Source: Verrucomicrobiia bacterium
GTDB taxonomy: Bacteria; Verrucomicrobiota; Verrucomicrobiia; Limisphaerales; UBA8199
Reading direction: 5' to 3'
Length of the DNA stretch: 64,000 bases
NCBI GenBank assembly: GCA_035946615.1
Contig: DASYZB010000115.1
Location: forward strand, 1-64,000
Of the stretch, positions 1-64,000 are shown piece after piece. The position numbers and the translations under genes are program-made. Under the pieces are notes generated by a model. It did not search any database. It was not told the DNA's origin and saw nothing but the letters and a program-made list of their open reading frames with translations. Each line of letters starts with the position of its first letter. The stretch's first letter is position 1.

Positions 1-144
1 CCGAGTCATTGGCGCGAGTTCATTGAAACCCGGGATGCTGTCCTATCAGTAGTCAGCCGGCCGTTGCGCCCGCGTCAATTGGTGAGCAACGGAATTGCTA
101 TCCGAGCCCAGCTTAAAGAACGGCGTCGCGCTCGGACGTCTTAA
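1..144 (+). CDS. C-terminal fragment of an unidentified protein (runs off left edge)
   Basis: Frame 1 is open from the first base to a TAA at 142-144, giving 47 residues with a basic tail (KERRRARTS at the end). The composition, mixed charged and hydrophobic residues in SHWREFIETRDAVL, looks like a real protein end, but no motif identifies a family. The start lies outside the window, so the product cannot be named. Chance openness over 144 bases is possible. Confidence 0.35.
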   Translation, partial: PSHWREFIETRDAVLSVVSRPLRPRQLVSNGIAIRAQLKERRRARTS

Positions 145-179
145 CGGAGCAGGTATCCTTGGGAAACCCTTTCATTAAG

Positions 180-848
180 TTAGCGCCTATGGGGGCTGGG
201 GGTGGGGGCATCTACCGTTTCAGCCGCCCCTTCGGGGCTTGCTTTTGTTTGAGAGTCAGCCGTCCCAACGTTGAAACGTTGGGCTATTGCCGGGCGTCCC
301 TCCGGGGCGGGTTTGGGCGCGGGGTGCTCGACCTGGGAACGGTGCATTAGATTATGACCGATGATGGCTAGCCCTTTCGACTCGAGCAGCTTCTCCCAAT
401 TCAATTTGAAGCCGATGGTGGCAGGGCTCGCGTAAAGCCCCGCCTGCTCCTCGGCGCGCGTGAGCGCCTCGAACTGCGCTCGGAGTGGATGACCCGCAGG
501 CAAGAAGGTTTCCTTTCGATGAAGAATCGGTGGATTCGCGTTGCCCGTATAATCTGTGCGCCTGGCTTTCCCGGTAGCGAGGTCAATCGTAACGGCGTGC
601 TTGAGCGCCGGATGGGGATCTGATTCAAACTCGGGGTAAGCGAGAAAGGACAACTTCAACTCATCGGTCCTGAACTTCGCGAGGTTGAATTGGGCGGTGA
701 CCTGGTAGCGGGCCACGATTTGAGCCAGCAGTTCGCCCAGGCTGCCGCCAACAGTGGCCAGTCCCTCGCGATGGACGTAGAGGGCAGTCGGCAGGCGTTT
801 CCCATAGGGAACCCGGCCAACCTGCTCTTGGTAATCCGCCAGATTCAT
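180..848 (-). CDS. Protein resembling the N-terminal domain of DNA phosphorothioation-associated putative methyltransferases
   Basis: The first ~165 residues contain GKRLPTALYVH, SYPEF-like (LAYPEFESDPHPAL) and NPPILHRKETFL segments. From memory these match the N-terminal half of the family named DNA phosphorothioation-associated putative methyltransferase (TIGR04096). The methyltransferase half is absent. The reading frame can start at 866, but the second Met at 848 sits directly before the conserved part and is preferred. After about residue 165 the protein turns into Pro/Ala-rich sequence encoded by hairpin repeats (226-238 and 264-283), so the true C-terminus may have been replaced by repeat DNA. 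It may be a stand-alone N-domain protein or a truncated gene. No dnd genes are visible nearby, so a phosphorothioation role is not supported by context. Confidence 0.5.
   Translation of the reverse strand: MNLADYQEQVGRVPYGKRLPTALYVHREGLATVGGSLGELLAQIVARYQVTAQFNLAKFRTDELKLSFLAYPEFESDPHPALKHAVTIDLATGKARRTDYTGNANPPILHRKETFLPAGHPLRAQFEALTRAEEQAGLYASPATIGFKLNWEKLLESKGLAIIGHNLMHRSQVEHPAPKPAPEGRPAIAQRFNVGTADSQTKASPEGAAETVDAPTPSPHRR
226..283. repeat. Two REP-like hairpins
   Basis: A GCCCC-TTC-GGGGC hairpin lies at 226-238. A perfect palindromic hairpin with CCCAACGT/ACGTTGGG arms lies at 264-283. Both fall inside the 3' part of the minus-strand gene and look like small interspersed palindromes rather than coding sequence. 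Confidence 0.6.
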
Positions 849-866
849 GCGGTTGGATAATGTCAT

Positions 867-1263
867 ATCCCCAGCCTGCTTGAAAGTCCAGGGAGGCAGT
901 CTTGGATACGGGCGAGGTTTTCAAGCGTCGCGACGCGACGCGGCGTGTGATGGGCTCGATTCGGTGGGCCGAGGCCCACGGCTACCGGCACGGCACCGCT
1001 ACGCGGTGCGCCTTTAAAACTATGGTGAGCTTGAAGTCGCAATTTGCGATATCAAGTTAGGGGCATGGCGGCCGTCGCAAGAACGGCAGAGAGTGATTGC
1101 GGCACAGGATTTAGTTGGATTCTAAAGGGGGCACAACTCCTTCGGAGTTGAGGCGGACGCACTTAGATTACCCAGGGTAGCTCGTTTCCTCGCAACCCTG
1201 GGCCGGAGGGCGGAATCCCTTCGGGATTCTCGGGCGACTACACGACGCGGCATGTGATGGGCT
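867..1263. repeat. Repeat-rich intergenic region
   Basis: No convincing gene lies here. The region holds a 22-bp direct repeat (936-957 and 1243-1264, one mismatch) and short hairpins such as GGAATCCC-TTC-GGGATTC near 1213-1230 and CAACTCC-TTC-GGAGTTG near 1135-1151. The second copy of the direct repeat overlaps the stop codon of the next minus-strand gene. The arrangement is typical of dispersed palindromic repeats between genes. Confidence 0.55.
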
Positions 1264-2364
1264 CTAAGGCCGCTGGTGGGCCGTGGGCCAGGAGAGGGGT
1301 TCCTCCGCGGGAGACAGGAACGGAAACAGTTCATGGAACAGCGCGCGGGCTCCGCGGCGGGCATCGTGCCATTTAACCACGTCCAGCCAGGTGGGGCCGG
1401 AAAATTGCCTGGATTCCCACAGCCCGGGGATGAGGTCCGTTTTGGGGTCCAGCAGCTCCAGGGCGGAGAACCGGGCGACCAGCCGCATCACCCCAAGCCG
1501 CGTCAGGTTTGCCCGCCAGTCTTTGAGTTTATGACCCCGCCCGGGAACCGGGCCTACGGCCTCGGGGCGATTGGCTTTGAGCCACGCCCGAAACGACTCC
1601 ATCATTTCAGCGTCGCTGAAGCTGCCCCACTGGATTTGGACCAGGGCAATTTCGTCGGCGCAACGGCTGTGGGTGTCGAACCGTTGGATGGATGGCGTGG
1701 GCCAGGGCAGCACGCCTTGGTCGGGCTTGAGCGCCGCAACCGCAGCAACCCCGCCTGCCTTACATTCCGGCCCGCCTCCGTCTGTCTTCGGCCCGGCGGG
1801 CGCGGCGTGGCTGTTTACCTGCTCGAGTTGGCGCTCGAGAGTGTCGTTGATGGCCCAAGGAGGCGCCACCGGCATGTCCGAGAGCATAATGGACGTCAGA
1901 AGCATCAGCGCATTAGCCGCCTCGCAACCCGACGCGCGCTCAAAAGGGGCCGCACCGCCAGGGACGGGCGCGGTGGCGAGCTCGGCGCGGTAGTCCCGTT
2001 CGCCGGCGCAAAGCGATTGCCAGGAAGCCGGAAAGTTGCCCGAGACCGGCTGATTCGGGTCGAGCTTCCGCGCAACGCCAGGGTGCCGGGGGTCGTCCGC
2101 TTCGAAGCCGAAGCCGAGAAGGAACGAGTTGGCGACACTGCCGATCGAGAGGACGCGGCGGGCGTCTTTGCCGCAGAGTTCGAAGGCCTCGCGAAACGGT
2201 TTGGGATGGCGGTTGCTCTCGACACAGCGCGATTTGAAAGCGCGAAGAAAGGCGGATTCGCGCGCGTATTCCCAGTAGCAACACGCGATGAGGTGGCGGT
2301 CGGGGATGGTATCGAAGTTCCAATCGGCCGATGCGACCGGCGCAGACGCGTTCGATGTAATCAT
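1264..2364 (-). CDS. Hypothetical protein, 366 aa
   Basis: I do not recognise a named family. The N-terminal segment WNFDTIPDRHLIACCYWEYARES and the C-terminal segment GRGHKLKDWRANLTRLGVMRL (residues ~280-300) look conserved-protein-like and resemble hypothetical proteins I associate with Verrucomicrobiota. The middle (residues ~170-220) is Pro/Gly/Ala-rich and probably a linker. There is no signal peptide or membrane segment. It ends at a TAG inside a direct-repeat copy (1243-1264), so the last residues may be repeat-derived. A 425-aa open frame on the opposite strand (1276-2553) is judged a GC-codon shadow, because the minus-strand product has the more natural composition. Confidence 0.55.
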   Translation of the reverse strand: MITSNASAPVASADWNFDTIPDRHLIACCYWEYARESAFLRAFKSRCVESNRHPKPFREAFELCGKDARRVLSIGSVANSFLLGFGFEADDPRHPGVARKLDPNQPVSGNFPASWQSLCAGERDYRAELATAPVPGGAAPFERASGCEAANALMLLTSIMLSDMPVAPPWAINDTLERQLEQVNSHAAPAGPKTDGGGPECKAGGVAAVAALKPDQGVLPWPTPSIQRFDTHSRCADEIALVQIQWGSFSDAEMMESFRAWLKANRPEAVGPVPGRGHKLKDWRANLTRLGVMRLVARFSALELLDPKTDLIPGLWESRQFSGPTWLDVVKWHDARRGARALFHELFPFLSPAEEPLSWPTAHQRP

Positions 2365-2483
2365 ACAATGCGAGAGAAGAATAAGCAGATTTTGTGCCGG
2401 AGGAGGAAGACCGGCGCGCCCCAGGGTTCTCCAGCCGCCTGTTCCAACATGGCTGTGGGCTTGGTCCGAACATTAATCCGAAA

Positions 2484-2495
2484 ACAACCGGTTGT
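2484..2495. promoter_or_regulatory. 12-bp perfect palindrome upstream of uvrB
   Basis: ACAACCGGTTGT is a perfect palindrome about 90 bp before the uvrB start. Its position would suit an operator. It does not match the TGTTC-N4-GAACA type I associate with verrucomicrobial LexA, so the regulator is unknown and chance remains possible. Confidence 0.25.
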
Positions 2496-2586
2496 CTTAT
2501 TTCAAATCCACGGGAGAACCCGAAAACTGGAAGCTGAAAGTTGCCCCCGTTGACTCCACTTGAACGGACACGTACTTTGAAACTCA

Positions 2587-4650
2587 ATGTTTGAATTGGT
2601 TTCACCATACGCGCCGGCCGGGGATCAGCCCCAGGCCATCGCCAAGCTTACCGAGGGTCTCCTTTCCGGGGCCAAACACCAGGTCCTCCTGGGCGTTACC
2701 GGGTCGGGCAAGACCTTTACTATCGCTAACGCCATTAAGAACTTGAACAAACCGACACTCGTCATTTCCCATAACAAGACCCTGGCAGCCCAGCTTTATG
2801 CGGAATTCAAATCCTTTTTCCCAAGAAACGCGGTCGAATATTTCGTCAGCTATTTCGATTATTACCAGCCGGAGGCCTATATCCCCCGGACCGATACTTT
2901 TATCGAGAAGGATTCAAGTGTGAATGACGAGATCGAGCGCCTCCGGCTCTCGACCATGAGTTCCCTCTTTTCCCGCCAGGATGTCATTGTCGTCGCCAGC
3001 GTTTCCTGCATTTACGGCATTGGCAGCAAGGAAGACTACGAAGCCCTGGTCATTCCCATTCGCGCGGGGCAGGCAATGGGCCGGGAACATTTCCTGCATC
3101 GTCTGGTGGACCTCCAATACACCCGCAACGATGTCGAACTGAGCCGCGGCGAGTTTCGCGCCCGGGGCGACACGGTGGAACTCTGGCCGGCGGGGCGCGA
3201 GGACGCCTTGCGGGTCGAGTTTTTCGGCGAAGACATCGACCGCATCACCCGTTTCGAACCGTTGACGGGCCATAAGCTGGATGCCCTGGATGCGGTGACG
3301 ATTTACCCCGGAAAACAGTTCGTCATGCCTTCCGAGAAACTACGGCCAGCCCTGCTGGCCATCCGCGAGGAATTGAGCGAGCGCATCACGTGGTTCGAGA
3401 AACAAGGCAAACTGCTCGAAGCCCAGCGGCTCAAGATGCGCACCGAGTACGATCTCGAGATGATGGAGGAGATGGGCTTCTGCTCAGGCATCGAGAATTA
3501 CTCGCGGCCTCTCTCAGGCCGGGCGCCGGGCTCCCGGCCCTGCACCCTGTTCGATTTCTTTCCAAAGGATTTCCTCCTGGTCATCGATGAGTCGCACGCC
3601 ACTTTGCCCCAGATCGGCGGGATGTACGAAGGCGACCGCTCGCGCAAAACCGTCCTCGTCGAACACGGGTTCCGCTTGCCCAGCGCCTTGGACAATCGCC
3701 CCCTCAGTTTCGAGGAGTTCCAGGGACTCCAAAACCAGAGCATTTACGCCAGTGCAACTCCGGCCCCGCGCGAGCTGGGCTGGGCCAAATCCCGCGTGGT
3801 CGAGCAAATCGTGCGGCCCACGGGCCTGGTGGACCCTAAAGTGACGCTCAAACCGCTCGGGGGCCAAATCGACGACCTCATCAATGAATGCCGCAAACGC
3901 GCCGACGCCAAGGAACGCGTGCTGGTGACCACCCTCACCAAAAGGACAGCCGAGGAATTGACCGATTACCTGCGCGAGATCGGGATTCAGGTGCAATACC
4001 TCCATAGCGAAATCGACGCCATCGAACGCGTCGAGGTCTTGCGGGCGTTGCGCAAAGGGGAGTTCGATGTGCTGGTGGGAATCAACCTCCTGCGCGAAGG
4101 ACTCGACCTGCCGGAGGTGTCTCTGGTGGCAATCCTGGACGCTGACAAGGAAGGATTTCTGCGAAGCGAAACCAGCCTCATCCAGACTGCCGGACGCGCC
4201 GCCCGCCACCTCCATGGCGAGGTCATCCTCTACGCCGACGTCAAAACGCAGAGCATCCAGAAATTCCTGGCAGTTTCTGAATATCGGCGCGCGAAGCAGT
4301 TGGCCTATAACCAGGAACATCATATCACTCCCCGCAGTGTCAGCCGCGCAGTAGAAGAAAGCCTTTCCGCTTACCGGGGTGTCAACCAGCGCGCGCGCGC
4401 TTTTCTGGCTGAGTCCGGTGTGGACCTCGATATTAACGAGACCATCAAGGAAATTGAGGAGGAAATGCTCGCCGCCGCCAATAACCTTGAATTCGAAAAG
4501 GCGGCGCTGCTCCGCGACCAAATCCGCGAGCTGAAACGGGGGTCAGATGCCAACGCAGCCGGCAAGGCCTCGGACCCCACCGCTTCCAGACCTGTCAGCT
4601 ACCGCAAGGGCGCCCGGTCGCGCGCGCCTCGAAAAGAAATGCCATTCTGA
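2587..4650 (+). CDS. uvrB: Excinuclease ABC subunit B (UvrB)
   Basis: Damage-verification helicase subunit of nucleotide excision repair: it receives DNA from UvrA and recruits UvrC. At 687 aa it is full length. Visible features are Walker A GVTGSGKT (residues ~36-43), the beta-hairpin region [12 protein letters not shown] near residue 90, the DESH Walker B box, helicase motifs [24 protein letters not shown] and QTAGRAARH in the second RecA-like domain, and a C-terminal UVR motif (residues ~620-655, [13 protein letters not shown]) that binds UvrC. The ATG at 2587 is followed by the canonical [14 protein letters not shown] start. A small zinc-binding protein begins 4 bp downstream and is probably co-transcribed. 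A 12-bp palindrome lies about 90 bp upstream. Confidence 0.98.
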
Positions 4651-4654
4651 ATCA

Positions 4655-4834
4655 ATGGAAGTCTCAGAACCCATTCAATGCCCTTTTTGCGGGCAGAGCT
4701 TTGAATTGGCTATCGACACGAGCATCCCGGTCCAGAGATTTACCAGCGATTGCGAGGTCTGCTGCCGCCCCTTCGAAGTCTTCGCCCAATGCGAACCCGG
4801 CGAGGTTCTCGAAGTGGAAGTGCGCGGAGATTAA
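4655..4834 (+). CDS. CPxCG-type small zinc-ribbon protein
   Basis: A 59-aa protein with two cysteine pairs, CPFCG near residue 9 and CEVCC near residue 33. This matches the small CPXCG-motif Cys-rich proteins (Pfam PF14255), which presumably bind one zinc. I infer ATG 4655, 4 bp after the uvrB stop, because an upstream extension would overlap uvrB with Arg/Pro-rich shadow sequence. The acidic C-terminus (EVLEVEVRGD) fits the family. Function is unknown. The tight spacing suggests translational coupling to uvrB, without proving a role in repair. Confidence 0.75.
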   Translation: MEVSEPIQCPFCGQSFELAIDTSIPVQRFTSDCEVCCRPFEVFAQCEPGEVLEVEVRGD

Positions 4835-4955
4835 GAGCCTCGTGGCGACTGCGTTTTTCCTTGGACCTTCTTGCAACATTTCCATTGCAGTTTGGTGACA
4901 CTGGCATTACGGTCGCCAGACAAACCAAAAAAATAAATTTCAAGCGCGTTGCTTT

Positions 4956-5414
4956 ATGAAAACGGCCACGCCCAACAGGGCCGATCTCAGTTCCGAAACC
5001 GCACTCCGCTCCGCCACCGCCAAGGCCTTGTCTGCCGAAAAAACAGCCAATGCCGAAAAGGAGAAAGCGCGTTCAGCCAAGCGCAGTTTTAAGGAGGCGC
5101 GAAAAACATTTAAAGAGGCAAAAAAGGGCGCAAAGAAGGCCGCAAAGCTGGCCCGCCGGGCGCAAGAGGAGTTGAAGGCGCTTGTCGATAAAGTCGCCAG
5201 GCAAAAGAGGCGAAACGCCCTGCTGGCCAAACGGGCGTCTGCCAAGAGGCCGATAACCATCGCGGCGACTGGCCTTGCTCCCCTGCCCAGTCGCAAGGCG
5301 GTTGAACTGGAACCGGCACAAGCTCCGCCGGTTGTGGCGGTGGATTCTTCGTCCACTGAAGCGCAGACACCCGAGCTCCCGCCTCTCCCTGTGCCCGCTG
5401 CAGAGGCGGTGTAG
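4956..5414 (+). CDS. Lys/Ala-rich, histone H1-like or coiled-coil protein
   Basis: A 152-aa protein. Residues ~20-95 are almost entirely Ala, Lys, Glu and Arg with repeated KEARKTFKEAKKGAKKAAK-type units, predicting a long basic helix or coiled coil. Residues ~100-152 are Pro/Ala/Val-rich. There is no signal peptide. The composition resembles bacterial histone H1-like or AAA-repeat DNA-binding proteins, but no specific family is recognised. It ends 4 bp before the start of the Tat-exported glycosidase, so the two may share a transcript, although a functional link is not obvious. Confidence 0.6.
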   Translation: MKTATPNRADLSSETALRSATAKALSAEKTANAEKEKARSAKRSFKEARKTFKEAKKGAKKAAKLARRAQEELKALVDKVARQKRRNALLAKRASAKRPITIAATGLAPLPSRKAVELEPAQAPPVVAVDSSSTEAQTPELPPLPVPAAEAV

Positions 5415-5418
5415 GGGT

Positions 5419-7725
5419 ATGGACATGCCAGAGGCTGAAAGCCGCCGCAGTTTCATCAAACAAACCGGTTTGCTGGTGACCGGGTTGGCCGGCGCAGCAA
5501 CAGGCCTTGCACACGCCGGCAAGGTGTCTGCATTATCTGCGTTGCCGGCGGTTCCGTGGTTTCGCCGCGCATTCCGGTGGGGGCAAACCAATATCACGGA
5601 AATCGATCCTCAACGCTACGACATCCCCTGGTGGCGCAGTTACTGGAAACAGACACAAACCCAAGGTGTCATTATTAATGCCGGCGGGATTGTCGCTTAT
5701 TATCCCAGCCAGGTCCCGTACCATCACCAGGCGCTGTACCTCAATGGCCGCGATTTATTCGGCGAATTGTGCCATGCAGCGCATGCGGACGGGTTGGCAG
5801 TTTTCGCGCGGATGGATTCGAGCAAGGCCCGCCAAGACCTGTACGAAGCCCATCCTGATTGGTTCGCGCTCGACAGCTCCGGTCAAACGCGCAAAGCCGG
5901 CGAGTTCTTCGTTACCTGTGTCAACAGCCCCTATTATGAAGAATACATTCCGGCCATTATGCGAGAGATCATCGATCGCTGCCGTCCGGAGGGGTTCACC
6001 GACAACAGTTGGAGCGGGTTGGGGAGAGGCAGCCCCTGTTTCTGTAAGAACTGCCAGAGGAAATTCCGCGACCGAACCGGTGAGGCGATTCCGAACCAGA
6101 AGAACTGGAATCAACCTCTGTACCGCCAGTGGATACAGTGGAATTACGAGCGGCGGCTCGAGTTGTGGGACAGGAACAACCAAGTGACCCAAAGTGCCGG
6201 CGGTCCCGAATGCCTCTGGATTGGGATGAACAGTGGCTCGGTGAACGGACAATCTCAGAGCTTCCGGGATTACAGGGAAATCTGCCGGCGCGCCAAACTC
6301 ATTATGTTGGACCATCAATCGCGAAGCGATTCGAGCGGTTTTCAAAATAACGGTGAAAGGGGCAAACTCATTCATGGGCTGCTCGGTTGGGACAAGCTCA
6401 TTCCCGAAAGCATGGCTTTGTACCAGGCCGGCAGGCCCACCTTCCGGCTTGCCAGCAAACCCGAACCGGAAGCACGGTTGTGGATGCTCGAAGGCATCGC
6501 CGGAGGATTGCAACCCTGGTGGCATCACATCGGCGCTTACGATGAGGACCGCCGGATGTATCGCATCGCCGAACCTATCTGCCGATGGCATAGGGCCAAT
6601 GAACAGTACCTGCTCAACCGCCGCCCGGTTGCCACCGTGGGGGTGGTTTGGTCGCAGCGTAACAATGATTTCTATGGCCGCGATGACGCCGAACCTTTGG
6701 TCGAGCTGCCCTGGCGCGGCATGACACAAGCCCTGATTCGCGCCCGCATTCCCTATCTGCCGGTCCACGCTGACGACCTGGAAAGAGATGCGGCGCAGTT
6801 CTCGCTGTTGGTGCTGCCGAATTTGGCCGTGATGTCGGACCGGCAGGCAGACGCGATCCGCGCATTCGTCAAGCGGGGCGGCAATCTCCTTGCGACAGGA
6901 CACAGCAGCCTTTTTGATGAGTGGGGCGACCCCCGACCTGATTTCGCCCTGGGCGATTTGTTTGGAGCACACGCGCTTCAACCCCGGCAAGCCGACAGCG
7001 AGGCTATCCGCAGGAAATGGGCCTCGGAAACCTCCCACAGCTATCTGCGGCTGGCGCCGGAGTTGCGCGCTGCCACCAACGGACCGCACATCCCGAACGA
7101 ACCGCCAGTAAAGGGACCGCGCCATGCTGTTCTGCGCGGATTTCAAGAAACGGATATCTTACCCTTCGGTGGCGCCTTGGAGCCTCTCAAAGTGGATGCC
7201 GGGGCTCAAGTGCTGCTGACCTTTATTCGACCCTTTCCCATTTCTCCTCCTGAAACATCATGGATGCGCGAGCCCAGTACAGACATTCCCGCGTTGATCC
7301 TCAACGCGACCCGGGGCGGCAGCCGTATCGCATTAATGCCGGCCGACCTCGATCGTCGCTTTGGTCGAGACAATCTTCCAGACCACGGTAATCTCCTCGC
7401 CAACCTGGTCCGTTGGGCGGCCAAAGACGAAGTGCCCCTTTTTGTGGAAGGCCCTGGCCTGATTGACTGCCACGTGTACCACCAACCTGGCCGGATCATT
7501 CTCCACCTGATCAACCTAACCAATGCCGGAACCTGGGGTCAGCCGGTCGATGAATTGATACCCGTGGGTCCCCTGCGTGTGCGCATCAAGCTGCCCGAAA
7601 CAGTGAGAGGCAGGAAAGCCCGTTTGTTGGTGGCGCGCCAGACTATTTCTGCGCCTTCCAAAAGGGGTTGGGCCAGCTTCGAGCTTCCCTCGCTCCTGGA
7701 CCACGAGGTGGCTGTGTTCACGTGA
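5419..7725 (+). CDS. Tat-exported GHL6-type putative glycoside hydrolase with trimerisation-like domain
   Basis: About 768 aa from ATG 5419; the frame is open upstream, but that part overlaps the previous gene. The N-terminus (SRRSFIKQTG then an Ala/Gly/Leu-rich stretch) is a twin-arginine signal. Residues ~50-330 (WGQTNITEIDP, INAGGIVAYYPS, GLAVFARMD, NSPYYEEYIPAIMREII, GFTDNSWSG) look like the hypothetical glycosyl hydrolase 6 family (GHL6, Pfam PF14871), a TIM-barrel. A later region with YLPVHADDL, LLVLPNLAVMSDRQADAIRAFVKRGGNLLATGHS resembles the beta-galactosidase trimerisation domain. I infer a periplasmic or secreted polysaccharide-degrading role; the substrate cannot be predicted. Confidence 0.8.
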   Translation: MDMPEAESRRSFIKQTGLLVTGLAGAATGLAHAGKVSALSALPAVPWFRRAFRWGQTNITEIDPQRYDIPWWRSYWKQTQTQGVIINAGGIVAYYPSQVPYHHQALYLNGRDLFGELCHAAHADGLAVFARMDSSKARQDLYEAHPDWFALDSSGQTRKAGEFFVTCVNSPYYEEYIPAIMREIIDRCRPEGFTDNSWSGLGRGSPCFCKNCQRKFRDRTGEAIPNQKNWNQPLYRQWIQWNYERRLELWDRNNQVTQSAGGPECLWIGMNSGSVNGQSQSFRDYREICRRAKLIMLDHQSRSDSSGFQNNGERGKLIHGLLGWDKLIPESMALYQAGRPTFRLASKPEPEARLWMLEGIAGGLQPWWHHIGAYDEDRRMYRIAEPICRWHRANEQYLLNRRPVATVGVVWSQRNNDFYGRDDAEPLVELPWRGMTQALIRARIPYLPVHADDLERDAAQFSLLVLPNLAVMSDRQADAIRAFVKRGGNLLATGHSSLFDEWGDPRPDFALGDLFGAHALQPRQADSEAIRRKWASETSHSYLRLAPELRAATNGPHIPNEPPVKGPRHAVLRGFQETDILPFGGALEPLKVDAGAQVLLTFIRPFPISPPETSWMREPSTDIPALILNATRGGSRIALMPADLDRRFGRDNLPDHGNLLANLVRWAAKDEVPLFVEGPGLIDCHVYHQPGRIILHLINLTNAGTWGQPVDELIPVGPLRVRIKLPETVRGRKARLLVARQTISAPSKRGWASFELPSLLDHEVAVFT

Positions 7726-7732
7726 CAAAGGA

Positions 7733-8668
7733 TTAAAACACCTCGGCATTCAGGCCGGTGATCTGCCGCACGCTGTGAGCTATCCGTGAGAGGGTCCTTA
7801 AGGGGAGATGGCTGCACCTTGAATTGGCTGAAGGTCGTGTGGCCGAGTAGATTTGCACCAGCGAAATATCCGCTCCCTCCTTTTTCAACTCCAACAGGCG
7901 TTTGGCGTACTGCTCAATCTCTTCGAGAGAAGGTTCCTCCTCACCGATGGCGGGAAATAGGCTCTGAATGACTATGGACCTTTGGCGTCCGAGCATCAGG
8001 ATATTGGCTAAGACTTTCTCGAGCGGCACATCAGCCTGGTTCACCTTGTTAAGATAGGCTTGAGAGCCACCATCTAATTTTGCCCAAACCTCGTCGCTGC
8101 GCGTCAAATGCTTCAAGCCTTCCTGGACGTGGGGAAGGTCCAGGCCGGTTGCATTGGTGATGAGCACCAGTTTGAAAAAGGGGAAACCTCCCAGAGCCCG
8201 CACGTGCATAATCGCCTGCAGCGCTTCGGGAAACTTCGGCGCCAGAGTGGGTTCGCCGTCCCCGCTCAAGGCGACATGGCGCAGTTGCAGCAGCTCATCA
8301 GGCAAGGAGCGATACCAGGGCCGCTCCCGCAGCCGGCCCGCGCGAACCAGCAGAAGCGTCTTCCTTAATTCACCTGCCATTAAATCCACATCCAGCGGCT
8401 GGGGCGAATCCCCGTTCCGATGTACCTCGCAATAGATGCAATTAAAGTTGCAAGCCTTATCCGGGTTGATGTTGACACCCACCGACAAGCCGTGCGCGCG
8501 GGCTGAAACCACCGCATATACAAAGCGGTTATCCAGAAAATCGCGCGGCGACCCAAACGCTGTTTCGCGAATCCCGTTGAGCCGGAGAGGAACCTTCTTC
8601 TGCGTATCAACCGGTTCGCTCGCTCGCCCACTGTTAGCAGTCACTTCTTCCACAAGCTCGATACGCAC
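7733..8668 (-). CDS. Radical SAM protein (COG0731-like Fe-S oxidoreductase)
   Basis: A 311-aa radical SAM enzyme. The CNFNCIYC motif (Cys73, Cys77, Cys80) supplies the [4Fe-4S] cluster that cleaves S-adenosylmethionine. The GDGEPTL motif near residue 135 and the ITNATGLDLP segment are typical of the TYW1-like / COG0731 group. No second cysteine cluster is seen, so a tRNA-wybutosine role is unlikely and the substrate is unknown. It converges with the glycosidase gene, leaving only 7 bp between the stops, and is transcribed away from the cytochrome cluster. Confidence 0.85.
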   Translation of the reverse strand: MRIELVEEVTANSGRASEPVDTQKKVPLRLNGIRETAFGSPRDFLDNRFVYAVVSARAHGLSVGVNINPDKACNFNCIYCEVHRNGDSPQPLDVDLMAGELRKTLLLVRAGRLRERPWYRSLPDELLQLRHVALSGDGEPTLAPKFPEALQAIMHVRALGGFPFFKLVLITNATGLDLPHVQEGLKHLTRSDEVWAKLDGGSQAYLNKVNQADVPLEKVLANILMLGRQRSIVIQSLFPAIGEEEPSLEEIEQYAKRLLELKKEGADISLVQIYSATRPSANSRCSHLPLRTLSRIAHSVRQITGLNAEVF

Positions 8669-9098
8669 CCTAAAACTAGCCTCCCCCTGGCACTACACGA
8701 GCCTTGCTAAACAATGGACATTTTTTGCCGGTTATTCGATTTCCAGTTTGGTTTAGAAACCCTGATTGCTTTCCGAGCAGTCGCCAACCGCAGATAATGG
8801 GGGAATTTGTTAGCCGCAAAAGAACGCCAAAGCACCCGCAAACGAAACGGGGATTTGGACCGGGAGGATGATGCAGCTTTCCATATCTTGCACGCATGTT
8901 GGATAAAGCTTGCTAAAGTTGTCTGGCCAAAAAATGCCAATCAAAAGACAAGCCCGGTAAAGCAACGACCTCGCCGATGCGCCATTTTCCTTCCAGCAAG
9001 ACAGTTGTTGGCTGGATGGCAAGAGGCCGCCCCACAATTGTTTGAATTGAAACACAAACCGGGCGTCCAAAGGAATGACCGGATAGTAGAAAACCGAT
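8669..9098. other. Divergent intergenic region
   Basis: A 430-bp gap between the radical SAM gene (leftward) and the first cytochrome gene (rightward). No convincing open reading frame or hairpin is seen. It must hold the two divergent promoters, and it marks the left border of the redox cluster. Confidence 0.5.
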
Positions 9099-9431
9099 AT
9101 GAAAAAATTGATTGTATTAGCCGCTGCCGTATGCCTGGCGGGAGTAGTGTCCGCCCGGGCCGCCGACGCGAAAGCCGTTTGGGAAAAGGATTGCGCCAAG
9201 TGCCACGGAGTGGATGGCAAGGGTGAGACCAAGATGGGCAAAAAGCTGGAGATTAAAGACCTTACTGACGCGAAGCTGCAGAGCTCGCTTAAGGACGAAC
9301 AGATGGCCAAGGCCATCAAGGAAGGCGTCAAGGAAAGCGGTTCCGACAGGACTCGCATGAAGGCCTTCAGCGACTTGAGCGATGACGAGGCCAAGGCCCT
9401 GGTTGCTTACGTCCGCGGGTTGAAGAAGTAA
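9099..9431 (+). CDS. Small periplasmic monoheme cytochrome c
   Basis: A 110-aa class I c-type cytochrome. A signal peptide (KKLIVLAAAVCLAGVVSARA) ends near residue 22. The single heme site CAKCH lies near residue 32, and SGSDRTRMKAF supplies the likely distal Met. The C-terminus ALVAYVRGLKK is the usual terminal helix. It would shuttle electrons between membrane modules and a periplasmic acceptor. It is closely related to a second copy at 12276-12605. A strong intrinsic terminator follows directly, so it can be expressed as its own transcript. Confidence 0.92.
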   Translation: MKKLIVLAAAVCLAGVVSARAADAKAVWEKDCAKCHGVDGKGETKMGKKLEIKDLTDAKLQSSLKDEQMAKAIKEGVKESGSDRTRMKAFSDLSDDEAKALVAYVRGLKK

Positions 9432-9455
9432 CCGCCTCTCTGCTGAGTCTGTTCA

Positions 9456-9490
9456 GGGAGTTCGCGTCTGCGCGAGCTCCCTTTTGTTTT
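9456..9490 (+). terminator. Intrinsic terminator after the first cytochrome c
   Basis: An 11-bp stem (9456-9466 pairing with 9471-9481, one G-T pair) with a TCTG loop is followed by TTTTGTTTT. This is a textbook rho-independent terminator. Confidence 0.85.
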
Positions 9491-9665
9491 GTGGTGGAAC
9501 TTCCAGCGCGTGTTTTCGGCTTTCGTTGAAACGCTTTTGGACAATGCGATAGCAAAAAAGGCTAATAGATTAGCAACGGAAGTGAAGCCGTTCTTGGGGC
9601 GTGTTCTAAATTCTGTGAACGTTAATTAGAGCAGTGGCCGATATGCCCAAATTATAAATCAGTCC

Positions 9666-10124
9666 ATGCGACGCCTCTTTAAAATGCCGCCCCAGGCCCT
9701 CCGGCTTTTCCTGCTGGCGGTTGGGATTGTGACCATCTATTCGATCGCACGGTATTTTCTCACGCCGGCGTCGTTCCACCAATATGGTTGGTATCGCGGG
9801 GAAGCATTGGCGGAATTAGCCAGCCGCCAAAGAGTCTTTGCCGGAAGAAATGCCTGCGAAGAATGCCATTCAGAGGAAGTTAAGAAGTTGCTCAAGTATG
9901 AGCACAAGAACCTTTCTTGCGAAGGCTGCCATGGCCCCGGTGAAGCGCATGCGAACAACCCGGACATAGCAATCGATAAGAACAGCTATAGCCCCTGTGT
10001 GCGTTGCCACGAAGCAAACCCCTCGCGGCCCAAGTGGCACAAACAGATTGTCAGCAGAACCCATTACACCGGTTCCAAATGCGCCGAGTGCCACGTGCCT
10101 CACGCCCCTTCTGAAGTGCCATGA
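9666..10124 (+). CDS. Membrane-anchored tetraheme cytochrome c (triad 1)
   Basis: A 152-aa protein. An uncleaved N-terminal anchor (RLFLLAVGIVTIYSIARYFL, residues ~13-32) is followed by four heme motifs: CEECH, CEGCH, CVRCH and CAECH. Extra His residues supply axial ligands, consistent with a DsrJ/NrfB-like periplasmic electron carrier. The stop overlaps the ferredoxin start by 4 bp (ATGA), so translation is coupled. The order tetraheme, Tat ferredoxin, NrfD is repeated at 19388-22226, indicating a quinone-linked membrane complex. No catalytic subunit is adjacent. Confidence 0.9.
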   Translation: MRRLFKMPPQALRLFLLAVGIVTIYSIARYFLTPASFHQYGWYRGEALAELASRQRVFAGRNACEECHSEEVKKLLKYEHKNLSCEGCHGPGEAHANNPDIAIDKNSYSPCVRCHEANPSRPKWHKQIVSRTHYTGSKCAECHVPHAPSEVP

Positions 10125-10927
10125 AACCGCAACTCTCCCGTCGCAGCATTCTGGGCAAAATGGGCGCCGCCCTGGCTGGTGTTCTGGCCCTGCCCGTGGC
10201 GAGGGCCGCCAAAGCCGCTGTCCAAAAGGTGCTGGTCGCCTCCGACGCGCCGAAAGGCTATGACCCTACTAAGCACAAATGGCGCATGGCACTCGATGTC
10301 AATCGCTGCATCGGGTGCGGGTTGTGCGCGGAGGCCTGCAAAAAGGAGAATCACGTGCCCGAGGGTCCCTACTACCGGACCTGGATTGAACGCTACATCA
10401 TCACCAAACCCAAACCCGGCTCGGGCGAAGCGCGTGGCGAAACACTCGTGGATTCCCCCTATGGCGGCATGCACGGGTTTCCCGAGCCGCCGGTTCCCGT
10501 GGGCGATATCCAGCATTCCTTCTTCGTACCTAAACTGTGCAACCTGTGCGAGCACTCGCCTTGCGTCCAGGTCTGTCCTGTCGGGGCCACATTCGACGCT
10601 CCCGACGGCGTGGTGCTGATCGATCCGACCTACTGCATCGGATGCGGCTTTTGCGTCCAAGCCTGTCCTTATGGCTGCCGGTTCCTCAGCCCGGTCACCA
10701 AGACGGCCGAGAAATGCACCCTCTGTTACCATCGCATTACGCGAGGGCTTAAACCCGCCTGCGCTGAGGTCTGCCCAACCCAGGCCCGCGTGTTTGGTGA
10801 TTTAATGAACCCGGCGGACGATCCAATTCATCAGTTCTACCAGGCCAACCGTGTCGAGGTACTCAAACCTTACTTGGGGACCAGCCCCAGTGTTTTTTAC
10901 GCCGGCCTGGATAAGGAGGTCAGGTAA
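10121..10927 (+). CDS. Tat-exported four-cluster ferredoxin subunit (DmsB/HybA/DsrO-like, triad 1)
   Basis: A 268-aa protein with a twin-arginine signal (SRRSILGK then a hydrophobic stretch to about residue 28). Four [4Fe-4S] binding sets are visible: CIGCGLCAEAC, CNLCEHSPCVQVC, CIGCGFCVQAC and CTLC...CAEVC. This is the complete pattern of periplasmic electron-transfer subunits that sit between a NrfD-type quinone-binding protein and a partner. The start overlaps the upstream cytochrome by 4 bp, and the NrfD gene begins 2 bp after the stop, so this is one operon. It probably moves electrons between the quinone pool and the tetraheme protein. Confidence 0.93.
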   Translation: MKPQLSRRSILGKMGAALAGVLALPVARAAKAAVQKVLVASDAPKGYDPTKHKWRMALDVNRCIGCGLCAEACKKENHVPEGPYYRTWIERYIITKPKPGSGEARGETLVDSPYGGMHGFPEPPVPVGDIQHSFFVPKLCNLCEHSPCVQVCPVGATFDAPDGVVLIDPTYCIGCGFCVQACPYGCRFLSPVTKTAEKCTLCYHRITRGLKPACAEVCPTQARVFGDLMNPADDPIHQFYQANRVEVLKPYLGTSPSVFYAGLDKEVR

Positions 10928-10929
10928 AT

Positions 10930-12264
10930 ATGCCCCCTGCCGTTACGAATCTGGTCTTTGAAGTCATTCCTCATTTCGAGGGGTATGCCTATCCCAACGA
11001 AGCGACTTCGCAGCCGCTTTGGGGGATACTAATTGTTCTGTACCCATATATCACGGGCCTGGTCGCGGGCGCGTTTATCATGGCGTCCCTGGTGCGCGTC
11101 TTCAAAGTCAGAGCCCTCGAACCGGTGTACCGCCTGTCGATGCTCACCGCCTTTGCTTTTCTCTTGTGCGCGCCCTTGCCGCTGCTGTTTCACCTTGGCC
11201 ACCCGGAGCGGTGTCTCGAGGTGATGATGACGCCACACCTGACGTCGCCGATGGCCATCTTCGGGTTCATTTACGCGTGGTACTTGATGGCCGTGCTCCT
11301 GCTGGAACTGTGGTTCGATTACCGCGCCGATTTTGTCGCATGGTCGGAAATCACGCCGGGGTTCCGTGGGATGCTCTACCGGCTGTTTACAGTGGGTGTG
11401 ACGGATGTGTCGGCGCCGGCGGTTGAGTTGGACCACAAGATCGGCCAGGTGCTTTCGATTGTGGGTATTCCCTCAGCCTTTTTGCTGCACGGTTATGTCG
11501 GGTTCATCTTTGGCTCCATCAAGGCCAACCCGTGGTGGGGCAACGTGCTGATGCCCATTATTTTTATTATGTCTGCCATGGTCTCGGGCATCGCCTTATG
11601 CGTTTTCAATTACATGGTCCTGAGCTGGGTCAGGCGCAAAGCCATTGATATGAAATGCCTCGATACGATGTGCATGTTCCTTTTCTACTCCCTCGTTATG
11701 GATGCCGCCATCGAGGGGTTGGACTGGATTCACCGCATCTATTCCGCTGAGGAGGGCTTTCAGGTCATCCAATATATGGCGCGAGAAAAGCTTTTTTATA
11801 CGCTCAGCCTGGGCCAGGTGGCGATGGGCACGTTGATGCCGCTGTTGCTGCTGGGCTCACTCCAATTGATCCGCCGGCGTGTGCCGGAATTGCCGCGCCG
11901 GCGCATGTACTTTGCCAGCTCCGCTTTGATTCTGGTCGGAGTGCTGGCGATGCGCTGGAACGTGGTCATAGGCGGCCAGACTTTTTCCAAGAGCCTGCGC
12001 GGCATTATGACCTACAAGATGGAGTTTGCAGGGTTGGAAGGGTGGCTGATGGGGGCTTTTCTGTTGATCCTGCCGTTCATTGTGCTGACCGTGTTTATTA
12101 AGCTGTTCCTGTCTGAAAAGCTTCTCAGCACCGTTCCGCTCCAGACCCTTTCGGCTCAACCACCCCGCAATGCTTTCGGCCCGGCCGCTTTTGACGATGA
12201 CTTCGCGGTGCCGTCATCAAGTGGTTCGGACGAAACTGACAGTCAGTTGAAACATAAAAACTAG
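10930..12264 (+). CDS. NrfD/PsrC-type quinone-interacting membrane protein (triad 1)
   Basis: A 444-aa integral membrane protein with about ten hydrophobic segments, such as LWGILIVLYPYITGLVAGAF and LLLLGSLQLI. The HLGHPER motif after helix 3 is typical of the NrfD/PsrC/polysulfide-reductase family. This family oxidises or reduces menaquinol at the outer membrane leaflet and passes electrons to an exported ferredoxin partner, here the gene directly upstream. The C-terminal ~40 residues are soluble and Ser/Asp-rich. A monoheme cytochrome starts 11 bp downstream. Confidence 0.92.
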   Translation: MPPAVTNLVFEVIPHFEGYAYPNEATSQPLWGILIVLYPYITGLVAGAFIMASLVRVFKVRALEPVYRLSMLTAFAFLLCAPLPLLFHLGHPERCLEVMMTPHLTSPMAIFGFIYAWYLMAVLLLELWFDYRADFVAWSEITPGFRGMLYRLFTVGVTDVSAPAVELDHKIGQVLSIVGIPSAFLLHGYVGFIFGSIKANPWWGNVLMPIIFIMSAMVSGIALCVFNYMVLSWVRRKAIDMKCLDTMCMFLFYSLVMDAAIEGLDWIHRIYSAEEGFQVIQYMAREKLFYTLSLGQVAMGTLMPLLLLGSLQLIRRRVPELPRRRMYFASSALILVGVLAMRWNVVIGGQTFSKSLRGIMTYKMEFAGLEGWLMGAFLLILPFIVLTVFIKLFLSEKLLSTVPLQTLSAQPPRNAFGPAAFDDDFAVPSSSGSDETDSQLKHKN

Positions 12265-12275
12265 GAAAGACATAC

Positions 12276-12605
12276 ATGAAAAAACTACTCCCCCTGCTGG
12301 TCGCCATCGCAGCGATGGCAGCTCTGTCTGCTCGGGCGGCAGATGGAAAAGAACTGTACAACAAAGACTGCGCCAAGTGCCATGGCGAGAACGGCAAAGG
12401 CCAAACCACAATGGGCAAAAAGAAGGGCGCCAAGGATTACACCGACCCGAAGGTGCAGGATGAGCTTAAAGACGAGGCGGCTATCAAGGCCATCAAGGAA
12501 GGGCTTAAAGACAAAGAGGGAAACGTTTTAATGAAGCCCGTTGAAGGCATCTCGGATGCAGATGCCAAGGCCTTGGTCGCCTATATGCGCAGCTTTAAGA
12601 AATAG
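12276..12605 (+). CDS. Small periplasmic monoheme cytochrome c (paralogue)
   Basis: A 109-aa class I cytochrome with signal peptide KKLLPLLVAIAAMAALSARA and one CAKCH motif near residue 32. The candidate distal Met lies in the NVLMKPVEG segment. It is clearly a paralogue of 9099-9431: same length, same KxxAKALVAYxRxxKK end and similar Lys-rich middle. It sits in the same run of genes as triad 1, 11 bp after the NrfD gene, and is the likely soluble partner of that complex. An inverted repeat with 9-bp arms (12626-12634 / 12647-12655) follows. Confidence 0.92.
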   Translation: MKKLLPLLVAIAAMAALSARAADGKELYNKDCAKCHGENGKGQTTMGKKKGAKDYTDPKVQDELKDEAAIKAIKEGLKDKEGNVLMKPVEGISDADAKALVAYMRSFKK

Positions 12606-12625
12606 GGCTTTTGCTTTGCGCATTC

Positions 12626-12655
12626 GAGCCCCGTCTGGCGCAAGCAACGGGGCTC
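12626..12655 (+). terminator. Hairpin without T-run after second cytochrome c
   Basis: A perfect 9-bp stem GAGCCCCGT / ACGGGGCTC with a 12-nt loop, 21 bp after the stop. It lacks a U-tract, so it may protect the 3' end or attenuate transcription rather than terminate it. Confidence 0.4.
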
Positions 12656-12726
12656 CCCTCGGAGCCATGATGTTCCTCCGCGGGTCCGTTGGCTCCTGCT
12701 AAACACCCGCAGAACCATTGCCGTGA

Positions 12727-14241
12727 ATGAATCCTAACCCGCAAGCCCCCGCTCCCGGTCCGGCTCCTGCTTCCGCCCCGCGGCCCTCATCCATTTTTCG
12801 CAATTGGCTCAGCGCTACCGGCCTTGTTGTCATCATCGGCGGTTTGTTTTCCTTCTTCCTGCTGCTCCTGCTGGATTCCTTGTCGCACTTTGCCAATCCG
12901 TATATTGGCATCCTGACGTATCTCGTGGCGCCGGCCATCCTCTTTTTCGGCTTGGCTCTGGCCGCGTTGGGCGCCTGGCTTCGCCGCCGCCAAATCATCA
13001 AGACCGCCGGCCCGATGCCTCCCTTGCGCATCGATCTGACCCGCCCGCGAGACCGGCGTATCTTCGGCTTCTTCCTTGCCGGCAGCGTGTTGTTTCTGCT
13101 CATCACAGCCGTAGCCAGCTATCAAACCTATCAGTTTACTGAGTCCGTGCAGTTTTGCGGACAAGCTTGCCATGGGGTGATGCAACCCGAATGGGTCACT
13201 TACACCCATTCGCCCCACGCCCGCGTCGCCTGCGCCGAGTGCCATATTGGCAAAGGCGCTTCCTGGTACGTCCGCTCGAAGCTCTCGGGCACCTACCAGG
13301 TCTATGCTACCCTGGCGCATAAATTCCCCCGCCCCATTCCTACCCCTGTCAAAAATCTCCGGCCCGCCCAAGAGACCTGCGAGGAGTGCCATTGGCCGAA
13401 AAAATTCGTCGGCAGCCTCGAACGGACTTTCCATTATTTTCTTTCCGATGAGACCAACACCGCGTTCACCGTCCGGATGTTAATGAATGTAGGCGGCGGT
13501 GACCCGACGCACGGCCCCGTGGGTGGCATCCATTGGCACATGAACGTCGGCAACAAGGTCGAATACGTCTCGGCCGACGAAGCGCGTCAGAGAATTCCCT
13601 GGGTGCGCGTCACGAACCCCCAAGGCGTTGTCACTGAGTATCGCTCCCCCCGGTTCACCAATGAGATCAGCGAGGCGGAAGTCCGCCGCATGGATTGCAT
13701 GGACTGCCACAACCGCCCCGCCCACCGCTACCAAACCCCTAACAGCGCGGTCAATCTCGCCATGTTCCTCAATAAAATCGACTGCGGTTTGCCCTATGTT
13801 AAAACCAACGCGGTCTATGTCCTGACCCGCTCCTACACCAATTCCACCCAGGCCCTCGAAAGTATCGCCACCATTATCGCCGACCGCTATTCGGCAGTTA
13901 AATTCGCAGGGTGCCAGGACAAGGTCCGTATGACCATCGATTCAGTGCAGGAGATTTATACCAACAACTTTTTTGCCGGCATGAAGGCTGATTGGCAGGA
14001 CTATCCGGATAACATCGGGCATAAGGATTGGCCGGGCTGCTTCCGTTGCCACGATGGCCAGCACAAAACCCCTGATGGCAAGCGCACAATCAAGGCCAAC
14101 GACTGTAATGCCTGCCATTCCATCATCGCCCAGGGCGGCCCGGCTGATCTCGAACAACTTTCTCCCAAGGGACAGAAATTCAAACATCCGGGAGATGAAG
14201 TGGATGGAGCCTGCAATGATTGCCACACCGGCGGCTTGTAA
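12727..14241 (+). CDS. NapC/NirT-family seven-heme membrane cytochrome c
   Basis: A 504-aa protein with hydrophobic segments at about 22-48, 56-78 and 110-132, and a large periplasmic domain. Heme motifs are one CX3CH (CGQACH, followed by GVMQPEW) and six CX2CH (CAECH, CEECH, CMDCH, CFRCH, CNACH, CNDCH), seven in total. The first motif plus a nearby Met, SPHARVACAECH and PRPIPTPVKNLRPAQETCEECHWPKKF are typical of a NapC/NirT-like quinol dehydrogenase group. The heme count matches my memory of Geobacter ImcH. It likely oxidises menaquinol and feeds periplasmic cytochromes. The next gene may begin 5 bp after its stop. Confidence 0.9.
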   Translation: MNPNPQAPAPGPAPASAPRPSSIFRNWLSATGLVVIIGGLFSFFLLLLLDSLSHFANPYIGILTYLVAPAILFFGLALAALGAWLRRRQIIKTAGPMPPLRIDLTRPRDRRIFGFFLAGSVLFLLITAVASYQTYQFTESVQFCGQACHGVMQPEWVTYTHSPHARVACAECHIGKGASWYVRSKLSGTYQVYATLAHKFPRPIPTPVKNLRPAQETCEECHWPKKFVGSLERTFHYFLSDETNTAFTVRMLMNVGGGDPTHGPVGGIHWHMNVGNKVEYVSADEARQRIPWVRVTNPQGVVTEYRSPRFTNEISEAEVRRMDCMDCHNRPAHRYQTPNSAVNLAMFLNKIDCGLPYVKTNAVYVLTRSYTNSTQALESIATIIADRYSAVKFAGCQDKVRMTIDSVQEIYTNNFFAGMKADWQDYPDNIGHKDWPGCFRCHDGQHKTPDGKRTIKANDCNACHSIIAQGGPADLEQLSPKGQKFKHPGDEVDGACNDCHTGGL

Positions 14242-14245
14242 GACC

Positions 14246-16585
14246 ATGATGCCTCTCAAAGCTCCCGAGGGACCCCGCAACCTTCGGGCCCTTCCGACGT
14301 CTTCCTTGGCGTCGGCCCTGGCGCCCCTGGTAAACTGGCAACTACGTTCCCTCACATGCGTCGGAAAGCAATTCCCTCTCCTCCTTTGGAGGAGAGGGTC
14401 AGGGAGAGGAGGCCCTCTGTCTCGAAACTTCTATGTCACAGTACCAGCCCGTCACGGGTGCAGTTCCTGGAGGACACTGGTTGGGCTGGCGCTGGCGTTC
14501 TGTTGCTGGTTGCCTGTCGGGGTCCATGCCGCCGAACAAAACCCCAATGCTGCCTGCCTCGATTGCCACTCGGATAAGACCCTCTACAAGACCAATGCCG
14601 CCGGCAAGGCCATCTGGCTCTTCATAGACGAAGCCAAGTTCTCGCGCGCCATCCACAACACCAACACCTGCGCCAGTTGCCATGCAGATATCACGCCCAA
14701 GCATCCGGATGACAATGTGTCGGCCAAACCGGTTAATTGTGCTGCTTGTCACGCGGAGGAGGGACGGCAATATGCCGCTAGCATTCACGGGGTGAGCCAT
14801 ACACTCGGGGCTTCTGGCGCCGCCAATTGCTGGGATTGCCACGGTTCACACAATATTCTTCCCGCCAAGCACGCCGATTCCCCGGTGTTCAAGTTGAACC
14901 TGCCCAACACCTGCGCCGCTTGTCACACTAACTCCGGCATCACTAAAGAGTACCAGATGAAGTACCCCGAGGCAGCCGCCCAATACATGGATAGCATCCA
15001 TGGCCGGGCGTTGCTGAAGATGGGCCTGATTGTCGCTCCTTCCTGCAACGATTGTCATGGGGTGCATGACATCAAACGGGCTGTCGATCGTGATTCGCCC
15101 ATCAACCAGGCCAACGTCGCCAGGACCTGCGGCAAGTGCCACGTCAAAGTGGAACGAATCTATAATAACAGCGTTCATGGCCAATTGCTGGCCAAAGGCG
15201 ATAAACGCGGGCCGGTCTGCACAGATTGCCATACGGCGCACCAGGTCGAGAACCCGCAGAACGGGCATTTTAAAATGATCAGCGACCAGCGCTGTGGCCG
15301 CTGCCACGAGGATCGCCTGGCGCATTATCGCGACACTTACCACGGCAAGGCCATGGCCCTGGGCAAACCGAACGCCGCCTCGGATGTGGCCGCCTGCTAC
15401 GATTGCCATGGCCATCACGATGTCCTGCCGGCAGCCAACCCGCTCTCCCGCTTGTCCCGGACGAATATCCTGGCCACTTGCCAGCAATGTCACCCTGCGG
15501 CCACTATCGGCTTTACACTCTATAAGCCCCATGCCAATCCGCTGGATGGCAAGAACTACCCGCTGCTTCATCTGACATTCCTGTCCATGACCTCTTTGTT
15601 GGTCGGCGTGTTCGTCTTCTTTGGCGCGCACACGGGGGCCTGGCTGTTTCGGGCCGGATATTTATACCTGCACGATTCAAAGGCATTTCGCGAGGCCAAG
15701 ATCAGCTCGCAAGAGGGAGGCGAATGGTTCACCCGCTTTGCGCCTTTCGAGCGCTTCCTCCATTTCCTGGTAGTCACCAGCTTTCTCCTCCTGGTCATTA
15801 CCGGCATGCCCCTGAAGTTCTATTACGCAGACTGGGCCAAGACGATGTTCAACATCATCGGCGGCGCCGAAACGGCCCGCGCCCTGCACCGCCTCGGGGC
15901 GCTGGTGACTTTCCTCTACTTTGGACTCCATTTGAGCGCGCTGTTGGCCAGGTCCTGGAACGGGCGCAAACATATCCGCGACCCGCAGACTGGCCAATGG
16001 AGTCTCAAACGGCTTTGGCATACGGTCTTTGGCCCCGATTCCATGATGCCGACCCTGCAGGATTGGCGCGATTTCGTCGCCCACAACCGCTGGTTCTTCG
16101 GCAAAGGACCTCGCCCCCAGTTTGATCGCTGGACTTATTGGGAGAAGTTCGATTACTTCGCCGTTTTTTGGGGCGTGCTCATCATCGGCTCGTCAGGGCT
16201 TATCATGTGGTTTCCGACCTTCTTCACCCGGTTTCTGCCGGGATGGATTATTAACATTGCCTTAATCATCCACTCCGACGAAGCCCTGCTGGCTGCGGGA
16301 TTTATTTTCTCGATCCACTTCTTCAACACCCATTTCCGCATCGAGAAGTTCCCCATGGACACCGTTATCTTCTCTGGCCGCGTCTCTAAAAACGAAATGC
16401 TTCATGAACGCAAACGGTGGTATGACCGGCTCGTCGCCGAAGGGCATCTTGATGACTTCCGCATCCGGGACGAATGGCTGCGCTGGAAAAGCATCGCTCG
16501 GACCTTCGGCTACTTCTTCTTCGGGCTGGGAGTGATTTTGCTCGTCCTCATCCTCTACGCGATGGTGACGCGCCTGACGCACTAA
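14246..16585 (+). CDS. 11-heme cytochrome c / b-type cytochrome fusion (CbcL-like)
   Basis: A very large electron-transfer protein. Eleven CX2CH motifs (CLDCH, CASCH, CAACH, CWDCH, CAACH, CNDCH, CGKCH, CTDCH, CGRCH, CYDCH, CQQCH) span roughly 14560-15500. They are followed by an integral b-type cytochrome domain with helices such as FLHFLVVTSFLLLVITGMPL and LHRLGALVTFLYFGLHL, whose His residues can bind two b hemes. This architecture matches Geobacter CbcL (nonaheme c plus HydC/FdnI-like b), a quinol oxidase used with low-potential acceptors. The start is unsure: ATG 14246 gives 779 aa but reads through a perfect hairpin (14374-14398) before a signal-like hydrophobic stretch ending GVHA near 14535. 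No ATG or GTG lies between, so a rare start or a one-base indel is possible. Confidence 0.85.
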   Translation: MMPLKAPEGPRNLRALPTSSLASALAPLVNWQLRSLTCVGKQFPLLLWRRGSGRGGPLSRNFYVTVPARHGCSSWRTLVGLALAFCCWLPVGVHAAEQNPNAACLDCHSDKTLYKTNAAGKAIWLFIDEAKFSRAIHNTNTCASCHADITPKHPDDNVSAKPVNCAACHAEEGRQYAASIHGVSHTLGASGAANCWDCHGSHNILPAKHADSPVFKLNLPNTCAACHTNSGITKEYQMKYPEAAAQYMDSIHGRALLKMGLIVAPSCNDCHGVHDIKRAVDRDSPINQANVARTCGKCHVKVERIYNNSVHGQLLAKGDKRGPVCTDCHTAHQVENPQNGHFKMISDQRCGRCHEDRLAHYRDTYHGKAMALGKPNAASDVAACYDCHGHHDVLPAANPLSRLSRTNILATCQQCHPAATIGFTLYKPHANPLDGKNYPLLHLTFLSMTSLLVGVFVFFGAHTGAWLFRAGYLYLHDSKAFREAKISSQEGGEWFTRFAPFERFLHFLVVTSFLLLVITGMPLKFYYADWAKTMFNIIGGAETARALHRLGALVTFLYFGLHLSALLARSWNGRKHIRDPQTGQWSLKRLWHTVFGPDSMMPTLQDWRDFVAHNRWFFGKGPRPQFDRWTYWEKFDYFAVFWGVLIIGSSGLIMWFPTFFTRFLPGWIINIALIIHSDEALLAAGFIFSIHFFNTHFRIEKFPMDTVIFSGRVSKNEMLHERKRWYDRLVAEGHLDDFRIRDEWLRWKSIARTFGYFFFGLGVILLVLILYAMVTRLTH
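14374..14398. repeat. Perfect 11-bp hairpin repeat (CCCTCTCCTCC type)
   Basis: CCCTCTCCTCC and GGAGGAGAGGG form an 11-bp stem with a TTT loop. A near-identical copy lies at 34441-34465. It falls between the seven-heme gene and the signal-peptide part of the 11-heme gene, suggesting non-coding repeat DNA there. Confidence 0.7.
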
Positions 16586-16586
16586 A

Positions 16587-16608
16587 GCCGGGTCCCGGCA
16601 TTTTATTT
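16587..16608 (+). terminator. Possible intrinsic terminator after the 11-heme gene
   Basis: GCCGGG-T-CCCGGC immediately after the stop is followed by ATTTTATTT. Steric limits leave a 4-5 bp GC stem. The position right after TAA supports termination. Confidence 0.5.
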
Positions 16609-16803
16609 GCCATTTAGCGTGCCATTATGGTGTCTTGAGTGGTATTGATATTGAACCTGCTGATGGGCGCGCGCTTCAGTAGCCGAGAAGCCCCGAAGCC
16701 CGGGGCATGGCGTTAGGCCAGCCTGGGGCAAAGACCCCAGGTTATTATTCCAAGGGTTGCGGCATGATAAAGAGGTGAAGCGGGTAAATGCTGTGACCGT
16801 TCC

Positions 16804-17016
16804 ATGAATCGGAAGCGTCTGTTTTTGATCATCGGCACCTTAATTCTTTTTTTAGCGGCTGCCGTTTTGAATGCCACCAGCTCGCAAGGTGCTCCGGCGG
16901 GCTCGTCGTCATCGGGCTCACTGAACCTGCGCGATCTGCTGCTCGACTGGTCGATCATCGCCATTGTCGTCGGCACGTTATTCGTCAACGCCAACGGTCC
17001 TGGCCGGACGCGCTGA
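16804..17016 (+). CDS. Small two-helix membrane protein
   Basis: A 70-aa open frame encoding two hydrophobic stretches: residues ~5-24 (RLFLIIGTLILFLAAAVLNA) and ~45-62 (LLDWSIIAIVVGTLFVNA). A Ser/Gly-rich loop separates them. No family is recognised. It lies between the two CbcL-like genes on the same strand and could be a small accessory subunit. Short length and a weak ribosome site keep confidence modest. Confidence 0.45.
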   Translation: MNRKRLFLIIGTLILFLAAAVLNATSSQGAPAGSSSSGSLNLRDLLLDWSIIAIVVGTLFVNANGPGRTR

Positions 17017-17160
17017 GCTGGCGCTGGCTTTACGCCTGTGCGCTGCCCGACCCTCCTTGATGCGCCTCTCGATGCATGGGGAGCCGGTTCCCCTTTTTCC
17101 ATTCTAAGGCATGCAAAAAAAGCGAAGGAAAGGGCAACGAATGTAGAGAGATTTTACGGC

Positions 17161-17181
17161 CCAAGCCGAACCTTGGCTTGG
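17161..17181 (+). promoter_or_regulatory. Hairpin directly before the 9-heme start codon
   Basis: CCAAGCC (17161-17167) and GGCTTGG (17175-17181) form a perfect 7-bp stem ending 2 bp before ATG 17184. It would hide the ribosome-binding region if that ATG is used. Confidence 0.4.
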
Positions 17182-17183
17182 TT

Positions 17184-18953
17184 ATGTGTCACATCCGAAG
17201 CGGATTGGCCCTGCTGGCCGCTGGACTCTATGTGGTTGTTGCCGCCCCTGGAGTTCGTGCTGCCTCGATCGAGCGGCTTAAGAACAGCGCCTGTCTCGAT
17301 TGCCATTCGGATAAAACCCTCTACAAAACCAACGCGGCGGGCAAAGCCATCTCGCTGTTCGTCGATGAAGCCAAGCTGGCTGCCTCGGTTCATAAGACTA
17401 ACACGTGCGCCAGTTGCCACAGCGATGTCACCGCGAAACATCCCGATGATAACTTAGCCGTCAAAGCCCCCGATTGCGCCCGGTGTCACGAAAAGCAATC
17501 CGAAAGTTATGGGGCCAGTGTGCACGGGCTGGCCCTGGCACGGGGCCAGAAGGCGGCGGCCACTTGCAGCGATTGTCATGATGGCCACGCCATCCTTCCG
17601 CCGAGCTCGCCGGAGTCGCCGCTCCACTGGTCGCGCCTGACGGCCACATGCGGAGCCTGCCATCCGCAAGCGGCCAAAGACGTTGCTGAAAGTGTTCATG
17701 GCCAAGCCATCGCCCAGGGCCATCGCGACGCGCCCACCTGCACCGATTGCCATTCCGAGCACAAGATCGTGGCGCTCAAGGGCAGCTCCTCGCTCGAAAT
17801 ATCAGCCCAAATCTGCAGTAACTGCCATGCTTCCGAGAGGCTGAACACCAAATACAACCTCCCGCCCGACCGAGTAAAGACCTTCTTCGAGAGCTATCAT
17901 GGGCTGGCGGCTGAATATGGTTCAACGGTGGCTGCCAATTGCGCCAGTTGTCATGGATTCCATAAGATACTCCCCTCAACCGACCCGCGCTCGACCATCA
18001 ATAAAGCCAACCTGGTGGTGACTTGCGGCAAATGCCACCCGGGGGCGACGGCAAATTTTGCCCAAAGCAAGGTGCATGTGGATGCCGCCTCCGCCAGCGG
18101 CGGCAACGCGGCAGGTGAGAAGATCAACTGGTGGATTCGCCGGGTGTACCTCGGGCTTATCGTCCTTACCATTGGATTCATGCTGGCCCACAACCTCTTG
18201 GTTTTCGGCAGGAAAGTGGCTGCCCGCTATCGAGCCGCTAACCTTTCGGTTCTGCGCATGAACGCTTCACAGCGTTTCCAACACGTGGTCCTGGCGGCCA
18301 GTTTCATCATCCTGGCCATCACCGGCTTTGCATTGAAATTCCCCGATTCCTGGGTCGCAAAGCTGTTGGGCTCGAACGAAATGTTCCGGCGGTGGACCCA
18401 TCGGGTTGCGGGCATCGTCCTGTTGGGCGCTGGCCTTTATCACCTGGCCTATATTCTGACCCGCAAGGAAGGACGCCAACTCGTCAAAGATTTGTTCCCG
18501 AGCAAAAAGGACCTCACGGACCTCGTGCAGACCGCCCGCTATTTGCTGGGGTTAGGCGGGCAAAAGGCCAGGATTGGGCGGTTCGGCTACGCCGAGAAGA
18601 TGGAGTATTGGGCCGTTATTTGGGGAACAATCATTATGGGGGTCACAGGACTAATGATTTGGTTCAAGATGGATGTGACCCGTTTCCTTCCGCGCTGGAT
18701 TGTTGATGTCGCCCTTACAGTCCATTACTACGAGGCGATACTGGCCTGCCTGGCCATTGTGGTTTGGCACTTCTATCACGTCATCCTCGACCCGGATATC
18801 TATCCTCTTAACTGGGCTTGTTGGAAAGGAAAAGTCACACCCGAATGGCAGCAGGAAGAGCACCCATTGGACAAGTCCGCGCCCGGCATGGCCGAGTCAG
18901 ATACGCAGACCCCACCTGCCGAAAGCCGCCTTGATGAAGCGGTACATCATTAA
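17184..18953 (+). CDS. 9-heme cytochrome c / b-type cytochrome fusion (CbcL-like)
   Basis: About 589 aa from ATG 17184, chosen because a clean signal peptide (CHIRSGLALLAAGLYVVVAAPGVRA) follows; an upstream ATG at 17076 adds 36 unlikely residues. Nine CX2CH motifs (CLDCH, CASCH, CARCH, CSDCH, CGACH, CTDCH, CSNCH, CASCH, CGKCH) precede a membrane domain with FQHVVLAASFIILAITGFALKF, HRVAGIVLLGAGLYHL and VHYYEAILACLAIVVWHFYH. The His residues suit a diheme b cytochrome. The nonaheme-plus-b plan equals that of Geobacter CbcL. The first ~80 residues are nearly identical to the 11-heme paralogue (CLDCHSDKTLYKTNAAGKAI), so one gene is a duplicate. The predicted role is quinol oxidation in the inner membrane. 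Confidence 0.9.
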   Translation: MCHIRSGLALLAAGLYVVVAAPGVRAASIERLKNSACLDCHSDKTLYKTNAAGKAISLFVDEAKLAASVHKTNTCASCHSDVTAKHPDDNLAVKAPDCARCHEKQSESYGASVHGLALARGQKAAATCSDCHDGHAILPPSSPESPLHWSRLTATCGACHPQAAKDVAESVHGQAIAQGHRDAPTCTDCHSEHKIVALKGSSSLEISAQICSNCHASERLNTKYNLPPDRVKTFFESYHGLAAEYGSTVAANCASCHGFHKILPSTDPRSTINKANLVVTCGKCHPGATANFAQSKVHVDAASASGGNAAGEKINWWIRRVYLGLIVLTIGFMLAHNLLVFGRKVAARYRAANLSVLRMNASQRFQHVVLAASFIILAITGFALKFPDSWVAKLLGSNEMFRRWTHRVAGIVLLGAGLYHLAYILTRKEGRQLVKDLFPSKKDLTDLVQTARYLLGLGGQKARIGRFGYAEKMEYWAVIWGTIIMGVTGLMIWFKMDVTRFLPRWIVDVALTVHYYEAILACLAIVVWHFYHVILDPDIYPLNWACWKGKVTPEWQQEEHPLDKSAPGMAESDTQTPPAESRLDEAVHH

Positions 18954-18978
18954 GAGCCTGTCGAATGACTCTGTGCTC

Positions 18979-19221
18979 TTACCGCATGACTACGCAGAAC
19001 AGGTCCGAGCCCGCCGCGTGGTAGCGCAAAGCCAACTCCACATTGTTGAGCCCGTAGCGGACGCATATCTCCGCCGCTTCCACGGCGTCAGAAAAGCTGT
19101 CGGCTTCTTCGGCATTGCTCGTCCAACCCCCATGCTTGAAGTAGGCGCGAGAGGCGCGATGCCGCAAAACGCGTTTGACCCTGCTCTCGATGTCGGTTCC
19201 ATTCGTTGTTTTGGCAGACAT
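18979..19221 (-). CDS. Small hypothetical protein, 80 aa, antisense within the redox cluster
   Basis: Minus-strand frame starting MSAKTTNGTDIESRV, with a GGGGGAA ribosome-site-like sequence just upstream of ATG 19221. The sequence has natural protein composition (RHRASRAYFKHGGWTSNAEE then alternating helix-like segments AVEAAEICVRYGLNNVELALRY) and no signal peptide. It resembles short hypothetical proteins I associate with Verrucomicrobiota, but no function is known. It is the only gene on the minus strand between 9.1 and 22.9 kb. A longer reading frame to 19584 exists but would overlap the tetraheme gene. Confidence 0.5.
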   Translation of the reverse strand: MSAKTTNGTDIESRVKRVLRHRASRAYFKHGGWTSNAEEADSFSDAVEAAEICVRYGLNNVELALRYHAAGSDLFCVVMR

Positions 19222-19387
19222 AAGTTCCCCCACTCTTTCTAAGATAGCACCATTCTGAGGCGTAGCGGCCTGGAGAACAATGGGGTGCTGACCCCAAGAA
19301 AATTCTGCCATAGAGAAGCCAAAAAATGCAAAGCCATCGACAAAGGATGTAAAGCAGCTTTCCTGCAATCCAGAAGAATGACCCCTG

Positions 19388-20032
19388 ATGAAACCTGCTG
19401 CCAAGACGGACTGGGTCCTGGGCTTGCTGACTGGCGCCTTTATAGGGCTGGCGGCGGCCTTTTCTTTGGACCTTTGGAGCCGGCCGGTGCGCCTGGCGCC
19501 CATCCCCCTGGTCGATACCAATTTCATCAGCACGGCCACAGCCCGGGTTTCGGCGGTGGACCTGCTGGCCAGCGGGGGCGACATGTCAGATTTCGACTGC
19601 TACGCCTGCCACGAGAAGAATAAGCCGCCCAAATTGCAGTTCAAAGCAGATGGGGACATCATCGTGCCGCCGGAGCACAAGGACATCGTGATGGGCCATG
19701 GCCGGCATCATCGCAACAACAACTGCTTCAACTGCCATGATGAGACCAACCTGGTTTTACTGGAGACGCGCGACGGACGGCACTTGAAAATCACCGAAAG
19801 CCCGGCCCTGTGCGGGAGTTGCCACGGCCCCACCTACCGGGATTGGGAGGCGGGAGTGCATGGGCGCACCAGCGGCTACTGGAGACGCGACCTGGGGCCA
19901 ATCGATCGAAAGGTGTGTGTTTCGTGCCACAACCCGCATGCGCCGCCGTTTCCATCGCGCCAACCCGCGCCCGGCCCGCACCCGCTGCATCCCATCCTGG
20001 CCGAGGCGCCGGCGGCTGAACCGTCCAATTAA
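19388..20032 (+). CDS. Membrane-anchored tetraheme cytochrome c (triad 2)
   Basis: A 214-aa protein. An N-terminal hydrophobic segment (VLGLLTGAFIGLAAAFSLDL, residues ~9-28) is a signal or anchor. Four heme motifs follow: CYACH, CFNCH, CGSCH and CVSCH. The many His residues between them (HGRHHRNNN) are likely distal ligands. The last ~30 residues are Pro-rich. It lies 8 bp before a Tat ferredoxin and forms the second tetraheme/ferredoxin/NrfD triad in this cluster. It is only distantly similar to 9666-10124. Confidence 0.9.
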   Translation: MKPAAKTDWVLGLLTGAFIGLAAAFSLDLWSRPVRLAPIPLVDTNFISTATARVSAVDLLASGGDMSDFDCYACHEKNKPPKLQFKADGDIIVPPEHKDIVMGHGRHHRNNNCFNCHDETNLVLLETRDGRHLKITESPALCGSCHGPTYRDWEAGVHGRTSGYWRRDLGPIDRKVCVSCHNPHAPPFPSRQPAPGPHPLHPILAEAPAAEPSN

Positions 20033-20040
20033 ATTGACTT

Positions 20041-20970
20041 ATGCCTGATTCTCCTCCTCCGGGCGATATCTCCCGGCGCGGTTTCCTGCGCAATTCCGCG
20101 GTCCTGGCCTCTGGCGTCGCCGCCCTGGCCGCCAGCCTCGCTCCGCTGCGCGAGTTGAAGAACTACACCTCGGTCGAACAATTCCTGCAGAAGCATTACA
20201 AGGAAATGACTCCGGCTGAGATGCAGAAGGTGCTCGACCGCATCGCCCGCGAAGTCGAGCAGCAATACCACCTCCGTCCGACGGTGCGCGATTACAAGCC
20301 GATGGATGGGGTCGAGTTCATCTATTGCCTGAATCTGACCCGCTGTATCGGCTGCCGCAAATGCGTCCATGCCTGCGTGGCCGAAAACAACCAGTCGCGC
20401 ACCCCGGAAATCCAATACATTCGCGTGCTCAAAATGCCGCATGGTTCGCTCGATATGGAAAAAGGCGACCACAATTACGCGCCGGAGTCAGTGCCGGAAA
20501 AGGGGTTCTTTTACATGCCGGTCCAATGCCAGCATTGCAAGAACCCGCCGTGCGTCAAGGTCTGCCCGACCAAAGCGACGTGGCAGGAACCCGACGGCAT
20601 CACGGTCATCGATTACGACTGGTGCATCGGCTGCCGTTATTGCGAAGCGGCCTGCCCGTACTTTGCCCGCCGCTTTAACTGGACCAGCCCCAGCGTGCCT
20701 AAAGAACGGCTGAACCTGGACATGTCCTACTTGGGGAATCGTCCCCGCAAACAGGGGGTGATGGAAAAATGCCATTTTTGCGTCCAGCGCACACGTCGGG
20801 GAAAGTACCCCGCCTGCCTGGAGGTCTGTCCTGCCGGGGCGCGCAAATTCGGGAACGTATTGGACCCTGAAAGCGAGGTCGCCTACATCCTGAAGAACAA
20901 ACGGGTCTTCATCCAGCTCAAGGAGGAGTTGGGGACCTCCCCCCGTTTCTTTTATTACTTCGACGTATGA
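20041..20970 (+). CDS. Tat-exported four-cluster ferredoxin subunit (DsrO/HmcB-like, triad 2)
   Basis: A 309-aa protein with a Tat signal (SRRGFLRN followed by an Ala/Leu-rich stretch). A helical insert (residues ~40-85) precedes four Fe-S sets: CIGCRKCVHAC, CQHCKNPPCVKVC, CIGCRYCEAAC and CHFC...CLEVC. The order and the MEKCHFCVQRTRRGKYPAC segment suit the DsrO/HmcB-type subunits of quinone-linked periplasmic complexes. Its stop overlaps the NrfD start by 4 bp, indicating translational coupling. It would pass electrons between the NrfD subunit and the tetraheme protein. Confidence 0.93.
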   Translation: MPDSPPPGDISRRGFLRNSAVLASGVAALAASLAPLRELKNYTSVEQFLQKHYKEMTPAEMQKVLDRIAREVEQQYHLRPTVRDYKPMDGVEFIYCLNLTRCIGCRKCVHACVAENNQSRTPEIQYIRVLKMPHGSLDMEKGDHNYAPESVPEKGFFYMPVQCQHCKNPPCVKVCPTKATWQEPDGITVIDYDWCIGCRYCEAACPYFARRFNWTSPSVPKERLNLDMSYLGNRPRKQGVMEKCHFCVQRTRRGKYPACLEVCPAGARKFGNVLDPESEVAYILKNKRVFIQLKEELGTSPRFFYYFDV

Positions 20971-22226
20971 ACCTGCGGGCTAAAACGAGAAATTACCTGG
21001 TCTTTTTGGCCCGTTGCGGGCGCATCGCTTTCGTGGGCGACTGGCGTTATTACATCTGGATGGGCCTGTTGAGCGTCGTCATCCTCCTGGGGATTAATGC
21101 CTGGGCCAAACAGTTCGTCAATGGCCTGATTGTCACGGGCATGAGCGACCAGGTTTCCTGGGGTGTGTACATCGCCAACTTCACTTTTATCGTGGGCATC
21201 GCGGCGGCCGCCGCCATGCTGGTCATCCCGGTCTATATTTATAATAACAAGGAATTGCATGATCTGGTTATCTTCGGGGAATTGCTCGCGGTTGCGGCCA
21301 TTCTGATGTGCCTGGCGTTCGTCACGGTGGACTTGGGGCGGCCCGATCGATTCTGGCATTTAATCCCCGGCATCGGCCAGTTCAATTTCCCCGGCTCAAT
21401 GCTCAGTTGGGACGTGATCGTGTTGAACGGCTATTTGCTGCTCAACGTGCATATTTGCGGTTACCTGCTCTATTGCCGGTATCTAGGCAAAAAACCGGCC
21501 AAATGGTTTTATATTCCGTTTGTCTTCATTGCCATTGCCTGGGCTGTTTCCATCCACACAGTCACCGCCTTTCTTTATGTCGGCCTGGGCGGGCGGCCAT
21601 TCTGGAATTCCTCGATTGTCGGGCCGCGTTTTCTGGCGTCTGCCTTTACCGCAGGTCCTGCCCTGATCATCCTGGCCTTGCAGATCATCCGCCGCGTGAC
21701 CGATTACCAGATCAGTGACCGGGCTTTGCTGACCTTGCGCAGCATTGTCCAGGTGTCGATGCTCATCAACGTCTTCCTCCTGGTGAACGAAATCTTCAAA
21801 GAGTTCTATACTCGCACGTCGCACGTGGCCTCCTCGAGGTACCTCTATGTTGGCCTTCACGGTTATCATGCGCTGGTCCCCTGGATTTGGGTAGCCATCG
21901 TGTTCAACCTCGTCTCGATGACGCTCCTGGTGCTGCCGCTGAGCCGCAGCCTGCGTTACCTGAACCTCGCGTCGTTTCTGGCTATTGTGGGCATCTGGAT
22001 CGAAAAAGGCATGGGCCTGGTAGTGCCCGGCTTCATTCCCACACCTCTGGGTGAGATGGTCGAATACACCCCCTCGCTCAACGAGACTCTGGTTTGCCTG
22101 GGAATTTGGTCTTTTGGTTTGCTTTGTTATACGCTCTTCCTTCGGATGGCCATCCCCATCCTTCAGGGCCGCCTGTGCAGGGCTAATGAAGGCATGCCGG
22201 CCCAGGCGTCGGACGCCGGAGCGTAA
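20967..22226 (+). CDS. NrfD/DsrP/HmcC-type membrane protein (triad 2)
   Basis: A 419-aa integral membrane protein with about ten transmembrane stretches. VDLGRPDRFWHL and the C-terminal block IEKGMGLVVPGFIPTPLGE with YTPSLNE are typical of the DsrP/HmcC branch of the NrfD family, distinct from the shorter-loop NrfD of triad 1. These proteins bind menaquinone at the periplasmic face. Coupling to the upstream ferredoxin (4-bp overlap) supports a complex. No dsrM, dsrK or sulfite reductase is present in the window, so a sulfur role cannot be assumed. Confidence 0.92.
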   Translation: MNLRAKTRNYLVFLARCGRIAFVGDWRYYIWMGLLSVVILLGINAWAKQFVNGLIVTGMSDQVSWGVYIANFTFIVGIAAAAAMLVIPVYIYNNKELHDLVIFGELLAVAAILMCLAFVTVDLGRPDRFWHLIPGIGQFNFPGSMLSWDVIVLNGYLLLNVHICGYLLYCRYLGKKPAKWFYIPFVFIAIAWAVSIHTVTAFLYVGLGGRPFWNSSIVGPRFLASAFTAGPALIILALQIIRRVTDYQISDRALLTLRSIVQVSMLINVFLLVNEIFKEFYTRTSHVASSRYLYVGLHGYHALVPWIWVAIVFNLVSMTLLVLPLSRSLRYLNLASFLAIVGIWIEKGMGLVVPGFIPTPLGEMVEYTPSLNETLVCLGIWSFGLLCYTLFLRMAIPILQGRLCRANEGMPAQASDAGA

Positions 22227-22326
22227 AGCGACTGGCCCTGATTTAGACACACTTGTCCCATTTCGGGCCAATTCCACTCCTTTTTGCCCTGGCAAGCAAG
22301 GTGCTCTCTCAGCCGCGAGATACCTT

Positions 22327-22902
22327 ATGGATACGATTAATGTACTTTTAGCTAACGCGGATCGGCGCACCAATAACCTCATCGAGGCCATGATCCTCGA
22401 TGTCTGTTTCAACCAGGCCGTGGTCCATTTCGTGCGCGCCCTGCGCATCGACGAATTCGCAACCGCCGGCTCTCGGGCGGCCTTTGACCTGATCCTCGTG
22501 TCGCCGGACAATCTGCTGCCGGAAGCCACGCGGCGCAACGGCTCGGTTGGCATTGAGGAAGTGACCAGCGCTGTGCGGGAAATCAAGCGCCGGCACAAGA
22601 ATCCGATTGTGGCGTTCTCTGTCCCCACAGACGCCGAGTATTACATGACCGAAGCGGGAGCGGAGGTGGTGCTGGGTCGTCCGTTTGCCATGGATTCCCT
22701 GAGGGCTGAGGTTCGGCGCCTGCTGAGAATGCCCGCGCACGTCCATGAGGTGGTCGAGGTCCCGGCTCCCAACCGTTGGGCATTTGCCCAGCGCCTCTTC
22801 AGCGGTTTGCAGCGCTCTAAAAGCGCCCAGCCGCTGTCTCCTGCCTCGAGGTCGATGCCTGGATTGGCCGGCAACCAGGTAGAAGAACTCCTGAGCGAGT
22901 GA
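22327..22902 (+). CDS. Degenerate response-regulator receiver-like protein
   Basis: A 191-aa protein starting at ATG 22327; the upstream frame is a shadow of the NrfD gene. The fold pattern is receiver-like (INVLLANADRR, FDLILVSPDNLL, NPIVAFSVPTDAEYYMTEAGAEVVLGRPF, SLRAEVRRLL). The phosphoacceptor Asp appears to be replaced in ILVSPDN, and the conserved Lys before Pro-Phe is Arg (GRPF). It is therefore probably a non-phosphorylated pseudo-receiver. The C-terminal ~60 residues are Ser/Pro-rich with no DNA-binding domain. It closes the redox cluster and could be its sensor or adaptor; that is inference. Confidence 0.6.
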   Translation: MDTINVLLANADRRTNNLIEAMILDVCFNQAVVHFVRALRIDEFATAGSRAAFDLILVSPDNLLPEATRRNGSVGIEEVTSAVREIKRRHKNPIVAFSVPTDAEYYMTEAGAEVVLGRPFAMDSLRAEVRRLLRMPAHVHEVVEVPAPNRWAFAQRLFSGLQRSKSAQPLSPASRSMPGLAGNQVEELLSE

Positions 22903-23001
22903 ATAGCCATACATTCGGCTTTTTGCGGCGCCCTGCTATTACGCGACCCTTAGCCCAAACCATCTTTATGGAGCGTGGCCTTCAAGAGGGACCTTTGCGC
23001 C

Positions 23002-24042
23002 TTATTCCCGAGGGTTAAACCTGGATTCGCGCGCTAATTGTTCCCAGAGCTTGCGTTCTGATTCGCTCACGCGTGTGGGCACTTCAATCCGGGTTACCAC
23101 GATCAAATCTCCGCTGCCATCGTTTCGTTGCGGCAGACCGCGCCCGCGCAGGCGCAGTTTCTGGCCGCTGTGGGTGCCCTGGGGTATCTTGATATCGACT
23201 CGCCCATCGAGTGTTGGGACGGAAATCCTGGCCCCGAGCACCGCTTCCCAGGGAGTAATTGAGGTCTCGCAAATCAGGTTATGGCCCTCGACCTCAAAAT
23301 CCGGGTGCTTGGCAAAACGCACTCGCAGGAAAAGGTCCCCGGCAGCCCCGCCGCCCAAGCCGGCCTCGCCGCGACCGGCGATGCGTAAACGCTGCCCTTC
23401 GGTAACGCCGGCGGGGATTTTGACCTGGTAAGTGTCGGTCTTGGCGACCTGGCCGGTGCCACCGCAGACATTGCACACATGGCGCGCCCGCTGGCCTGTG
23501 CCGCCGCAATGTTCACAAGGAACCCCATGCCGCACAGAGACCGAGCGCACCGAGCCGCGCATCGCCTCTTCGAGAGTGACCATAATGTCTCCCTCGATAT
23601 CCTGCCCGCGCTCCGTCGCCAGGTCTTCCTCAGCCATGCCTCCGCGCCTGCCGAACCCCTTGGCCCCCCGCGCGCCGAAGAGTTGCTCAAAAAAGTCGCT
23701 GAAGCCGGTGCCTCCGAAGTGAAACTCGTACTCCTCACCGCGCGGGCCGCGCCCTGGAAAGCCCCCTGCACCGAAGGACCCCCAGCCCGGCGGCGGCCTG
23801 AATTCAGAGCCGGAACTCCAGTTAGCCCCCAGCTCGTCGTACTTCTTGCGTTTGGCCGGATCGCTCAATACTTCATAGGCCTCGTTAATCTCTTTGAATT
23901 TTTCTTCCGCTTGCTTTTTGTTTTTGGCGACGTCAGGGTGGTACTCGCGCGCGAGTTTGCGGAAGGCCTTCTTGATGTCGGTCTCGCTCGCATCCCGCGC
24001 CACGCCCAGGATTTGGTAATAATCTTTGTATTGAACAGGCAT
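23002..24042 (-). CDS. DnaJ-like co-chaperone with a half zinc finger
   Basis: About 346 aa from ATG 24042 ([14 protein letters not shown]); an extension to 24084 is less likely. The J-domain has HPD (YHPDVAKN). It is followed by a Gly/Phe-rich linker (residues ~85-130), a cysteine region, and the two beta-sandwich substrate-binding domains, ending with a dimerisation helix ([11 protein letters not shown]). The zinc region has only two CxxCxGxG repeats (CEHCGGTG and CNVCGGTG) where canonical DnaJ has four, so at most one zinc can bind. It works with DnaK in protein folding. It lies downstream of ftsH on the same strand, grouping two proteostasis genes. Confidence 0.9.
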
Positions 24043-24120
24043 AGATGCCTCTCCCCATGATGCCTGCGCAGCCCGATTTGTCAAAAGGAGGCGCTCCGCT
24101 CGAAAATGGCTTATTTGGAA

Positions 24121-26115
24121 TTAAACAGGCGATGGACCGCCGTTGCCTGAGACCAATTTAGGCGGAGCCAGTTCCACGGCTGGCCCCGGAGGGTCTTCGT
24201 CCTGCTTGGGCGATCGGCCAATGAGGGCGTTGAATGCCTGGGCGTCCAGGGTTTCACTTTCGAGCAGTTTCCCCGACACCAGATCAAGTTGGTCCCGATG
24301 CCGCTCCAGTATGTCTTTGGCCTCTCCATAGGCCTGGTCGAGGATTCTCTTGACCTCGACATCGATTTCCTGGGCGGTGCGCTCGCTGCAATCGCGTTGA
24401 AAATTTCCGTCCATTCCCGCCAGGTGCATCCCATTCTGCCGCGTGGCGCAATGAACCAGCCCGACTGTGTCGCTCATGCCGAACAGGCAGACCATTTGGC
24501 GGGCCAGCGCGGTGGCATGTTCGAGGTCGTTTTCGGCGCCGGTAGTGACTTCCTGAAAAACAACCTCTTCAGCCGCTCGGCCACCCAGCATTCCACGAAT
24601 CCGGTCCAGCAGTTGAGAGCGGCTCATGAGAAACTGGTCGTCTGTGGGTAATTGGAGGGTATAGCCCAAAGCAGCCCGGCCACGCGGGATGATGCTGATC
24701 TTGTGGACAGGGTCGGCGTATTTGCTGTGGGCAGCCACCAGGGCGTGGCCGGTTTCGTGGTAAGCCACCAGCCTCTTTTCCTGCTCCTTCAAACGCCGGC
24801 TCTTGCGCTCGGGGCCGGCGACAACTTTCTCGACGGCATCTTCGAGGTCCTTCTGCTCGATTTCCCTGCCGTGGCGGCGGGCGGCCAGCAAGGCGGCTTC
24901 ATTGACCGCGTTGGCTAAATCGGCGCCGGAAAAACCAGGGGTCGCCTGGGCAACCCGGCGCAAATCAACGTCTCGCGCCAGTGGCTTTCCACGCACATGG
25001 ACCTTGAGAATGGCCTGCCGGCCATCAATATCCGGGGCATCGACAACCACCTGCCGGTCAAAACGTCCGGGCCGCAACAACGCGCGGTCCAGCACGTCGG
25101 GTCGATTGGTCGCCGCCAGCACAATGACCCCGGCATTTGCGGCGAAGCCGTCCATCTCGACGAGCAATTGGTTGAGGGTTTGTTCGCGTTCATCGTTGAC
25201 CGCCCCGACATGCACGCCGCGCTGGCGGCCAATGGCGTCCAGTTCGTCGATGAATACAATGCACGGCGCCTTGGCCTTGGCCTGCACGAACAAATCCCGC
25301 ACTCGCGCGGCCCCCACCCCGACGAACATCTCAACGAAATCGCTCCCGCTGAGTGAAAAGAATGGCGCATGCGCCTCGCCAGCCACGGCCTTGGCCAGGA
25401 GCGTTTTGCCGGTGCCGGGCGGGCCGATCAGCAACACCCCCTTCGGGATATTTGCCCCAATGGATTTGTAGCGTTCAGGATGCTTGAGAAAATCCACCAC
25501 CTCTTGCAGCTCGTATTTGGCTTCTTCGCACCCGGCCACATCGCCGAATGTGACTCCGGTTTCTTTCTCGGCAACCAGGCGCGCTTTGCTTTTGCCAAAG
25601 CTCAGGATGGACTCGCCCGCACTGCCCAGGCGCCGTCCGATAAAGGACCAGATCAGCACCATAATCCCCAAGGGCACAATCCACGACAGCAAGAACTGAG
25701 AGAAGAACCCGGGGCGCTCACCGGTGTATTGAACCCCGGCTCCCTGAAGTTCATCGACCAGCTTGGGGTCCTCAACCCGCACAGTGCGGAACAGGAAAGG
25801 CTTTGTTTCCGCTGTTTGAGCGCTCTTGGCGGCTGCGGCGTTGGTCGAGGTTTCCGCAGGTTTGCCCGCTGATTGGGCCTTGGGTCTGATTTCTCCTTGG
25901 ATGTCGTCCTCGCGCACAACGCATTTGACGACCTCATGGTGCTGGAGGTAATGCTTGAACTCGCTGTAGGGGATCGTGCGGTAGGAAAACTGGCTCAAGG
26001 TGCTTTGCCAGAACCAAAGCAGCAGGAGCATCAGGGGCAGATACCAAAGGGGTGAACTCCACTTGGGCACTTTGGGTCGCAGGTCCTTCTTAGGTGGTGG
26101 TTCGCGATTGTCCAT
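24121..26115 (-). CDS. ftsH: ATP-dependent zinc metalloprotease FtsH (copy 1)
   Basis: A 664-aa membrane-bound AAA+ protease that degrades misfolded and regulatory membrane proteins. Two transmembrane helices (residues ~22-40 and ~145-165) flank a periplasmic domain carrying an Ala/Lys-rich insert. The AAA domain has Walker A GPPGTGKT (~230), Walker [12 protein letters not shown] and the SRH region [19 protein letters not shown]. The zinc site is HETGH (~453-457), a conservative variant of HEAGH. A second, more canonical FtsH lies at 49902-51920, so the genome has at least two. The gene is separated from its upstream neighbour by a palindromic repeat region. Confidence 0.95.
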
Positions 26116-26508
26116 ATTTTTGCCGCTCCTGAATGCGCAGGGTAAGTTAAGGCTGCTTTGGTTGATTCGCTAGTGAGAATCGTCCCCGGACAGGAACCCT
26201 TGGCAGGGCCAATGACAAGGTCAGTTCCAAACCTTTGTAGGAGACGGCGTAAGGAGTCCCTGATCAAGATTGTCAACTGGCCGCTTTTGGTTCACCCGGA
26301 AGTTGCTGATCAGAGACTTCTTACGTCGTCTCCTACACTCAGGAATTGCGGCTCGTTGCTACGACTCCGTCATTAATCCCGAGGAACCCTTGGCACAGGG
26401 GAGTTTGCAACATTTAAAGAATGTAAGAATGGTTTAACCAAATCATTACTTGCAATTGCCGTCCCGCGTGTGCATATTCGTGTCGTACCACTCAACCAAC
26501 GTCCTGTC
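26116..26508. other. Intergenic region carrying a MITE-like element
   Basis: A 393-bp gap between two divergently transcribed genes. It holds the palindromic element described separately (26192-26395) and an AT-rich stretch at 26405-26450 that could contain the promoter of the rightward gene. No other gene is seen. Confidence 0.5.
26192..26395. repeat. MITE-like element: 31-bp inverted repeats within 14-bp direct repeats
   Basis: The arms at 26236-26266 and 26307-26337 are inverted copies (28 of 31 positions match) around a 40-bp loop. The whole is bracketed by identical AGGAACCCTTGGCA copies at 26192-26205 and 26382-26395. No transposase is encoded. The outer repeats may be a long target duplication or part of a nested repeat. 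Confidence 0.65.
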
Positions 26509-27099
26509 ATGAATTGGACGGATGAACCAGCCACTGAGCAGCAACTGGCGCTCTTGCGAAACTCAGGCTATGTGGTTGCTCGGCCCTTGACGCTTACCGA
26601 AGCGGCGCGCCTGATACGTCAATACAAGTACCCGGGACGCCAGCCCAGGCCAGCGGTCTCCGCTAACCCTCCGGTTTCCGATTCAGACCAGAGAGAGGAA
26701 TCTGGCGGGTTGAAATCTTCGAGTTCGGGCGATTTCATAAGCGAAAGCACCCGAATGCAGGCCCATCGGCTTCGTACAGCCTGCGATTCAGCAAAACAGG
26801 CCCTGGCCGCAATGTCTCAGGCGCCCAATGTGCGAGCCGATGCCGCTTCCGCTATGGCCGCCCGGCAGGAATTCTGGCTGGACACATGCCGCGAAGTGAA
26901 GGAGATGCATGTTGGTTCGATGCAGGTCTTTGAGCTGTATCAAAAGCATGGCTGCCGCTTCTTCGCCCCCACTCGCGAGCAGGCCCAGGAGGTGCTCGAT
27001 GCCTTGGATGGCGCCGTGCCCTTGTGGGACCGCGAGCATCCGGGCTTGTTTTATCAGACCCTGGAATTGAACTTTCCTCATCTGGTGCGCCGCTGTTGA
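26509..27099 (+). CDS. Hypothetical protein, ~196 aa
   Basis: The start is taken as ATG 26509 (MNWTDEPATEQQLALL); a GTG at 26470 would add 13 residues. The N-terminal ~45 residues (ATEQQLALLRNSGYVVARPLTLTEAARLI) resemble a small helical module seen in many phage- and plasmid-related proteins that begin ATxxQ. A Ser-rich linker follows, then a helical C-terminal domain (residues ~95-196, MQVFELYQKHGCRFFAPTREQAQEVL). No catalytic motif is visible. Function unknown. Confidence 0.6.
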   Translation: MNWTDEPATEQQLALLRNSGYVVARPLTLTEAARLIRQYKYPGRQPRPAVSANPPVSDSDQREESGGLKSSSSGDFISESTRMQAHRLRTACDSAKQALAAMSQAPNVRADAASAMAARQEFWLDTCREVKEMHVGSMQVFELYQKHGCRFFAPTREQAQEVLDALDGAVPLWDREHPGLFYQTLELNFPHLVRRC

Positions 27100-27349
27100 A
27101 GGTGGTTGCGTCGTGCTTGAGCCTCGGGCGTGCGACCTCAACCGTGGCTTCCTTCGCGGAGGCGAATCGTCGGAAACAGCAGCTTCAATGTGCCCTCGCT
27201 TACCCTTCCGGCGGTTTCCAACTCGAGCCCCAACCCATTCCCCTCGGAAATGACTTGGTGCATTCCTTATCCGCTTCCTCTAGGATGCAGGCTGAAAAAT
27301 CAGACTTTGGTTCCAAATGCGTGGTCCGTGTACAATTGAGAAGCGGAGA

Positions 27350-30300
27350 ATGGCTTGCATCTTCTTGCGGGCAGCAATCGCTTGGGGGTGGGTGGCGGGA
27401 ACTCTTTCCGCCGCACCGGTCCAGATTGCTTCTTTCCCTTCAGGCGGTACCGGTTGGCAGTTGGGCACGATTGCGGTTGGGAACCTCGACAGCTCGCCTG
27501 ATTTGGAAATTGTTGTGCCCTATCGCGATTCCAGCGGGAGTTGGTTTTTGGATGCATTCAAATACACCGGACAACGGCTGCCGGGGTTCCCTTACGCGGC
27601 AGGAGGCGACCCGATCAATGTTTCGCCGACCCTCTTTGACCTGGATGGCGATGGGCGAGACGAAATCCTTTTCACCCGTGGCAATCACGTCATCGCTTTG
27701 CGCGGTGACGGGTCGGTGATGTGGTCCAACACGGTCGATTCGGCTTCTTACGTTCCTAATGGAGGCTACCAAACGGTCACGAATGGATTTTATTGGTGGC
27801 CGACGGGCGCCTGGCTGAATCACCTCCCAGCAGGCGCAGTGTTTTCCTCAGAGGTCTCGCCTCCGATGGTGATGGACCTCAACGGCACGGGCAATTACGA
27901 GGTAATTACAGCCTGGAAAATCCAGCCCGACCCCCTCACGGGCGGCCAGGATTATAACCCGTTTATCTTTCCCATTTTCGGCGTGGGCCAGTGGGGCACG
28001 ATGGGCGAGAGTTGGTCGGGCGGCGTCGTCACCTTCACTGCCGCCACGGGCCGTCAGGATTTCGTGTATCATCTGCATCAATTGGTTGAAGCAGGACTGG
28101 CAGTCGGCAGGGCCAACCCCACCGGGCCGTTGAACATTTACGCGCTCAACGATAGCGACAGTGTCGTTTGCTTCGATAAATCGCGCCCGTTCGGTCTCTG
28201 GGGAAAAGGCATGCTGCACAAACAATTCGGCAAGAACCAGCGGCTGATGACTGGTTCCTACCAAGTCCCAATCGACATCTACACCGCCGATATTGACGGA
28301 GATGGCCTCGACGAGGTGCTGGTGGCCGGCACACAACTCAGCTCGCAGTGGCAACCGAACGAAACAATCCTCGATGACGATGGGGGCATTCTCTGGCGGC
28401 ATTGGCTGCCGCACGTGAATTTGACAAACAACTCCGGCTGGCTCAACAGCGCGTCACTTATTCCTGTGAACCCCGACCACGACAACCACATTGACGTATT
28501 GGGCTGGAACCAATCGTATGAGCTGACGTACCGCTATTGGGACGGTATCGAACTGGTGGACCATGCAGGGTGGCCGAAGGATTTCTATCCGCTGCTGCCT
28601 ACGCCGCCCGTGGTAGGTGATGTGGATGGAGACGGCGCCGAAGAAATCGTCGTTGGCACCTACGATCCGACCGGCGCCACGGGCAACGGCGAACTGCGCA
28701 TTTATGCTTTGGACGGGACGCTCAAGGAAAGCGTGCCCGTGGCCGGCGGGATCAAACAAATTCCGGCGCTCGCTGATGTGGAAGGTGTGGGCCGGCTGGA
28801 TGTCGTCTGCCGCAGCACGCTGGGCCAGATGTATATCTGGAACTTCGGCTCGAACAGCACGAACCTGCTTTCCTGGGCGACACACCGTGGAAACATGCGG
28901 CGGGACGGTAATTGGGGCGTGTCGCTCTACCCTGCCGGCACGCCGACGGTCAATGTCCGCACCGCGGGGTACAATCGGACAAGCTTCAGTTGGACCGGAC
29001 CGACGGCGCCAGAGTATTACCGCATTTTCCGCGCAGACCAGGCCAGCGGGCCATTTGTGCAAATCGCCACCTTGACTCCCGGTACGACTAATTACACGGA
29101 CTACGGTCTTCGGGCAGGCTGGCAATACTTTTACGAGGTCGGCGCGGTATATACTGGCCGGACCGTACTCTCGGCGCCCTTCGCGCTGCTGCCGTTGCTG
29201 AACGGAAACCTTGTGGCCAATTCGGGTTTCGAGCGAGACGATAACTGCCGCTGGGACAAGTGGTTTACCGGGACAATTGCAATGACCAATATGTGCGTCA
29301 GCACCAACATTGCCTACCAGGGCAATCGTTCGATGCAGATTCTGCTCGATAACCAGGCCGACAACAGCACCATCGCTCAGAACAACCAGTATGGCATACC
29401 CGATTCCTCGATCGATGTCATCCCCGGCGCCTTCTACAGCTTCGGCTGTTATTTCAAAAGCACGGGCCTCTCATTCCCATCGGAACATTGGCTCGAATGG
29501 AGTTCGACAAAAACCGGGTCAAACACCAACACTCGTCCTGCACTGCCCGATCCATTCTATTACACGCCGCATTTCTCTGCCGGGCCGGCTCCCGTGGACT
29601 GGACTTACGTCAACCGCACGTTTCAGCTCCCGGCCGGTTTCCCAAATATCGAACTGCGGCATCGCTACAGCATCACCGGGGCTGGAAGCGGGTCGATTTA
29701 TCTGGATGATGTTTTCTTCAGACAGATACCGAACCCCGGCGCGACCAGCTGGAGCACAATAGTTCCCTTCGGGGCCGTATGGCGCTACATGACCAACCCG
29801 CCGCCGGCCAATTGGTTTTCGGCGCGCTTTGATGACCGCTCATGGCCCCTAGGCAGGGCCAAATTTGGCGCCGGCAGCGGCCCCACTAATATCGTGACCC
29901 GCTTGCCCCAGCTCTTGCCCAATTTCTATTTCCGCAGGCAGTTCACCCTGGCTTCAACAAACATCGAGGAACTTCTTCTTTCGGCAACGTGTACGGATGT
30001 CTCGGTTGCCACTATTTACCCGCTCGGGTTGTTCCTCAATGGCATTGGGATTCCGGCGGTGATCGATACGGTGACGATGCAGGGAAATGAAACGCGCTAC
30101 TTCGACCTGACGCCCTACGCGTCATTGCTGCAAATCGGCACGAACACCATTGCAGTGGAAATCGGAAACACCTGGTCTGACTACGACGACATCGCTTTCG
30201 ACATTTCCCTGAAGGGGGTCATGTACCACCCCATACTGCCCTGCGTATCGTTGCAATGGTCAAACGCGGTTGGTCCAATCCTGTCAGTAGAAAGCCCTGC

Positions 30301-30475
30301 GGACACCATATGGCAACTTCAATCCTCCGATACAATTCCCCAGAAGGATTGGCAGGTGCTCCAAACGTTCACCAACACCAGCGGTGGGGCGCAAAGCTTC
30401 CTGGACACCGGCCAAAACGGACGCACCCCCCCGGGAACCACCACCAACCGGTTTTATCGTGTGGTCCCGTATTGA
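27350..30475 (+). CDS. Large secreted FG-GAP/VCBS-repeat protein with FN3 and carbohydrate-binding-like domains
   Basis: About 1041 aa from ATG 27350, preceded by GCGGAG. The signal peptide ends near SAAP. Residues ~30-530 contain FG-GAP-type beta-propeller repeats with calcium loops LDGDGRDE, IDGDGLDE and VDGDGAEE, suggesting an extracellular beta-propeller. A fibronectin type III-like domain follows (FSWTGPTAPEYYRIFRAD, residues ~550-620). After that come a beta-sandwich like a carbohydrate-binding module (NGNLVANSGFE onward) and further beta-rich sequence. No catalytic motif or sorting signal was recognised. It is likely a surface or secreted binding protein. Confidence 0.8.
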   Translation: MACIFLRAAIAWGWVAGTLSAAPVQIASFPSGGTGWQLGTIAVGNLDSSPDLEIVVPYRDSSGSWFLDAFKYTGQRLPGFPYAAGGDPINVSPTLFDLDGDGRDEILFTRGNHVIALRGDGSVMWSNTVDSASYVPNGGYQTVTNGFYWWPTGAWLNHLPAGAVFSSEVSPPMVMDLNGTGNYEVITAWKIQPDPLTGGQDYNPFIFPIFGVGQWGTMGESWSGGVVTFTAATGRQDFVYHLHQLVEAGLAVGRANPTGPLNIYALNDSDSVVCFDKSRPFGLWGKGMLHKQFGKNQRLMTGSYQVPIDIYTADIDGDGLDEVLVAGTQLSSQWQPNETILDDDGGILWRHWLPHVNLTNNSGWLNSASLIPVNPDHDNHIDVLGWNQSYELTYRYWDGIELVDHAGWPKDFYPLLPTPPVVGDVDGDGAEEIVVGTYDPTGATGNGELRIYALDGTLKESVPVAGGIKQIPALADVEGVGRLDVVCRSTLGQMYIWNFGSNSTNLLSWATHRGNMRRDGNWGVSLYPAGTPTVNVRTAGYNRTSFSWTGPTAPEYYRIFRADQASGPFVQIATLTPGTTNYTDYGLRAGWQYFYEVGAVYTGRTVLSAPFALLPLLNGNLVANSGFERDDNCRWDKWFTGTIAMTNMCVSTNIAYQGNRSMQILLDNQADNSTIAQNNQYGIPDSSIDVIPGAFYSFGCYFKSTGLSFPSEHWLEWSSTKTGSNTNTRPALPDPFYYTPHFSAGPAPVDWTYVNRTFQLPAGFPNIELRHRYSITGAGSGSIYLDDVFFRQIPNPGATSWSTIVPFGAVWRYMTNPPPANWFSARFDDRSWPLGRAKFGAGSGPTNIVTRLPQLLPNFYFRRQFTLASTNIEELLLSATCTDVSVATIYPLGLFLNGIGIPAVIDTVTMQGNETRYFDLTPYASLLQIGTNTIAVEIGNTWSDYDDIAFDISLKGVMYHPILPCVSLQWSNAVGPILSVESPADTIWQLQSSDTIPQKDWQVLQTFTNTSGGAQSFLDTGQNGRTPPGTTTNRFYRVVPY

Positions 30476-30496
30476 AGAAAGCTTTCCTGGAATGCG

Positions 30497-31042
30497 CTAT
30501 TTTTGTGCCAGCGCAGTCTCGATCGCTTGCGTCACCTCCGGTGAGTCAGGGGTGGTTTTGGGTTCGAATCGCTTGATTATCCGCCCATCTCGATCTATCA
30601 GGAACTTGCCGAAATTCCATTTGATGTCTCCCGGAAAAGGTGAATCCTTCCCGGCCAGCGCAACGTACAGCGGATGGCGGTTGGCTCCGTTCACTTCCAG
30701 CTTATCAAAAAGCGGGAAGCTGACGCTGTATCGGCTCGAACAGAACTCCTTGATTTGGCTGTTGCTGCCCGGCTCCTGCCCCGCGAACTGATTGCACGGA
30801 AAACCGAGCACGGTGAACCCTTGGTCTTTGTACTTTTCATGAATGGCCTCGAGCGCCTTGTATTGTGGAGTCAGCCCGCACTTTGAGGCAACGTTCACGA
30901 TGAGCAGCACCTTGCCTTTGTATGCACCGAGAGAGGTGGCTTTCCCGTCAATATCCTTGAGCGGGATATCATAAAGCGGACTGGCAAAAGCAAGCGTGGC
31001 GGTCATAATCAGGGCCAATGCAATCAAGTAGGCAGACTTCAT
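30497..31042 (-). CDS. Glutathione peroxidase-family thiol peroxidase, exported
   Basis: A 181-aa protein with an N-terminal signal peptide (KSAYLIALALIMTATLAFA), placing it in the periplasm. The peroxidatic residue is Cys55 in NVASKCG (a cysteine, not selenocysteine form). The catalytic partners are in GFPCNQF and KWNFGKFL, and the second Cys in GFPCNQF is the likely resolving residue. It reduces hydrogen or lipid peroxides, probably with thioredoxin-like reductants. The family usually runs to about 160 residues plus signal, so this is full length. It converges with the FG-GAP gene, 21 bp apart. Confidence 0.93.
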   Translation of the reverse strand: MKSAYLIALALIMTATLAFASPLYDIPLKDIDGKATSLGAYKGKVLLIVNVASKCGLTPQYKALEAIHEKYKDQGFTVLGFPCNQFAGQEPGSNSQIKEFCSSRYSVSFPLFDKLEVNGANRHPLYVALAGKDSPFPGDIKWNFGKFLIDRDGRIIKRFEPKTTPDSPEVTQAIETALAQK

Positions 31043-31250
31043 GACACATCGGTAGCACGCCCCGCCGGTTTGTCAACGATTCCTCAGAAATAATGCTCGA
31101 AAGCGTTAGGCAGCGATCGTGCGGTTTTCGACCCGGACTGCTGACGAGTTTCTCCACATTCCCCTTTGACCCTCATCTCTTTCGTGAAGATCTGGGGAAA
31201 AATGGGACTCGCGGGAGTCTTTTCAATTATTTAGTAAGGGGGGAAACTCA

Positions 31251-31277
31251 TTGACAAAAGTGTCGCTGATATAAAAT
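31251..31277 (+). promoter_or_regulatory. Possible sigma70-like promoter
   Basis: TTGACA at 31251-31256 and TATAAA/TAAAAT at 31270-31277. The spacer of 13-15 bp is short of ideal. A transcript from here would begin about at the annotated ATG 31282, implying a leaderless mRNA or a downstream start (Met at 31291 or 31294). Confidence 0.3.
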
Positions 31278-31281
31278 TGAA

Positions 31282-32439
31282 ATGAGCCAAATGATGCGGA
31301 ACGTCGAGAATGCATTCCTGGGTTCCAGTCCGGGGGACGATTGCCAACGGGCAAATCTCGTATCTCACGGCGGTGAGCAGTTTAGCGCGTTCCTTTTTGT
31401 GGCACTGGTTTTCTTCTCCATTCTTACAGTGGCGCCGGCGCGCGAGCGTATCACCCTCGCGGTGCTTCCGCCCCAGAACACTACCGGAGAGGCGGATTGC
31501 GATCATTGGCAATACACGCTGGCCCTCCTGCTGAAGGCTCAACTTCAGGAAACAGAAGCCCTTTGCATCCTGCCGCGCGGTTCCGGTCGTTTCCAATCAG
31601 ACTCTTGCGCGCAGTTCTGCTGTAGCGACCTGTCCAAAGCGCCGGGAGCGGTATATGACCTGGCACGTGAAACAGGCAGAAAGATAGGCGCCGACCGAGT
31701 GGTATGGGGAAACTACGCGGTCGAAGGCCAGAATCGTCGGTTGACTGTCTGGGTTGCAGGTGTCGGCACTGGCGACGCATCCGGACCTTTCACTGCGGAG
31801 GCGTCCGATTGGCTTGGGGTAGTCTGTAAAACCAGGAGGTGTATCCTCAAGGCGCTAGGAGTCGTTCCCACGCCTGAAGAGAAGAAGAAGATGGACTTTC
31901 CGGTGACAACTTCTGCCCTAGCCCTGGAGTTCTTTAGCCGCGCGCTTGGAGCCGAGAATGCTGGTGATGCGGCAGCCGCTATCGAGCAATACCTGCGCCA
32001 GTCGATCGCGCTGGACCCAAATTTCGCGATTGCGCAGGAGTCCCTAGGAAGCGTCTTGGCAGCGCAGAACCTATGGGATGAAGCCGCCGATGCCGTTCGC
32101 AACGCTATCGCACTGAGACCTGATCGATCGGTTGGCCACCAACTCTTGGGAGAGATCCTCTTTACCAAAGGTGCCTGGGAAAATTCCAAAGACGAGCAAC
32201 GGTTTGCGAAGCAAGAGCTTTTAAAGGCGAAGGAGATGGATCCGGAGAATCCCGATACGCTTGAATCTCTGGGACTGTTCTATGGGCACGTGGACGACAA
32301 ATGGGAGGAAGCCATTTCGCTCCTGCGCTCGGCCCAGAGGCTTTCACCCAATAGCGCATCGCTCCACATGGACTGCGTTGAAGCTTATTTCAATTTAGCT
32401 CAACGGGACAAAAGCGCTCGAAGAGGCGCAAATAACTGA
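31282..32439 (+). CDS. TPR protein, N-terminal part of a frameshifted gene
   Basis: A 385-aa open frame. It has an N-terminal hydrophobic segment (FSAFLFVALVFFSILTVAPA, residues ~35-54), a region like TolB/adenylate-cyclase-associated integral proteins (ITLAVLPPQNTTGEADCDHWQYTLALLL), and TPR repeats from residue ~210 (IALDPNFAIAQESLGSVLAAQ). It ends in the un-TPR-like KSARRGANN. Removing one A from the AAAA run at 32410-32413 restores KALEEAQITE and joins the frame to the next open frame, so these are two halves of one gene broken by a one-base insertion, or by a sequencing error. Confidence 0.75.
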   Translation: MSQMMRNVENAFLGSSPGDDCQRANLVSHGGEQFSAFLFVALVFFSILTVAPARERITLAVLPPQNTTGEADCDHWQYTLALLLKAQLQETEALCILPRGSGRFQSDSCAQFCCSDLSKAPGAVYDLARETGRKIGADRVVWGNYAVEGQNRRLTVWVAGVGTGDASGPFTAEASDWLGVVCKTRRCILKALGVVPTPEEKKKMDFPVTTSALALEFFSRALGAENAGDAAAAIEQYLRQSIALDPNFAIAQESLGSVLAAQNLWDEAADAVRNAIALRPDRSVGHQLLGEILFTKGAWENSKDEQRFAKQELLKAKEMDPENPDTLESLGLFYGHVDDKWEEAISLLRSAQRLSPNSASLHMDCVEAYFNLAQRDKSARRGANN

Positions 32440-32446
32440 GAGCTGC

Positions 32447-34222
32447 TTGACTACAAATAGCGAGGCGGTTCTGAGCAGGCTCGCAGGATTCAATGATGCC
32501 TTAAATGATACCGAGAAGGCTGCAAACCTTTACGAACGCTTCATCGCCCGCGCCGAGCCTCAGGGGGTATTCCCGCTTGCGGTCCAGTCCGCGTATGCGG
32601 CGCTGAGGCGTTTGAAACCCCGCTTGACGCCGCATTTTGTGCCGGCGGTCCCTCCACAATCTTTCACGCCCGAAGCCTTGAAGAGGGCTTTGCGCGCGCG
32701 GTTGACCCCCCACGAGTTTGGCCTGGCAAAGAATCCTTTGGCCGCAACGCCTCAGATGGCAAAATTTGCACATCAGTTAGTTGGCGATGCACCCAACGAT
32801 ATGGAGAAAGCGCGCCGCTTGTTTTACGGGTTGGTGACGCGCATTGATTTCAGTTCCGGATTCAATCCACCATTTGAAGACCGTGAGCGCACGGCTGCAC
32901 AGACCTTTAAGGCTTGGTCGGACCCCTGGGCGCGGATCGTTTGCCAGGATTACGCGTTCCTGTATGTCGCCTTGGCTCGGGAGGTGGGGCTGCAGGCGTG
33001 GCCGGTTTGGATAATAAGGGATTGTCGCGGCCGCCTTGTGTCTCACGTCTGCGCCGGCGTGTTCGTGAACGGAAAGACTCTGCTTGCAGATCCTTCTTAT
33101 CGCTGGTTTGGCGCTCCACACGAGGAATACCAATTCGAGGATGATCTTCAAGCCATAGCAGCGTACATGGCTCAGTCTCGGTCGGACACTATCGCTCTGG
33201 ACAAGCTCGCCGAAAAGCTTATGCCGGATTGGCCTTGGGTTCGTTTCTGCCTGGCAATGGACCTCGCGCAAGAAGGCCGGTTCCCGGAAGCTCGAATGGC
33301 ACTTCAGTCGGGTATCGAGATAGACTCAAAAATTTGGTGGGGATCGTACGCTCAGGGTGTGGTTGACGTTTGCGAAAAGAAAGGGGCTGAGGCAGTCAAG
33401 CGCCTGCGTGAGGCTCTAAACTCGAATCCAGATTTTCCTCTGATTCGGTATGAGCTTGGGCGGGCATACCAACTGGACGGGAAGCTGCGTGATGCGCGCG
33501 AGGAGTTTTGTCTCTACTTGCAGGGCGACGTTGACTGGCGGCCCGCAGGCGATGCCCGGCGGGCGATTGATAGAATTACCCGGCAACTGCAATCCGAGGA
33601 CAAAGCGAACCACCTGGACGCTGCCGCCTACGCAGCCCGCGCCAGCACGTTTTTTACGCAAGGCATGTATTTGGACTCCATTGAAGATTGCAGCAACGCG
33701 ATCCAGCTAGAGCCGAAGAACCCCAAATTCTACTTGCTTCGCTCTTATGCCTATTACCGCAACCATGAAGAAAACCTATCGTTGGCGGATTTGAGTACCG
33801 CGATCGATCTCAATCCGAGGAATGCAACCGCCCTGGACCAGCGGGGATATGCGTATATGGAGCAATCACATTTCGAGCAGGCGCTCGCAGATTTTTACCA
33901 ATCCATCCGGCTCGATCCAACGAACTACATGCCCTATGCGCACTTGGCTTGGGTTCGAGCTTCCTGTCCGGTTGCATTTTTCAGAAATGGAAAGGAAGCA
34001 CTCGATGCCGCAAAACGTGCCTGCGAACAAGAAGGCTGCAAGGAGTTTGGCGGATTGGAACTTTTGGCCGCGGCTTATGCCGAAACTGGCGATTTTGACG
34101 CGGCGATCAAGTACCAGAAGCAGGCTTTGGCGGCTAAGGGTTCTCCTGCAGAAATGCGTGAGAATATGGCATCAACACTGCGGTTATATGAGCAACACCG
34201 CCCCCACCATTTTCACCCCTGA
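32447..34222 (+). CDS. TPR / transglutaminase-like protein, C-terminal part of a frameshifted gene
   Basis: A 591-aa open frame continuing the TPR protein upstream after a single-base frameshift. Residues ~60-250 hold a transglutaminase-like (cysteine protease fold) domain. Cys in IVCQDYAFLYVALAREVG, His in VSHVCAGVFVNG and Asp in LLADPSYRWFG form the likely catalytic triad. Residues ~270-590 are TPR repeats (e.g. PDFPLIRYELGRAYQLDGKL, AIQLEPKNPKFYLLRSYAYY). The ATG at 32447 is probably not a true start. The restored product would be a ~980-aa anchored periplasmic protein; substrate unknown. Confidence 0.75.
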   Translation: MTTNSEAVLSRLAGFNDALNDTEKAANLYERFIARAEPQGVFPLAVQSAYAALRRLKPRLTPHFVPAVPPQSFTPEALKRALRARLTPHEFGLAKNPLAATPQMAKFAHQLVGDAPNDMEKARRLFYGLVTRIDFSSGFNPPFEDRERTAAQTFKAWSDPWARIVCQDYAFLYVALAREVGLQAWPVWIIRDCRGRLVSHVCAGVFVNGKTLLADPSYRWFGAPHEEYQFEDDLQAIAAYMAQSRSDTIALDKLAEKLMPDWPWVRFCLAMDLAQEGRFPEARMALQSGIEIDSKIWWGSYAQGVVDVCEKKGAEAVKRLREALNSNPDFPLIRYELGRAYQLDGKLRDAREEFCLYLQGDVDWRPAGDARRAIDRITRQLQSEDKANHLDAAAYAARASTFFTQGMYLDSIEDCSNAIQLEPKNPKFYLLRSYAYYRNHEENLSLADLSTAIDLNPRNATALDQRGYAYMEQSHFEQALADFYQSIRLDPTNYMPYAHLAWVRASCPVAFFRNGKEALDAAKRACEQEGCKEFGGLELLAAAYAETGDFDAAIKYQKQALAAKGSPAEMRENMASTLRLYEQHRPHHFHP

Positions 34223-34246
34223 CTATCGGGAAGGGCACATGATTCC

Positions 34247-34393
34247 TCAATTCTTTTTTCTTTCCCCAAATGCGCGGCGGACGAAGGGGCCAAGCACCAT
34301 GACCCCAATCGTCGTCGGGAGCCTGAAGAATCGGAAATTCACATAGCTGAACAAAGCCGTGATGGTGATCAGCAACGCGATGATTTGGAGCAT
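34247..34393 (-). pseudogene. N-terminal remnant of a cation:proton antiporter
   Basis: A 48-codon minus-strand frame from ATG 34393 reads MLQIIALLITITALFSYVNF, then RFFRLPTTIGVMVL. That is the typical first helix and LPTTIGVM motif of CPA1/NhaP-type sodium:proton antiporters. After GVMVL the similarity stops and a TGA follows, so about 90% of the gene is gone. It lies downstream of the split TPR gene at the edge of the decayed region. Confidence 0.5.
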
Positions 34394-34440
34394 GGTCAAA
34401 CGGCGCTTCCTGAGTTAAGGCTCAGGGCGGCTCGCCGACC

Positions 34441-34465
34441 CCCTCTCCTGCTTTGGAGGAGAGGG
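34441..34465. repeat. Hairpin repeat (CCCTCTCC type), second copy
   Basis: CCCTCTCCTGC-TTT-GGAGGAGAGGG forms an 11-bp stem with one mismatch and matches the element at 14374-14398. It lies in non-coding DNA. Confidence 0.65.
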
Positions 34466-34613
34466 CGGGAAGAGGATGCCCTTTACCTTCCTCGACATTA
34501 AGGCGCTCGTACTGTGTCGCTGATGTCATACGGGGCCCCTCCGTTGCACTCTCCGCGCAGACGGATTACAATTTGGCATTGACAGTTGACCGAAAACCAT
34601 GAACCCATTCTCT

Positions 34614-34730
34614 ATGAAAACCTTTCTCGCTTTGCTCGCGCTGCTTGCCCTGTGTGTTGCCCTCAGCGGCTGTGAAGATCACGACACCGACGTGGACAGC
34701 GTCCCGCCCAACGCGTGGTTGCCGCTCTAA
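34614..34730 (+). CDS. Small lipoprotein
   Basis: A 38-aa frame: a hydrophobic signal (KTFLALLALLALCVA) ends in the lipobox LSGC, followed by an acidic tail EDHDTDVDSVPPN. Signal peptidase II cleavage would leave a ~19-residue lipopeptide. An upstream in-frame ATG at 34599 adds five residues. Entericidin-like or simply a truncated lipoprotein; too short to assign. Confidence 0.5.
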   Translation: MKTFLALLALLALCVALSGCEDHDTDVDSVPPNAWLPL

Positions 34731-35150
34731 TTATAGCCCGCCACTTAAGTTCGTCGCGAAAGACTGCCAGATCCCTCTGTCCTACGTTCTCGGGAAGTTT
34801 GGAGACGAGAATTCGAGCCTGCCTGCTTCGAATGGAACCGCGATCGAGCAAATCCAGCCCTGAAAGCTTATTCGCAGGCTCGATTCGGGCGCGGAACTTC
34901 CGCCGCCAGCGGGGGAAAAAGCCGTGGCGCCGCAATTCCAATTCTACCGATGGCCATGCGATGGATGAGGGACATGAAGCATTTGGCCAGGAAATCGAAT
35001 GGAGGCGCCATCGGGTTATGCCTTCCGCCTTCCAGAGTCAGCGCGCTATGGCCGGAGGCCGGTCAAAAGAGCCGGCAGGACCGTTTGCAGCACGAGCGCT
35101 TCAACTCGCTCGGGAGATCCGGCAACTGGCTGAACCCCAGCTTGCAGCGG

Positions 35151-35214
35151 ATGAAGCGCATCGAGGTTGGCCCATTGGGCAGATTCGACATCGTTCCTGG
35201 TTCTTACGCCTATA
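35151..35214 (+). repeat. 64-bp fragment of a DUF123 gene, inverted copy 1
   Basis: It encodes MKRIEVGPLGRFDIVPGSYA-Y, the core beta-strand segment of DUF123 GIY-YIG proteins. It matches the reverse complement of 37857-37920 at 60 of 64 positions, and similarity stops sharply at both ends. Neither flank continues the domain. Confidence 0.7.
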
Positions 35215-35469
35215 AGGTGGTCCCGGTTGCCACTGCGGGGCTAGTGACCGTACTGCCGTCAAGGGTGATCGCGGTTTGGGCCAACAGTCGGCCGTTAATT
35301 GAGGCGCCCGTCGCAAGGCTGATCGCAGTTTGGCACATCACAATCCCCTCGGAGTGAGCGGTCGTTACCAGGGAGACGTCTCCGGCGGATTCGTTTGCGG
35401 CATTGCAAATCGTCGGCGTTGGCAATTGGTCCTCCCTGAAAAGATTCTATTGACAGGATGGCGGAGGAT

Positions 35470-35483
35470 GTGTATATGCACAC
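35470..35483. promoter_or_regulatory. Operator-like site 1 (GTGTATATGCACAC)
   Basis: A 14-bp imperfect palindrome (GTGT..AT..ACAC) 22 bp upstream of the MarR-family start. An identical copy lies at 35968-35981. The likely ligand is the adjacent MarR regulator. Confidence 0.6.
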
Positions 35484-35504
35484 TAGCTGGCTAAGGAACT
35501 GGAC

Positions 35505-35927
35505 ATGGCGGGTATGGAAAACTGCGTGTGCTTCAACCTGCGCTGGGTGGCGCGGGTGGTAACCAAGTTTTTCGACGCCGAACTGCGCCGGCACGGCATT
35601 CGCCCGACACAAACACCCATCTTAAGCGCGCTCGCGGCTAAGTCGGGTTGGTCCATGGACCAACTGAGCGATTGGCTTGGCATGGAACGGACGACGCTTG
35701 TGCGCAATCTCCGCCCATTGGAGCGTGACGGCTTAGTGGAACTGAGCGGCACTGGCCGCGGCGGGAAAGTTAGCCTCTCCCTTACGGCTAAAGGGAAGAA
35801 AGAGCTGGCCGAAGCCATGCCGGCCTGGCGCGCGGCCCAGCAAGCCGCGGTGAAGACCCTCGGCGCGGAACGTTGGTCGGCGATTCTTACCGATCTAGAG
35901 AGGGCGGCGCTTGCTTTGACTAAATGA
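35505..35927 (+). CDS. MarR-family transcriptional regulator
   Basis: A 140-aa winged-helix regulator with ribosome site AAGGAA 7 bp before the ATG. The N-terminal CVC (Cys7 and Cys9, in MENCVCFNLRWVAR) marks a MarR subgroup that may sense oxidants or metals through cysteines. The recognition helix lies in LSDWLGMERTTLVRNLRPLERDG (residues ~55-80), followed by the wing (GRGGKVSLSLTAKG). MarR proteins usually repress neighbouring genes. Identical 14-bp sites before this gene and at the start of the next suggest autoregulation and control of the Fe-S protein. Confidence 0.92.
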   Translation: MAGMENCVCFNLRWVARVVTKFFDAELRRHGIRPTQTPILSALAAKSGWSMDQLSDWLGMERTTLVRNLRPLERDGLVELSGTGRGGKVSLSLTAKGKKELAEAMPAWRAAQQAAVKTLGAERWSAILTDLERAALALTK

Positions 35928-35967
35928 ACTCGAACCTGCCACCGGGAAAAACTATTGAACTCTTGTT

Positions 35968-35981
35968 GTGTATATGCACAC
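35968..35981. promoter_or_regulatory. Operator-like site 2, overlapping the Fe-S gene start
   Basis: Identical 14-bp GTGTATATGCACAC copy. Its internal ATG (35974-35976) is the probable start codon of the Fe-S protein, so a bound regulator would block both RNA polymerase and initiation. Confidence 0.6.
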
Positions 35982-37293
35982 CACTGCGTTAGATTCTCCT
36001 TCTCAGCCCGCAGCGCGGCCGAGAGCTCCTTTGGATGCAGCCTGGCTGCGTGAACTTTGTCTCGCAGCCGGCGCCGATGATGTCGGCTTTGTGGAACTGG
36101 AACGGCCAGCGCTGGCTTCGGAGCGACCCCACATCGAGAGGGCATTTCGCCATGCTCGCAGTCTGGTCAGCTTTGTAGTGCGGATGAACCGGGACAATGT
36201 CCGCAGCCCGGCGCGTTCGGTGGCCAACTCTGAGTTCCATGAGGCGGGCGATGAGGTGAACCACATTGCCCGCAAGGTTACCGCGGCCTTGGAACGCGCT
36301 GGCGTCCGGGCGCTGAATCCGCCGATGGGGTTTCCGATGGAAGCCGACCGTTGGATGACCGAACGAATGTGGTTGGTCGCTCACAAACCCGTTGCGGTGG
36401 CGGCGGGGTTGGGCCGGATGGGGATACACCGGAACGTGATTCATCCGCGCTTCGGGAACTTTGTTCTGCTAGGCACCATTCTAGTCGCGGAAGAAATCAG
36501 CGAGTATTCTCGCGAACTGGGCTATAACCCGTGCCTGGAATGCAAGCTGTGTGTGGCGGCGTGCCCCGTCGGGGCGATTTTGCCGGACGGCGCGTTCAAC
36601 TTTTCGGCCTGTTACACGCACAACTATCGCGAGTTCATGGGCGGCTTTGCGGACTGGGTGGAAACGATCGTCGATAGCCGCAACGGACTGGATTACCGGC
36701 GGCGGGTAAAGGAATCGGAGAGCGTTTCCACCTGGCAGAGTCTTGGCTTTGGCCCGAACTACAAAGCGGCGTATTGCATGGCCGTGTGCCCGGCGGGCGA
36801 GGATGTGATCGGCCCATTCTTAGCGTCGAAAAAGGATTTTCTGGACGATGTGGTACGACCGCTGCAAGCGAAGCAAGAGCCGGTGTATGTGGTTCCTGGT
36901 TCGGACGCGGAAGCCCATGTGCAGAAGCGGCACCCGCACAAGAACGTGCGCCATGTGCGCAATTCGCTGCGGCCGCGGAGTATCGCCGCCCTGTTGAACG
37001 GGATACCCCTCTCTTTCCAACGGCAGGCGGCCGGCACGCTGGGCGCCACCTACCATTTCACCTTCAGAGGAAAGGAAACCACAGAGGCAACCGTGGTCAT
37101 CCGCTCAGGGACGATCACGGTCGAACAGGGATTGAAAGGTCAACCCAACCTCCACGTCATTGCGGACGCCGAAACCTGGCTCGGATTTCTGGCGAAAGAA
37201 AGAAACCTGTTTTGGGCGCTGATCACCCGCAAAATCAGGATCAAAGGAAATCCCAAATGGTTGTTGGCGTTCAGCCGATGTTTTCCTTCGTAA
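35974..37293 (+). CDS. QueG-like 4Fe-4S protein fused to a C-terminal SCP2 domain
   Basis: About 439 aa from ATG 35974; a GTG at 35968 would add two residues. Residues ~20-290 resemble epoxyqueuosine reductase/QueG-type or reductive-dehalogenase-like Fe-S proteins. Clusters are CLECKLCVAACPVGAI and a second Cys set (FSACYTHN, YCMAVCPAG). Residues ~340-439 (YHFTFRGKETTEATVVIRSGTITVE then KIRIKGNPKWLLAFSRCF) match an SCP2 sterol-transfer fold. A lipid-like substrate reduced at the Fe-S (and possibly cobalamin) site is an inference. A DUF302 protein begins 12 bp downstream. Confidence 0.82.
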   Translation: MHTTALDSPSQPAARPRAPLDAAWLRELCLAAGADDVGFVELERPALASERPHIERAFRHARSLVSFVVRMNRDNVRSPARSVANSEFHEAGDEVNHIARKVTAALERAGVRALNPPMGFPMEADRWMTERMWLVAHKPVAVAAGLGRMGIHRNVIHPRFGNFVLLGTILVAEEISEYSRELGYNPCLECKLCVAACPVGAILPDGAFNFSACYTHNYREFMGGFADWVETIVDSRNGLDYRRRVKESESVSTWQSLGFGPNYKAAYCMAVCPAGEDVIGPFLASKKDFLDDVVRPLQAKQEPVYVVPGSDAEAHVQKRHPHKNVRHVRNSLRPRSIAALLNGIPLSFQRQAAGTLGATYHFTFRGKETTEATVVIRSGTITVEQGLKGQPNLHVIADAETWLGFLAKERNLFWALITRKIRIKGNPKWLLAFSRCFPS

Positions 37294-37305
37294 ACGAAAG
37301 GCACA

Positions 37306-37818
37306 ATGAACTCATCGGCTCTCCACCCTGCAAACCATCCATTCGCGTCCAACCGGATTGAATGGCGGTTGAATCAACCGTTCGCGAAAAGCCTGCAACG
37401 GCTGCTTACGATTCTGGGAAAGCCGCACCCGCTCCGGCTTTTGGTCTATGCCAGACTGGGGGGAAAGGCAGGATTGGAGCACTACCTGGAAAAGGTCGGT
37501 GGCGAATTGGGATTAATGATTCTGGGGACCGTTCGTCACGGCTTCATCATGTCAGCCTTGAACGGGCCAAGCCATGCACAAATGTTCCTCATTGGAAACC
37601 CGCTCACGGCGGTCGGCCTAATGCGGGAGTTCAAACAGGCGGGAGTCTATGCGCCGATGCGGGTCATGTTTCATGATGACGGAATGGATCGGACCATTAT
37701 CACCTACGACGCGCCATCAAAGGTCTTTGGCCAGTTTGATTCGCCTCAATTCCTGAATACTGGGGAAATGCTCGAACGGAAGTTGGAAGCGCTGGTTCGA
37801 GAGATTGCGATATCGTAA
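37306..37818 (+). CDS. DUF302-domain protein
   Basis: A 170-aa protein without a clear signal. The C-terminal ~100 residues (AQMFLIGNPLTAVGLMREFKQAG, then APMRVMFHDDGMDRTIITYDAP) fit the DUF302 (TT1751-like) fold, a small alpha/beta domain of unknown function. The N-terminal ~60 residues are helical and basic. It starts 12 bp after the QueG-like/SCP2 gene and probably forms an operon with it under MarR control. Confidence 0.75.
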   Translation: MNSSALHPANHPFASNRIEWRLNQPFAKSLQRLLTILGKPHPLRLLVYARLGGKAGLEHYLEKVGGELGLMILGTVRHGFIMSALNGPSHAQMFLIGNPLTAVGLMREFKQAGVYAPMRVMFHDDGMDRTIITYDAPSKVFGQFDSPQFLNTGEMLERKLEALVREIAIS

Positions 37819-37820
37819 AG

Positions 37821-38004
37821 GATCTATCGAGCCCGCCGGCTCCGAAAGCGCTCCCATATAGGCGTAAGAACCAGGAACGATGTCAAATTCGCCCACTGGG
37901 CCAACCTCGATGCGCTTCATCTGGGGCACGGACGCAATCAAGACGTACGTGCCATTCTCGTCTGGGAGGTCCATTCCCGTCACCCGGAGGTGTTGCCGTT
38001 CCAA
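37821..38004 (-). pseudogene. Truncated DUF123 GIY-YIG endonuclease-like gene
   Basis: The minus-strand frame begins near 38004 and reads DENGTYVLIASVPQ, then MKRIEVGPVGEFDIVPGSYA and YMGAL. This is the N-terminal part of the DUF123 family (GTYVLI...IEVGRLG.F...G.YAYVGSA). The rest of the domain, including the HWHIDYL end, is missing. The frame continues into antisense sequence of the DUF302 gene down to 37717. The segment 37857-37920 is the inverted partner of 35151-35214. Confidence 0.65.
37857..37920 (-). repeat. 64-bp DUF123 fragment, inverted copy 2
   Basis: Reverse-complement match to 35151-35214 (60 of 64 positions). Together the two copies bracket the MarR / QueG-SCP2 / DUF302 module in opposite orientation. 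Confidence 0.7.
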
Positions 38005-38025
38005 CCCGCTGAAGCCGAAGGAAAT

Positions 38026-38595
38026 CTAGACCCTTAGCCAGCCACGGAACGCCCTGGCGCTATAGTAAGACTGGGCGCCGTTGTGACCCACGAAGACTCG
38101 GCCATAGCGGCGATCGCAATAGAGCGCGCCGCCGAGTTTTCTGATATCAGCAGGTGTCTTCACCCAACTTGACGTCTTGGTATCGAAATCTCCAAAACCC
38201 TGCAGCTCCAGATATTGTTCTTCTGTTAAAAGTTCAATGCCCATGGCCGCTGCCATATCCATGGCGGTATTCTCGGGTTTATGTTCCTTCCTGGATTCCA
38301 GCCCTTCACGGTCGTAACAAACACTGGTGCGGCCTTTAGGACTCTCCGGCGAACAATCATAGAAAACGTATTCGCCCGTCTGTTTATCATGGTCCACAAT
38401 ATCCGGCTCACCGCCGGTTCTTTCCATTTCATTGAGCGACCACAGTTTCTCAGTGTTGGCTTCCAGCCGTGCTCGCACTTTAGCCCATTCAAGACCCTTG
38501 TGGCGGTTCATATTTTTCTCGAACCTCGCTTTCAACGCTGTGAGCAGCGCTTCACGTTGTTTTGGGGATAACTCCTTTTTATTGCTCTTATTCAT
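38026..38595 (-). CDS. DUF4256-domain protein
   Basis: A 189-aa soluble protein. It has the complete DUF4256 pattern: a basic N-terminus (LSPKQREALLTALKARFEKNMNRH), LEWAKVRARLEANTEKLWSLNEM, ERTGGEPDIV, FYDCSPESPKGRTSVCYD and a C-terminal YYSARAFRGWLRV. The family has no known enzymatic role. It appears intact although surrounded by gene fragments, and there is no operon partner. Confidence 0.85.
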   Translation of the reverse strand: MNKSNKKELSPKQREALLTALKARFEKNMNRHKGLEWAKVRARLEANTEKLWSLNEMERTGGEPDIVDHDKQTGEYVFYDCSPESPKGRTSVCYDREGLESRKEHKPENTAMDMAAAMGIELLTEEQYLELQGFGDFDTKTSSWVKTPADIRKLGGALYCDRRYGRVFVGHNGAQSYYSARAFRGWLRV

Positions 38596-38938
38596 AAATG
38601 ACAGTTCGAGTATGCTTTTTCATCCCGTCGATTTTGGTTTCAGCTTAGCAGCCTAGGAACGACTGGTAAATTGCGCGATTTTCGCATTCTGCATTCTGCA
38701 CCTATTAGTCTTCCGCCCTTTCCCTGTGGGCCGCCATTTTGACGAGCTTTTGGTCGAACTGGCCCAGGACGGTCACGAGGTCCTTTTGAGCGGCCATGCG
38801 ATCCAGCGGTCTGTTTGAGGCGCTGATTGTTGACGGCAGTTTCATCACTGCCAAATCCGGCAATATCGGGTTGTCTGAGGCGTTTGTTCTTTGTTGATAG
38901 GCGGGCTATGTTCGGCATGAAAGTCATTTTCGAAACGC
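38596..38938. other. Intergenic region with possible gene remnants
   Basis: A 343-bp gap. Two short coding-like remnants overlap or abut here. A minus-strand 30-codon frame (38705-38797) reads DLVTVLGQFDQKLVKMAAHR. A plus-strand stretch around 38800-38890 reads SGLFEALIVDGSFITAKSGN, similar to DUF6932-type nucleotidyltransferases. Neither is a full gene. Confidence 0.35.
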
Positions 38939-39442
38939 ATGAGACCTTACGTCCTCTGTCATATGTGCACCACGGTGGACGGCAGGATTCTGGGCCACCG
39001 CTGGGGAAAGCTGCCGGGGTACAAGCACGAGAGCGATTTATTCGAAACGACAGCAGCCAGTTTCGGCATCGGAGCATGGCTCGTTGGCACGACCACGATG
39101 GACGAATTTGACGGGCGCAAAATAAAATTGCCTCGCGCGCCGAAAGGATTTGTCCGGCGTGACCATGTCGCAAAGCCGAACGCGAAGCGGCTGGCGATCG
39201 GCGCGGATGCGAAAGGCGTGCTGCGGTTCCAGGAAAACGAGGTCGGTGGGGACCACGTCGTGCTCCTCGTGACCGAGCGCGTGGGCAACGATTAGCTCTC
39301 GCATTTGCAGGCCGCTGGTGTTTCGTACATCTTTTGCGGAGAAAGAGAGGTAAACCTGCATATGGCGCTTTGGAAATTGGCGTCGGTTTTCAAGTTGCGA
39401 AAATTGATGCTGCAAGGCGGCGGAAAATTCAATGGCGCAATG
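38939..39442 (+). pseudogene. RibD C-terminal-domain / dihydrofolate reductase-like pseudogene
   Basis: Begins MRPYVLCHMCTTVDGRIL, the usual start of the RibD_C/DHFR-like family. An in-frame TAG at 39293-39295 interrupts the gene after ERVGND; the same frame then continues LSHLQAAGVSYIFCGEREVN and KLMLQGGGKFNGAM, which is still family-like (a Tyr codon would be expected at the stop). After GAM (39442) similarity ends, so the final third is missing too. Expressed alone, the first 118 residues would lack much of the NADPH-binding fold. The truncation point is 75 bp from the tRNA-Lys gene. Confidence 0.75.
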
Positions 39443-39516
39443 GAGAGCGAGAGAGCAGAAGCGTGTTCTAGAACGTGTTTTCAGGGGTTTTTCAGCGGTT
39501 TCGGGAGGTTTGAAGG

Positions 39517-39592
39517 TGGTGGGTTGGCTGGGACTCGAACCCAGGACCAACGGCTTAAAAGGCCGCTGCTCTACCGACTGAGCTACCAACCC
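39517..39592 (-). tRNA. tRNA-Lys (anticodon TTT), CCA encoded
   Basis: The minus strand reads GGGTTGG (acceptor), TAGCTCAGTCGGTAGAGCA (D arm), the anticodon loop CTTTTAA with TTT, a TTCGAGTC T-loop and CCAACCC-A. Acceptor stem, D, anticodon and T arms all pair. CCA at 39517-39519 is genome-encoded. Confidence 0.97.
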
Positions 39593-39824
39593 GTTGTGGA
39601 AGACCTCGACGCCAATCCAAGGGGCGGCGCAAACTACCTGACGATTTGTAGGGGCGCAAGGGGTTTCGGGAGTCCCAAAACCTCGCCGGAAGAATTTCTT
39701 TAGGCCGCAGAATACGCGCAATACGCGGAAGAATTAGTCAGGGCTGTCGCAGTCCACGGTTGGCGCGGGACCCGACGCTCTTTCCCGGTTTGCCTTTGGG
39801 TCTTTAATCCTTCATGCTGAGGGC

Positions 39825-41066
39825 ATGGCGGCCGGGCCGATAATCCCTGTAGCGCTGGTTTTGGTCTTTGCGGGGGCAAGCTTCTTCTTTTCACTCGCGG
39901 AGACTTCCCTTTTTTCTCTGAGCAAATGGCAGGTGCGGCAGTTGTCTGAGCGCAAGCCGGTGGCCGGGAGGACAGTGGCCCGGCTGTTGGCACAGCCTCA
40001 GGACCTCCTGGCGGCCATTGCCCTGGGCAACACCTCAGCCAACGCGGCGATGCTGGTGGTCGCCGCCTGGATGGTCCTTCACCGGCATTGGCCTTCGGCC
40101 CCGGTTATCGGCGGGTTGTTGGGGCTGATGCTCATCGCCGGCGAGGTGCTGCCCAAAACCATGGCCGTGCGCAAGCCCGAGCAATGGGCGCTGCGGGTGG
40201 CCTGGCTGTTATCGTGGATCATGGCTGTCAGCCAGCCCTTATGCCAGGTAGCTGGCGGGGCCAATGCCGCGCTGCTCAAGCGGTTGACCCCGCGCACGGT
40301 CCAGCCTCCCAGCGGCCTGACCGACGCCGAGTACCAGGAATTGCTCGAAATGGCCTACCAGCAAGGGGCGCTCGCGCAATCGGAAAAGGAAATCATCCTC
40401 CAAATCATCAGCCTGGACCGCCGCAAGGCCAAGGAGGTGATGAAATCCCGCTCGCAGATGGCCGCCATATCCGACGAGCTGTCCATTGAGGAAATGATCG
40501 CCGCTGCCCGCTGTTTCAAACACCGCCGGCTGCCCATTTACGATGAAAACCCCGATACGATCGTGGGCATCCTCAACACCCGGGCGCTGCTGCTGGACCC
40601 CCAAATCGATCTCGCCGATGCCATCGAGTTCCCCTCGTTTGTGCCCGAAACGATGAACCTGCTCCAACTGCTCAAGAGTCTTCAGCGCCAGCAACGGGGT
40701 TTGGCGATTGTGCTGGACGAGTTCGGCGGCACCGCCGGCATTGTGACGATGGAGGACATCCTGGAGGAAATGATCGGAAAAATTCGCAGTGAGGTCCAGA
40801 CCGATGGGTTCGTCCTGGAAAAGCTCGGGCCGGGCCGCTGGCGAGTCAGCGGCGCGCTGCGCCTGGACGATTTTTGCCGGGAGTACCCCGCCCTGGGAGA
40901 CGTGCCGGAAGTCGAAACGATGGGTGGCTTATTGATGAGCCTGGTGGATGTGGTGCCGACGCCAGGGGATTCGGCGGTCTATCGGGGACTGAAGCTCACG
41001 GCCAAAGCGACTGATGAGCGGCGCGTCCGCGAGTTGCTGGTTGAAGCCGTCAAGGGGGTGCAATGA
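39825..41066 (+). CDS. CNNM / CBS-pair / CorC-HlyC transporter-associated protein (tandem copy 1)
   Basis: A 413-aa protein. An N-terminal CNNM (DUF21) membrane domain with the FSLAETSLFSLS motif and about four helices is followed by a CBS pair (residues ~195-310, with FGGTAGIVTMEDILEEMIG) and a C-terminal CorC_HlyC transporter-associated domain (~325-410). The family is linked to magnesium or cobalt efflux and homeostasis. Its stop overlaps the next gene by 4 bp (ATGA). Three related genes in a row probably form an operon. Confidence 0.92.
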   Translation: MAAGPIIPVALVLVFAGASFFFSLAETSLFSLSKWQVRQLSERKPVAGRTVARLLAQPQDLLAAIALGNTSANAAMLVVAAWMVLHRHWPSAPVIGGLLGLMLIAGEVLPKTMAVRKPEQWALRVAWLLSWIMAVSQPLCQVAGGANAALLKRLTPRTVQPPSGLTDAEYQELLEMAYQQGALAQSEKEIILQIISLDRRKAKEVMKSRSQMAAISDELSIEEMIAAARCFKHRRLPIYDENPDTIVGILNTRALLLDPQIDLADAIEFPSFVPETMNLLQLLKSLQRQQRGLAIVLDEFGGTAGIVTMEDILEEMIGKIRSEVQTDGFVLEKLGPGRWRVSGALRLDDFCREYPALGDVPEVETMGGLLMSLVDVVPTPGDSAVYRGLKLTAKATDERRVRELLVEAVKGVQ

Positions 41067-42049
41067 CCGAGACGCTCATTTGGGTGTGCTTTGGCTTGAG
41101 CCTGGTATTGTCCTTTGTTTTATCGGGGATGGAGTCCGGGGTGTTCGCCTTAAGCCGGCTGCGCATCCGCCAGCAGATGCGCGCCGGGCGGCGCTCGGCC
41201 CGGGCGTTGCACGAGTATCTGGAAAACCCGGAGGACTTTTTGTGGACGATCCTGGTGGGCAACACGCTGGCCAACTTCCTAATCCTGGGCTGGCTGGTGG
41301 TCATCCTGAACCGGACGCTGGGCCGGCATTTGTTCTGGTTTACTCTCATTTACGTGGTGGCCGTGTTTCTGTTTTATGCCTGGTTCGATTTCCTGCCCAA
41401 AATGCTGTTCCGCCTATACCCCACGCGGCTTTGCCTGTTCCTGGCCAGGCCCTTTCGATTGATTCATTTGATGTTGCGCCCTCTGGTCATCCTCATGGAG
41501 TGGTTCTCCGACCTGCTGCTGCGCTGGCGCGGCGGGAAGGCCTTTACCGGCCATCTATTCGGGAACAGGGAAGAGCTGCTGCTGGTGATGCAGGAATCCG
41601 CCCAGGGCTTTACCTCGGAAGAACGCATGATGATTAACCGGGTGCTCGATCTCCAGGCGCTGACGGTGCGCCAAGTGATGGTTCCTCTCAAGGACGCCGT
41701 CACGGTTGCGGCGCAAACCCCAGTGGGCAACGTCCTGGCCCTCTGTCGCGAGCGCAAGCTTTCGCGCTTTCCCGTCCTGGATGCCCGCGACGGCCAAATG
41801 CGGATTATCGGCCTCATCAACATCAACCCGCTCCTGTTCCAAGCCGAGATCGAGCCGGCCCGGCTTGCGGGAGAACTGGTTAAGCCGGCGCTTTATCTGG
41901 AAGAGGACCTGCGCCTGGAAGTTGCCTTGCGCCGCATGCAACGCAGCGGCCAGCGCCTGGGCATTGTCCTGAACCGCGAGCGGCGGGAGATTGGCATTCT
42001 GACATTGCAGGACGTGCTGAAGGTCATTTTCGGGCAGGTCAGTTTATGA
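41063..42049 (+). CDS. CNNM / CBS-pair protein lacking the CorC-HlyC domain (tandem copy 2)
   Basis: A 328-aa protein with the CNNM membrane domain (VLSGMESGVFALSRLRIRQQ and ILVGNTLANFLILGWLVV) and a CBS pair (residues ~205-325, LSRFPVLDARDGQMRIIGL, ILTLQDVLKVIFG). It ends where the paralogues continue into a CorC_HlyC domain, so it is the short form. Translation is coupled to copy 1 by a 4-bp overlap; copy 3 starts 14 bp later. It may be a heteromeric partner of the two full-length proteins. Confidence 0.9.
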   Translation: MTETLIWVCFGLSLVLSFVLSGMESGVFALSRLRIRQQMRAGRRSARALHEYLENPEDFLWTILVGNTLANFLILGWLVVILNRTLGRHLFWFTLIYVVAVFLFYAWFDFLPKMLFRLYPTRLCLFLARPFRLIHLMLRPLVILMEWFSDLLLRWRGGKAFTGHLFGNREELLLVMQESAQGFTSEERMMINRVLDLQALTVRQVMVPLKDAVTVAAQTPVGNVLALCRERKLSRFPVLDARDGQMRIIGLININPLLFQAEIEPARLAGELVKPALYLEEDLRLEVALRRMQRSGQRLGIVLNRERREIGILTLQDVLKVIFGQVSL

Positions 42050-42063
42050 GTTGAATTGATATC

Positions 42064-43389
42064 ATGCAGAATGCCGCGAATCTTCTGACCATCTTGTGGG
42101 AGGTCCTGCTTGTCCTGGGGCTGGTGAGCGTCAATGGATTCTTCGTCGCGGCGGAGTTTGCGCTGGCGCGGATTCGCGAGACGCAGTTGGACATGCTGGT
42201 GATCAAGGGCAACCGGCGGGCGAAAGTGGCCCGGTCGATCATTGCCAACCTGAACTCGTACCTGAGCGCCACCCAGCTTGGGATTACCATGGCCAGCCTG
42301 GGCCTGGGCTGGGCGGGCGAGCCCGTCTTTTTGGCGCTGCTCTCGCCGGTTCTGGTCTGGTTGCGCGTCGAGTCGCCGGCAGTCCGCCATTCGATTGCGT
42401 TTGCCGTCGGGTTTACGGCACTGACTTTTCTGCACATCAGCGCCGGGGAACTTGCCCCAAAATGGCTGGCCATCCAATATCCGCTGCCGCTTACGCTGCG
42501 GATTGCCCTGCCTTTGCGCGTGTTCTATCTGGCATCCTATCCCTTGAACCGGCTGCTGAACCTGACCGCCCAATGGATATTACGCCAGGCTGGCATTGTC
42601 ATCGTTGGCGAAACCAAACGGGTTCAGTCCGAAGAGGAACTACGCCTGTTGGTGAGCAGCTTCCAAGGGCGGGCCGGCGGCGGCGACCTGGGGCGAGATA
42701 TTTTTCTCAACGCTTTGGACCTGCGACGGCGCCTGGCATGCGAGGTCATGCGGCCACGCCAGGAAATCGTTTGCCTCGATACCGAGGCCAGCATCGCTCA
42801 ATGCCTGGATGTGGCAGAAAAGACCCGCTATTCCCGATTCCCACTCTGCGAAGGGGGCGACCTGGACAAAACGCTCGGCGTGATTCACATCAAAGACCTC
42901 TTTACCATGCGCTTCAAGGTCCGCAGCGGGGCAGACCTGCTCCCGGTTGCCCGCAAACTGATTTATGTCCCCGAGGTGGGGCATCTGGAAAAGCTGCTGC
43001 GCCTGTTTCTGGAACGCAAACTGCACTTGGGCATTGTGGTGGATGAATACGGCGGGACGGTGGGGATGATTACGCTCGAAAATATTCTCGAAGAACTGGT
43101 CGGCCAAATCCAGGATGAGTTCGATCAGGAAAAGCCGTTGCTGGTGCGGGTCAGCGACTCGATCTGGGACGCCGCCGGGGCACTGCCGCTGCACGAACTC
43201 GAGGAATTGGTGGGCGCGCCTTTGGCCCAGGAAGGCATCACAACCGTGAGCGGGTGGGTCACGCACCGCTTGGGGGGCTTTCCCAAACCGGGTGATGTGC
43301 TGAAGGCGGGGTCCTACGACCTGCAGGTCAAGGAAACCGATGGAATGCGCGTCGCCCGATTGCGCGTTTCTAAAAGACCTGAGCCGTAA
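42064..43389 (+). CDS. CNNM / CBS-pair / CorC-HlyC transporter-associated protein (tandem copy 3)
   Basis: A 441-aa full-length member. CNNM domain (VNGFFVAAEFALARIRETQLD, residues ~1-190), CBS pair (~215-335, YSRFPLCEGGD and DEYGGTVGMITLENILEELVG) and CorC_HlyC domain (~350-435, WDAAGALPLHELEELVG, DVLKAGSYDLQV). This copy carries the classical AAEFAL signature of the family. It is likely a membrane magnesium/divalent-cation transporter or regulator, last gene of the three-gene run. Confidence 0.93.
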   Translation: MQNAANLLTILWEVLLVLGLVSVNGFFVAAEFALARIRETQLDMLVIKGNRRAKVARSIIANLNSYLSATQLGITMASLGLGWAGEPVFLALLSPVLVWLRVESPAVRHSIAFAVGFTALTFLHISAGELAPKWLAIQYPLPLTLRIALPLRVFYLASYPLNRLLNLTAQWILRQAGIVIVGETKRVQSEEELRLLVSSFQGRAGGGDLGRDIFLNALDLRRRLACEVMRPRQEIVCLDTEASIAQCLDVAEKTRYSRFPLCEGGDLDKTLGVIHIKDLFTMRFKVRSGADLLPVARKLIYVPEVGHLEKLLRLFLERKLHLGIVVDEYGGTVGMITLENILEELVGQIQDEFDQEKPLLVRVSDSIWDAAGALPLHELEELVGAPLAQEGITTVSGWVTHRLGGFPKPGDVLKAGSYDLQVKETDGMRVARLRVSKRPEP

Positions 43390-43440
43390 CCATTCAGACG
43401 TGCTGCTGTTAACTGAATTGTTATGGCTGAGAGACTGTTT

Positions 43441-44430
43441 TTAATGTTTTTCTGCTGTGATGTATTCTTTGTATTTTTCCGCCACCTTTGCCTCCTGCTC
43501 AGTACCTTGGTGAAGGTAAAAGCGGTAGCGGAAGGTGACGCTTTGGCCGGCGGGGATCGTGAGGTTTCCGGCTAATTTATTCGGTAATTTCTCGAAATCG
43601 TGGCGTCCGAATGGATTGGCGGCGAATAAGCCGTAGTCGCGCACGTGCCACCAGGTCGGATGCCGCGGGTTGTGCGGGTTATCGAAAATGGCGATGCCGA
43701 CTGTTTGGCCTTGGACCGGGCCGTAGTAATCGCACCAATCGGCTCGCTTGCCCCAGGTTTCATCGTCTCGGACACCTTCGCTGTTGACGATATGCCCCTG
43801 ACCGACTTTGCCTTTGAGCCGCATGGTAGCGGCCAAACGCACCGCCATTGTCCCCTCCTTCGTATCACCGAAGGTCAGGTCGCCATTTGAGGCATGGAGC
43901 GTGACTTCAAAGTCAAAGAGGCGCTCGGCAGGACTGATTGGTTCATAAATTCGCAGTGTCCTTTCATCCGTGCAAACGACAACGCCGTCTTCAGTGACCC
44001 ATTTATCGCGAGATTTGATCACGCCCTCCTTTCTGCCCGATATCGTCTCTGCAAAGCCATCATGAACAATTTTGCCAAAACCTTTCTGTTCGGACCAGAA
44101 ATCGTGGCCGTTCACATTGCCATGGGCGAACCAAAGTGAGCGGTGATGAGGATGATCGTGTTGCTCGCCGGGCGCGTCATTCATTGGCCAATTGCGGGTC
44201 ATGGGCAAATCTCCGGGACCAATGAGAGGGTAATAGTAGGGCCGCGGCACGTCTTTAAACCGATACTCGGTGAACAGGTGGCCATCGATTTCAATGCGCA
44301 ACCTATCTGACAACTGCTTGATTTGGACGCCTTGGTCCAATTGCGCGGGAGTCAGGCCCTGGCTCGTCCCGGCGCTCAGGTGCGTTGCGAACAAGCCAGC
44401 TCCAATACACCATAAAACCGTTCTTAACAT
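43441..44430 (-). CDS. DUF6807 (so-called PmoA family) exported protein
   Basis: A 329-aa protein with a signal peptide (LRTVLWCIGAGLFATHLSAG). The body contains YYYPLIGPGDLPMTRNWPM, DHPHHRSLWFAHGNVNG and DNPHNPRHPTWWHVRDYGLFAANPFG, the hallmark segments of DUF6807. Databases sometimes label this family methane oxygenase PmoA, but it is unrelated to particulate methane monooxygenase. The His-rich HDHPHHRS is a likely metal or catalytic site. In Planctomycetota and Verrucomicrobiota these proteins accompany sugar catabolism genes; exact function unknown. Confidence 0.85.
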   Translation of the reverse strand: MLRTVLWCIGAGLFATHLSAGTSQGLTPAQLDQGVQIKQLSDRLRIEIDGHLFTEYRFKDVPRPYYYPLIGPGDLPMTRNWPMNDAPGEQHDHPHHRSLWFAHGNVNGHDFWSEQKGFGKIVHDGFAETISGRKEGVIKSRDKWVTEDGVVVCTDERTLRIYEPISPAERLFDFEVTLHASNGDLTFGDTKEGTMAVRLAATMRLKGKVGQGHIVNSEGVRDDETWGKRADWCDYYGPVQGQTVGIAIFDNPHNPRHPTWWHVRDYGLFAANPFGRHDFEKLPNKLAGNLTIPAGQSVTFRYRFYLHQGTEQEAKVAEKYKEYITAEKH

Positions 44431-44498
44431 AGCGACGACTTTGACCCAGCGCCGCAGGCCCGGTCAATGCTAATTCTTCATGAGGCGGAGGTGAGCCT

Positions 44499-45308
44499 TT
44501 AGGCCCCCGGCGCCAGGAGGACCTGGTCCTTGCGCACCCATCCAATCCGCTGCGGGTCAGGGCTGACCTGGAGCCAGTCGCCTTTGGAATCGAGCACGCG
44601 CAGTTCCGCGCCGTCATGAGTGCTGAAAGAAGTCTGGGCCTCCAAAAGAGGCGCCTGGCGCACGACGGCCTCGCGCGCAACCACAATGGCCTCATGCCGG
44701 GAGTGGCGCGCCCATACGACAGCCATGCAGGCGCACAGCAAACCTGAGGCGAGACCCGCCGGTGGAATCCATCCCCGCAAGGCCGGTTTGGCGCGCGGCA
44801 GCCACTGTTGGATGCTTAACAGCAGAAGCCAAACCCAAACCGCCCCTGCCGCCAGGCAGGTCCATTCATTGAGAGAGAGTTTATCCAGCCAGCGTTCCTG
44901 CCAGCCGGGAGCCAGGGTGGGTCCCTGGACCTGGTTGCGCGCAAATTGCAGGTTGGCCCTCAGGTCCGGGTCTCTTGGATTGATTTGCTCTGCCATGTCA
45001 TAAGCGCGGATAGCGCGCCCGAGCTGGCCCGCTTTGAAAAAGGCGTTGCCCAAATTAAAATAAAGAGCGGCAGACACCCGGCCTGATTGAGCCAGCTTTT
45101 CGAAAGCTGCCGCCGCGCCGGTGAACTTGCCTTGTTCATAGAGCTTGTTGGCGGCGTCAAACGTGGCATCGGGAATCTCAACAGGGGCAGCCTGCAAGGA
45201 CACGGCCCAGCAATTCAAGGCGCAGATGCACAGGGCGGCGAAGGAGCGCCCGAACGGGGAGGAGCGTCTGGAGTGCGCCGCATTACGGCGGTTGTTGAAG
45301 CCGTTCAT
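44499..45308 (-). CDS. BatE-like TPR protein with SH3-type C-terminus
   Basis: A 269-aa protein: signal peptide, TPR repeats (residues ~50-125, LYEQGKFTGAAAAFEKLAQSG, LYFNLGNAFFKAGQLGRAIRAYDMAEQINP), two transmembrane helices (~150-205), and a bacterial SH3-like domain at the C-terminus (EAVVRQAPLLEAQTSFSTHDG, WLQVSPDPQRIGWV). This domain order is that of BatE in aerotolerance (Bat) operons. The start overlaps the BatD stop by 4 bp, so the two are coupled. It probably anchors peptidoglycan or protein partners in the periplasm. Confidence 0.85.
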   Translation of the reverse strand: MNGFNNRRNAAHSRRSSPFGRSFAALCICALNCWAVSLQAAPVEIPDATFDAANKLYEQGKFTGAAAAFEKLAQSGRVSAALYFNLGNAFFKAGQLGRAIRAYDMAEQINPRDPDLRANLQFARNQVQGPTLAPGWQERWLDKLSLNEWTCLAAGAVWVWLLLLSIQQWLPRAKPALRGWIPPAGLASGLLCACMAVVWARHSRHEAIVVAREAVVRQAPLLEAQTSFSTHDGAELRVLDSKGDWLQVSPDPQRIGWVRKDQVLLAPGA

Positions 45309-47137
45309 AACCTGAGCTCCTGCAATTGCCGGAGAACGTCCTGAACTTTCGGAATCATCGCCGTCAACTCCTGGCTGGTTCGGATTGGGGCATACCGCGC
45401 GAGGTTGCAGGCCTGAAACAGCTCCTGCAACGGGGCAAGCATTTCGTCACCCACACCTTGCGGGCGCAAACGTTCCTCGGCCACCGCCTCCGTTATGGCC
45501 GAGGCAGGCAGATCAAGCCGCTCGCCCAATTGTTCCTGCAGCAGGCGGAAAAGAGTCGCGAAGAACTGCTCGGATTGGTTCTGTTGAGCCTGTTGCCGCA
45601 GTTCCTCGAGCCCGTGGCGAATTCTTCGACTGACGGTCCGGCGCCGCCTGATTTGGGGGTTGTTGGCCAGTTTCTCGGCGCGCCGACGCCACACAAAGGC
45701 TGAAACCAATGCGAGCAAGGGCACCCCTTGGAGCGCCAGGAACCAACCTCGCTTAAGCAACGGCGGCTCCAGTTGCGCAACCGTCCCGAGGCGTTGTTTG
45801 TTTGGCACGATGCCCTGCGCTGGCGGCGCGTTATCCTCGGGTCCGCGCGAGGCGGCTAAGAAGCTCGGCGCCGCTTCAGCTCCCGCCCCCCGCACCAGGA
45901 GCGGCAACGCCGGATGCGTAAGCGTCCGATAAGCCTTCTGGTCAGGATCAAAAAAGCTGAATGAAATCGGCGGTAGCTCTTTAATCTCGGCATTTTGCGG
46001 GACGATGATTTCTTCGAAAGTTTTTGTTCCCTGGGTGCCCAGCTTATCTACCGTATCGACTTTAACAGTCGGAGGATAGGTTTTGAAATCGTGCCAGGCA
46101 GGTTGCTCGGGCAGCAGGAGCGAGTCCAGGGAGCCGTGGCCTGAGATTTGGACTTTGACGGTAATGGGGTCACCGGCAGCCACATTGGTCGGTCCGGCTG
46201 TCATTGAGAGGGAATAGTTGCCTACGGCCCCATTGAAGGAGGGGGGAACGTTTTCGCGGGGCAGTGGCAAGGACTGCATCGCCATGGCATCGGATGCAAT
46301 GGCAACTTGCTTTTGCTCATTGCGGCTGCCGAAAAAGCCGAAAGGATCGAAAGGATCGCGCTGGCGATTGGCTGAGGGCAGTTCCAGCACGAGGTTGAAG
46401 GTCACAGGGCCAATGGTCAGCGGCCCGGCTTTAATGGCCTTGAGCGCCACAAAGGCAGGAATGACGGTATAGACGCCATTATTGATTTGAACCGAGCGGC
46501 GCTGGCCTTCGATCATCTTGCCGACATTGAACCCGTCTGCAGGAAACCCGGTGAGCTGGATTGCGCCGACCCCCAGCACGCGGCTGGCCAGATAGATTTC
46601 AATCTGGCCGGTGAACGTTTCACCGACATACACTTCCTTCTTCGGCAGAACGAGTTTCAGGAAAGCGTCCTGGGCGCCTGAGTTTGCAACGTCCGGCGGC
46701 GGAGCTGTCGGTTTAAGGACTTTAAGCACCAAAGGCTGTGTGGTGAGTTTTTGGCCACCGACATTGGCAGCCAAGGCCGGAATAGTATAATTGCCCGGTT
46801 GGCTGGGAGTGACGATGAAATTGTAACTGGTGCTCGATGTGGACTGCCCATTGATAAAGGAGGTGGACATCGAGGTGCCGGACCCTGCGACTTGCAGGTT
46901 GGGGATCGCTGGCAACCCCGGCAATTGGCTTGGCGTCCCTCCCTCAAAAGTGAGTGACAATGAAACGCTCTCTCCCAGAGTGATGGTGTCGCGGTCGAGG
47001 GTGGCGGTGAACGTGGCGGCATCAGCGCCAATCACTATCATCAGGCAAAGGCAAAGCGCCATCGCCAGTCTCAAATCCCACCTCCACCAGGCGGAAGGAC
47101 TCCTGGCTCTCATGCCATGGACACGTAACACAAACAT
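45305..47137 (-). CDS. BatD-like (oxygen tolerance) membrane protein
   Basis: About 610 aa from Met 47137; starts at 47179 or 47113 are also possible. A signal or anchor helix (LAMALCLCLMIVIGADA) is followed by repeated beta-sandwich domains (TATLDRDTITLGESVSLSLTFEG, YNFIVTPSQPGNYTIPALAANVGG), the classical BatD ectodomain. A transmembrane helix (WFLALQGVPLLALVSAFVW) and a cytosolic helical tail end the protein. BatD and BatE usually sit in moxR-batA-batB operons with von Willebrand proteins. Here those are missing, and a UPF0173 hydrolase lies directly upstream. Confidence 0.9.
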   Translation of the reverse strand: MFVLRVHGMRARSPSAWWRWDLRLAMALCLCLMIVIGADAATFTATLDRDTITLGESVSLSLTFEGGTPSQLPGLPAIPNLQVAGSGTSMSTSFINGQSTSSTSYNFIVTPSQPGNYTIPALAANVGGQKLTTQPLVLKVLKPTAPPPDVANSGAQDAFLKLVLPKKEVYVGETFTGQIEIYLASRVLGVGAIQLTGFPADGFNVGKMIEGQRRSVQINNGVYTVIPAFVALKAIKAGPLTIGPVTFNLVLELPSANRQRDPFDPFGFFGSRNEQKQVAIASDAMAMQSLPLPRENVPPSFNGAVGNYSLSMTAGPTNVAAGDPITVKVQISGHGSLDSLLLPEQPAWHDFKTYPPTVKVDTVDKLGTQGTKTFEEIIVPQNAEIKELPPISFSFFDPDQKAYRTLTHPALPLLVRGAGAEAAPSFLAASRGPEDNAPPAQGIVPNKQRLGTVAQLEPPLLKRGWFLALQGVPLLALVSAFVWRRRAEKLANNPQIRRRRTVSRRIRHGLEELRQQAQQNQSEQFFATLFRLLQEQLGERLDLPASAITEAVAEERLRPQGVGDEMLAPLQELFQACNLARYAPIRTSQELTAMIPKVQDVLRQLQELRL

Positions 47138-47267
47138 CAATATTCGTTCATTCTCGGTTAACCGCGCGGCGCTGCGCAAGTTTTCCAGCGCTTCTATATG
47201 GACAATTCAGCGCCCATTTTGTTCGGGCAAAGGTGCTGCTGGAATGGTTGGGAACCGCCAGGGGGGA

Positions 47268-47948
47268 TTAGAAGGTATGGCTCCCACCTGGTGGCAACAG
47301 AACCAGGTTTTTGCTGGCCGCCTTGAATTTTGCGATAGCGCCCTTCTGGTCAATTTGGATTGGAGGAAAGGTGTTGTAATGCAATCCCAGGATTTCGTGG
47401 CAGCCGATAAAATCCGCCGCCCTGACCGCGTCGTCCACGCCCATCGTGAAGTTATCTCCAATGCATAGAGCTCCGAAGGCGAGTTTTGTGGATTCGCCGA
47501 TCAGTTTCATATCCATGGTCAAGGCCGTGTCGCCGGAGTAGTAGAAATTGCCTTCGTGGCTTTCGACAAGAAAGCCGCCGGGATTTCCGCCATAGGCGCC
47601 GTCGGGCAGGCTGCTGGAATGAATGGCATTGGTGAATTTGACGCGTCCGAAATCGAATGGGTGGCCTCCTCCATGATTGAGTGGATGGCCTTTGGAAAGG
47701 CCGTGCTTACTGAACCATTGAACGATTTCATAGTTCGAGACGAGTGTGGCGCCGGTCCGCCGGCCAATTTCGGCGGCATCGGCCATGTGGTCCTGGTGAC
47801 CATGCGAGATGAGAATATAATCAGCAGCAATTGATTTGATATCGATCGCCTTGGCCAGTTCATTGCCGCTGATGAACGGATCGAACAGCAGCGTTCGGCC
47901 AGAAACCTGCGCCGCAAAACACGCATGCCCATAGTAAGTGATTTTCAT
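47268..47948 (-). CDS. UPF0173-family metal-dependent hydrolase
   Basis: A 226-aa metallo-beta-lactamase-fold protein beginning MKITYYGHACF. Metal ligands are in HGHQDHMAD (residues ~50-58, the HxHxDH motif), NAIHSSS, SGDTALT and a C-terminal HYNTFPPI. This is the complete UPF0173 pattern with expected length. Predicted to hydrolyse a small ester or lactone; substrate unknown. Same strand as BatD, which starts ~130 bp downstream. Confidence 0.92.
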   Translation of the reverse strand: MKITYYGHACFAAQVSGRTLLFDPFISGNELAKAIDIKSIAADYILISHGHQDHMADAAEIGRRTGATLVSNYEIVQWFSKHGLSKGHPLNHGGGHPFDFGRVKFTNAIHSSSLPDGAYGGNPGGFLVESHEGNFYYSGDTALTMDMKLIGESTKLAFGALCIGDNFTMGVDDAVRAADFIGCHEILGLHYNTFPPIQIDQKGAIAKFKAASKNLVLLPPGGSHTF

Positions 47949-48392
47949 ATATCATTTGCCGCCATTCGTTCTCCTCCCCGTTTTTGAAGGCCCTGAAGAA
48001 TCGAGGACAAGAACGATAAGGAGAGGGAGCAAGCCATGTTCAAAACACGCTGGTAGCGCCTGTTTTAACATTTCTTCCCGATTCCTCGCCCGCCCCCGCA
48101 ATTTATTATAATTCTTCCGTTTGGCAAACCGAACACAAGGAATCCCTCCTACAGACGAGCATCGCCATTGCCGATTGGTTCGGCTCTGGGCCTGCAGTGT
48201 TCCACGGCGTCTTTGCGTTTAAATCAGAATCTCAAGAAAACGATTAACGCAAAGACACCAACGCCAGAAAAGCCAAAGGGCTTCGCGTCAGCTCTCGATA
48301 AGCTCATTGCACACCGGCTGCCAGCGAAGAATCAAATCCCGCTCCTCAAATCTCTCTCTTGCTTCCCTGGCAGGCTCTCATAAGATCAGAGG
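47949..48392. other. Intergenic region with an inverted repeat
   Basis: A 444-bp gap between divergent genes (UPF0173 and tilS). It contains an inverted repeat GTCTTTGCGTTTA (48209-48221) / TTAACGCAAAGAC (48244-48256) with one mismatch and an AT-rich stretch at 48095-48125 (AATTTATTATAATTC) that may hold a promoter. No convincing gene is seen. Confidence 0.5.
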
Positions 48393-49844
48393 GTGAGTGG
48401 CCTTGCCGAGCGCGTTGCGCAATCAATCCGCAATCAGGGTTTGCTCCGCCGTGGAGACTCCGTCCTGGTGGCTGTTTCAGGAGGCCTGGATTCGATGGTA
48501 CTGCTTGCAGTTCTTCACACCCTGGCCCAAAAGAATCGATGGAGGCTGATCGTTGGCCATCTGAACCATCGGCTCCGGGGCCGCAGCAGCGACGCCGATG
48601 AGCGGCTGGTTTGCCGCGCGGCACAGAGCTTGGGTTTGCGCGCTGTGGTCGAGTCAGCCGATGTGCCCGGGTTTGCAAAAAGCGCAAAAATCTCAATGGA
48701 AATGGCGGGACGCAAGCTGCGCCATGATTTCCTGGCCGGTGCCGCCGCTCGCGTGGGGGCAAGGGCAATCGCCTTGGCCCACCATGCTGACGATCAAATC
48801 GAGCTTTTCCTGCTGCGCCTGCTGCGGGGCAGCGGCGGCGAAGGCCTTGCCGGGATGAGATGGCGAAGCCCATCGCCGAGCGACCGAAAGGTCCAGTTGG
48901 TCCGGCCGCTCCTCGATCAACCCAAATCGGTGTTGCGTGAATATGCCCGGCTAAATGGAATTCGGTTTCGGGAAGACGCGACGAATGCATGTCTGGATAT
49001 CGCCCGGAACCGAGTGCGCCATGAGTTGCTCCCGTTTCTGCGAACCAAGTACCAGCCCGCGGTAGATAGGACCTTGCTGCGCGTTGCCTCCATCATTGGG
49101 GCCGAAGCGGACTTCATCTCGGCTTGGGCGCAGCAGTGGTTACGACAAACGCGCACGATTAGGGGCGATCGACCGCGTGGAAGTCCCCCACTCAAAGGAG
49201 AGCCAATCCCCTTTGAGAACTTGCACGCCGCGGTTCAGCGGCGCTGTCTTGAACTGCAATTGCGCGAACACCACATTGCGCCGGCCTTTGATCTGGTCGA
49301 ACAGTTGCGTTTGACCGCCGAAAAAAAAATCACCATCGGAAGAGCGGGTGCGCCAAAAGCTAAGCCAATAGGCGTCCCCGAACGGAGCGCGGTCGTGCGA
49401 GATAAACAGGGCATTCTACATGTGCAAAATGCGGCAAGGCCATTTAGCAACACCAGCGAGCTGGAAGTGCGCTTGGGAAAGGCTGGACGGATTGTTTTTG
49501 AGGGGTTAAACGTGGCATGGAAGGTCTTGGAGGGCGCGCCGGGCCGAGTGGCTAAGTCATTGACTGGACGTGAGTTCTTCGATGCGGAAAAGGTTGGCAG
49601 CCGGGTTCTGCTGCGGCATTGGCTGCCTGGGGACCGCTTTCAGCCCATTGGCATGCCCCGTTCGGTAAAACTCCAGGATTTTCTCACCAACCGTAAGGTG
49701 CCGCAGGGAGAGCGCCACCGATTAATTGTGGCTACCACGCCTCTGGGTGAAGTGTTTTGGGTTGAGGGCCAAAGGGTAACGGAACGGTTTAAGCTTACGG
49801 CCAAGACCATTCGCCGCTTGCATTGGACTTGGCGACGGCTTTAA
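48393..49844 (+). CDS. tilS: tRNA(Ile)-lysidine synthase
   Basis: A 483-aa enzyme with a GTG start. It attaches lysine to C34 of the CAU anticodon of tRNA-Ile, changing its codon from AUG to AUA. The PP-loop SGGLDS (residues 29-34) binds ATP. The LAHHADDQIELFLLRLLRGSG segment is the conserved N-domain signature. The C-terminal domain (GDRFQPIGMPRSVKLQDFLTNRKVP, residues ~405-430) binds the tRNA acceptor. FtsH is next, a tilS-ftsH order common in bacteria. Confidence 0.93.
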   Translation: MSGLAERVAQSIRNQGLLRRGDSVLVAVSGGLDSMVLLAVLHTLAQKNRWRLIVGHLNHRLRGRSSDADERLVCRAAQSLGLRAVVESADVPGFAKSAKISMEMAGRKLRHDFLAGAAARVGARAIALAHHADDQIELFLLRLLRGSGGEGLAGMRWRSPSPSDRKVQLVRPLLDQPKSVLREYARLNGIRFREDATNACLDIARNRVRHELLPFLRTKYQPAVDRTLLRVASIIGAEADFISAWAQQWLRQTRTIRGDRPRGSPPLKGEPIPFENLHAAVQRRCLELQLREHHIAPAFDLVEQLRLTAEKKITIGRAGAPKAKPIGVPERSAVVRDKQGILHVQNAARPFSNTSELEVRLGKAGRIVFEGLNVAWKVLEGAPGRVAKSLTGREFFDAEKVGSRVLLRHWLPGDRFQPIGMPRSVKLQDFLTNRKVPQGERHRLIVATTPLGEVFWVEGQRVTERFKLTAKTIRRLHWTWRRL

Positions 49845-49901
49845 TTGAGGCGGTTGCGGCCCTGGGGTGGAGATGGTAGTTTATGCGCAACTGATTTTAA
49901 G

Positions 49902-51920
49902 ATGGCAGACGATAATAAATATAACGACGACGACAAGAATTCCCGAAAGGGCGGCGAGTTTCGAGTACCGCCCCGTACTTGGATTGTTTGGATTGCAATT
50001 TTTGGCGGCATCATTCTTCTGATGCTCTTCAAGGAGCGGATGGATTCGCCCAATGACGCGATTAGCCAAGCCACTTTTCAACGGCTGGTTGAATCGAACC
50101 TGATCACCCAAGCCACAATTAACTACAGCCCGCCCCAAAGCGCCTCCCTCACGGAGGTCGTGGGCAAATACATGAAAATAGAGGGGGACCACAAGGTCGA
50201 GGCGCCATTCCACGCCAAAGTGCGATTGACCCCCAAAATGGAGGAGAAACTCCTTAACGACGGCTTTGAACCGCACGAGCCCAATACCATGCTCTTGAGC
50301 GTGGTTTGGAGTGTGTTGCCCATCGTGTTGATCGCCACGCTGATTTGGTTCTTTTTTATTCGCCAGATCAAAATGGCAGGCAAAGGCGCGCTGAGCTTCG
50401 GCAAGAGCAAAGCGCGGTTGCTGGCCAAGGAGCGCAACAAGACCACCTTCAAAGATGTCGCCGGTATCGATGAGGCCATCGAGGAGGTCTCCGAGTTGGT
50501 GGAGTTCCTGAAGGACCCGAAAAAGTTTCAGCGCCTGGGCGGGCGTATTCCAAAAGGTGTGCTGATGGTTGGGCCTCCCGGAACGGGTAAGACCTTGCTG
50601 GCCAAGGCCATTGCCGGGGAAGCCGACGCCGCCTTTTTCAGCATCAGCGGTTCCGATTTCGTCGAGATGTTCGTCGGCGTGGGCGCCAGCCGCGTGCGCG
50701 ATATGTTCGAACAGGCTCGCAAGAACACCCCATGCTTGATTTTTATAGATGAAATCGACGCGGTTGGCCGGAGTCGTGGCCATGGCCTGGGTGGCGGCAA
50801 CGATGAACGCGAACAGACCCTCAACGCGCTCTTGGTCGAGATGGATGGGTTCGATACGCAGGAGGGCATTATTATCATTGCGGCAACCAACCGCCCTGAC
50901 GTCCTCGACCCGGCGCTGCTGCGCCCTGGCCGATTTGATCGGCAGGTCACAGTTAATTTGCCGGACGTGCGCGGCCGGGAGGCCATTCTCAAGGTCCATG
51001 CTAAAAACGTGAAGCTCTCGCCGGCGGTCGATTTGTCGGTGATCGCTCGTGGCACCCCGGGTTATTCTGGCGCCGAATTGGCGAATTTGCTTAACGAAGC
51101 GGCCCTGCTTGCAGCGAGTGAGAACAAGAAGGCCGTGAGCATGGAAGAATTGGAAGAGGCGCGCGACAAGGTTCGTTGGGGACGCGAACGGCGCAGCCTG
51201 GCGATGACGGATGAAGACAAGAAGTTTACCGCCTGGCACGAAGCGGGTCATGCCCTGGTCAATGTCCTGCTCGAACACACCCATCCTCTTCACAAGGTCA
51301 CTATTATCCCGCGCGGCCAGTCGCTCGGCTCGACCATGTCGCTGCCTAAGAATGATATCCTCAACCGGCGCCGCAAGGAGATGCTGGACATGATAGCCGT
51401 GACGATGGCGGGCCGTATCGCTGAGGAAATCATCTCGGGTGATATTTCCAGCGGGGCCGCGGGCGACATCCAGCAGGCCACGAACATGGCTCGTGCCATG
51501 GTCACCCAATGGGGGATGAGCGATCGACTCGGCATGGTGCAATATGGAGATGACGATGAGTTCGTCTTTCTAGGACGCGAGGTTTCCCGAGCCAAGGTTT
51601 ACAGCGAGTTTACCGCGCAGGAAATCGACACCGAGGTGAAGCGGATTATTGACGCAGCCTATAAAACGGCCAAGGACCTGCTGGTGTCCAATCGGGATAA
51701 GCTCGAGCTGATTGCCAAATCCTTGCTCGAGTACGAGACACTCGACGGCGACCAGGTTCATGAAATTGTGCAGACCGGGAAGTTCACCCCGCCGCCGCCC
51801 ATGCCCGATGTCCAGCCGCCACTGGGCGCTCCTGCCGGAACGCCCTTGCCCGAGCCGCCTGGCAAGCCCGCCAAGCCCAACCTGCCCGGTTTGGGCACGC
51901 CAGCGCCAGCAGCGGTGTAA
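49902..51920 (+). CDS. ftsH: ATP-dependent zinc metalloprotease FtsH (copy 2)
   Basis: About 672 aa from ATG 49902 (MADDNKYND), rather than 49845 in the tilS shadow. Two transmembrane helices (residues ~27-45 and ~143-162) flank a periplasmic domain. The AAA+ domain carries GPPGTGKT (residue 224), [13 protein letters not shown] and [24 protein letters not shown] at 446-450 binds catalytic zinc. The C-terminus is Pro-rich. This is the tilS-linked, more canonical FtsH. It quality-controls membrane proteins and is distinct from the copy at 24121-26115, which has HETGH. Confidence 0.96.
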
Positions 51921-51923
51921 AGG

Positions 51924-51969
51924 GGTCCGCGGACCAACCATCGAGGGCGCGCTAGCAGTCATAGACTGC
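51924..51969. repeat. Palindromes after ftsH copy 2
   Basis: GGTCCGCGGACC (51924-51935) is a perfect palindrome and GCAGTC-ATA-GACTGC (51955-51969) a perfect hairpin. They may end the ftsH transcript without a T-run. Confidence 0.45.
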
Positions 51970-52079
51970 GATGGTCCTCTACCGCTTTTGGATGTCCTTT
52001 CATTCTAAACTCGCCTGCCCAATTCAATGCCACCGGGCGTGAGAGTGCAGCTTTACGCAACATGCGGCCTAAAAGCGCC

Positions 52080-52117
52080 CGAGGACTGGCGCAGTCCACG
52101 ACGCTTCGCGCGGACCA
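52080..52117. repeat. REP-like repeat (GGACTG-NNN-CAGTCC family), copy 1
   Basis: A hairpin GGACTG (52083-52088) / CAGTCC (52092-52097) followed by CACGACGC and TCGCGC. The same arrangement recurs at 61618-61697. Confidence 0.55.
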
Positions 52118-52203
52118 GGGCCGGAAGAGGCCAGGAGGGCCCCGGCGGCTAAGGAGTTTATTCCCCATTCGACAACCGCCCCGGTTCTCTTTAGCGTATC
52201 GGG

Positions 52204-52908
52204 ATGATAATTGCGCCCTCGTTGCTCGCAGCGGATTTTGGGCGTTTGGCCAAAGAGACTCAACGGGTCAATCGCTCCGGGGCAGACCGCTTGCACCTGG
52301 ACATCATGGACGGACATTTTGTGCAGAACATTTCCTTCGGACCCGCTGTGGTCAAGACCGTTCGTCCGCTAAGCCGTTTGTTCTTTGACGTACACCTGAT
52401 GTGCTCGAAGCCGGAGATTCTGCTCGAGCCCTTTGCCCGGGCAGGCGCCGATCAGATGAATATTCATATTGAGCTCGGCGACCAGGTGACATCTTTGATC
52501 TGGCGGATCAAAGCCCTGGGCAGAAAGGTTGGCCTGGCCATTAATCCGCCAACCGGCATCGCCATGGTGCAGCCGTTCCTCGACCAAATCGACGCCCTCC
52601 TCATCATGACCGTCAATCCGGGCTTTGGCGGGCAGGCATTCATTTACGAGATGTTGCCCAAGATTCAGCAGGCCCATGCCTGGCGGCGCGACCGTCGCTT
52701 GCGCTTCGACATCGGGGTGGACGGGGGGATTGATTTCAAAACCGCCGCCGAATGCGCCCATGCCGGCGCCGACACATTCATCAGCGGCACAACCCTCTTT
52801 GAGCATCGCAATCTCGCCGCTGCTGTTCGCAAAATGCGCAAAGCGGCAGAGGCGGCGCAAGTCTCGGATTCTTCTCCGGTCAACGTCCTGAACCCTAAGC
52901 CGGCCTAG
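52204..52908 (+). CDS. rpe: Ribulose-phosphate 3-epimerase
   Basis: A 234-aa TIM-barrel enzyme interconverting ribulose 5-phosphate and xylulose 5-phosphate. Hallmarks are IIAPSLLAADFGRLAKE, LHLDIMDGHFVQNISFGP, the TVNPGFGGQ motif and FDIGVDGGIDFKTAAECA. Catalytic Asp and metal-binding His residues lie in the LHLDIMDGHF strand. The length is normal plus a ~15-residue tail. The sugar-phosphate mutase follows 27 bp downstream. The first base of the region before it is a REP-like repeat. Confidence 0.95.
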   Translation: MIIAPSLLAADFGRLAKETQRVNRSGADRLHLDIMDGHFVQNISFGPAVVKTVRPLSRLFFDVHLMCSKPEILLEPFARAGADQMNIHIELGDQVTSLIWRIKALGRKVGLAINPPTGIAMVQPFLDQIDALLIMTVNPGFGGQAFIYEMLPKIQQAHAWRRDRRLRFDIGVDGGIDFKTAAECAHAGADTFISGTTLFEHRNLAAAVRKMRKAAEAAQVSDSSPVNVLNPKPA

Positions 52909-52935
52909 CCTGCCTCGGTCTGCCGCATTCGCGCA

Positions 52936-54354
52936 ATGGCAACGATCAAATTTGGAACGGATGGGTGGCGGGCGGTTATCGCCGAGGATTTTACCTTTTC
53001 CAACGTCGAGCGCGTCGCGCAGGCCGCTGCCGATTTTTGGCGGGCAAATCCTGTTTCCGGCACTGACCAGCGGGTGGTGGTTGGCTTTGACCGCCGGTTT
53101 CTTTCCGATCACTTCGGACGGCGCGCGGCCCAGGTTCTCGCAGGCAATGGCTTCGAAGTGCTGCTCGTGCCGGACCCAACACCTACGCCCTCGGTCTCCT
53201 ACGCCGTAAAAACCCGGCGCGCTGCCGGCGGGGTCATGATCACAGCAAGCCATAATCCCCCCATTTTTAACGGCTTTAAACTCAAATCTCACTTCGGCGC
53301 CTCAGAGGAGCCAGAGAAATGCCAAGCCATCGAAGCACTGCTGGACCGCAATCCGGTTCAGTCCCTGGAACTGAGCGCCGCTATTAAGGCAGGTAAAATC
53401 TTGATAAAGGACCTGCGCCCGGCGCATTTCGCCGCCTTAAAGAAACTGGTGGATTTTAAACTCGTTGCGCGCTCGAAATTGCGTTTTGCCCATGAGGCGC
53501 TGTTTGGTGTGGGCGCCGGGTGTTTCGAGCAACTCCTGGCCGGCACAACATGCCGAGTCACAACTTTGAACGGCCAGCACGACCCGCTCTTTGGCGGCAT
53601 TAACCCCGAGCCGATTGAAAAGAATTATGGCCGCAGCGCGGCGTTCTTGAGGAAACATCCTCATGACATTTGCCTTGTCACCGATGGGGATGCTGATCGG
53701 GTCGGCGCCATGGATGGCCGGGGGCGGGCCCTCTCCACCCATCAGGTCATCTGTCTGTTGTTGCATCATTTCGTCGCCAACCGGCAGGGCAAGGGACGGG
53801 TCGTCAAAGCCCTGACGACGACCTCGATGGTGGATAAGATGTGCGCTGCGTATGGGCTGGAGTTGAGCGAGACTGGGGTGGGTTTCAAGTATATCGCCGC
53901 AGAGATGATTAAGGGCGGTGTATTGCTCGGCGCTGAAGAGAGCGGCGGGATAGGGTTCCCCGGGCATATCCCCGAGCGAGATGGCATTGCGGCCGGCCTG
54001 GTGCTGCTGGAATTGCTGGCGACCGAACGGGTGTCGGTCAACCGATTGATCGCGCGCCTTGAGCGGCAGTTTGGTCCGCACCGTTATGGCCGCATCGATG
54101 CTCAATTTCCGCTCGAACAGCGTAGCGCGTTGATGGAATTCCTGACCAGGAATCCTCCCGCCAAACTGCTCTGCTCTCCCCTGGCCGAGCTGAAAGCTTA
54201 CGACGGCGTGAAGTTTATCGCCCAAGACACCTCCTGGCTGATGGTCCGCGGTTCCGGCACTGAACCTATCCTGCGTATCTATGCGGAGGCCCCTACGGGC
54301 GCGGATGTGAAGAAATTGCTAGCCTTAGGGGTGGAACTCACGCGCAAGGTCTAG
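52936..54354 (+). CDS. Phosphoglucomutase / phosphomannomutase family protein
   Basis: A 472-aa alpha-D-phosphohexomutase. The catalytic phosphoserine motif TASHNP is at residues ~103-108 (Ser105). The metal-binding loop DGDADR is near residue 250. The sugar-binding loop GEESGGIGF (as AEESGGIGF) and the C-terminal phosphate-binding RGSGTEPILRIYAEA are present. Substrate may be glucose- or mannose-1/6-phosphate; sequence alone does not decide. It is short for PGM but normal for bacterial PMM/PGM. It links to rpe (27 bp apart) in sugar-phosphate metabolism. Confidence 0.93.
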   Translation: MATIKFGTDGWRAVIAEDFTFSNVERVAQAAADFWRANPVSGTDQRVVVGFDRRFLSDHFGRRAAQVLAGNGFEVLLVPDPTPTPSVSYAVKTRRAAGGVMITASHNPPIFNGFKLKSHFGASEEPEKCQAIEALLDRNPVQSLELSAAIKAGKILIKDLRPAHFAALKKLVDFKLVARSKLRFAHEALFGVGAGCFEQLLAGTTCRVTTLNGQHDPLFGGINPEPIEKNYGRSAAFLRKHPHDICLVTDGDADRVGAMDGRGRALSTHQVICLLLHHFVANRQGKGRVVKALTTTSMVDKMCAAYGLELSETGVGFKYIAAEMIKGGVLLGAEESGGIGFPGHIPERDGIAAGLVLLELLATERVSVNRLIARLERQFGPHRYGRIDAQFPLEQRSALMEFLTRNPPAKLLCSPLAELKAYDGVKFIAQDTSWLMVRGSGTEPILRIYAEAPTGADVKKLLALGVELTRKV

Positions 54355-54366
54355 CCATTAGGTCGT

Positions 54367-54485
54367 GACACGAATTTTGCGAATTCGCACGGAAGGGCGG
54401 AATTGCGTCTTGTAGCCAAGTGAATGGGCCCTTGCGCTACCGTGGGCTTCGAAACAATTCGTGTTAATTAGTGAAAATTCGTGTC
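54367..54485. repeat. 12-bp inverted repeat before the Gfo/Idh/MocA gene
   Basis: GACACGAATTTT (54367-54378) and AAAATTCGTGTC (54474-54485) are perfect inverse copies 95 bp apart, about 55 bp before ATG 54541. Likely a dispersed palindrome or regulatory hairpin. Confidence 0.45.
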
Positions 54486-54540
54486 TCACCGGATTCTCTA
54501 TGCTCTTGCCTTTGACCGCGCTTGGACCTAAAACCATTCC

Positions 54541-55881
54541 ATGAACCGCCGGAAATTCCTTCAGCTCGGGGCCGCAGGTTTGGCTTTGTCCTCGCTGGGC
54601 AGCTATGCCGCTGAATTCGCAGACCAGAAAAAGCGCGTGGGCCTTATCGGGACAGGATGGTATGGCAAATGCGATTTATTACGTTTAATCCAAGTCGCCC
54701 CCGTCGAGGTGGTCTCGCTGTGCGATGTCGATAAGCATATGCTGGCTGAGGCCGCCGACATCGTCGCCTCCCGCCAGCTTTCCAAGAAAAAGCCGCGGAC
54801 TTACTCCGATTACCGCGAGATGCTCAAGGAAAAGGACCTCGACATCGTGCTCATTGCCACACCCGATCACTGGCATGCGTTGGCGATGATCGCGGCAGTC
54901 GAATCCGGGGCGGACATTTATGTTCAGAAACCGATCAGCGTGGACATCCGCGAGGGCCAGGCGATGCTCGCCGCCGCCCGCAAATACCAGCGCGTTGTCC
55001 AGGTTGGCACCCAACGCCGCAGCACACCCCATTTGATCGAAGCTCGCGACAGCATTATTAAAGAAGGCAAGCTCGGCAAAATCGCCTTGGTTGAAATCTG
55101 CTGCTATTACCACATGCGCTCCTCCCAGAACCCTCCCGATAGCGCGCCGCCGGACTATTTGGATTGGGAGATGTGGACAGGTCCCGCCCCGATGCGGCCC
55201 TACAACCGAATGATCCATCCGCGTGGTTGGCGCGCCTTTATGGAATACGGCAATGGCATCGTCGGGGACATGTGCATCCATATGTTCGACATGGCCCGCT
55301 GGATGCTCGATTTGGGCTGGCCAAAAACCGTCGATTCATCCGGCGGCATCCTGGTGAGCAAAGGCGGCAAAGCCGACATATCCGACACCCAAACGGCCAC
55401 GTTCGATTTTGGCGACCTGCAGATCGTCTGGCAGCACCGCACCTGGGGCGATGCGCCCGACCCGAAATATCCGTGGGCAGCCACCTTTTACGGCGATAAA
55501 GGGACGCTGAAGGCGAGTGTCATGAGCTACGATTTCATTCCCACAAACGGCAGACAACCGGTGCATAAAGACGTCACCTATGAGTTCGAGCAATATCCCG
55601 AGGATAGGACCGAAAAGGACCTGGAACGGCATGTCGCCCCAGCCATTCGCGGGCATATGAAAAACCTCCTGGCCTGTATTGCAACTCGCGGCAAGCCGGT
55701 GGCCGATATCGAACAGGGCTACATTTCGACGGCGTCCTGCATCCTTGCCAATCTCTCGATGAAGTTGAAGCGCAGTCTGGCGTGGGACCCGGCGAGTGGC
55801 CGAATTGCCGGCGATGAAGATGCCAACCGTCTTCTAAGCCGCACCTATCGCGCGCCTTGGGTGCATCCCGAGCCGGTATAG
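54541..55881 (+). CDS. Tat-exported Gfo/Idh/MocA-family oxidoreductase
   Basis: A 446-aa protein. MNRRKFLQLGAAGLALSSL is a twin-arginine signal, so it acts in the periplasm. The NAD(P)-binding GLIGTGWYGK follows (residues ~34-43). The active-site loop QKPISVDIREGQAM replaces the usual EKP. The dehydrogenase-type C-domain carries GIVGDMCIHMFDMARWMLD, with His likely catalytic. Exported Gfo/Idh proteins are expanded in Planctomycetota and Verrucomicrobiota and are thought to act on sugars. Substrate is unknown. Confidence 0.9.
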   Translation: MNRRKFLQLGAAGLALSSLGSYAAEFADQKKRVGLIGTGWYGKCDLLRLIQVAPVEVVSLCDVDKHMLAEAADIVASRQLSKKKPRTYSDYREMLKEKDLDIVLIATPDHWHALAMIAAVESGADIYVQKPISVDIREGQAMLAAARKYQRVVQVGTQRRSTPHLIEARDSIIKEGKLGKIALVEICCYYHMRSSQNPPDSAPPDYLDWEMWTGPAPMRPYNRMIHPRGWRAFMEYGNGIVGDMCIHMFDMARWMLDLGWPKTVDSSGGILVSKGGKADISDTQTATFDFGDLQIVWQHRTWGDAPDPKYPWAATFYGDKGTLKASVMSYDFIPTNGRQPVHKDVTYEFEQYPEDRTEKDLERHVAPAIRGHMKNLLACIATRGKPVADIEQGYISTASCILANLSMKLKRSLAWDPASGRIAGDEDANRLLSRTYRAPWVHPEPV

Positions 55882-56054
55882 CTGCTAAATGCTCCAACAT
55901 CTTTCCCGTTAAGACATGACCTTTACCCAACCTTCAGCGCTGAATCAAAAACGAAGATATTCTTGTCCTTGAATGCCGAGGGGGTGTCACGCGAACTCGG
56001 CAGCCTCCCTGTCCTGCTTTACTTTCGAGCGTCCATCGCGCATGGTAGGCAGGC

Positions 56055-57095
56055 ATGATCATTTTGGGATTACGTTGGTTGACATTTTTCGGTTGCCTGG
56101 TGCTCTTCCTTGCTCGCGGGGCGGAGACTGCCCCGGCGCCGGATTTCAATGAAGTCTATGGTCTAATTCAAAAGCACCTTGCAGGCAGCACTCCACAAGA
56201 CCTGGACCGAACGGCGGTCGAAGCGCTCGTATCGGCTCTGAGCCCAAAGGTCTCGTTAGCTGGCCGCCCGGGCGTGGTAACTGAATCAGGCCGATTAGTC
56301 ATTCAAACCAACCTGTTCGATGGTCCGATCTGTTATCTGCGTGTCAGTCAGATAGGGACAGGGCTGGCGGGCGCGCTCCAGGATGGTTGGAAAGGGCACG
56401 GAACTAATCAACTCAAAGGTCTTGTGCTTGATCTTAGGTATGCCGGCGGCACGGATTACGCCTCGGCGGCAGATGCCGCAGGATTATTGATTAAAAATGA
56501 ACAGCCACTGATGGATTGGGGCAATGGCGTGGTGATTTCCAAACCCAACCCGCAGGCATTGACCGTTCCGGTGGCGATCCTGGTCAACCGTAAAACCGCC
56601 GGGGCAGCCGAGGTTTTGGCCGCGGTCTTGCGGGAAGCAGGCGCCGGGCTGATTTTGGGCAGCCGCACTGCCGGCCAGGCCATGATTGCCCAGGAATACC
56701 CCTTGAACAATGGGCAGCAACTCCGTATTGCAACCGGGCCTATCCGGCTCGGAGACGGCTCGGCAATCTCCCCGGAGGGACTCCAGCCCGATATCACCGT
56801 CGAGGTGAGCGCCCCGGACGAAAAGGCCTACTATGCCGATGCCTTCAAAGAGATTTCCAGGACCAATCGGATCGCCGGGAGCGGCCTTTCCGCAGCCAGA
56901 GACACGACTAACCGCGTGCGCCGGGTGCGGTTGAATGAAGCGGAGCTGGTGCGAGAGCGCAGAGATGGTTTGGACTCCGAGCTGCCGGCCACGGCCAATA
57001 GTCAAGCCGAACCGCCTTTGGTCCACGACCCGGTCCTGGCGAGGGCATTGGATTTATTGAAAGGGCTGGCATTAGTGCGCCAATCGCGATTCTGA
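56055..57095 (+). CDS. S41-peptidase-like protein lacking catalytic residues
   Basis: A 346-aa protein with a signal peptide ([18 protein letters not shown]). The core beta/alpha fold of C-terminal-processing (S41) peptidases is visible: [53 protein letters not shown] and [20 protein letters not shown]. In active members the NxxSASASE-type motif supplies Ser and the TxGKG motif supplies Lys. Here the equivalents read TAGAAE and TAGQA, so both catalytic residues appear lost. It has no PDZ domain. A binding or scaffold role is inferred. Confidence 0.8.
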
Positions 57096-57144
57096 TTTCC
57101 GCGTTGACGATTTTGGCAGGGCAACCCAAGTTCAGCAAATCGAG

Positions 57145-59310
57145 ATGAGAAACGTCCTTTTCGTCTGTACCGGCAACGTTTGCCGCAGCCCCATGGCCGA
57201 AGGCATTTTCCGCCGGGCCGTTCAGGGGCGGGGCGATTATCGGGTGATTTCGGCGGGGCTTGGGGCGCTGGAGGGGCAGCCTCCCAGCGCGCATGCCGTA
57301 GCGGCGGTGAAGGAATTGGGAATCGACATCTCGAACCAGCGCAGCCGGATGCTGACCCCTGAGCTGGTGCAGCAGGCCGATTATATCTTTGGCATGACTC
57401 ACAGCCATATCGATACGGTGATGCTTCTTTTTCCCTTTGCGGCCGAGAAAACCTTTTTGCTGAGGGAATTTGACGAAACACTCGACCAATTTGAAAAAGA
57501 CATTAGCGATCCCATCGGCGGTTCCTATGATGTTTATTTGAACTGCCGGGATCAGATTGAGCAGGGGATAGCGTCCTTGCTGCGCTTTCTCGAGCAGGGC
57601 CAGCCTATCCCCGAGGTGGCCACAGGCCGTCCGGCCGCGGTTGCCCTGGGAGCCGATCACGGCGGCTATGAGTTGAAGGAGGCGCTTAAGGAGCACCTCC
57701 AGATACAGGGCTTGAGCGTGGTGGATTTTGGAGCAAACTCCAAGGAATCGTGCGACTACACGGATTTCGCACGAGCCGTCGCCCAAAGCATTCTGCAACG
57801 CCAGGCCGAGTTCGGTGTGCTCATCTGCACCACCGGTATCGGCATGAGCATGGCCGCCAATAAAATCCCCGGCGTCCGCGCCGCCCTGGTCTCGGATGAG
57901 CAAACTGCGGCGCAGGCCAGGCGTCACAACGATGCCAATATCCTGTGCCTGGCCGGCAAAAGCACCGGTCCCCAACAGGCGGCGCGCATTATGGATGCCT
58001 TTCTCAACGCAAAATTCGAAGGCGGCCGCCACGAACGCCGTTTAAGTAAAATGGAAACCAGAATCATTCCCGTTGATTTACGTTTGCAGGCCATTGACCC
58101 GGAAATTGCGGCTGCAATCAATCAGGAGCGCCAGCGCCAGCAGGAGAATATTGAGCTGATTGCCAGCGAAAACTTCACCAGCCCGGCCGTCATGGAAGCC
58201 CAGGGTTCGGTCCTAACCAATAAGTACGCCGAAGGCTATCCCCACAAACGCTGGTACGGAGGCTGCGAAAACGTCGATGTGGTCGAGCAACTCGCGCTGG
58301 ACCGGGTCAAGGCGCTTTTCGGGGCCGAGCACGGCAACGTGCAGCCCCATTCGGGCAGCGGCGCCAACATGGCGGTCTATTTTGCCATGCTCAAGCCGGG
58401 CGACAGGATGCTGACGATGGACCTGACACACGGCGGGCATCTGACGCATGGCAACAAGGCAAATTTTTCCGGCAAGTTTTTCGAGATTATCCACTACGGC
58501 GTGCGCAAGGATGACGAACGCATTGATTACGATCAGTTGGCCCAAATGGCACGGGAGCAGAAGCCCAGGATGATTACCGTCGGGGCCAGCGCCTACCCGC
58601 GCCTGATCGATTTTGCCAGATTGGGACAAATCGCCCGTGATGTGGGGGCCTATTTGCTGGCCGATATTGCCCATATCGCCGGGCTGGTTGCCACGGGCCT
58701 TCATCCCAGCCCGGTCGCCCACGCCGATTTCGTCACGACCACCACACACAAAACCTTGCGCGGCCCCCGAGGCGGTTTGGTGCTCTGCAAAGAAAAATAC
58801 GCCAAAGAAATTGATTCGCAGATTTTCCCCGGAATTCAGGGCGGCCCATTGATGCACGTGATCGCCGCCAAAGCCGTCTGCTTTCATGAGGCATTGCAAC
58901 CCTCCTTTAAGGCATACCAGGAGCAAATCGTTCGTAACGCCAGGGCGCTGGCCGAAGGGATGAAACACAACGGCTTCCGGCTGGTGAGTGGCGGCACGGA
59001 TAACCATTTGATGCTGATCGATGTGGGGGTCCGCGGGTTGACCGGCAAGGATTGCCAGGCCGCGCTGGACCTGGCCGGCATTACGATCAACAAAAATACC
59101 ATTCCCTTCGAGACCCGCTCGCCTTTCCAGGCCAGCGGCATCCGCTTGGGCACCCCCGCCGTGGCTGCTCGCGGGATGAAGGAGACGGAGATGGCCGCAA
59201 TTGCCGATATGATTAGCGAGGTGCTTTTGGACATTATGAACATTGACACAACGGCCAAGGTGCGCCAACGTGTTGGTGAACTGACCGCAAGGTTTCCCTT
59301 GCCTTACTGA
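57145..59310 (+). CDS. Triple fusion: low-MW phosphatase / RpiB-type isomerase / serine hydroxymethyltransferase
   Basis: One 721-aa frame joins three enzymes. Residues ~1-155: low-molecular-weight tyrosine phosphatase with P-loop CTGNVCRS (Cys8, Arg14) and the DP acid loop. Residues ~163-300: RpiB/LacA-type ribose-5-phosphate isomerase ([32 protein letters not shown], ending [12 protein letters not shown]). Residues ~303-721: serine hydroxymethyltransferase ([20 protein letters not shown], Lys in [14 protein letters not shown] binds PLP). An internal ATG at 58051 falls exactly where a free SHMT would begin, so separate expression of GlyA is possible. The first two domains suggest sugar-phosphate turnover; the third makes glycine and one-carbon units. 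Confidence 0.9.
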
Positions 59311-59467
59311 CTGATTGCAACTACCCTGTGGTTTGCTCCCGGTAGTCGATTCAATCCCGATTTGAACTGATTCCGCATTACAACGTCCAATCAGGAGCAG
59401 GAACAACCAGCCTCGTGACGATCTGTCCGGGTCTCACGCTGCAACAAAATCTGAAATTGAGTTTATA

Positions 59468-61063
<1,596 letters not shown>

Positions 61064-61166
61064 GTTAATTCACAGCAGCGAACAGAGGAGCAAAGGCGCC
61101 GAGACGGCCCGTTTCCGTCCCGCCACCAAACGGGCCAAACACCCCATTCGAGCGAAACGGCATCCT

Positions 61167-61198
61167 GTGATAAAGTAATTTTTGACTGAGTTTATCAC
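61167..61198. promoter_or_regulatory. Perfect inverted repeat upstream of the CBM48 gene
   Basis: GTGATAAA (61167-61174) and TTTATCAC (61191-61198) are exact inverse copies separated by 16 nt, ending 41 bp before ATG 61240. It could be an operator or an mRNA hairpin. Confidence 0.35.
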
Positions 61199-61239
61199 TG
61201 AATGAAACCGGTTCGGTTTTATCATAGCCAACTTTAATT

Positions 61240-61572
61240 ATGCAGCCCAGACACGCACGCTCCAGCACTGTTGCCCGCCCGGTCGCGCCAGCCGGTCGCG
61301 CCAGCGAACGCCCCGCCGAAAAACCTGTCGAGTTCACCTTGGACATGCCTCGTGCGACCTCGGCGTCGGTTGCTGGCACTTTTAATAGTTGGGATTCCAA
61401 ACGCACCCCTTTGCGCAAGGACTCCGATGGTGGTTGGAAAACCACTGTCTGGTTGCCACCAGGGCGCTATGAATATCGATTTGTGGTGGATGGCGAATGG
61501 CTCAGCGATCCCAATGCCCGCCAGTCGGTCGCCAACGGCTTTGGCAGCACTAACTCGGTTGTCGTGGTTTAG
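61240..61572 (+). CDS. Small CBM48 (AMPK glycogen-binding-like) protein
   Basis: A 110-aa protein: a disordered basic N-terminus (~30 residues) and one carbohydrate-binding module 48 / isoamylase N-terminal-like domain. Hallmarks are SVAGTFNSWD, RTPLRKDSDGGWKTTVWLPPGRYEYRFVVDGEWLSDPNA, typical of glycogen-binding domains. No catalytic or kinase domain is fused. It may target partners to glycogen or act as a glycogen sensor. It lies 176 bp after rho with an inverted repeat upstream. Confidence 0.85.
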   Translation: MQPRHARSSTVARPVAPAGRASERPAEKPVEFTLDMPRATSASVAGTFNSWDSKRTPLRKDSDGGWKTTVWLPPGRYEYRFVVDGEWLSDPNARQSVANGFGSTNSVVVV

Positions 61573-61617
61573 AGACCGCCTTCATCGGCCGGAACAACCG
61601 AAGAAAGGGGCTCTTTG

Positions 61618-61697
61618 TGAGGACCACCGCGGTCCAAGACGCTGACGCGCCCCTCTCGCGCGGTCTGCGCGATGCGTTGTGGACTGTGGCAGTCCTC
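61618..61697. repeat. REP-like repeat pair in inverted orientation
   Basis: GGACC...GGTCC (61621-61635) and GGACTG (61681-61686) / CAGTCC (61690-61695) are inverted copies of the repeat at 52080-52117, joined by CGCGCGGTCTGCG. This resembles a two-unit BIME-type arrangement between convergent genes. Confidence 0.6.
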
Positions 61698-61744
61698 TGG
61701 CGCTTTGGGCCAGCCCCAACCGGAGCGTGAGCTGAAGCTCCGCC

Positions 61745-64000
61745 TCACCCCATCACCAGGTTCACAAGTTTCCCGGGAACGATAATGATTTTTCGCACAG
61801 TTTTGCCAGCGATGAAAGGCAGGACCTTGGCTGAGGCCTTTGCCGCCCTCTCCAGGTCAGCCTTGGAAGCATTGGCGGGGACGGTGATGACATCGCGCAA
61901 CTTGCCATTGACCTGCACCGGAATCTGGAGCGTATCCTCCACCAATAAGGCCGGATTGAATTTGGGCCAGGGGGCATAAGCCAGCGGGAGAACCGGCGTT
62001 GCGCCTGAGAAAAAGGGGGTGGTGTGCAGCTTGGCCCAAAGTTCTTCGGCCAGGTGAGGCGCCAATGGCTGGAGCAGAATCAAAAAGTCGCGCAAGACCG
62101 ACGCGGGCCTCGTCTCCCAAGTCATGGCCTCATTGATAAAGACCATCAGCGCAGAAATCGCTGTATTGAACCGTAGCCCATCGAGGTCTTCAGTCACCTT
62201 CTTGATACAGGCATGCAGCGCCTTAAGCTGAGCCGGGAGCGGCTGGGCTTCTTTAATGGCGCCGTTCAGCTTGATTTTCTTGAGCAACATCGCAGGGTTT
62301 CCGGTCTCGACCGTCGAGGCCTGCTCGAACTCCGTCTCGCTCTTTTCATCCGCGAATAAGCGCCAGACTCGGCCCAGAAAGCGGTAAACGCCTTCCACCC
62401 CTTTGGTGTTCCAGGGCTTGGTCATATCGAGTGGCCCCATAAACATTTCGTAAAGCCGAAAGGCATCCGCGCCGTAATCGGCAAGAATTTCATCAGGGTT
62501 AATCACGTTGCCGCGGGACTTGGACATTTTCTGTCCATCTTCGCCTAGAACGAGACCTTGATTTACCAGCTTATGAAACGGCTCGGGTGTCGAAACGTAC
62601 CCCAAGTCAAAAAGGACTTTGTGCCAGAAACGCGCGTAGAGCAAATGAAGGACGGCATGTTCGGTGCCGCCAACATACAAATCGACACCAAGATTCGGCT
62701 GTTTCTTGCAATCCCCGGCACCGGTTTTTGGCGCCATCCAGTACTTTTCAGATTCCCCGCCGCAAAAGCACCGTGCGTTATGCGCATCGAGGTAGCGCAG
62801 GTAATACCAGCAACTGCCGGCCCATTGGGGCATCGTGTTGGTCTCGCGTTTCGAGCCGTCCGGCAAGGTCAGCCATTCTTTGGCGCGGGCCAACGGCGGC
62901 TGGCCGTCAGGCGTGGGTTTGTAATCGTCCAGCGCCGGAGGCAGCACGGGCAAAGCCGATTCGGGTAGCGCCTCGTGATAAGCCTGACCGCTCGGCCCCG
63001 TTTTCCACACAATGGGGAACGGCTCACCCCAGTAGCGCTGGCGGCTGAAAAGCCAGTCGCGCAATTTGAAATTAACGGTCTTCTTGCCGAGATGTCTGGA
63101 TTCCAACCAATCGGTAATTTTCCGCTTGGCTTCGAGCGTGCGCAGGCCATCGAGCTCGATTTGCGGATTGGCAGAATTGACCGCAATCCCATCTTCGACG
63201 TAACCGTGCCAATCCGTTCCCTCGGGTGGCTGGACCACCTGGACAATGGGCAGATTGAATTTGGTGGCGAACTCGTAATCCCGTGTGTCATGACCCGGCA
63301 CGGCCATAATGGCCCCGGTGCCATAGCTGCTCAGGACGTAATCGGCAATCCAGACAGGAATCTTGAGCCCGTTCACCGGGTTGATGGCATAACCCCCCGT
63401 AAAAACACCGGTCTTTTCCTTCGCCAATTCGGTGCGCTCCAGGTCGGATTTCTTCGCCACTTCCGCCTGGTAAGCTTTTACAGCAGGACGCTGAGCCGGG
63501 GTTCTGAGCGTCTCGAGTAACGGATGCTCCGGCGCAAGGACCATATACGTGGCGCCAAACAGAGTGTCCTGGCGAGTCGTGAAGACGCGTATCTTTTCCT
63601 CCATGCCCGCTATCTGGAAATCGACCTCCGCGCCTTCGGAACGCCCAATCCAGTTTCGTTGCATCTCTTTGAGCGAGTCGCTCCAGTCAATCGCGTCGAG
63701 GTCGCGCAGGAGCCGTTCCGCATACGCAGTGATGCGCAGCATCCATTGGCGCATCGGCTTCCGAATGACCGGAAACCCGCCCACCTCGCTCTTCCCGTCC
63801 ACCACCTCTTCATTGGCCAGGACGGTGCCAAGCTGTTCGCACCACCAAACAGGGGCTTCGCTGACGTAAGCCAGGCGTTTGGAATCGCGGTAGGCCCGGC
63901 GCCTGGCCTCCAGGCTGGAGGCGTCCCCAGAGCCGGAAGACCCCGCGGTCTCTCCTTCCAACTCCGCCGGGTAGGGGAGGCTTTCAATCGGCTCAGCCTT
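61745..64000 (-). CDS. leuS: Leucyl-tRNA synthetase (5' end beyond the window)
   Basis: Class I aminoacyl-tRNA synthetase charging tRNA-Leu. The frame is open through to base 64000, so the N-terminus with HIGH lies outside. Visible are the editing (CP1) domain with [23 protein letters not shown] and [20 protein letters not shown], the [34 protein letters not shown] signature that binds ATP, and the anticodon and C-terminal domains ending [18 protein letters not shown]. The length and motifs indicate an intact bacterial LeuRS. It converges with the CBM48 gene across a REP-like repeat pair. Confidence 0.96.

Follow-up and report, generated by a model that had tools for sequence, protein, structure and literature searches.

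A short inverted repeat around a MarR/QueG-like-SCP2 operon is probably a scar of gene decay

Results

Two inverted copies from one decayed DUF123 gene

Two short inverted segments that surround a MarR and QueG-like gene pair in this genome are leftovers of one decayed DUF123 gene rather than the termini of a mobile cassette, and the inverted repeat that they form is an ordinary decay scar, not a functional feature. Our analysis centered on a window of 64,000 nucleotides, which comprises bases 1-64000 of a 103-kb contig in a draft genome of 161 contigs (5.6 Mb, 96% complete). Positions 35150-35217 on the plus strand are identical to positions 37854-37921 on the minus strand at 63 of 68 bases, with a longest exact run of 28 bp. 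For the slightly shorter pair first described, 35151-35214 against the reverse complement of 37857-37920, recomputation returned the same 60 of 64 identities, and a repeat finder extended the inverted match to 75 nt at 89%. When the left copy was searched against all 5.6 Mb of the genome, its match to the right copy had E = 3.9e-22, far beyond chance. A third copy of the segment was not found anywhere in that genome. Between the two copies are genes for a MarR-family regulator, a QueG-like protein fused to an SCP2 domain, and a DUF302 protein, as the original prediction had named them.

The right copy (37854-37921) is an interior part of a 180-bp stub of the 5' end of a DUF123 gene (37828-38007, minus strand). 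This stub is 79-81% identical to the intact DUF123 genes of two members of the same family, G011 and G004, which bears out the assignment of the segments to DUF123. It carries a 1-bp deletion relative to both genes and aligns to them without interruption through position 37921, where the repeat was supposed to end on its outer side. The stub starts ~10 bp beyond the stop codon of the DUF302 gene, and an intact DUF4256 gene is found on its other side (38026-38595, minus strand; PF14066, E 4e-90). DUF123 and DUF4256 are on separate contigs in G011, and likewise in G004. A DUF123 profile search of the genome gave no other match, in a type of search that also missed the truncated stubs and that other short remnants may therefore escape. 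A literature search pairing DUF123 with GIY-YIG found no paper.

The left copy belongs to a DUF123 scrap at 35146-35217 (plus strand, core 35150-35213) with ~70-78% identity to the DUF123 genes of relatives. Similarity ends abruptly here, in agreement with the sharp edges reported at the outset, and the outer and inner flanks both match other genes. The two copies differ from each other at 4 of 65 aligned bases, against 16 or more between either copy and any of the relatives; they also have TATA in common at a place where all relatives have TACG. Being closer to each other than to any relative, the copies represent a local duplicate that is younger than the split from other genera. At one of the differences it is the left copy that has preserved the relatives' leucine codon; at two more, the bases shared with G011 and G004 are those of the right copy. 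Since each copy matches the relatives at different sites, neither is simply the parent of the other in its present form.

A graveyard of gene scraps

The region from 34.7 to 38.9 kb is a gene graveyard, in which scraps of at least four lost genes are joined end to end. At least six scraps of four genes lie within these ~4 kb with working genes between them, and two of the genes are present in two pieces each. Several truncated genes have no intact copy here and have intact orthologues in relatives, the pattern by which a pseudogene graveyard is recognized; in G011, DUF123, rtcA, and rtcB are all intact open frames.

Read from the left, the mosaic begins with a frameshifted internal fragment of rtcA, the RNA 3'-terminal phosphate cyclase gene (34735-35098, minus strand). 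These ~360 bp have 84% DNA identity to G011:C78:30945-31305 and match nt 488-848 of the 1233-nt stop-to-stop frame of rtcA in that genome. Abutting it is an internal scrap of the RNA ligase gene rtcB (35097-35145, minus strand), which is 89% identical over 47 bp to G011:C78:33465-33511 (nt 790-836 of a 1413-nt stop-to-stop frame) and 84-92% identical to rtcB of G008 and G012, in matches at the DNA level only, as 47 bp is below the sensitivity of a protein search. The rtcA and rtcB scraps overlap by ~2 bp in the window, and their matching points are 2.16 kb apart in G011. The left DUF123 scrap directly follows the rtcB scrap and is itself directly followed by a 176-bp C-terminal fragment of an ice-binding-like gene (35214-35389, minus strand; PF11999, E 6e-11; 76% DNA identity to G012:C251). 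Another piece of rtcB, the last 93 nt of the gene (38706-38798, minus strand; aligned to nt 1320-1412 of G011 rtcB), is located to the right of DUF4256, and the two rtcB pieces do not follow the order of the intact gene. A protein search of the genome for rtcB gave this fragment alone. Beyond these scraps, no rtcA, rtcB, or PF11999 sequence turned up in searches of the genome, which is 96% complete. By eye, the junctions between scraps share at most a few bases.

The rtc genes are arranged differently among the relatives. G011 has an intact cluster of rtcB, a zeta-toxin-like ATPase gene, and rtcA (locus L138, 8561-12301), and in G012 (L141) rtcB and rtcA are adjacent without the ATPase gene.

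Sharp-edged stubs of lost genes standing side by side between working genes are likewise a feature of bacterial pseudogene clusters and deletion-scarred intergenic regions. The present case differs from such clusters in the number of pieces, with six or more scraps from four genes in ~4 kb and two genes each in two pieces.

Several other elements were observed around the mosaic. Just outside it, at 34439-34524, is a palindromic repeat (CCCTCTCCTCCTTTGGAGGAGAGGG...GGGGAGAGGAGG) that is dispersed through the genome in at least 26 other copies, for example at 14374-14416 and on contigs C12, C41, C103, C117, and C132, and that looks like a REP-type intergenic hairpin family. Two short frames, 38939-39295 and 34247-34399, appear by eye to be truncated genes resembling a reductase and an antiporter N-terminus, respectively. 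Neither had a Pfam match at E 0.01, and 38939-39295 had no match among solved structures. A tRNA-Lys (TTT) gene is found close to the right of the mosaic (39517-39592, minus strand).

The MarR/QueG-like-SCP2 operon

The regulator gene (35505-35927, plus strand) encodes a MarR-family protein that scores 26.9 bits against PF12802, just below the cut-off, and is 60-69% identical to regulators beside QueG-SCP2 genes of Verrucomicrobia. The next gene (35968-37293, plus strand) encodes a QueG-like Fe-S protein fused to an SCP2 domain, with SCP2 above its cut-off and Fer4_16 below, and is 60-82% identical to the proteins at 80 other loci. The name QueG-like denotes sequence similarity only, the match to TIGR00276 being weak and far below the equivalog cut-off. 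MarR and QueG-like/SCP2 recur as a conserved pair across Verrucomicrobia, Planctomycetes, Acidobacteria, Nostocales, and Nitrospirae. The DUF302 gene (37306-37818, plus strand; PF03625 above cut-off) follows, and DUF302 had no match at the other 80 QueG-SCP2 loci.

A palindrome, GTGTATATGCACAC, is found upstream of marR at 35470-35483 as a putative MarR operator, with an exact second copy at the start of queG (35968-35981). Similar palindromes occupy corresponding places in many Verrucomicrobia loci, and DNA similarity to those loci runs from the palindrome near 35470 to near the queG stop codon. The palindrome pair probably represents two MarR operators. The order of regulator and enzyme is the same as in MarR/QueG-like-SCP2 operons elsewhere, and the palindromes resemble those of the Verrucomicrobia loci. 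The operon differs in that DUF302 follows here, whereas several Verrucomicrobia have an SDR-like gene (named by eye) between marR and queG-SCP2 (L038, 3794-4618; L040, 4126-5004; L043, 4175-4999); this gene is missing here.

At a threshold of E 1e-60, a search of 39 other relatives, 12 of them from the same family, gave no match to the QueG-SCP2 protein, which suggests horizontal acquisition or repeated loss. The MarR/QueG-SCP2 operon has probably been acquired by, or retained in, a neighborhood in decay. Three plasmids carry a QueG-SCP2 homologue at 59% identity, and none was found in the phages searched. An origin as plasmid or phage cargo was considered and rejected on this count, a 59% homologue on three plasmids and none on phage being all that was found. 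A bracket conserved around QueG-SCP2 genes was likewise rejected, as no DUF123 sequence is present at any of the 80 other loci. A few of these loci do have unrelated inverted repeats, some of which span the gene, and none of these repeats derives from DUF123.

Discussion

We lean toward a history in which this region is a graveyard of deletions and illegitimate joins, with one 68-bp inverted duplicate of DUF123 and an operon between the stubs. As pieced together from the scraps, the former neighborhood would have included rtcB-rtcA together with a DUF123 gene and a gene of the ice-binding-like type. It may then have been cut down to abutting scraps of ~47-360 bp through a series of deletions and illegitimate joins. 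In the course of this decay a 68-bp piece of the local DUF123 gene would have been duplicated in inverted orientation, presumably by capture or copying where the DNA had broken, and joined in between the scraps of rtcB and PF11999, its source staying on the right as the 180-bp 5' stub. MarR/QueG-SCP2, with its own probable operators, would be a working unit acquired or retained between the stubs. Against this account, the out-of-order 3' end of rtcB calls for a duplication or transposition besides deletions, and the genome is a draft of 161 contigs.

Ku-dependent end joining is a plausible machinery for the joins. The genome encodes two Ku genes (G000:C138:7961-8503 and G000:C41:25863-26408), so end joining may be available to this organism, and the joints show little or no homology, as in bacterial Ku/LigD end joining. 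In the part of a study of Rhizobium etli, Mycobacterium smegmatis, and Sinorhizobium meliloti that we consulted (PMC10932983), the sequenced end-joining products comprised numerous small deletions alongside larger ones in varying proportion, and filler made of genomic scraps was not among the events described. The present case differs from those deletions of various sizes in its 68-bp genomic copy, for which capture is proposed. We suggest tentatively, as a possibility short of an even chance, that end joining has left a natural trace in the left copy, a short genomic piece having been copied or captured as filler between two broken ends, with its source still 2.6 kb away.

The strongest competing explanation accepts the same graveyard and takes the left copy to be all that is left of another complete DUF123 gene in inverted orientation, a segmental duplicate trimmed from both sides by deletions. 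That rtcB is also in two fragments, in an order suggestive of a duplicated segment, speaks for this explanation, and an identity of 93% over a mere 68 bp would fit a recent duplicate cut by deletion. However, DUF123 homology stops after ~68 bp on either side, where the flanks are other genes, and the rtcB pieces are direct while the DUF123 pieces are inverted, so that one duplication cannot explain both. We regard a trimmed second gene as rather unlikely, if deserving of serious weight.

An inversion with staggered breaks in DUF123 could have left short inverted duplicates at both breakpoints, a mechanism with precedent in Drosophila (PMC5080602), where short inverted duplicates likewise stand at two places. 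It predicts that DUF123 should continue inward from the left copy. Here the gene continues inward at the right copy instead, and the inward continuation of a broken gene at the opposite breakpoint that marks the Drosophila inversions is lacking. When the interval is flipped in silico, ~29 bp of DUF123 move leftward and no gene is restored, so that a second inversion would be needed. A simple inversion, an inversion event being one of the options in the original prediction, fails on the same result, and a staggered-break inversion is improbable.

Slightly less probable still is an error of assembly or binning that joined unrelated pieces. The draft is indeed fragmented into 161 contigs, but the copies share no exact run beyond 28 bp, a length at which the usual assembly k-mers would not be confused; the scraps are also similar in base composition and the contig is 103 kb long.

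Under another proposal, MarR-QueG-DUF302 would be the cargo of a mobile cassette and the 64-68-bp copies its terminal inverted repeats; we consider this very improbable. QueG-SCP2 was indeed not found in the 39 relatives searched, occurs on a few plasmids, and is bracketed by the two copies. Against this, the right copy is interior to an unbroken, longer DUF123 stub, the putative element itself contains a scrap of another gene, DUF123 is absent from the 80 other QueG-SCP2 loci, and the segment has no further copy in the genome. No target-site duplication was found, either as a 3-12 nt direct repeat abutting the edges or as one of 6-13 nt within 8 nt of the edges. The empty site looked for in related genomes did not appear either: in a family-wide DNA comparison, the flanks are joined in no family member.

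Gene conversion homogenizing 64 bp between two GIY-YIG remnants would account for the sharp edges and the high identity, but is scarcely credible, as the left copy is flanked by pieces of rtcB and PF11999 and not by a longer, diverged DUF123 remnant. Insertion of the operon into a DUF123 gene was rejected as well, because the missing 3' part of the gene is not on the left, and the piece that is there is inverted and duplicates sequence still present on the right.

Of the original prediction, the DUF123 fragments and the gene names stand, and the notion that the segments delimit a module does not. Simple gene decay, which that prediction had named as the outcome opposed to its own reading, is close to what is found, except that the intact DUF123 genes of relatives do not flank the module. 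Nothing indicates that the 68-bp copies move, invert, or regulate the operon.

Decay can thus produce, as a by-product, an inverted repeat that stands out around a neat operon. If the left copy was indeed captured, the region would be a legible case of illegitimate joining in a lineage that carries two Ku genes, with scars that are datable against relatives.
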